A DNA stretch of 26,491 nucleotides, taken from the IMG/VR virus record IMGVR_UViG_3300007640_000190, positions 1-26,491 of that record; one strand, given 5' to 3'. This DNA comes from a virus. The number at the start of each line of letters is the position of its first letter. The stretch's first letter is position 1. Positions 1-26,491 of this stretch are shown here, piece by piece. The position numbers and the translations under genes are program-made. The notes beneath the pieces were generated by a model. That model was not told where the DNA came from and searched no databases. It saw nothing but the letters and a program-made list of their open reading frames with translations.

Positions 1-288
1 AAAGATTCTATAATACTGATTGTCTAATTTGACCTGATCCCAAAAGACTGGTTTGTCTGGCGAGACAAGATCTAGCGCATTATCAAACTTAGATTCATAA
101 GAATCTACTTCACCGTACACTTCGAAATATAACGGACGTAAGTACGCTTTTTCGAAGAGAATGAAATCTTCATCATCTAGATCAAATGATCTAATATAAT
201 GTTTCTCACTCTCAGGCTTATCGTTATGCTTAGAATAAGCGTTGAAGATTTCACCTGATTTTGTTAGGTTATTTAGGAAAATAGACAT
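1..288 (-). CDS. Hypothetical phage protein, C-terminus cut by window edge
   Basis: An open frame of 96 codons runs leftward from an ATG at 288-286 to the window edge without a stop, so the C-terminus is missing. The SD-like AAAGG lies a few bases before the start. The visible protein begins MSIFLNNLTKSGEIFNAYSK and is rich in Asp, Glu, Tyr and Phe, with no signal peptide, membrane segment or recognised motif. It lies in the same direction as the metallophosphoesterase gene at 623-1555, but the terminator between them suggests separate transcription. The function is unknown. The coding call rests on the long open frame, the ribosome site and the position; the product cannot be assigned. Confidence 0.7.
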   Translation of the reverse strand, partial: MSIFLNNLTKSGEIFNAYSKHNDKPESEKHYIRSFDLDDEDFILFEKAYLRPLYFEVYGEVDSYESKFDNALDLVSPDKPVFWDQVKLDNQYYRIF

Positions 289-310
289 AGTAATACCTTT
301 AAGTAAATTA

Positions 311-338
311 ATAATATTGTGAATATACTTGCTTGCAA
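311..338 (-). promoter_or_regulatory. Possible sigma70-like promoter for the leftward gene ending at the left edge
   Basis: On the minus strand, TTGCAA (333-338) is followed after 16 bases by TATTAT (311-316). The hexamers match the -35 consensus at 4 of 6 and the -10 consensus at 5 of 6 positions. Transcription would start near 304, giving a short leader with the AAAGG ribosome site. The genome is AT-rich, so such matches can arise by chance. The -35 element overlaps the 10-base palindrome GCTTGCAAGC (331-340), a possible operator. Confidence 0.3.
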
Positions 339-413
339 GCGAGAGCCTGAGGAAAACAATCACAAAGAGACAATCTCACTACGAGACGAGGAGCAGGAAT
401 ACATCGAGACAAT

Positions 414-443
414 GCCCCCCAACACCACATACCCTAGGGGGGC
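414..443. repeat. Perfect 7-bp GC inverted repeat (hairpin)
   Basis: GCCCCCC at 414-420 is exactly complementary to GGGGGGC at 437-443, with a 16-base loop between them that itself contains the palindrome CCCTAGGG (432-439). An all-GC stem is striking in such an AT-rich genome. No T-run follows at once on either strand, so a simple terminator role is not obvious. Confidence 0.6.
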
Positions 444-459
444 TCTGCTTAGGTCTGCA

Positions 460-478
460 GGTGGTGGGCAGGGGTGGG
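460..478 (+). other. G-rich tract with G-quadruplex potential
   Basis: Five guanine runs of two to four bases (460-461, 463-464, 466-468, 471-474, 476-478) are separated by one or two bases, enough for a two-layer quadruplex on the plus strand. Using the six-G run at 437-442 as well, a three-layer fold with one long loop is also possible. A C-run follows at 483-487 and could instead pair with GGGG at 471-474. Folding is inferred, not shown. Confidence 0.4.
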
Positions 479-543
479 TACTCCCCCATATATTTTTGTA
501 GTATTTTTTTATTAAAACTTTTATAAATAACTTCTAAGAGCAT

Positions 544-582
544 AAAAACCCTTTAGGTATATATTTATACTTTTTCAGGGTT
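544..582 (-). terminator. Rho-independent terminator of the leftward metallophosphoesterase gene
   Basis: AACCCT (547-552) pairs with AGGGTT (577-582), and an inner stem pairs AGGTATA with TATACTT around a TATT loop. Read leftward, the stem is followed by TTTTT (complement of 544-548). It lies about 40 bases beyond the stop codon of the gene at 623-1555, in the right direction to end its transcript. Confidence 0.6.
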
Positions 583-622
583 AAAATTAAATCTAGGTAT
601 GTTTATGTGTCAAATAAAGGTA

Positions 623-1555
623 TTATTCGAACTCTGACATTCTAGGAATTGTAGAATTATAATTAAATAGATCTGTAGAGAAAGTTGAGATAGTAGCTTG
701 AACATATTGATTAACTAGTTCTTGTTTATGTTTTGATTGTTTTCTATCTCGTTTATATTTAAGTTCTATGAGTCTTCCTCCTATTTCGGATGGTGGTATT
801 CCTTTTTCGACAGCCCATCCAAATCCAGAGGAGTGTTCATCTTTATATGTTGGTGTTCTGATAAGGTCTATGGTTTTATAGAAGACTTTATTTTGTTTAT
901 TAATAGTTTCTACTTTGTGTTTGATATGAGTATCTGTGTGTTTGTGTCCCATCCATATTGCATCGCATCTATCTACTTGCGTGAGTATTCTAGAGAAGTC
1001 TATAACGCCTTTTGTAACTGGCGCACCTCCACCGAATCCATGATGGTATTTCATTCTATATGGTTGGTAGGCTGTTTTATCAAAATCTCTTTGTATTTTA
1101 AATACTATCCACCCTGTATAACCTCCTAGATTTATTTTTTTACCTGTTTTAAGTTCTAGGGAATCTTTTAGTCCTTTTAGCAGATCAAATTCTTTATAGT
1201 TATATACAGCAGTTTCGTGATTACCATAAGTAAATAGTTCTAGTATATCTATATATGGTTCAAAGAAAGCAGCATGATATTCTACAAGTCTGTTTAAGTA
1301 ATTACCTGAAACCATATAAGATCTAAGATTTTTAGATCCTCTTCTATCACCTTTACCTTCCATAGCACAGAAAGTATCTCCATTAAGAATTACTTTAATG
1401 TTATTTTCAAGGCAGTATTTTAGATGTTGTTCAAGTATAGATTGTATGCAATGTGGGTTGTCTAAATGCAAGTCAGAAAGGAGTGCTATTTTTGTAGTAG
1501 GGGCGTCTACTTCAACTATGTGTACAGGCATAGTAGGTAGTCTTCTAAGTGACAT
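623..1555 (-). CDS. Calcineurin-like metallophosphoesterase
   Basis: The 310-residue protein has the full set of motifs of the calcineurin-like metallophosphoesterase superfamily in order: D28-x-H30 in SDLHL, GD60 in NGDTF, GNHE at 111-114, a histidine pair at 171-172, and GHKH at 203-206. These residues bind two metal ions and catalyse phosphodiester or phosphomonoester hydrolysis. The superfamily includes SbcD/Mre11 nucleases, cyclic nucleotide phosphodiesterases and protein phosphatases, so the substrate is not known. The start has an AGGA ribosome site, and TAA ends it at 623. It is transcribed leftward, away from all the other modules, with its own terminator. A role in DNA processing or nucleotide turnover is plausible but inferred. 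Confidence 0.85.
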   Translation of the reverse strand: MSLRRLPTMPVHIVEVDAPTTKIALLSDLHLDNPHCIQSILEQHLKYCLENNIKVILNGDTFCAMEGKGDRRGSKNLRSYMVSGNYLNRLVEYHAAFFEPYIDILELFTYGNHETAVYNYKEFDLLKGLKDSLELKTGKKINLGGYTGWIVFKIQRDFDKTAYQPYRMKYHHGFGGGAPVTKGVIDFSRILTQVDRCDAIWMGHKHTDTHIKHKVETINKQNKVFYKTIDLIRTPTYKDEHSSGFGWAVEKGIPPSEIGGRLIELKYKRDRKQSKHKQELVNQYVQATISTFSTDLFNYNSTIPRMSEFE

Positions 1556-1602
1556 ATCTTTAATCCTGTTATGAATAATGTTAACAAATATAATAAAAAA
1601 AA

Positions 1603-1680
1603 GTTGTTTTTTTGTTCTCCTCCCCTCTGCCCTCTTTCTTTCTCTGCGGTTCTCCTCTTTGTTTCCTCTGGCTTTCGCCT
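1603..1680. other. Adenine-free polypyrimidine tract between divergent genes
   Basis: These 78 bases contain no adenine on the plus strand: only C and T with eleven G. They are directly preceded by eight A (1595-1602), which with GTTG and seven T (1607-1613) form an A:T hairpin. The complementary strand is purine-rich and T-free and contains several AGGAG-like words. It sits in the only divergent spacer of the window, so transcripts or replication may start here. A leftward transcript across it would be purine-rich RNA on a pyrimidine template, a hybrid known to be unusually stable. Confidence 0.7.
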
Positions 1681-1709
1681 AATGTTTTTTAAATTTTAAA
1701 GAGGTATAG

Positions 1710-1988
1710 ATGAGTCGATTCTATAGAAGAAAAAAGAATGCAGTTAAAAAAACTGATTCTATAAGCACAGTATTAGAATATATCAATGTGCATAGCGCTA
1801 AATCAATAGATATATCTAATACAGCAAATGGTAACTACATGATAACATTGACATACTGCGACAATAGTAAAGAATATATCGGAGACCAATCTGCAGAAGA
1901 TATATATAAATTTTCAAAAGAGTACAATTTGAAAAATGATTTTGAATTAAGAGCAGCTCTGAAAAATAACAACTTAGAGGAAATGTAA
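1710..1988 (+). CDS. Small hypothetical protein, first gene of the rightward block
   Basis: The 92-residue protein starts with a basic stretch (MSRFYRRKKNAVKK), followed by a mixed, mostly polar body with a hydrophobic strand-like patch near residues 42-48 (NYMITLT). The start is preceded by AGAGG at good spacing. No motif was recognised. It begins the rightward gene series after the divergent spacer, and its stop overlaps the next start as TAATG, indicating translational coupling. A DNA-binding or regulatory role would fit the basic N-terminus and early position, but nothing in the sequence proves it. Confidence 0.65.
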   Translation: MSRFYRRKKNAVKKTDSISTVLEYINVHSAKSIDISNTANGNYMITLTYCDNSKEYIGDQSAEDIYKFSKEYNLKNDFELRAALKNNNLEEM

Positions 1989-2170
1989 TGGATATTAAAG
2001 AAGAATTAATATGGCTTGAAAGAGAAGTAAAGACTTTATCTTATGCTATAGAGCTATTAGCTCATAAAGAAGTTAAAAGCACTTTACTTGAAGGCACAGG
2101 TAGGATTCTGCATAAACTAAATGAATTAGAAACATTAGATAAAATAAATAAACAACAATTAAAGGTGTAG
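1988..2170 (+). CDS. Small hypothetical helical protein
   Basis: The 60-residue protein is rich in Leu, Glu and Lys, with heptad-like spacing of hydrophobics (for example LIWLEREVKTLSYAIELLAH), so it is probably helical and may form a coiled coil. Its ATG overlaps the upstream stop in TAATG and is preceded by AGGA. It has no transmembrane segment and no recognised family. Its short length and coupling to the neighbours suggest a small phage accessory factor. Confidence 0.6.
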   Translation: MDIKEELIWLEREVKTLSYAIELLAHKEVKSTLLEGTGRILHKLNELETLDKINKQQLKV

Positions 2171-2171
2171 T

Positions 2172-2660
2172 ATGAAGCTAATAGATTTATTAAAACAAGC
2201 AAAAGAAATAATTGCTGAAACTGGCAGATTTGAGATGAGCCAGTGGCATAGTGGGATTCTTGGAGAGGAAGTAAATATCAAAGAATGTGGTACGGCTTGT
2301 TGCATTGGTGGATGGATGGTAGCATTGCTAGAAGATGAAATGAATGGGGGAGATCACAATGAGTATTGTATGAACCTTCAAAGTTATTACGACTTAGATG
2401 AATTGTTTTATGCTTTTAGGTGGGACGAATTTTTAGACCCAAAAGATTGGGACAGGTTGTATGCAGAAGTTGTAAGCCATAGCATTTTAGATGATAGCCA
2501 CAAAGAAGCCAATAAGGGCGCTTGGTTTAATAGCGCTTTTGACAAAATGCCTGCTAAAAGAAAAGTGTATTGGGCAGGTGTTGTAATAGACGCATACATA
2601 GACAACTGGGAAGGTTATTTAGACAAAGAAGTAACAATAGAGGATTTAAATGAAGCATGA
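2172..2660 (+). CDS. Hypothetical phage protein with CGTxCCxGGW motif
   Basis: The 162-residue acidic protein has a conserved-looking motif CGTACCIGGW at residues 39-48, following an amphipathic N-terminal helix. I recall similar CGTxxCxxGW signatures in uncharacterised phage and bacterial proteins, but this was not searched. The rest is rich in Trp, Tyr, Asp and Glu. The two adjacent cysteines could bind metal or form a disulphide. It starts one base after the previous stop behind a weak AGGTG site, and its last 11 bases overlap the next gene. No function can be assigned. Confidence 0.65.
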   Translation: MKLIDLLKQAKEIIAETGRFEMSQWHSGILGEEVNIKECGTACCIGGWMVALLEDEMNGGDHNEYCMNLQSYYDLDELFYAFRWDEFLDPKDWDRLYAEVVSHSILDDSHKEANKGAWFNSAFDKMPAKRKVYWAGVVIDAYIDNWEGYLDKEVTIEDLNEA

Positions 2661-2889
2661 CATTAAAATAGATGCAAAGAGCGTAATTACTCAAATGGAC
2701 GGAGTAGCTGCTTTGCAAATAGTGTTAGATGTAAATCACATAGAAGCTAGTTCAGACGATGAGTATGAAGGTATAAAGGAAAAGATGAAAAACATGCTAT
2801 TAAATGCATTTGAAAGGTTTTGGGAAGATACTTTACATACAGAAGATCAAATTAACTATAAAGAACATTTAATATTAGATGAGGGATAA
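2650..2889 (+). CDS. Small hypothetical acidic protein
   Basis: The 79-residue protein is acidic, with a predicted strand (AALQIVLDV, residues 20-28) followed by a helix-prone segment (GIKEKMKNMLLNAFERFWED). The start overlaps the end of the upstream gene by 11 bases and is preceded by AGGA inside that gene. No family was recognised. Spacing and direction place it in the same early operon. Confidence 0.6.
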   Translation: MKHDIKIDAKSVITQMDGVAALQIVLDVNHIEASSDDEYEGIKEKMKNMLLNAFERFWEDTLHTEDQINYKEHLILDEG

Positions 2890-2890
2890 A

Positions 2891-3331
2891 ATGACATTTC
2901 ATAATTATGAGCTTATAGCAACGCCTATGTTTACAAGCTTCACTATGTTTAAAGAGCTTAATGAAGAAGACTTGTATGAGCATCCAGTAAGAGTAAGCGT
3001 TAGACTTGAAACGCAAAGCAGCATTACAATGTCACTTTATTGCAACGAAACAGGAAGCTTGCTTACTAGCCGCAAGATTCAAAACGCAAAGTATTTAACA
3101 AGGAGAGTCCACAATTATATGAGTGGTAATTCTTATGATGCTCATTATTTAAAGATTACGCCTAAACAAAGTGGGCAAGTTTTACTTGATTTGATAATGG
3201 CGCATATAGACAACACGCTTAGGATTAATAAATCAGTAAATATTGGTTTAGATATTCACCCTAATGTTATCAGCAAAGGGAAGTTATGGAATGTTAGTAT
3301 TAAACAAAAAGAGGAATTATTATGGGATTAG
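2891..3331 (+). CDS. Hypothetical phage protein
   Basis: The 146-residue protein starts at ATG 2891. An in-frame ATG at 2879 is less likely because GAGGGA lies between the two and is well placed for the later start, which is also just one base after the previous stop. The protein looks like a mixed alpha/beta domain with several strand-like segments (VRVSVRLE, SITMSLY, SVNIGLDI). No motif was recognised. Its end overlaps the next gene by 10 bases. Confidence 0.65.
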   Translation: MTFHNYELIATPMFTSFTMFKELNEEDLYEHPVRVSVRLETQSSITMSLYCNETGSLLTSRKIQNAKYLTRRVHNYMSGNSYDAHYLKITPKQSGQVLLDLIMAHIDNTLRINKSVNIGLDIHPNVISKGKLWNVSIKQKEELLWD

Positions 3332-3789
3332 ATATGTATTTAGAAGCGAAGCTATATTTAAGTGAATATAGTGGCGACAAAGAGTTATTTGAGAAAGCAT
3401 ATGAGCTTGTACCTTACAAATATCCTAACAGCTTTAAAAACGTGACTTTAGAGTTTCCTGTGGGATATTGGAGAAAAGTAAACTGGATTCACAAGTGGTT
3501 TGTAGACAACGTGCAAGGCGGCAATGACAACTGTGAAAGTTATTATGTAGACCTTCCAATGCTAGAAGAGCTAAGAGATTTAGTATCAGATCTTTTAGAT
3601 AAGAAAGATATTGACCAGGCTTTAAAAGACTTGCCACCGCAAAGTGGATTCTTCTTTGGCACTACTGAAATAGATAGTGATACGGAAAAATGGTATTGGG
3701 ATAGTTTAGACCAGACGAAAGACATACTGACGCAAGCGATAAAGTTAGAATCTAGTGGTTGCATCATTTATTATCGTGCAAATTGGTAG
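3322..3789 (+). CDS. Conserved-type phage protein beginning MGLDMYL
   Basis: The 155-residue protein begins MGLDMYLEAK and contains YWRKVNWIHKWF (residues 50-61) and GFFFGTTEID (residues 109-118). These three blocks resemble a widely distributed, uncharacterised phage protein family recalled from many tailed phages; the assignment is from memory, not a search. The family has no known activity. The GAGG site before the ATG is strong. A histidine and several acidic residues could form a site, but no catalytic pattern is clear. Confidence 0.7.
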   Translation: MGLDMYLEAKLYLSEYSGDKELFEKAYELVPYKYPNSFKNVTLEFPVGYWRKVNWIHKWFVDNVQGGNDNCESYYVDLPMLEELRDLVSDLLDKKDIDQALKDLPPQSGFFFGTTEIDSDTEKWYWDSLDQTKDILTQAIKLESSGCIIYYRANW

Positions 3790-3830
3790 ATATAATATTA
3801 AATAATAAACAATTTAAACAAAGGATAAAG

Positions 3831-4106
3831 ATGTCAAGTGAACAAGAATATTACGATGAATTGCAAGACATAATATATAAAACAGAATCAAGACTTGATG
3901 CAATTAGATTAAGTAATTTTAGCAAAATGATAAATGCTTATACAAATGACGATACAAAAACATTTCAAGAAATATTTGAAAGCAATGCAAATACAATAGG
4001 AAAAATAGCATTAGAAATAAATGATTTAAACTTAGACAACAACCAGAAGATATCTAATATCAAAAGAATATTAACAAGTTATTTAGGAGAAGGATATGTT
4101 TATTAA
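3831..4106 (+). CDS. Small hypothetical helical protein
   Basis: The chosen start, ATG 3831, gives 91 residues beginning MSSEQEYYDE. It is favoured over an upstream in-frame ATG at 3759 because AAAGGA lies just before it and the longer form would overlap the previous gene. The protein is polar, probably all-helical and rich in Asn, Asp, Glu and Lys. It has no recognised family. It overlaps the DUF932-like gene by 11 bases, so the two are probably translated together. Confidence 0.6.
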   Translation: MSSEQEYYDELQDIIYKTESRLDAIRLSNFSKMINAYTNDDTKTFQEIFESNANTIGKIALEINDLNLDNNQKISNIKRILTSYLGEGYVY

Positions 4107-4899
4107 AAAAATAACAAATGCCACATCATTATCTGATATGTTACAATCTACTTTATTTAAAGTAGAAAAAAGACCGCTTTATATGGTTAACAATTCAGGA
4201 ATACAAGAAAGAGTTAATCATGAAGCTTTAGTAAAGGCTGATGACGGAGATATATTATATATAGGCAAGCAATATACCCCTATAGAAAACAAAACGATTG
4301 TAGATGCTATTTCTAAGCTTCCTATGGATATAGTTAAAATTAACAATTATAACAACAGAGTATTTGAATATAATTTAGTAGGCAATCAAAATTTTAAATT
4401 TGGAGAAGAACCTGCTAAGTTTATGATGAGAATAGTAAACTCTTATGATGGTAGTAAAGCGCTAAGAGTAGATGCAGGTGTATATGTGCTTGTATGTTCT
4501 AATGGTGCAGTAAGCAAAAAACATGGTTTTAACTTTGGAAGAAAACATACTGTAGGATTAGGGGAAAATGAAATAGCAGGATTTATTGAAGACAGTACAA
4601 ATAAAATGGATGGTATTATTAATTTATTTCAAAACAAAACATGGCACAATAACCAAGAACAAGGCATGCAGCAATTTAATGAACTAGTTAAAATATTTCC
4701 TGAATCAAAGACAGGCGAAGTACACCCTATGATTGAAGGTATTAATTCTAGAGCAGAAAGATATTCAGAAAAATACGATATTGAATTTTCTTTATTTATG
4801 GCAGCTACAGACTTTTCTACTCATAAAGAAAGATTTGGTTTATCTAGTAGCTATGCAAGAAAATTAGACTCACAAATAAGTGATGTATTTATGAATTAA
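4096..4899 (+). CDS. DUF932-like phage/plasmid protein
   Basis: The 267-residue protein resembles the DUF932 (phage/plasmid-like TIGR03299) family. It shows the typical Q-Y-x-P-I-x-N pattern at residues 59-65, NSYDGS at 115-120, and a core strand with VCSNG at 133-137. Members are common in phages and plasmids near replication and recombination genes, but their biochemical role is not established. The start is supported by AGGAGAAGG. The next gene encodes a Rad52-type annealing protein, consistent with a DNA-metabolism setting. The family call is moderately secure; the function is unknown. Confidence 0.65.
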   Translation: MFIKKITNATSLSDMLQSTLFKVEKRPLYMVNNSGIQERVNHEALVKADDGDILYIGKQYTPIENKTIVDAISKLPMDIVKINNYNNRVFEYNLVGNQNFKFGEEPAKFMMRIVNSYDGSKALRVDAGVYVLVCSNGAVSKKHGFNFGRKHTVGLGENEIAGFIEDSTNKMDGIINLFQNKTWHNNQEQGMQQFNELVKIFPESKTGEVHPMIEGINSRAERYSEKYDIEFSLFMAATDFSTHKERFGLSSSYARKLDSQISDVFMN

Positions 4900-4943
4900 T
4901 TTGTTATATTTATGTCCATTTTTTAATCAAAAAGAGAGATTTA

Positions 4944-5657
4944 ATGAGTAAAATTGAAAAAGTGAATGCAATTCCTGTAGAAACAGAAAACAGCCTACCG
5001 ACAAATATTGATGAAATATCATCCGCAATGAAATTAGTCGCAGAAGAAAACAAAAAAAGAAGAAAAAAGAAAACATCAAACAAAAACAAAAAAATCAGAG
5101 AAGGCAAAGGAGGGCAAAATTTTTATTATGTAGATAGATTAGCTGCTCAATCATGGCTTGATGAACATTATCCAGTATGGGAGATGAAAGTATTGCCTGA
5201 TTCTTTGTTTGTTATAGATGATACTACTGAACGTGGAAGAAAAACAGGTACTTATAATATAGCTGTAGAGCTAACAGTAAAAGACCCTAATACTGCGGTA
5301 AATAGAACTATTACTTGTTACGGCTCTAAAGAATTTATAATTAATAAAGAAGGAGAAAAAACACAACAAGCTTATTTCAAATCTGCTGAAACTGATGCTT
5401 TTAAAAGATGTGTATATACATTAGGTGCATTTGCTGATGTATATAAACCAGAAGATGAAGTAGAAGATTATACTTCTACAGAAATGAATATAGTTAATAA
5501 TGTAGTTTTAAATGTTTTACCAGAATTGTTAAAATTATACGAAATAGGCAAAGTTAAAGAAGTACAAGTAAGAAATGTACTATCAAAAGTAAGTAATTCA
5601 AATGTTGACCAAGAATTATTAAATAAATGGATCAACGCTATTAATGATTTAAAATAA
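4944..5657 (+). CDS. Single-strand annealing protein, Rad52/Sak-like
   Basis: The 237-residue protein has a flexible Lys/Arg-rich N-terminus (residues 37-53), then a domain with YYVDRLAAQSWLDEHY (61-76), a strand region ending in TCYGSKE, and SAETDAFKRC at 147-156 followed by LGAFADVY. The SA-x-TDA-x-KR signature is typical of Rad52-superfamily phage annealing proteins such as Sak. Such proteins coat single strands and pair complementary DNA during phage recombination and replication. The PD-(D/E)XK exonuclease at 9223-10068 would be its strand-resecting partner. The basic N-terminus is probably a DNA-binding extension. GAGAG precedes the start. Confidence 0.7.
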   Translation: MSKIEKVNAIPVETENSLPTNIDEISSAMKLVAEENKKRRKKKTSNKNKKIREGKGGQNFYYVDRLAAQSWLDEHYPVWEMKVLPDSLFVIDDTTERGRKTGTYNIAVELTVKDPNTAVNRTITCYGSKEFIINKEGEKTQQAYFKSAETDAFKRCVYTLGAFADVYKPEDEVEDYTSTEMNIVNNVVLNVLPELLKLYEIGKVKEVQVRNVLSKVSNSNVDQELLNKWINAINDLK

Positions 5658-5667
5658 GGAGAAAAGT

Positions 5668-6564
5668 ATGAGTTGGGGTGATGCACCAAAACCTACTACC
5701 GAAAACGTGAATGTTTCGCCTATAAATGACGGAGATTACGTTTTATGCATGTTACTTGATAGAAAGTTACCTAAACAATCTGAAGAAGCTATAAAGCTTC
5801 TGGAAAACAATGGTGAAATACCAAATAGAGAAGATTGGGCTAAATGGGGTATGGCATTTGACGTAGCTATTATAGCCAAAGGAAAAACTAAAGATCTAAT
5901 AGATCAAAAGTTAATAGATGCACATGGTGATGATATTAAACTTCCTAATGGTAATATATTTAACACTATTAAAGTATATCCACCATCTTTAGCTAAAGAA
6001 GCTAAATATATTATGGAAAAATGTATAAAGCCAGATTTATCTATAGAATCTATTTATCCATCACCATTTCCTGCTAGAGATTTTAAAACTAAAAAACTAG
6101 TAACTGATGTCGAACCAGAAGAAAGAGAAATGTATGCAGATCTTTTAATCAAAGAACAAGACAGAATTAATGATTGGAATAATTTAATTACTTGGTGGGA
6201 AACATTAGCACCAGAAGAAAAGCATGAAAGATTAGAAGAGTTGTTACAAATGCAATATTTAATTGCTAAAGTAGATTGGGTTGAAAAGGAGGTAAATTAT
6301 TTACCTTTAGACAAAGGAACTATTTTTGCTGCTAAAGCGGTTAAATCTGGAAAGTATATTAATCTTAAAACAGTTACTTGGGACAAACAAAACAGAAAAT
6401 GGGATATTCATTCTAATGGAGCATGGATAGGAGATTTCGATGAAATAGATAGTACAGAAATAGCTGATAAGTTAATAGAAGCTAGAAAACAATCTTTTGT
6501 TAATAAAGCTAAAAAATCTAAAACATCTATAGTAGATAGTTTACCAGAGGAAGCACCGTTTTGA
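5668..6564 (+). CDS. Replication-module protein with SSB-like C-terminal tail
   Basis: The 298-residue protein has no family that I recognise, but it ends in LPEEAPF, resembling the acidic-hydrophobic tip (DDIPF) by which bacterial SSB recruits replication and recombination partners. The segment just before it (residues 272-290) is Lys/Ser-rich and probably disordered, also like an SSB linker. The N-terminal domain (20-125) alternates strands and helices; the middle is helical and Trp-rich. It lies between the annealing protein and the helicase, with a strong GGAG site. A single-strand-binding or helicase-loading role is an inference from the tail and position. Confidence 0.6.
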   Translation: MSWGDAPKPTTENVNVSPINDGDYVLCMLLDRKLPKQSEEAIKLLENNGEIPNREDWAKWGMAFDVAIIAKGKTKDLIDQKLIDAHGDDIKLPNGNIFNTIKVYPPSLAKEAKYIMEKCIKPDLSIESIYPSPFPARDFKTKKLVTDVEPEEREMYADLLIKEQDRINDWNNLITWWETLAPEEKHERLEELLQMQYLIAKVDWVEKEVNYLPLDKGTIFAAKAVKSGKYINLKTVTWDKQNRKWDIHSNGAWIGDFDEIDSTEIADKLIEARKQSFVNKAKKSKTSIVDSLPEEAPF

Positions 6565-7877
6565 TTCAAAGAATAGAACATGAAGCTATATTACTTATAT
6601 GTTCTGCTCTTCAACCTGAAAATATATTAAGAGTAAAAGATGGGCATATATCACGACCTAATTATGTTAATTTATTAAAAGAGATTAAACGTAAAGGTCG
6701 TGATGCTCTTGATTTTCTTAATAATCTAAATGTTCAAGAAACAGAACTTATAGAAAAACAAATAGATAAAATTACATTTATGCCATCTGATGAAATAGAG
6801 TATTTGTTTAAATATTCTTTAAGAGTAATCGAAAAAGATGAAACAATAAAAGTAAATTTATCTAAGCTTGATAGAGCTAAAGACTTATTAATTAATGGAT
6901 ATCTTAATGAAGGCGTAGAGCTTGCTAAAGGAGTCAAGTTTTATACTGATAAAGAGTTTAAGTCCACAATAGATTATATGAAAGAATCTATTAGAGAAAG
7001 TAATGGTATATTAACTGGTATACCTGATATAGATAATAGATTAAATGGTTTGTTGTTAGGTAATATGTTTGCTATTGCAGGTGATTCTGGACAAATGAAA
7101 ACTATGTTTAGTTTATGGGTTATAATTACTATTTTAATTAAAAATCCTAAATTGTCAGCAGCATATTTTGAAAAAGAAATGCTTGTAAAAGATGTAGCTC
7201 GAAGACTTGTATCTATGTACTTAAGAATAGATATGGGTAAAATACAAGGACTAGCTTCTATAGAGAATGAAGCAGAAAGAAAAAAAGCAGAAAAAGATAT
7301 AGAAAGTAAAATTGATGAAGAGTTAACTAAAGATAATATTTATACAGATGCTTTAAAAAGACTGCATATAGTCGCACCTAATCAATTTAACGATGCTTTT
7401 GATATATGGAAGATAGTAGAATCATTACAAGTACAAATATGGGGCTTAGATTTTATTACAATGCTTGGCGATGGAGAAGAAGGAGATGAAGGTTATCAAT
7501 TTGTTAAAAGACAACTTGGTATATTAAAAGACATGACTACAACAACAGAAACATTAGGCTTTCCATTATCGCAATTAAAACAAAATACAGTAGATACTAG
7601 AACTGTCAAAATTCCTAAGTTATCAGACATGGAATATGGTAGTAAACTAAAACAATATTCTGCTTATGTATTTTCAGTTTTTTATCCTTATAACTATTAT
7701 CGTAGTTGGGATAAAAACTGGTTTTATGCTATAAGTGCTAAAGCTAGACATAACCACTCACTTACATTACCGTTAAAAGTATTTCCTGAATATTGTTATT
7801 ATCAAACACCATTAGAAGATGAAAGAATAGCGATGTTAGGAAGATTACAAAATTACATAACACAAGAAAAAGATTAA
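6561..7877 (+). CDS. DnaB-like replicative helicase
   Basis: The 438-residue protein has the RecA-fold motifs of DnaB-type helicases. Walker A is GDSGQMKT (174-181), followed by FEKEM (203-207, catalytic Glu206 as in FSLEM). Walker B is LDFITML (296-302), with a LSQLKQN sensor segment (336-342) and a late region similar to the DnaB H4 motif. It would unwind the phage replication fork with ATP hydrolysis. Residues 1-130 probably form the helical collar domain. The start is TTG, overlapping the upstream stop (TTTTGA); GAGG lies about ten bases before and no ATG is available nearby. Methionine in the Walker A loop is unusual. A stop in the downstream frame is followed by a Cys-rich frame (see 7873-8151). 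Confidence 0.85.
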   Translation: MIQRIEHEAILLICSALQPENILRVKDGHISRPNYVNLLKEIKRKGRDALDFLNNLNVQETELIEKQIDKITFMPSDEIEYLFKYSLRVIEKDETIKVNLSKLDRAKDLLINGYLNEGVELAKGVKFYTDKEFKSTIDYMKESIRESNGILTGIPDIDNRLNGLLLGNMFAIAGDSGQMKTMFSLWVIITILIKNPKLSAAYFEKEMLVKDVARRLVSMYLRIDMGKIQGLASIENEAERKKAEKDIESKIDEELTKDNIYTDALKRLHIVAPNQFNDAFDIWKIVESLQVQIWGLDFITMLGDGEEGDEGYQFVKRQLGILKDMTTTTETLGFPLSQLKQNTVDTRTVKIPKLSDMEYGSKLKQYSAYVFSVFYPYNYYRSWDKNWFYAISAKARHNHSLTLPLKVFPEYCYYQTPLEDERIAMLGRLQNYITQEKD

Positions 7878-8151
7878 AGATTGTCCTATAGATAATTACA
7901 AAGGCTTATATGCTTCTGATAGATGCATAAATAGCGATAAATGCCAACAGTTGTGCTTACGCAAGTATTGGAGACGCTACAGGCGTTGGGTTCAGGAAGA
8001 ACGTAATTTTTCTACTTGCGAAGGCACACCTGATGGTAATTGTAAATATTTTATTAAAGATGATGAACAGGACAAATTAATTAATTTCTTAAAGGAGTAT
8101 CATAATGTTACCAGACGTAAAAGGGGTACTCTTAGCAGCCAAACACCTTAA
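7873..8151 (+). CDS. Cys-rich small protein, start uncertain
   Basis: A frame open from 7861 encodes a basic, Trp-rich peptide with six cysteines: C4, C18-x5-C24-x3-C28, and C49-x7-C57, counted from an ATT at 7873. This pattern suggests a zinc-binding domain. The only conventional start is TTG 7951, which would lose the first three cysteines and has no ribosome site. ATT 7873 overlaps the helicase stop as ATTAA and could be used by reinitiation. A +1 frameshift joining it to the helicase C-terminus, or a sequence error, is the alternative. The end overlaps the next gene by 47 bases. The coding nature is likely; the start and function are open. Confidence 0.55.
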   Translation: MKDCPIDNYKGLYASDRCINSDKCQQLCLRKYWRRYRRWVQEERNFSTCEGTPDGNCKYFIKDDEQDKLINFLKEYHNVTRRKRGTLSSQTP

Positions 8152-8368
8152 TATTCATATAGAAAAAATAATGCTTGATTATTATCAAGTTTATTCTCAT
8201 CCTTTTAAATATTATGATATTAAGTTTGAACCGTTAGAAAAATTATTTAAAGTTGTATCTTTAGAGTGTGAGTTAGATCAAGAAAAAAAAAGTTATTTTA
8301 TGACAGAAACACGACTTGCATTTAATTTAGTTACTAACTTAAATAATTTATTAGAATTAAAGAGGTAA
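8105..8368 (+). CDS. Small hypothetical protein
   Basis: The 87-residue protein begins MLPDVKGVLLAAKHLNIHIE behind a near-perfect AAGGAG site. It appears mostly helical, with aromatic residues in the middle (DYYQVYSHPFKYYD). It starts inside the end of the Cys-rich frame and stops two bases before the RuvC-like gene. No family was recognised. Its setting between helicase and resolvase suggests a replication accessory role, but only by position. Confidence 0.65.
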   Translation: MLPDVKGVLLAAKHLNIHIEKIMLDYYQVYSHPFKYYDIKFEPLEKLFKVVSLECELDQEKKSYFMTETRLAFNLVTNLNNLLELKR

Positions 8369-8370
8369 AG

Positions 8371-8862
8371 ATGTTAATAGTAGGAATAGACCCAGGAAGA
8401 AAAGGCGCTATTTGTGAATATTGGGAAGATAAAGACCATATAGCTTTATATCAAATGACAATAGAAACATTTGCAGAAAGAGCTAATCAATGGACCGTTT
8501 ACCCTGAAGTAGCAATATATTTAGAAAAGGCACAAGCTATGAGTAAACAAGGCGTAGTAAGCATGTTTTCTTATGGAAGACACTTTGGGCAATTAGAAGG
8601 AATATTAATGGGTAACGGATTAGATTATAATTTAATCGCACCTCAATCATGGACATCAAAAATGACAAAAACTTACGCAGGAGATAATGCAAAACAAAGA
8701 GCTTTATCTGCTGCAAAATTTTTATTTCCAGATGTAAATTTATTAGCAACAAAAAGAAGTCGTAAGCCACATGATGGATTTGTAGATGCTCTACTTATAG
8801 CAGAATATGGCAGACAAAAGGAGTTATTGCAAAATGAAAACAATGTTAGGCAAGCCTATTGA
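8371..8862 (+). CDS. RuvC-like Holliday-junction resolvase
   Basis: The 163-residue protein has an RNase H-fold resolvase layout: IVGIDPGRKGAI at 3-14 (catalytic Asp7), YLEKAQAM at 50-57 (Glu52), and KPHDGFVDALLIAEY at 132-146 (Asp135 and Asp139). The spacing and length match RuvC-like and phage resolvases that cut four-way DNA junctions using metal ions. It would clear recombination intermediates before packaging. AGAGG precedes the start. It overlaps the next gene by 29 bases and follows the recombination genes, as expected for this role. Confidence 0.8.
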   Translation: MLIVGIDPGRKGAICEYWEDKDHIALYQMTIETFAERANQWTVYPEVAIYLEKAQAMSKQGVVSMFSYGRHFGQLEGILMGNGLDYNLIAPQSWTSKMTKTYAGDNAKQRALSAAKFLFPDVNLLATKRSRKPHDGFVDALLIAEYGRQKELLQNENNVRQAY

Positions 8863-9223
8863 TTTAAGAGATGAGGTATTAAATAAGCGTAAAGAGCGTA
8901 AAATAAGTAATGCCAAAAAGATTAAAGAAGAGATATTTTTCAAATATGGTAAAGTATTATCACTTACAAATATAAACACGATAAAAATAAAAAATAACTT
9001 TACTTATATTCAAACTTTAGACTATTTTTTAGATAAATGTGAAAAGCAAAAAAACTCAACAATATCTTTATTTGATACTGAAGATTTAATCTTAAATAGT
9101 TATACAAGAACAAAATCACTTACCGAATATTCGCCTTCTGAAATGAGAAGGTATGTAGATAAAATGGGTTTTCATCCTACATGGAAAATGATATTAATGT
9201 CATATTCAAAAAGGAGAAGTTAA
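8834..9223 (+). CDS. Small hypothetical basic protein
   Basis: Start ATG 8834 is chosen because AAAGGAG lies ten bases upstream; a longer form from 8807 would begin before that site. The 129-residue protein is Lys-rich in its first third (LNKRKERKISNAKKIKEE) and helical. No motif was recognised. It overlaps the resolvase gene upstream, and its stop overlaps the next ATG as TAATG. The basic N-terminus and position allow DNA binding, but that is not shown. Confidence 0.6.
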   Translation: MKTMLGKPIDLRDEVLNKRKERKISNAKKIKEEIFFKYGKVLSLTNINTIKIKNNFTYIQTLDYFLDKCEKQKNSTISLFDTEDLILNSYTRTKSLTEYSPSEMRRYVDKMGFHPTWKMILMSYSKRRS

Positions 9224-10068
9224 TGAAGTATACAAATAATTATAACTTAACCCAAGCATTTGTAGATGCATTAACTTATGATGATTATGATTATGAAGAA
9301 GGAGTTATATCAGTATCAAGGTTAATTAGCCCGCCACATCAAAGAAGATTATATGACAAACATAGAAATGATATTGTAGAAGATGCTATAAACAAAGTAC
9401 ATACTTTATTAGGTACTGCTACTCATGCTTATGCAGAAAAAGCTAATAAAGATAAATACTTAATAGAAAAAAGATTTTATGATATTATTGAAGATCAAAA
9501 AATATCTGCAAAGATTGATTTATATGACTATGACAACAATTCAATACAAGATTTTAAAACTACCAGTAAATATAAATTTAAAGATGGTAAGCTGCCTATT
9601 GAATATATCCAACAATTAAATGTTCAAGCTTACTTAATGAAAAAGTCAGGTTATGAAGTTAAAAAACTATATATTAACGCTATTTTTAAAGATTGGAGAC
9701 AATCTGATTTATATGATGCAGGTATGCCTTCAACTCCTGCGATGAGCTATGAAATACCTTTATGGAGTGAAGATAAGCAATATGCTTTTATTTTAGAAAG
9801 GATTAAATATCATTTGCGAGATGATATAACAGTTTGTACGCCTGAAGAAAGATGGGCTGTTAAACCTAAGTTTGCGGTAATGAAGCAAAACAGAAAAACT
9901 GCAATAAGATTGCTTGATTCAGAGTCTGAAGCAATAATTTATATGGCAAATCATAATTATGCTCAACCAGTATATTACATAGAAAAAAGAGAAGGTGAAG
10001 ACAAAAGGTGTACAGGATATTGTTCTGTTAATTCTTTTTGTTCTTATTATCAAAAGAAATATATTTGA
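9223..10068 (+). CDS. PD-(D/E)XK exonuclease with probable Fe-S cysteines
   Basis: The 281-residue protein (ATG 9223, preceded by AAGGAG) has a RecB/lambda-exonuclease-type nuclease core: GTATHAYAE (64-72, His68), Glu82, AKIDL (96-100, Asp99), QDFKTT (109-114, Asp110 and Lys112), and YIQQLNVQAYL (128-138). Cys205 and a C-terminal group C263-x3-C267-x5-C273 resemble the four-cysteine Fe-S staple of Cas4 and AddB nucleases. It would resect double-strand ends to feed the annealing protein at 4944-5657. It is the last gene before a strong terminator. The nuclease call is firm; the Fe-S cluster is inferred. Confidence 0.8.
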   Translation: MKYTNNYNLTQAFVDALTYDDYDYEEGVISVSRLISPPHQRRLYDKHRNDIVEDAINKVHTLLGTATHAYAEKANKDKYLIEKRFYDIIEDQKISAKIDLYDYDNNSIQDFKTTSKYKFKDGKLPIEYIQQLNVQAYLMKKSGYEVKKLYINAIFKDWRQSDLYDAGMPSTPAMSYEIPLWSEDKQYAFILERIKYHLRDDITVCTPEERWAVKPKFAVMKQNRKTAIRLLDSESEAIIYMANHNYAQPVYYIEKREGEDKRCTGYCSVNSFCSYYQKKYI

Positions 10069-10105
10069 TCGGATTATAGTAATACCTTGAATACCTTTAT
10101 GCTGT

Positions 10106-10138
10106 GTAGGAGAAGCCCGATCACTTCTCCTACTTTTT
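10106..10138 (+). terminator. Strong Rho-independent terminator after the DNA-metabolism block
   Basis: GTAGGAGAAG (10106-10115) pairs perfectly with CTTCTCCTAC (10124-10133) around an eight-base loop and is followed by TTTTT. Ten perfect base pairs plus the T-run make this a textbook intrinsic terminator, ending the operon that finishes with the exonuclease gene. Confidence 0.9.
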
Positions 10139-10154
10139 AAATAAACAAAACAAC

Positions 10155-10172
10155 ATTAATTTAGAAATTAAT
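10155..10172. repeat. Perfect AT inverted repeat, possible operator
   Basis: ATTAATTT (10155-10162) and AAATTAAT (10165-10172) are exact inverted copies with a two-base centre. The repeat lies just after the terminator and before the RadC leader, where a promoter for the next block should lie. A repressor-binding site is plausible, although such AT palindromes arise easily in this base composition. Confidence 0.35.
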
Positions 10173-10183
10173 TAAACAATGAG

Positions 10184-10234
10184 AACAAGCTCATATTAAA
10201 GGTGTTGTGAGCCGTGTGATAGTATGGGCTTGTT
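10184..10234 (+). promoter_or_regulatory. Structured leader next to the ribosome site of the RadC-like gene
   Basis: AACAAGCTCATA (10184-10195) pairs with TATGGGCTTGTT (10223-10234) over 12 positions including one G:U pair, enclosing a 27-base G-rich loop. The stem ends one base before the AAGGAGG ribosome site (10236-10242). Such placement suggests that the fold influences translation, or helps to expose the site. It matches no riboswitch that I know. An in-frame GTG at 10207 inside the loop is unlikely to be the start, since the strong ribosome site follows it. Confidence 0.45.
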
Positions 10235-10248
10235 TAAGGAGGAAAAAG

Positions 10249-10695
10249 ATGAGAATAACTAAATATAAGCTTACTTGTATAAGAGAAAAAGGTTTTAATT
10301 ATGATACAAAAAAAAAGTGTTTAAATCCTAGCGACTTAGCTGATATTGCTAAAAGTCTTTATACAGACGATGATATAGAGTTAAAAGAAAAAGCATGGGT
10401 ACTTGCATTAAATACTTCTAATCGTCTTATAGGTGTTAATTTAGTATCAGAAGGTAGTTTAAATCAAACTATTGTTCATCCTAGAGAAGTGTTCCAGTTT
10501 GCATTACTTAGTAACGCTAACAGCATTGTCTTTGTACATAATCATCCGTCAGGAGAGCTAAGGGCATCGCCAGCAGATATTACTATATCTAAGCAATTAC
10601 AAGAAGCAGGAAAGCTTTTAAACATTAAATTATTAGACAGCATTATAGTAACAGAAGAAGGCTATCTTTCACTTCTAGAAGAAGGTCATATTTAA
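10249..10695 (+). CDS. RadC-like JAB/MPN-domain protein
   Basis: The 148-residue protein contains the RadC (JAB/MPN metalloprotease fold) domain: VSEGSLNQTIVHPREVF (66-82), FVHNHPSG (95-102) with metal ligands His97 and His99, SPADITIS (107-114) with Asp110, then LLDSIIV. The helix-hairpin-helix region found at the N-terminus of full-length bacterial RadC is absent, as in short plasmid and phage versions. RadC's name comes from a proposed repair role that was later disputed; phage copies are frequent in anti-restriction or accessory regions. The start has AAGGAGG. It begins the second rightward block after a terminator. Confidence 0.85.
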   Translation: MRITKYKLTCIREKGFNYDTKKKCLNPSDLADIAKSLYTDDDIELKEKAWVLALNTSNRLIGVNLVSEGSLNQTIVHPREVFQFALLSNANSIVFVHNHPSGELRASPADITISKQLQEAGKLLNIKLLDSIIVTEEGYLSLLEEGHI

Positions 10696-10710
10696 AACAA
10701 AGGAAATACA

Positions 10711-10869
10711 ATGAACATCTTAGCATTTATAATAACACTTCTAATGCTGCCAATTGTTTTATCTATAAGTATAGCTTTAGTCAAATTATGGTGGTTAAGT
10801 GTGATGTATGTAAAAGATACATGGGACGATATTAATAAAAATCATAAAACAATAAGAGGAATACAATGA
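10711..10869 (+). CDS. Tiny single-span membrane protein
   Basis: A 52-residue frame starts at ATG 10711 behind AAAGGAAA. Residues 3-29 form one long hydrophobic segment (ILAFIITLLMLPIVLSISIA then LVKLWW), followed by a polar C-terminal tail. Its TGA overlaps the next ATG (ATGA), the usual coupling in this phage. The function is unknown. Small phage membrane proteins of this kind often act on the host envelope, but nothing here proves that. Confidence 0.6.
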   Translation: MNILAFIITLLMLPIVLSISIALVKLWWLSVMYVKDTWDDINKNHKTIRGIQ

Positions 10870-11225
10870 AAAAGATTAAGATATTAGACACTGTGGATAG
10901 TCTAAAAGCAACGGCTAGACTTAGCATTATGTCAGCACAAAAGATAGATATGTTTGGAAAGACATTTACAAATTATGTTGACAAAGAAATAGATTATAAC
11001 ATTGAGGGCTTTGTCTTCGCAAAAGAATCATGTGAGATAATAGAAGTTGACGATAGACCTATTCTTTCAGGTGAACCGCCAGAGCCAGGAGCTTATTATG
11101 AACTTAGTAATGATAAAGAGGAGTGGACAGAACCATGTTTGATTATCTACTATTATAAAGACGCAGCCTATCCATACAGAAATCTTTATGACATATATAG
11201 GTACGCAAGGAAAGTTGAGTTATGA
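10866..11225 (+). CDS. Hypothetical protein A1, first copy of duplicated cassette
   Basis: The 119-residue protein is a close paralogue of the protein at 11665-12024. They share IKI-x-DT at the start, FAKESCEIIE, DDRPIL-x-GEPPE, DKEEWT and a near-identical end (DAAYPYRNLYDIY). The first half is more diverged. It is acidic and rich in Tyr, with no known motif. Its ATG overlaps the upstream TGA, and its own stop overlaps the next ATG (TTATGAG). It is probably a small soluble early protein of unknown role; the duplication suggests dosage or divergence under selection. Confidence 0.7.
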   Translation: MKKIKILDTVDSLKATARLSIMSAQKIDMFGKTFTNYVDKEIDYNIEGFVFAKESCEIIEVDDRPILSGEPPEPGAYYELSNDKEEWTEPCLIIYYYKDAAYPYRNLYDIYRYARKVEL

Positions 11226-11683
11226 GTCAGATAAAAGATAAACTAATCAAGATAGTTAGCAAAGTAGAGTTGTTAGACTATCAGATAGCAGATGAGTTAC
11301 TCAGCACTTTCCACATATCTGAAAAGCTAACAGATCTAAAAGAAATAATAGAAGCGTTTGAAGATCTTAGATATTTTGACGAAATAGATAATTGCATTGT
11401 AGATCCACGCCAGACTTACTTTATAGTAGGTTTGCCACCAATAGGTTATAGCTTAAGTGATATTGATAAACGAATAGTAACAACAAAAGAGTTTCAAGGT
11501 AGCGAGATAAGTAATGATTATACTTGGATAAGTTATGTGCCTACATACAAATGCACTCATTTAGATGACTACGATGTAGTTGATGAATGGGAACATATAA
11601 AGAGGGAATATAAGCCTTATCATTTTAAAGTAGTATTTACAGAAGAACAAAAAAGGAGAATGAAATGGAAAAAATCAAGATAA
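11222..11683 (+). CDS. Hypothetical protein B1, second gene of first cassette copy
   Basis: The 153-residue protein starts MSQIKDKLIK and contains FHISEKLT near residues 30-37, which recurs in protein B2 at 12021-12326, also with a MSxI start. After that block it continues with a longer Tyr/Asp-rich domain (about residues 40-150) that B2 lacks. No motif was recognised. It is coupled to A1 by a 4-base overlap, and its end overlaps A2 by 19 bases. The A-B-A-B order supports duplication of the pair rather than of a single gene. Confidence 0.65.
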   Translation: MSQIKDKLIKIVSKVELLDYQIADELLSTFHISEKLTDLKEIIEAFEDLRYFDEIDNCIVDPRQTYFIVGLPPIGYSLSDIDKRIVTTKEFQGSEISNDYTWISYVPTYKCTHLDDYDVVDEWEHIKREYKPYHFKVVFTEEQKRRMKWKKSR

Positions 11684-12024
11684 TAGATACTCTAGAGAGT
11701 GTAAAAGCAACTGCACCATATGGTGTAGGTAGTGCAGTAGTAAAGATGTTTGGTAATACTTACAATGATAATGATTTTGAAGTGAAAGAAGATTTCTATG
11801 TTATTAAAGGTTGGAGATTTGCCAAAGAATCATGTGAGATCATTGAAGATGATGACAGACCTATTTTAGAGGGCGAACCACCAGAGCTTGCATATTATGA
11901 GCTTAGTGATGATAAAGAGGAGTGGACACCCCCTTGCTTGATTATATGCTATGATAAAGACGCAGCCTATCCATACAGAAATCTTTATGACATATATAAG
12001 TACGCAAGGAAGGTGGAGTTATGA
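11665..12024 (+). CDS. Hypothetical protein A2, second copy of duplicated cassette
   Basis: The 119-residue protein is the paralogue of A1 (10866-11225) and has the same length through compensating small indels. The last 70 residues differ at about eight positions and one gap; the first 45 differ much more. It starts behind AGGAGA, within the end of B1. Near the stop, the DNA is almost unchanged between copies even at silent positions, pointing to recent duplication or gene conversion of the 3' part. The function is unknown. Confidence 0.7.
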   Translation: MEKIKIIDTLESVKATAPYGVGSAVVKMFGNTYNDNDFEVKEDFYVIKGWRFAKESCEIIEDDDRPILEGEPPELAYYELSDDKEEWTPPCLIICYDKDAAYPYRNLYDIYKYARKVEL

Positions 12025-12326
12025 GTGAGATAAGAGAAAAGAACCGAGAAACATTAATAAGGCATTACGGGAGCGACCCCGATAAAGCTGAATATCCCGA
12101 AGAAGTTGAGAACTTAAACGGCTTACTCGATACTCACACAAAGATACTTTTAGAGTCTTTCCACATCTCCGAAAAGCTAACAGAGGAAGAAAGGGAATTA
12201 ATAAGATTGTGTAAAAAGCATAGACACTCATTAGGAGCAAGTAGGCAAGATATGAACGAATTGTTAAATGTAATAGACAAACTAACAGGAGAAAGTAATG
12301 AAAGAAGTTCAAATACCACAAGTTAA
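12021..12326 (+). CDS. Hypothetical protein B2, second gene of second cassette copy
   Basis: The 101-residue protein starts MSEIREKNRE and carries the FHISEKLT block (about residues 47-54) shared with B1, then a helical charged end with NELLNVIDKLTGE. It lacks the long C-terminal domain of B1. It overlaps A2 by four bases with GGTGGAG before the start, and overlaps the next gene by 29 bases. No known family was recognised. B1 and B2 probably share origin only in the N-terminal half. Confidence 0.65.
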   Translation: MSEIREKNRETLIRHYGSDPDKAEYPEEVENLNGLLDTHTKILLESFHISEKLTEEERELIRLCKKHRHSLGASRQDMNELLNVIDKLTGESNERSSNTTS

Positions 12327-12531
12327 ACCAAGCGAGTTAGATGACAATGTTATGTATCTAGTAATGAAATTATTACAATACATTACTGTTACCAGTTCTT
12401 TAACAAATAAGAATGAAGACATTAAGTTAAATGATTGTGCAGGTTATTTGCCCGTTTTTAAAACACTAAAAGAAGCCGAAAAATACGCAGGTAATGGTAA
12501 ATATAAAATATTAGCAATATCAGAGGAATAG
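12298..12531 (+). CDS. Small hypothetical protein
   Basis: The 77-residue protein starts at ATG 12298 behind AGGAG and overlaps B2. It has two helical stretches (VMYLVMKLLQYI at residues 18-29, and LKEAEKYAG) and ends in KYKILAISEE. The first helix is hydrophobic but short and contains charges nearby, so it is more likely buried than membrane-spanning. No family was recognised. Confidence 0.6.
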   Translation: MKEVQIPQVKPSELDDNVMYLVMKLLQYITVTSSLTNKNEDIKLNDCAGYLPVFKTLKEAEKYAGNGKYKILAISEE

Positions 12532-12532
12532 A

Positions 12533-12667
12533 ATGAAAACAATACTTAACATATTAGATATAACAAAGCGACTATTAGAAATAGTAGTATTAACAATGTT
12601 TGTTTACGGCCTGTACTGGATAGGGGTAAATAAGCATAGATTGATAGAGATAATGTTCGGAGTTTAA
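12533..12667 (+). CDS. Tiny single-span membrane protein
   Basis: A 44-residue frame starts at ATG 12533 behind AGAGGA and stops directly before the next ATG. Residues 15-31 (LEIVVLTMFVYGLYWIG) form a likely transmembrane helix with basic residues on both sides. It is one of three tiny membrane proteins in this block (with 10711-10869 and 13424-13573). The role is unknown. Confidence 0.55.
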   Translation: MKTILNILDITKRLLEIVVLTMFVYGLYWIGVNKHRLIEIMFGV

Positions 12668-13015
12668 ATGAACGCAGTTAAGACTCCAGATGGCTACATT
12701 ACAACAAAGGAAATATACAGGTACTATCTGCCTGCGCCTATACCTATAGGGTATGAGTACGATGGCGCAACCTATCCTAAATGGATAACATGGCTTAAAG
12801 TACTTGTACTCATATTTGCACCTAAGCTTGACTTAACAGATGCTGTAATAATACATGACTGGCTTTATCAACATAGAAACAAGCATAAGTATAGCAGATA
12901 TTATGTAGACAATGTTGTGTTTTATAATGAACTTAAACGCTACTATTGGAGTTGGGTAGCAAATGTAATATCAAGTGTGACATACAAATTTTCTAAACAG
13001 ATATGGTTAACATAA
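12668..13015 (+). CDS. DUF1353-like phage protein
   Basis: The 115-residue protein has the DUF1353 pattern: GYEYDGATYPKW (28-39), TDAVIIHDWLYQ (57-68) and SRYYVDNVVFYNEL (76-89). The conserved His63, Asp64, Ser76-Arg77 and Asp81 suggest a small enzyme or structural site. DUF1353 proteins are common in tailed phages, often near tail or lysis genes, and their activity is not established. The start directly follows the upstream stop. A hydrophobic stretch (WLKVLVLIFAP, 42-52) may pack within the fold. Confidence 0.65.
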   Translation: MNAVKTPDGYITTKEIYRYYLPAPIPIGYEYDGATYPKWITWLKVLVLIFAPKLDLTDAVIIHDWLYQHRNKHKYSRYYVDNVVFYNELKRYYWSWVANVISSVTYKFSKQIWLT

Positions 13016-13097
13016 ATACCTCTATTTCGCACAGAAACATACCAAGAAACGATTTTAATAACAAAAAGGCATAATGACATGCCAAAAGGAAAAAACG

Positions 13098-13427
13098 ATG
13101 ATACAAGAGCTTATTCAGCATTTAGCAAACACAGAAGAGAAAAAGAAAAAAGAATACTCTAATTCACATGATAGATATGATAATTTTCATCATATGAGTA
13201 AAACAACAGGGAAGAGTGTTATAGAAGTAATAGAAGTATTACAGTCTAAACATTTTTACTCTATAGATAGATTATTTAATGATAGTGAATTTACTAGTTT
13301 TTTAATAAAAGAAAATAAGTTAAAAGATTATATATTTGAAAAGTGGGGAGATTATTTAATATATGAAATATTAAAAGCAGATTATACTTATAATGATTTA
13401 TTAAATAAATACAATACATACAAATGA
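13098..13427 (+). CDS. Small hypothetical protein
   Basis: Start ATG 13098 is preferred, with AAAAGGA seven bases upstream; an in-frame ATG at 13074 has only AAAAAGG before it and is the alternative. The 109-residue protein is Lys-, Tyr- and Asn-rich and probably helical, with a highly charged segment (EEKKKKEYSN) near residues 13-22. No motif was recognised. It is followed by an ATGA overlap with a tiny membrane protein. Confidence 0.55.
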   Translation: MIQELIQHLANTEEKKKKEYSNSHDRYDNFHHMSKTTGKSVIEVIEVLQSKHFYSIDRLFNDSEFTSFLIKENKLKDYIFEKWGDYLIYEILKADYTYNDLLNKYNTYK

Positions 13428-13573
13428 AAATATTATTAGGATTACTTTTTCTTTTGTTTTATATTATATTTATAATATATATTATATATATAGAAGGAAG
13501 AAAAGAAAGAACACCATACAAAGAAATGTGGAAAGAATATTATAAAAAAGAGAAAAAAAACAACAAAAGGTAA
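13424..13573 (+). CDS. Tiny membrane protein with basic cytoplasmic tail
   Basis: A 49-residue frame starts at ATG 13424, overlapping the previous stop. Residues 3-23 are almost entirely Leu, Ile, Phe and Tyr (ILLGLLFLLFYIIFIIYIIY), a clear membrane segment, followed by a Lys/Arg-rich tail of about 25 residues. No ribosome site is evident; translation probably depends on coupling. It is the last gene before a strong terminator. A holin-like or envelope role is possible but unproven. Confidence 0.5.
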   Translation: MKILLGLLFLLFYIIFIIYIIYIEGRKERTPYKEMWKEYYKKEKKNNKR

Positions 13574-13600
13574 TGCTTTTTTAAGCGTTGCCTTTTTTTT
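13567..13600 (+). terminator. Strong Rho-independent terminator before the virion block
   Basis: AAGGTAATGCTT (13567-13578) pairs with AAGCGTTGCCTT (13583-13594) over 12 positions including two G:U pairs, with a TTTT loop and a run of T to 13600. The stem begins inside the last codons of the tiny membrane gene. It separates the accessory block from the portal operon. Confidence 0.9.
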
Positions 13601-13614
13601 ATTTCAAAATTGAA

Positions 13615-13622
13615 TATATTTG
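13615..13622 (+). promoter_or_regulatory. Possible promoter -10/-7 element just before the portal gene
   Basis: TATATTTG ends only four bases before the portal ATG. It contains a sigma70-like TATATT and also matches TAnnTTTG, the -7 element described for Bacteroidota. A good -35 or -33 partner at the right distance is lacking. If it is used, the message would be almost leaderless. The motif is common by chance in AT-rich DNA. Confidence 0.3.
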
Positions 13623-13626
13623 TATT

Positions 13627-15843
13627 ATGGAAAAAAAGATATCAAAAGAAGCAGAGATATACAATTCTTTGTTTATGGAAGCAGACAATGCTAGATCTGA
13701 TGCATTTCGACAAAAGAAAAAATCAGAAGAGTTTTATTTTTCTAATGTAGATGGTACATATACAGAGTTTGATACTAAGCAGTTAGAGAAAATTAAAAAG
13801 GGTGCTAATATTCCAGTAAGTACAAAGATTACTTGGGCTATTATAGAGCATTTAATATCATTCTTAACTGCTAGTAAGCCGTACCCTAGACTTGTAGCTC
13901 CTACAGAAGAATTAAAATCTTTCGCTATGGCTTATGCTAAATTAGTTGAAGCTGTATTTGCTGAATCAGATTATTTAGCACATCTCAATAATGTCATTAG
14001 AGATGTTCTTACTACTGGTTCTGGATATTTTGAAGTATGTAAAAGCAGTTATTATGATGATAGTGCATTAAATGTAGCTATCAAATATCTTAATTGGAAA
14101 AAAGTTATTGTTGACCCTAATTCAGAAGAAGATGATTTTGATGACGCAAGGTTTATTTGTATTGCAGATTTAATGCCTAGAAAGAAAGCACAAGATGAAT
14201 TTGATATAACTATACCTAATGCTACTGATTCTCCTTATAGTGCTATTAGCCAAACTACTATTGATCTAGATGAAAAGTGGCATAACTTTACAGAAAGAGA
14301 AAAGATACGAGAAAAACTAGGTAGATATGTTTTTGTAAGAAGATTTTACGAACAAGAAATATCAAATGTTTATGTATCAGATGATAACGAAGCTAAAATA
14401 AGCAAATCAAAACCTAAACCTATTCAGGTAGATAATCCTAAAAAAATCAAATTAAAAGCCTACATTGAACAATTAGTAGGTCAGATGACCCAAATGTCAC
14501 AATTAGCAGGAGAATCTCAACAGGACCAAGAAGAAGCGTCAAAAATGCAAGCTGAACCAACTACAGATAGCAATCAATTTGCAGAAGGCGAAGCTATTAA
14601 GCAACAAAACTCCCAAGAGCAACAAGAATTACAATCTGAACTGCAAAATTTACAAGAAGAAATCAATAGACTAAAAGAAGCATTGGCAAAAATGCCTAAC
14701 AAAGTAACTCATTACAATATGACTACAGTAGATAAAGAAGAAGTAGTTATAGAAAATTATAGAAGAATAAAGCAAAAGTTATTTAAAAAAACTATTATGA
14801 TTAATGATGAAATTATAGATAGTGAATATATGCCATATCTTAAGCATTATCCTATTGTACATTTTTCTTTTTCTCATATGAGGTCGCCTTATAAAACTTT
14901 TGGTATAGTGCATTACATTAGAGATATGGTAATGGCTATAAATAAAACAACACAGCTTATCATTAATGATATGATGATTAATGGTAATCAAAAGCTTGTT
15001 ACTTTTAAAGGGCAAATACAAGATAAAACACAGTTTGAAGAAGATTATGCAAAGCCTGGTGCTGTTTTAGAAATAGAGCAGTTACCTAATTTACCTGATG
15101 GTGGTAGACCGCTTATTATTCAGCCTGGTACTGTTAATCAAGCAGGTACTTATTTATTAGAAAGATTACAATATTTAGTAGAATACGCTACTGGTATATC
15201 TGCTTTACAGCAAGGTCATACTGGTTCAGCTCCTGATACTTTAGGTGCTACACAATCTTTATTATCTTTTGGTTCACAAAGAGTAAAATTATATGCTCGT
15301 AAAATGGAAAAGCCATTAGAAAGATTAGTGTCTAATGTTATTTCTTATGCAAAAATGTATACTCCTAAAGATCAAACAATACGATATTTAGCAGAAAACA
15401 ATAAAGATGAAGAAATCTTTTTAGAAGATACTTATGAAGATTTAGACTTTAAAGTAAGAGTTGAGATGCAAAAAGGGTCTCCTACTCATAGAGCTATGGC
15501 TGCATCTTTATTAGGTTCAGTATCTGGACAAACTCAAAATCCTCATGTAGCAGATTTATTAACTACAGAGATGTTAAAGAACTTAGACATAGTAGAAGGA
15601 GATGAGTTTGCAGAAAAAATTGATGTGATTAAAAACTTACAACAACAATTAGCTCAAATGGAGCAACAATTAAAAGAAACAGATGGTAAGAATAAGGCAC
15701 TAGAAAATCAATTAGCAAATAGCAAAATAGCTCAACAAACAGATTTGGCAGTTGAAAAAGCTAAAGGTGATATAGAACTTGAAAAACAACAATTATTACA
15801 GCCAGAAGCAGAACAGCAAGAAGAACTTAATCCACCGTTTTAA
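13627..15843 (+). CDS. Portal protein, P22-like
   Basis: The 738-residue protein forms the dodecameric ring at the DNA-entry vertex. Supporting segments are HLISFLTASKPYPRLV (75-90), VLTTGSGYFEV (127-137), the region around IVDPNSEEDDFDDARF (161-176), and YLVEYATGISALQQ followed by LGATQSLLSFGSQRVK (539-554), all typical of P22-type portals. Residues about 275-357 form a Gln/Glu-rich coiled-coil insertion, and the last 80 residues are another coiled coil ending NPPF. Start ATG 13627 is chosen, as it follows the terminator, but no ribosome site precedes it, unlike almost every other gene here. No terminase gene precedes it. Confidence 0.85.
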   Translation: MEKKISKEAEIYNSLFMEADNARSDAFRQKKKSEEFYFSNVDGTYTEFDTKQLEKIKKGANIPVSTKITWAIIEHLISFLTASKPYPRLVAPTEELKSFAMAYAKLVEAVFAESDYLAHLNNVIRDVLTTGSGYFEVCKSSYYDDSALNVAIKYLNWKKVIVDPNSEEDDFDDARFICIADLMPRKKAQDEFDITIPNATDSPYSAISQTTIDLDEKWHNFTEREKIREKLGRYVFVRRFYEQEISNVYVSDDNEAKISKSKPKPIQVDNPKKIKLKAYIEQLVGQMTQMSQLAGESQQDQEEASKMQAEPTTDSNQFAEGEAIKQQNSQEQQELQSELQNLQEEINRLKEALAKMPNKVTHYNMTTVDKEEVVIENYRRIKQKLFKKTIMINDEIIDSEYMPYLKHYPIVHFSFSHMRSPYKTFGIVHYIRDMVMAINKTTQLIINDMMINGNQKLVTFKGQIQDKTQFEEDYAKPGAVLEIEQLPNLPDGGRPLIIQPGTVNQAGTYLLERLQYLVEYATGISALQQGHTGSAPDTLGATQSLLSFGSQRVKLYARKMEKPLERLVSNVISYAKMYTPKDQTIRYLAENNKDEEIFLEDTYEDLDFKVRVEMQKGSPTHRAMAASLLGSVSGQTQNPHVADLLTTEMLKNLDIVEGDEFAEKIDVIKNLQQQLAQMEQQLKETDGKNKALENQLANSKIAQQTDLAVEKAKGDIELEKQQLLQPEAEQQEELNPPF

Positions 15844-15854
15844 AGGAGATATAA

Positions 15855-16088
15855 ATGAATTTGTTGGATATATTAGACGACAACGAAGAGCAACCAGAAG
15901 AAAAAACAGAAGCTATCAAAAGAGTCCTAAAAAGGAAAATAGCTAAGTTGGAAAAAAAGGTAGAAAAAGAGAAGGGAGAAGAAGAGATAGAGGAAGAAGT
16001 AAACCCTAGAAAGAAAAAAATTAAAAGAAAAAAACAAAAAGAAGTAGAACCTTTTAAATTAAGTTATATAGATATAATAGAAGATTAA
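15855..16088 (+). CDS. Small highly charged protein
   Basis: The 77-residue protein consists largely of Lys and Glu, in a long helical stretch (residues 15-62) with alternating acidic and basic runs. It starts behind AAAGGAG just after the portal gene. There is no known family. The charge pattern suggests an extended coiled coil or disordered protein. Its position between portal and scaffold suggests a virion assembly or internal head role, by context only. Confidence 0.6.
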   Translation: MNLLDILDDNEEQPEEKTEAIKRVLKRKIAKLEKKVEKEKGEEEIEEEVNPRKKKIKRKKQKEVEPFKLSYIDIIED

Positions 16089-16115
16089 TAATATTTAACA
16101 AAAAGAGGAAATAAT

Positions 16116-16373
16116 ATGCCTAAAAATTCGAATACCTTTACAGAATCGCCAAGAACTAAAAAGGCAAAACCTAGTCTTATGGACTACTTTTTTAATGTGC
16201 CTGAATATGAAAAAGATAAAAAAGAATATGATAGGCTAAGAGCTGCAGATAGCACTTATCATGTGAACAAAGCAAAAAAGAAAACTAAAACAAGTGGCAA
16301 AACATCTGATGGAAAAGCCCCAATGAGTAATACAACTAATCCACCTAGACCAAAGCCAACAAAACGTAAATAA
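16116..16373 (+). CDS. Small basic protein in head module
   Basis: The 85-residue protein has a Lys-, Thr-, Ser- and Pro-rich, probably disordered C-terminal half (KKKTKTSGKTSDGK then PPRPKPTKRK). The short aromatic segment LMDYFFNVPEYEKDK (21-35) is the only likely structured part. AGAGG precedes the ATG. A basic protein made with the scaffold and portal could bind packaged DNA or the acidic scaffold next to it; this is inferred from charge and neighbours. Confidence 0.6.
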   Translation: MPKNSNTFTESPRTKKAKPSLMDYFFNVPEYEKDKKEYDRLRAADSTYHVNKAKKKTKTSGKTSDGKAPMSNTTNPPRPKPTKRK

Positions 16374-16387
16374 AATAAGAGGTAATA

Positions 16388-17341
16388 ATGAATGATGAAT
16401 TATCAGAATATGAAGAAAGCATCTCTATGGAAGAAGATGATGCAAGCTATGAAGAATATGATCAAGAAGATGAAAATTATCAAGAAATACAAGAAGAAAC
16501 TGAAGATGATTACGAAGATGAAGAAGAATGGGATTATGAAGAATTTGAAATACCAGATTATTTAGATGATGATTATGTCCCACAAGAGTTTGAATCAACA
16601 GAACAAGAACTAGAGTGGTATAGAGATAAATATTTAGATGTTATGAAATATCATTCATCTGAAGATTACGAATCTCGTGTAAAAGAAAAGTACAAAGATG
16701 AGTTAACATCAGAGATTGACGGGTTAAAAACTTTTTACCAAGAGTTGCAAGAAGACCCTGTTATAGCTTTGAAAAAACATGCTCCAGAGCTATTAAGTCA
16801 ACAAAGTGTAAATCCTCTTATTGACAATAAAGAAGCAAAATCGTATATTACTAAGCAGATGGAAAAACAATTTGGTAGTGATTTTAAAGAAAAGTATAAC
16901 GCTTTTGAAGCACAAACAGATCCAAATAGTTTATCTGCAAAGATGGTAGAATATGATAACATGTTGTTGCAAGAATTAAACAAATTAAATGGTCGTAATG
17001 AAAAAGGCTTGCCTTCTGTAATTACACCTGAAAAAATACAAGAAAGATATAATGAGCAATATAATAAGTATTTTGAACCAAAAGGAATGTCAAAAGAACA
17101 GTTTGACAAATTTTTGGATGAAGCTAATTCAATGGAGTTCGATTTAAGGCATCTTTACGTTGCTAAAAATTATAAAGAGTTATTGGCAGAAGCAAAAAGA
17201 AGTGGCTATGAAGAAGCCAAGAAAGAGCTGAGTGGCAAATTTAGAAAAGCAGGTCAAACTCCTGCAAAAACTAAAAAAGTCGCATCAGGTAAGAAAAAAG
17301 ATTATCTAAGCGGAGACTTAGGCTTATTAATTAACCAATAA
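16388..17341 (+). CDS. Putative capsid scaffolding protein
   Basis: The 317-residue protein has an extremely acidic N-terminus (residues 1-75, mostly Glu, Asp and Tyr), a helical middle with heptad-like segments, and a basic end (AGQTPAKTKKVASGKKKDY, 285-303). This charge layout, the helical content and the position between portal and major capsid genes are those of tailed-phage scaffolds, which guide shell assembly and leave before DNA entry. The basic C-terminal tip is the usual capsid-binding part. GAGG precedes the start. No protease motif is visible. Confidence 0.7.
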   Translation: MNDELSEYEESISMEEDDASYEEYDQEDENYQEIQEETEDDYEDEEEWDYEEFEIPDYLDDDYVPQEFESTEQELEWYRDKYLDVMKYHSSEDYESRVKEKYKDELTSEIDGLKTFYQELQEDPVIALKKHAPELLSQQSVNPLIDNKEAKSYITKQMEKQFGSDFKEKYNAFEAQTDPNSLSAKMVEYDNMLLQELNKLNGRNEKGLPSVITPEKIQERYNEQYNKYFEPKGMSKEQFDKFLDEANSMEFDLRHLYVAKNYKELLAEAKRSGYEEAKKELSGKFRKAGQTPAKTKKVASGKKKDYLSGDLGLLINQ

Positions 17342-17355
17342 CGGAGTACAGCTAA

Positions 17356-18879
17356 ATGGCAGATTTAGTGCAAACGGAAGGTTTGAATAGTACCTTTTCA
17401 GGTCTGTATACGTCAGGTTCGATACCAAAACCGATACTTGATAGTGGACTGACTAAATTAGGAAAAATCAATTACCTACACAAAGACATCGCTGTTTTCT
17501 CTCGTATAGTGCATTCACTATATGGAACAAGAAAACAATTCGTATCTGGTAGAAAACATAAAATTGTTCAGCTATCAGAGCTTGCTAGACAATACCCAAT
17601 TAAAGTAGCATCGGGTGATACAAACTATGGCGATTCAGCCACACAACACAGAGTGATTGGACTAACAAACGATCATGCGGCAGAGTTAAAAGTAGAAGAT
17701 ACTTTATATGTAAGAGATTTGTTTACTGCTACAGTAAATCAAGGCTTAGTAAAAGGTCAAGTAGTTCCTGCATCTGGTGGAACCCAAGGTACTAATGTAG
17801 GACCTGATTATTTAGAGCCTGCAGGTTATCAAATTACAGATGTAGAGTTTTCTAGAAACTTTGGTTCTGAAGCTACTAATGGTGTATTTGCTTTACCTGA
17901 ACAAATTAGAGTAGCAGAAGTAGGAGCTCCTAATTCAATGGGTTCTGGTTATACTAGAGTTGTTATTGATAGATGTATGCATGGTTCAGGAAATGCAGGT
18001 ATCAATGACGGTACTATCGTACCTAGAAGTATTGTTTATGGTGCATCTACTGGTGTATCTCAAAATGTAGCTGCTGCTCAAATTAACACACAAGATGTGT
18101 TGTTAAGAGCTATGCCTTCATTCTTCGAGGGTACAGGCGCTCCATCTGGATTACACAAAACAGTTGATCTAGAAGAGAACTTTACTCAGGAGTATAAATA
18201 TGCAGTTGAGATTACTGATGAACAAGCGATTGAAGGTCAGTTTATTTCAGAAAAACCATTAGATCTACATAGATGGTTACTTACTAGAAGAATGGCTAGA
18301 GACCATGAGTATCAATATCTATTTGGTAGAAAAGCTGCAACAAGAAATGCAGAAGGTAAAATCAAGATGTATATGGGTGGTGTATTAGAATCAATCCCAC
18401 AAGATGTAGATCACTATATTAAATACAAATCATCATCACTTAATTGGAAAGAGTTACTTTACATGGGTAAAGAAAACTTTGTATTAGGTGGTTCAGATGA
18501 AAGATATTTATTCTGTGGTTATTCATTAGATGCTAGATTAAGAGCTATGTTCTATGATTCAGGAATGATTAGAATTAACCCTGAAAAAACTAAACAATTC
18601 AATGTTGAAGTTAATACTTTATTTGTTTCTGGTGGTAGATATCACATTATTCCTTCTCAGATTATGGAAGAAGCAGGATTTGGATTAAAAGCTTTATCAT
18701 TAGATTTAAGCTATCCATCTTATACTTTTGTAACTCATCCAGAATGGGATATGAAAACAAACAAAGACATTGCTCCAAAAGACATGAAGATATACAAAGA
18801 AGAAGTTTATGGTATTTTAGGTATGGAAAGAAGATATAGAGAATACCAAGCATTACTTGATTTTGAAAACATAGCGTAA
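17356..18879 (+). CDS. Major capsid protein (HK97-fold, possibly SU10-like)
   Basis: The 507-residue protein directly follows the scaffold and has the size and order of an HK97-fold capsid protein. N-terminal residues 1-60 resemble an N-arm region, and the rest has mixed strand and loop segments rich in Gly, with VRDLFTATVNQGLVKGQVV in the middle. It vaguely recalls SU10-type capsid proteins; this is memory, not a search. It would form the icosahedral shell. GGAG precedes the ATG by nine bases. It is better G+C balanced in its first half than the small genes, as expected for an abundant protein. Confidence 0.8.
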   Translation: MADLVQTEGLNSTFSGLYTSGSIPKPILDSGLTKLGKINYLHKDIAVFSRIVHSLYGTRKQFVSGRKHKIVQLSELARQYPIKVASGDTNYGDSATQHRVIGLTNDHAAELKVEDTLYVRDLFTATVNQGLVKGQVVPASGGTQGTNVGPDYLEPAGYQITDVEFSRNFGSEATNGVFALPEQIRVAEVGAPNSMGSGYTRVVIDRCMHGSGNAGINDGTIVPRSIVYGASTGVSQNVAAAQINTQDVLLRAMPSFFEGTGAPSGLHKTVDLEENFTQEYKYAVEITDEQAIEGQFISEKPLDLHRWLLTRRMARDHEYQYLFGRKAATRNAEGKIKMYMGGVLESIPQDVDHYIKYKSSSLNWKELLYMGKENFVLGGSDERYLFCGYSLDARLRAMFYDSGMIRINPEKTKQFNVEVNTLFVSGGRYHIIPSQIMEEAGFGLKALSLDLSYPSYTFVTHPEWDMKTNKDIAPKDMKIYKEEVYGILGMERRYREYQALLDFENIA

Positions 18880-18892
18880 GGAGAATAAAGTA

Positions 18893-19372
18893 ATGAAAAA
18901 ACTATTTGTAATATTAGGATTAGTCTTAACAGGACTATTTGCATATGCTGTAACAGGTGAATTAGAATGGACAGAGTTGGGTACTGTATCAGGTACTTTA
19001 ACAAGTACATCTGCTGTTACGCAAGACTTAGGTAGATTTTCTTTTACAGGAGATACGGTTTACGTTGCGATTGAGCAAATTGTTGCAGATTCATCTACAA
19101 CTTCAAACCCTTATGGTGATTCAATTAATGTAGTAGTGGTATTTGAGCCACAATCACCGCAAGGAAGGCTTAATTACCAATCAGTATATGACACACTAGC
19201 TACATTGTCTGCAACATCAGAAAAAGCTATTATTAACTTAGTTGATACAGAGATTGCAGATGGAATGGGAGTAACAGGTAATGTAAAAACAATTATTACT
19301 CAAAATCAAGCTTATACACAAGATTACAAGTTTAGAGTGTTAAGAGGTGTGAGTAAAAAGGAGAATAACTAA
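18893..19372 (+). CDS. Exported-type protein next to the capsid gene
   Basis: The 159-residue protein begins with a standard Sec signal peptide: KK at 2-3, hydrophobic residues 4-17 (LFVILGLVLTGLFA) and AYA at 17-19 before VTGE, a typical signal peptidase site. The mature part is Thr/Ser/Val-rich with many strands (SINVVVVFEP, YVAIEQIV), like a beta-sandwich. AAGGAG precedes the start, and its stop overlaps the next ATG (TAATG). Phage head modules rarely contain exported proteins. It could be a decoration protein with a hydrophobic N-terminus, or a surface protein acting on the host envelope. Confidence 0.7.
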   Translation: MKKLFVILGLVLTGLFAYAVTGELEWTELGTVSGTLTSTSAVTQDLGRFSFTGDTVYVAIEQIVADSSTTSNPYGDSINVVVVFEPQSPQGRLNYQSVYDTLATLSATSEKAIINLVDTEIADGMGVTGNVKTIITQNQAYTQDYKFRVLRGVSKKENN

Positions 19373-19704
19373 TGGTACTTAATCAAGCATTTGTATTACA
19401 AAGTTACAATCATTTGTTTGAGCATAGATCAGAAGATTTTGTGGTGTTATTCAGAACTGGTACATTAACTGGTACTGGTGGTTCACAAACTATTGATGTA
19501 GACTTAACAGGCATTGTAAGAGATGATGCGCCTTATTATTACCTACCTCTTATCAAAGATACAGTAGGTGCTAATGGTGATGCGACAGTTGCTTTTAATG
19601 CTACAATTTCGCAATCAAGAATTGATGCAACAAGTGATGATGACGAAATTGGAGTATTGATTTTTGTTAGACATGAAGACATTAAACCTGCCAACATGGA
19701 CTAA
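19372..19704 (+). CDS. Putative head decoration or small virion protein
   Basis: The 110-residue protein is all-beta in appearance (GTLTGTGGSQTIDVDLTGIV then VGANGDATVAFNATISQS), acidic, with no signal peptide. It is coupled to the exported protein by TAATG, with GGAG upstream. Small beta-rich proteins directly after the capsid gene are commonly decoration or head-stabilising proteins; this is an inference from position and composition. No family was recognised. Confidence 0.6.
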   Translation: MVLNQAFVLQSYNHLFEHRSEDFVVLFRTGTLTGTGGSQTIDVDLTGIVRDDAPYYYLPLIKDTVGANGDATVAFNATISQSRIDATSDDDEIGVLIFVRHEDIKPANMD

Positions 19705-20522
19705 TGAAAAGAATTTGGGAAATACATAAAGATTTCTCTCTAGCGATTGGGGATGGTATTGACATAGACTCTACTTACATAGGGTCAGTGGGTACTATCC
19801 CTGATGGCGTTAGATTTACTAAATCTGAAAGAGATAATTATATAAACAGAGCAGCGTTAAAGGTATATGATGATGTATTAAAAAACACAATATCATTACC
19901 TAAAGATGTTAAAAGTGGTACATTAGAAAATATCTTTCCTAATGTTATTAGAACAGTAGAACCTAGTACATATACTCAACTTACAGGTGGAAGGTTTAGA
20001 TTAAGTTTTGATATGCAGTATGATAAAAATACTAATATCAATTTTAAAGTGGCTGCATTATTAAGAGCTAATGGTTATTTAGCTACTTATGCAGGTTTAG
20101 TACCGATACCGATAAGAAGTGGTAGTGAAGTTAATAGGTTTGCTAATATTCGTAATAGCAATAGAAAAGATATATTCTTATACAATGAATATAGTGGAGC
20201 AGATGATTTTACATGGGCATCTAGTGAATCAGCTAGATATTTAAAATTAATGTTTTATAATCCAGATTTAGTAGAAGATAATATCAATGGTGGAACAAGA
20301 CAGTTTGATGATACGACAGATACTATATATTTGACTTATCTTCCATATCCTATTGATATATCTGAATTGAACGTAACAGACTTTTATTATTTTGAAGATT
20401 CAATGTATATGTTGTTATTGCAATTTGCATCGTTATATGCAATGATTGATTCACAAGATTTTGATCTACCAGAAAGAGCGATGCCTCTTTTATTTGGTGG
20501 AGACCCACAAAGGAGAAGGTAA
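19704..20522 (+). CDS. Hypothetical virion protein, probably head-tail connector region
   Basis: The 272-residue protein begins MKRIWEIHKDFSLAIGDGID and contains a Tyr-rich end with YLPYPIDISELNVTDFYYFE. It mixes strands and helices and has no known motif. The ATG overlaps the upstream stop, without a good ribosome site, so it depends on coupling. Its place after capsid and decoration genes, and before the adaptor-like protein, suggests a neck or connector component, by order only. Confidence 0.6.
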   Translation: MKRIWEIHKDFSLAIGDGIDIDSTYIGSVGTIPDGVRFTKSERDNYINRAALKVYDDVLKNTISLPKDVKSGTLENIFPNVIRTVEPSTYTQLTGGRFRLSFDMQYDKNTNINFKVAALLRANGYLATYAGLVPIPIRSGSEVNRFANIRNSNRKDIFLYNEYSGADDFTWASSESARYLKLMFYNPDLVEDNINGGTRQFDDTTDTIYLTYLPYPIDISELNVTDFYYFEDSMYMLLLQFASLYAMIDSQDFDLPERAMPLLFGGDPQRRR

Positions 20523-21463
20523 TGCCAGTTATAACAGCTTTAAGCGATGTAGTTGAAAGGTTATCTCAATATTGGACACATGAAAGAGTGCTATCTACAG
20601 CAACTCACTTAGCAGGTGTGACTGATAACGAGATTGTTCAGCATGATACTATAAGACACTATATTAATTTATCTGTATCTCAAATAGCGGAAATGTTAAG
20701 AGTTGCTAATTCTCCTTTTTATGGGATAGTATTGACTGCTAATTTTGACAGACCTAATGGAACAGACAGAGATGCTTATCCGAATGGTTTATACAAAATT
20801 ACATTAGCCGATAATACAAATTTAAGTTCAGCTACAGAAAATTGGTATAGAAGAATGTCTACTATAGACAGAGTAACAATTAGATGTACAGCTGTAACAG
20901 CTACTAATCCTTCTGCAGTATATAGACAAAACGCAGTAAGAAAAGACATATCTGAATTAGGTAATTTAGTTTCTAATGAAAATACTCAATCTAGGTATTC
21001 TATATATTGGTCTCATGTAGGGGCTCATATTCACTTTTTAATTGGGCAAGGCATAGGTGTAGAAGACACTTTAGATTCAGATGTAGATGCAGCAGATAAT
21101 GATTTAAATACAACAAATTATGCTTATGCTTTAGATGACTTAGGACCAACTGATGGCAATATATTTTTATGGGGTCAAAGAAAGCCTATATTAGATGATA
21201 TTACATTATCGCCAGAAGATGTTAATTCTGGTTATAAATCAAACGTAGACCTTCCTGATGAACATATAGACCTTCTTGTTAAGATGGTACAGAAAAAGCT
21301 TTTAGAACACAGAAGAGAAGCAGTACCGCAAGCATTAGAGCAAGAGATACAAAATGCTACAATGATGATAAGAAGACAGTTAAATGAAGAACTAGAGTTT
21401 GAAAGAGCAGAAAGACAAAAATTAGAATACGGTTCACAGCAAAAAGCGCCTGGAGTCGTTTAA
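20522..21463 (+). CDS. Hypothetical virion neck protein
   Basis: The 313-residue protein has an N-terminal helical part (residues 1-70), a middle with strands and Asp-rich loops (DTLDSDVDAADNDLN), and a C-terminal helix rich in Glu, Arg and Gln (249-302). AGGAGA precedes the start, and its stop overlaps the next ATG. Pairs of proteins of this size between the capsid and tail genes usually complete the head-tail connector. No specific family was recognised. Confidence 0.6.
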   Translation: MPVITALSDVVERLSQYWTHERVLSTATHLAGVTDNEIVQHDTIRHYINLSVSQIAEMLRVANSPFYGIVLTANFDRPNGTDRDAYPNGLYKITLADNTNLSSATENWYRRMSTIDRVTIRCTAVTATNPSAVYRQNAVRKDISELGNLVSNENTQSRYSIYWSHVGAHIHFLIGQGIGVEDTLDSDVDAADNDLNTTNYAYALDDLGPTDGNIFLWGQRKPILDDITLSPEDVNSGYKSNVDLPDEHIDLLVKMVQKKLLEHRREAVPQALEQEIQNATMMIRRQLNEELEFERAERQKLEYGSQQKAPGVV

Positions 21464-21573
21464 TGTTAACATATATGGAGTTATTATGGCTTGCCACTAC
21501 GATAGTTCTTATTGCGGTAGTATTGACTGTTGTTCTTGTTCCAAAATGGAACCAAACAAAGAAGAAGAATTAG
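21463..21573 (+). CDS. Tiny membrane protein of the lysis cassette
   Basis: A 36-residue frame starts at ATG 21463, overlapping the previous stop, with GGAG seven bases upstream. Residues 7-26 (LLWLATTIVLIAVVLTVVLV) form a clear transmembrane helix, followed by a basic tail (PKWNQTKKKN). It overlaps the next small gene in another frame and lies just before the M15 endolysin. A single-helix holin or pinholin-like role fits; the length is short even for that class. Confidence 0.6.
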   Translation: MLTYMELLWLATTIVLIAVVLTVVLVPKWNQTKKKN

Positions 21574-21656
21574 ATATATTTGATATTATCATGATACCTT
21601 TTGTATTAATTGCAAAGACAATTAATTTATTGACTACTGGTAAATGGAGGGCATAA
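21486..21656 (+). CDS. Tiny Cys-rich, membrane-associated protein overlapping the previous frame
   Basis: A 56-residue frame starts at ATG 21486 with GGAG five bases upstream, inside the preceding gene in a different frame. The N-terminus (MACHYDSSYCGSIDCCSCSK) has six cysteines; residues 30-46 are hydrophobic (DIFDIIMIPFVLIAKTI). Its stop overlaps the endolysin ATG as TAATG. Two overlapping membrane ORFs before an endolysin recall holin/antiholin or spanin pairs. The cysteines could be for lipidation, metal or disulphide, but there is no clear lipobox. Confidence 0.55.
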   Translation: MACHYDSSYCGSIDCCSCSKMEPNKEEELDIFDIIMIPFVLIAKTINLLTTGKWRA

Positions 21657-22051
21657 TGGGAGATTTAACAGAAAATTTTTCTTGGTCAGAGTTTGCGTGT
21701 AAAGACGGCACTCCTGTACCTGAAGATTTACGAGCAGCGGTTATAAAGACAGCAGAACAATTAGAAAAAATAAGAGCTAAAGCACAGCCTTTAGGTGGTA
21801 ATTATATAAAAATAACTTCAGGGTATAGAACACCTGAATATAATCAATTAGTAGGTGGTAGTAAAAGATCACAACATTTGAATGGGCTTGCAGCGGATAT
21901 AATTATAAATGGTTTAAATGCTGAAATAACTTTTGATTTAGTTTATGACATGATGTTAAATGGGGAAATATTAGCAGGTGGTATAGGTAGATATAAAACA
22001 TTTACTCATGTTGATTTTAGAGGAAGAATAACAAAATGGGATAATAGATGA
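21656..22051 (+). CDS. Endolysin, M15-type peptidase
   Basis: The 131-residue protein has the D-Ala-D-Ala carboxypeptidase/M15 layout: FSWSEFACKDG (8-18), ITSGYRTPEYN (53-63), SQHLNGLAADI (72-82) with zinc ligands His74 and Asp81, and THVDFRG (117-123) with His118. It would cleave peptidoglycan cross-links or stems at the end of infection. GGAGG five bases before ATG 21656 rules out the upstream in-frame ATG at 21644. It follows two tiny membrane genes, a usual lysis arrangement. The domain stands alone, with no separate cell-wall binding domain. Confidence 0.85.
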   Translation: MGDLTENFSWSEFACKDGTPVPEDLRAAVIKTAEQLEKIRAKAQPLGGNYIKITSGYRTPEYNQLVGGSKRSQHLNGLAADIIINGLNAEITFDLVYDMMLNGEILAGGIGRYKTFTHVDFRGRITKWDNR

Positions 22052-23112
22052 TAACAGCTAGACAAATAATATCAGAAGTACAATCAGAGTTTAATGATTT
22101 AAGTCAAACTAGATTTGCTTATGCTGAACTTGTTGATGCTTTTAATCATGTAGTAAGAGAGATTGCTAGGAGAACAGAAGTGTGGATTGGGAGATATGTT
22201 GTAGTGCCTAATCCACTAACTTCTACATGGACTGCAGCAGATAATTATGAAGTTGGTCAAATAGTAGAATATAATGGTAATTACTTTATAGCTTTAGTTA
22301 CTAATATAGCCGTAACGCCAGTTGATGGTGCTGTATGGAAACAATGTTTAGATTGGGATGAAACATTAGGAACTACATATACAAAAGGAGATGTGGTATA
22401 TACTAGTAATACATCTTTTTATAGAGCAGTACAAGACGTGCCCACAAATATAGATATAACAGATGATACTTATTGGGGTAGTCTTCAATCAGACACATAT
22501 AAAACTACAAAAGTAGTATTACCTTATACAGATGCTAATAGTAACATTTTGAGTATATATAAATTAATAGCTGTACATAGAAAAAATAATAGTTCAACAG
22601 AATGGAATGTTTGTTTAGAGATGTCTCCACAAGCTGTAATAAGGCATCATGGAACAAATTATAATTATACTATAAATCATAATACAGATGATGGTTTTTC
22701 AGTTAATCATTTAAATGAACAAAGAACTAATCCTTCAGTAGATGGTTCAATGACTTTGGTATTTACTCAACCATTTGATTACAACGAGCAGTGTATAGTA
22801 GATTATATAAGTGGTAATCCAATACAGCTGCAAACTTGGGTAACACAAGATTCAATGGCAGATGATATGAACATTCCTGATTTTATGGGAGAGTGTGTTA
22901 AGTTTGGTTTATCATGGAGATTGTCAGAAAAGGCATATAACAAAGGTGACGAGCGTTTTGCACCTAGAGCCGATAGAAACTATATGCATTACCAAACAAT
23001 GCTCTCTGAAGCGATTGTGTACGCAAAAAGAGTAAAGAATCAAGCAGGACAAATAAATATTCAGCCTTATGATGTTTTACCAGAAAATGATAAAAACTTT
23101 TACCAATTATGA
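22048..23112 (+). CDS. Adaptor-like neck/tail protein with two CBM-like repeats
   Basis: The 354-residue protein starts ITARQIISEVQSEFND and ends in a long helical segment (CVKFGLSWRLSEKAY, about 287-301, then to 335) like P22 gp4-type head-tail adaptors. Between these are two repeats of about 40 residues: 61-100 (DNYEVGQIVEYNGNYFIAL) and 103-146 (TYTKGDVVYTSNTSFYRAV), both with W-x..G-x-V-x-Y-x..Y-x-A and a closing W. This is the pattern of chitin-binding CBM5/12-type modules. Carbohydrate binding would help adsorption. The adaptor call is moderate; the repeats are clear. Confidence 0.65.
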   Translation: MITARQIISEVQSEFNDLSQTRFAYAELVDAFNHVVREIARRTEVWIGRYVVVPNPLTSTWTAADNYEVGQIVEYNGNYFIALVTNIAVTPVDGAVWKQCLDWDETLGTTYTKGDVVYTSNTSFYRAVQDVPTNIDITDDTYWGSLQSDTYKTTKVVLPYTDANSNILSIYKLIAVHRKNNSSTEWNVCLEMSPQAVIRHHGTNYNYTINHNTDDGFSVNHLNEQRTNPSVDGSMTLVFTQPFDYNEQCIVDYISGNPIQLQTWVTQDSMADDMNIPDFMGECVKFGLSWRLSEKAYNKGDERFAPRADRNYMHYQTMLSEAIVYAKRVKNQAGQINIQPYDVLPENDKNFYQL

Positions 23113-26100
23113 GAAAATCGAAAACATTTCAGATAAGCTTTGATAAAGGTATGGTAACAAACCTTAAGCAAGATTCTTTTGTTGGTAATGAAGATGACCC
23201 TCGCCCAGATCAATTTACAAGTGTATTATATCTAGAAAACTTAGACCCTAATATTGAAGGTGGTACATTAATATCTAGACTTCCTTATCAAAAAAAGTAT
23301 ATTAATTATACTTCATCTAGTGGTCAAGTTTATAATCCATATGAGATGAATAATGATTTTATTTCTGGTTTTATTTTACCTGAAAAATATGACAACACGA
23401 CAAACTTTGTAAAAAATAATAATATTATACAGCATATAGACACATTAGTTACAGCTAATCCTATATCAAAAAGAGTATATGTAGTATTCACAAATAGAGT
23501 GGCAAATTCAAGTGAGACATGGACTGACCTTACTGATCCTTATGCTAGCGGTTCGTTATTAGATAGTAATGCTCATAGAGGTACAGGTATAATAGCTTTA
23601 GTACCTGAATATATAAGTGGTAATTGGGAATATCAATGGAGAGAACCTTTCTTTGATAATGCTGATTTTAAAGGAGCTTATGTATTAGGAGATTACAGAG
23701 ATAGTAAAGTGTATGGTGAGAGTGTATATTTTGTAACAGCACCACAGCAATATTATACAGAACTTACTATGAATACTACTAATAATATAACTGAAGATCC
23801 TACTGCAACAGCAGCATTAAGATATCCTGCTTGGATATGGCAGAGGTGGGATTTAACTAAAAAAGAAGAAAATGGTGCTAAGTTATTTTATGGTTTAGGT
23901 GAAGTCTATACTGATAAAGAAAAATATATCAAATGGAAAGTAAAAAAGAATATACTTCAATTAGCAGATAGCACAGAATATATATTTGCGCAACTAGTTA
24001 ATCCATTTTGGAATTACAACTTAAATAATAATGAAATGTTACAGTCTACTACTGATGTAGGTGGAATTAAAACACATACGTTTTATGATACTATAGCAGA
24101 TACTGACATTCTTTGGAAAGATAGTAGTGGCTCTAATGCTAGTAGAAGCGGTTTGCAAGTAATAATATGGGAAGAACCTTTAGCATATCCTACTGTAACT
24201 TATTCCAGCAGGACTATAAATAACGGCAATAATATAGCAGCAGGTTTACAGACTATCAAAGATAGATTATATGCTCAAAATATGTTTGATGGTACAGAGT
24301 ATAACTTTACTGGTATTAATTATATTAATAAGTCAAATGCTTATTTAGAGACAATAGAATCTTTTGATGATTCTGTAAATAAAGAAAGAGTTCTTATAAA
24401 TAGTCAACCTTATTATTTTGACTTTATTGAAAAAGATATTGAATATAGACAAAAAACATTTAACAATGTATTAAGAACAGTATTGCCCGATTATATATCA
24501 ATGAAAGTACCTAGACCTTTTAAATCGGGTGAGAAAATACCTTTTGTATTAACAGCTAAAAGATCAAGTGGCGAAGTCTTTATTAAAGATTTTACTTATG
24601 AGGTTTTATCATCTTTTAATGATGCGGATGATTATGGAACTAGTCTTTATAGTTTAGATAGATTTAAACCTGATATATCTGATAACATTTATCAATTTAC
24701 AGATATAAGAACAACGATTAATGATGCATTAAGAAATAATGCAGGAATACTTCAGCTTGGTAATAGAGATTCAGAGGGTGAGATAGAAGAATTTTATGCT
24801 AATAGTGATAATTCAAATAAGAAAAATGACAACAATCAAGAGGATAGATGGAGACTTCTAAATAGTCAACATCCTTATATGCAGCATACTTATATAACTA
24901 TTACTATTAGAATAGATTCTGATATAAAAGAATTATTATTAGATACAGAAATAGAAAGTTTAAAGTTGTATGTAGCTAATTATAACCCAGATAATAGCAA
25001 ACTAAGATCAGTAGGTTCTTATAATTTAGCATCGCCACCTGCAACAGCATATACTAATCCAGTAGATCCTTATGAGTTAGATTCAGAAAATCCTGATTTA
25101 TCTAAATATTCATTATGTAATGAATTTGTTATTTATGGAACAACTGGTGGTATAGATATTGGTCAAGATGATACTTATACAGGTAACGTAATACCGCAAA
25201 ATGGATGGGTAGGTGATGGTGAAGCAGATGAAATGTTTTATGCTGTACCACAAGTTAAAAATGTTACTCCGAGCGTAATACCTGGTCCAAATTTAAGAAC
25301 TATTGTTTATGATGATAATGTTGATACTCCAATGTTTTATACTAAAAATACAAATACTTATCATAAATCATTTTGTTTATGGGATTATGGTATAGATAGT
25401 CAAAGTTTAACATTAGAAAATTCAGGTCAATATTGGAGAGGGTTAGGAGCAGGACTTATAGAAGTAGTTAAAGGTCTTGTAATGATTTCAGAGACTTATG
25501 ATGAAAATGGTACATTAGAAGCAGGTAAGGTAAGATGGTGTGCGGTAAATAATGGTAGTCCTATACCAGATATATTTCCTAAAGAAAATGAATTACAAGT
25601 AGGTTCAGAACCATTAACAGCATTAAAAGAATTTAGAAATTCTATATTTTTCTTTTCTAATAATGATTGGATAAGAATGCAATTTAACAACATTTATAGC
25701 CCAACAGATTGGGAGTTTGTTGAAGCTGTTAAAGGTCAAGGTTGTTTTTCTCCTAAAACATTAACAGAAACGCCTTATGGAGTTGTATTTGGTGGTCGTG
25801 GTGGTTTATTTATTACAGACGGTACAACTAGTCAATCGTTATCAGAACCAATAAGATCAATATATGAATATTTAATGATGGGTAAAAGATATGACCATGA
25901 GTTTCAAGTTCCTTTAGGTAATGTAGTAATAAATGATAAAATAGCAGAAGTAAGTTCAGGTTCATTTATTAATAGTCAATCAGATTATGAAGGTCAATAT
26001 AACAAGTTTGCAGAATTATTATATGACCAAGAAAATGATGAGTTAATATTAACTACTCCGATTATAAGATTCAATGATATTAATGCAGAATGGGGTGAAT

Positions 26101-26491
26101 TAGAAGATAGATTTAACGAATATTATTGGTATGTTATAGGTCAAAGAGATGATAATGTAAATAGTGAATATGATAAATACAACGATGGTAATACTCCTTA
26201 TGATATTCAAAGAATGTTCACTCATAAGTTATCATTAAGATTTAATTTTCAAAATAAAAATTGGAGAGTAGAAACAGTTACATTAGTATCTAACCATGGA
26301 GAAACAGATACATCTACTAATCCATATTACATATCAGGACATCCTAATGGAAGATACACAGTAGCAGAACCACAAATAATAGAGTTTTTAAATATACTCA
26401 AACAAACTGATGGTTCTGGAGATGATTATTCAGAACAAGCTATTATGCCTATTCATAAACAAAAAAATTATGAAAAAGCTGACAGATGGGA
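23109..26491 (+). CDS. Large tail protein (nozzle/stabilisation type), cut by right edge
   Basis: The frame starts at ATG 23109 (ATGA overlap with the previous stop) and stays open to the window edge: 1127 codons plus two bases. The N-terminus (KGMVTNLKQD, then ENLDPN and GGTLISRLPY) resembles podovirus tail tube or stabilisation proteins. Around residues 775-910 it has a repeat-rich block with FRNSIFFFSNNDWIRM, WEFVEAVKGQGCFSP and VVFGGRGGLFITDG, like phage beta-propeller-like proteins. The order after an adaptor-like protein matches a tail nozzle. The length beyond the edge is unknown, and no tail-fibre domain is visible yet. Confidence 0.7.
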   Translation, partial: MRKSKTFQISFDKGMVTNLKQDSFVGNEDDPRPDQFTSVLYLENLDPNIEGGTLISRLPYQKKYINYTSSSGQVYNPYEMNNDFISGFILPEKYDNTTNFVKNNNIIQHIDTLVTANPISKRVYVVFTNRVANSSETWTDLTDPYASGSLLDSNAHRGTGIIALVPEYISGNWEYQWREPFFDNADFKGAYVLGDYRDSKVYGESVYFVTAPQQYYTELTMNTTNNITEDPTATAALRYPAWIWQRWDLTKKEENGAKLFYGLGEVYTDKEKYIKWKVKKNILQLADSTEYIFAQLVNPFWNYNLNNNEMLQSTTDVGGIKTHTFYDTIADTDILWKDSSGSNASRSGLQVIIWEEPLAYPTVTYSSRTINNGNNIAAGLQTIKDRLYAQNMFDGTEYNFTGINYINKSNAYLETIESFDDSVNKERVLINSQPYYFDFIEKDIEYRQKTFNNVLRTVLPDYISMKVPRPFKSGEKIPFVLTAKRSSGEVFIKDFTYEVLSSFNDADDYGTSLYSLDRFKPDISDNIYQFTDIRTTINDALRNNAGILQLGNRDSEGEIEEFYANSDNSNKKNDNNQEDRWRLLNSQHPYMQHTYITITIRIDSDIKELLLDTEIESLKLYVANYNPDNSKLRSVGSYNLASPPATAYTNPVDPYELDSENPDLSKYSLCNEFVIYGTTGGIDIGQDDTYTGNVIPQNGWVGDGEADEMFYAVPQVKNVTPSVIPGPNLRTIVYDDNVDTPMFYTKNTNTYHKSFCLWDYGIDSQSLTLENSGQYWRGLGAGLIEVVKGLVMISETYDENGTLEAGKVRWCAVNNGSPIPDIFPKENELQVGSEPLTALKEFRNSIFFFSNNDWIRMQFNNIYSPTDWEFVEAVKGQGCFSPKTLTETPYGVVFGGRGGLFITDGTTSQSLSEPIRSIYEYLMMGKRYDHEFQVPLGNVVINDKIAEVSSGSFINSQSDYEGQYNKFAELLYDQENDELILTTPIIRFNDINAEWGELEDRFNEYYWYVIGQRDDNVNSEYDKYNDGNTPYDIQRMFTHKLSLRFNFQNKNWRVETVTLVSNHGETDTSTNPYYISGHPNGRYTVAEPQIIEFLNILKQTDGSGDDYSEQAIMPIHKQKNYEKADRW

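Follow-up and report, generated by a model that had tools for sequence, protein, structure and literature searches.

The window, a stretch of 26,491 nt of phage DNA that was analysed as a whole, contains a tract of 78 nt without a single adenine, and this A-free tract is real and beyond chance. The tract probably forms most of the 5' leader of the first rightward gene, from about +2, as judged from a putative promoter directly upstream. Its length is far past chance in so A-rich a genome and it is not a simple repeat, which argues for selection, and we consider selection on the tract likely. As for its role, we tentatively favour a Rho-type leader over the other readings, which are, in decreasing order of likelihood, masking of the translation start, no specific role, a leftward R-loop or purine leader, and a DNA element.

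Features at the divergence point:
1603..1680, + strand, A-free tract (C27 G11 T40, 86% pyrimidine), probable 5' leader RNA
623..1555, - strand, phosphoesterase-like gene (PHROG 7339, DNA repair exonuclease), divergent, left of the tract
1589..1594, + strand, candidate -10 box TATAAT of the rightward transcript, with a putative -35 box CTGTTA (3/6 matches) at a 17-nt spacer
1595..1602, + strand, A8 run, with transcription start predicted at about 1601 from the distance to the -10 box
1698..1704, + strand, Shine-Dalgarno (SD) sequence AAAGAGG of the first rightward gene
1710..1988, + strand, first rightward ORF, 92 aa, no PHROG or Pfam family

Composition of the tract

The phage to which this 26.5-kb window belongs is unclassified; the fragment carries genes for a portal protein (PHROG 156), a DnaB-like helicase and an endolysin and has a run of rightward genes. 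The first-pass annotation had described 78 bases without A and with only eleven G in a genome where A is the commonest base, and our base counts confirmed each of these points, with A making up 38.8% of the window. No 78-mer in the window is richer in pyrimidines than the tract. When we calculated the chance of such a run assuming independence, (1-pA)^78 was 2.4e-17, or about 2e-13 across the window, in agreement with the annotation's statement that it is extremely unlikely. A comparison of A-free runs, which had also been proposed there, gave 20 nt for the runner-up in the window, and the maximum in 400 windows simulated with Markov models of orders 1, 2, 3 and 5 was 28-32 nt. In a comparison set of 62 AT-rich viral loci (<40% GC, 401 kb summed), the longest A-free run was 36 nt and the longest T-free run was 54 nt.

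The tract has no stop codon in any of the six frames because each stop codon has both A and T. A coding tract was rejected, since the open frames are due only to this requirement, and no start codon with an SD sequence was found for a coding reading. Adenine mutagenesis of the DGR type and mimicry of the 16S anti-Shine-Dalgarno sequence were dropped as unsupported explanations. Neither an Rfam match nor a tRNA was found in the window.

Putative promoter and leader layout

On the + strand the signals follow each other in the order TATAAT, A8, tract, AATG-T6-AAATTTT, SD AAAGAGG and ATG (1710). The tract begins 8 bases past the perfect TATAAT, and its end lies 17 nt from the SD sequence and 29 nt from the ATG; the sequence flanking it on both sides is A-rich, as is normal here. 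It had been placed between the leftward phosphoesterase gene and the first rightward gene, which holds, and was said to follow A8-GTTG-T7; the A8 run does precede it, whereas GTTG-T7 already belongs to the tract and opens it. A start 6-8 nt past the -10 box would fall on the last A's of the A8 run, in which case transcription of the leader would begin with the tract. The idea of a special leader is supported by this position, and a transcription pause inside the tract is possible.

The -10 box of the putative rightward promoter is perfect and its -35 box is weak. With a home-made sigma70 position weight matrix, the promoter scored in the top 0.19% of the window, where other positions were comparable, and a stricter consensus promoter scan of the window did not list the TATAAT site. 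Two strong promoter-like sites that face apart lie at 586-663. The minus site reads TTGACA-16-TTTAAT (-10 at 591-586), and the plus site, CTGACA-18-TATAAT (634-663), would transcribe toward the tract, antisense to the phosphoesterase gene.

A possible Rho-type leader

We suggest, as a tentative first choice, that the A-free, G-poor and C/U-rich leader may load an RNA-binding factor and most resembles a Rho-utilisation or attenuation leader. In this reading, a rightward transcription unit carrying replication and structural genes would have the tract as its 5' untranslated leader, with transcription beginning on the last A's of the A8 run if the TATAAT box is used. The first ~78 nt of this RNA would then be A-free, G-poor, C/U-rich and, according to folding, weakly structured by itself, and an RNA of this kind would be well suited to loading a single-strand RNA-binding factor. 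Rho might be the best candidate, or a phage or host protein in competition with Rho, and expression of the operon could be attenuated or released after initiation.

Rho-utilisation (rut) sites have been defined by a 78-nt window with C/G > 1 and a C every 11-13 nt (PMC6407284). When we applied these values to the window in a RhoTermPredict-style scan, the strongest site on the + strand was 1615-1692 (C27 G9, C/G 3.0), and only 12 rut-type windows were found on the + strand in the ~25 kb right of 1590. Like rut sites and Rho-dependent 5' leader attenuators, the tract would give a C-rich and G-poor RNA of ~78 nt, weakly folded on its own, with C spaced at 11-13 nt. However, many antisense windows of this phage score the same or higher, since the antisense of ordinary genes on the minus strand reaches C/G values up to 10, and rut-likeness therefore does not discriminate. 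In addition, rut sites are not marked by a lack of A; Rho binding accounts for C > G and does not demand that A be absent.

The favoured reading draws on the A-free part starting at the predicted +2/+3 and stopping 17 nt upstream of the SD sequence, and on the absence of a coding explanation, the first rightward ORF having no family match. It also draws on a partial echo of the 3' end of the tract in the leader of a leftward gene, which has the same orientation relative to its gene as the tract segment:
1662..1678, + strand, TTTCCTCTGGCTTTCGC, a 15/17 match to the minus-strand leader segment 355-339
339..355, - strand, TTTCCTCAGGCTCTCGC, in the leftmost leftward gene's leader, partially repeating the 3' end of the tract

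A motif common to the tract end and the leftward leader is a lead from this comparison of sequences. The gapped local alignment score of the two leaders was reached by 6 of 500 shuffles, and this p of about 0.012, together with the weak -35 box, speaks against the Rho-type leader. We tried TTGTTT-CCTCWGGCTYTCGC as a shared virus motif and rejected it; the single match in IMG/VR lies within a coding gene of an unrelated phage and was taken as chance.

Lambda-type nut sites consist of boxA and boxB beside a rut site in divergent early leaders. As a lead only, the tract resembles them in being a pyrimidine-rich leader in which CTCTTTG is followed after a spacer by a tiny stem, GGC-TTTC-GCC, and in having a putative partial copy ahead of a leftward gene. 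Unlike in nut sites, the stem has only 3 bp, no antiterminator gene was recognised and the two leaders are weakly similar; folding of the leader gave no stable boxB-like stem.

The leftward leader has features of its own. At 286-500 on the minus strand, this long leader of the leftmost leftward gene is GC-rich (~53%, in a phage of 31% GC) with runs of CCCCCC and GGGGGG, and it folds no better than shuffled sequences on either strand. Within it, a near-perfect 16-nt palindrome, CTTGCTTGCAAGCGAG, at 331-346 is a possible operator.

RNA folding and the start of the first rightward gene

Folded by itself, the tract reaches -5.2 kcal/mol, while 78-mers of the genome average -10.1 kcal/mol. When the transcript to 1780 was included, the tract was predicted to be paired with the start region and not free, which speaks against a freely accessible Rho-type leader. 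In the predicted fold, 1606-1672 pairs with 1677-1753, a region that covers the SD sequence, the start codon and the early codons. These predictions bring up a second role, in which base pairing between the pyrimidine leader and the purine-rich SD sequence, start and first codons would keep translation off until the pairing is opened. We regard this as unlikely, though it ranks directly behind the Rho-type leader. The tract contains two perfect complements of the SD sequence AAAGAGG:
1631..1637, + strand, CCTCTTT
1654-1660, + strand, second copy of CCTCTTT

The predicted unpaired probability of the SD sequence was 0.05-0.21 with the tract and 0.41 with genome segments substituted for it. However, shuffled tracts of the same composition did as well, with a mean unpaired probability of 0.15 and folds nearly as stable (z -0.4 to -1.3). 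Although pairing of CCTCTTT with the SD sequence is predicted, shuffled tracts pair equally well, so that base composition suffices to mask the start site and masking need not be what the tract is for. Other gene starts in the window show stronger z-scores, and masking leaves the total lack of A unexplained.

A-free leaders elsewhere and relatives of the phage

The tract might also be a neutral or weakly selected oddity of low complexity, for instance a leader that just avoids start and stop codons or nuclease-sensitive sites. We hold this to be improbable, behind masking of the start site, and the two properties that argue for selection stand against it. In its favour, a counterpart is absent from every searched collection, and the comparable A-free leaders of bacteria are simple repeats or isolated cases.

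A consensus promoter followed by 40 A-free bases gave four matches in the 2.9 million viral contigs of IMG/VR, none of them an AT-rich leader of this kind. Extending the A-free part to 50 bases and searching 84,980 genomes of bacteria and archaea gave 18 matches, of which about seven are simple tandem repeats, several in Treponema, and the others mostly isolated clostridial cases of higher GC. In promoters of Treponema and other bacteria (e.g. L107, L109, L115, L118), as in the phage, A-free sequence comes right after TATAAT, but those of the Treponema type are simple tandem repeats and the phage tract is not. Seven bacterial loci (L106, L107, L109, L111, L115, L116 and L118, several in Treponema assemblies) have tandem repeats such as TTTG, TGCG or TTGGCTG at or just after TATAAT and are candidate phase-variable promoters. 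Among 291 genomes from a single clostridial class, two, one of them chosen beforehand, carried an A-free 30-mer behind a consensus promoter, and 14 carried a T-free one. The phage leader runs against this usual T-free direction, provided that the clostridial survey applies to the host of the phage. Searches of the literature for A-less or polypyrimidine phage leaders yielded nothing of direct relevance.

Searches with the phosphoesterase, major capsid protein, portal, DnaB, replication and tail proteins found no syntenic relative in the searched collections except the same virus (L011), which is 99.95% identical over 5867-15471 and thus stops short of the tract. The phosphoesterase alignment query found relatives in 584 stretches, and among the loci inspected from the best 80 of these 584, none combined such a divergence with an A-free tract; in those whose gene order was read, the phosphoesterase gene lay downstream of co-directional lysis or structural genes. 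DNA similar to the tract in phage records consisted of chance matches only.

Leftward transcription and the question of an origin

If the tract were transcribed leftward, its U-free, purine-rich RNA could form a stable R-loop as a replication primer, or could serve as a long leader of the phosphoesterase mRNA. This reading is improbable too, and stands just after the absence of a specific role. We compared RNA:DNA hybrids with the DNA duplex using nearest-neighbour energies. The calculated hybrid of the leftward transcript over the tract was 19.3 kcal/mol stronger than the duplex, the most favourable among all sampled minus-strand windows, and that of the rightward transcript was 13.9 kcal/mol weaker, among the least stable 0.08% of + strand windows. 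The first-pass annotation had reasoned from the stable pairing of purine RNA with a pyrimidine template to a possible replication start; the pairing holds for leftward transcription and fails for rightward transcription, in which the RNA is the pyrimidine strand, and an R-loop start from the rightward transcript is not supported.

With the leftward hybrid alone being stable, an R-loop needs leftward transcription from within the first rightward gene, where no convincing leftward promoter was found; the best sites (1782-1777 and 1761-1756) are at the level of the AT-rich background. The tract resembles the T4 R-loop origins of the oriF/uvsY type in that a transcript lies near a phage divergence point with strand-biased composition. 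It differs in favouring an R-loop only leftward, while the apparent promoter points rightward, so that the stable hybrid of a T4-type origin is given by the leftward RNA only. GC skew, also suggested as a check, gave no mark or peak of an origin in the 26-kb fragment; it is slightly above zero on the left side of the divergence and higher on the right side. AT skew in the window tracks gene direction only. The greater number of T-free than A-free leaders in Clostridia would suit leftward transcription, as would the open frame of the phosphoesterase gene, which runs on through the tract; yet the extended frame has no start codon and homologues start near the annotated start. Since the proposed R-loop needs transcription opposite to the apparent promoter, composition outliers have to be read strand by strand, and strong outliers in phage leaders would demand such interpretation even if this leader is not functional.

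The tract as a possible DNA element

The least probable of the ranked readings is a strand-asymmetric binding or melting site, either an origin or an operator lying between two divergent promoters, that needs polypurine/polypyrimidine DNA. Such a site would fit the position, where a possible nuclease gene diverges from an operon with replication genes, as well as the A8 and T7 runs, a short mirror repeat (CTCTTTCTTTCTC) and a 9-nt direct repeat:
1614..1622, + strand, GTTCTCCTC, copy 1
1649..1657, + strand, GTTCTCCTC, copy 2, 35 nt after copy 1

However, the direct repeat is a short one within low-complexity sequence, the tract has neither iterons nor long mirror symmetry, and there was no positive evidence for an origin.

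It is highly improbable that the leader was selected for being A-less as such, so that RNA polymerase would reach about +79 without ATP as elongation substrate, or early elongation would depend on UTP and CTP, as a timing switch after initiation. A functional leader would represent a natural nucleotide-free initial transcribed region, a kind used artificially to stall RNA polymerase, and would suggest that the first operon is controlled after initiation in a phage lineage without a characterised member in the searched records.

Elsewhere in the window, the genes at 11016-11242 and 11818-12040 are duplicates whose DNA is 85% identical and which encode two similar proteins of 119 aa.
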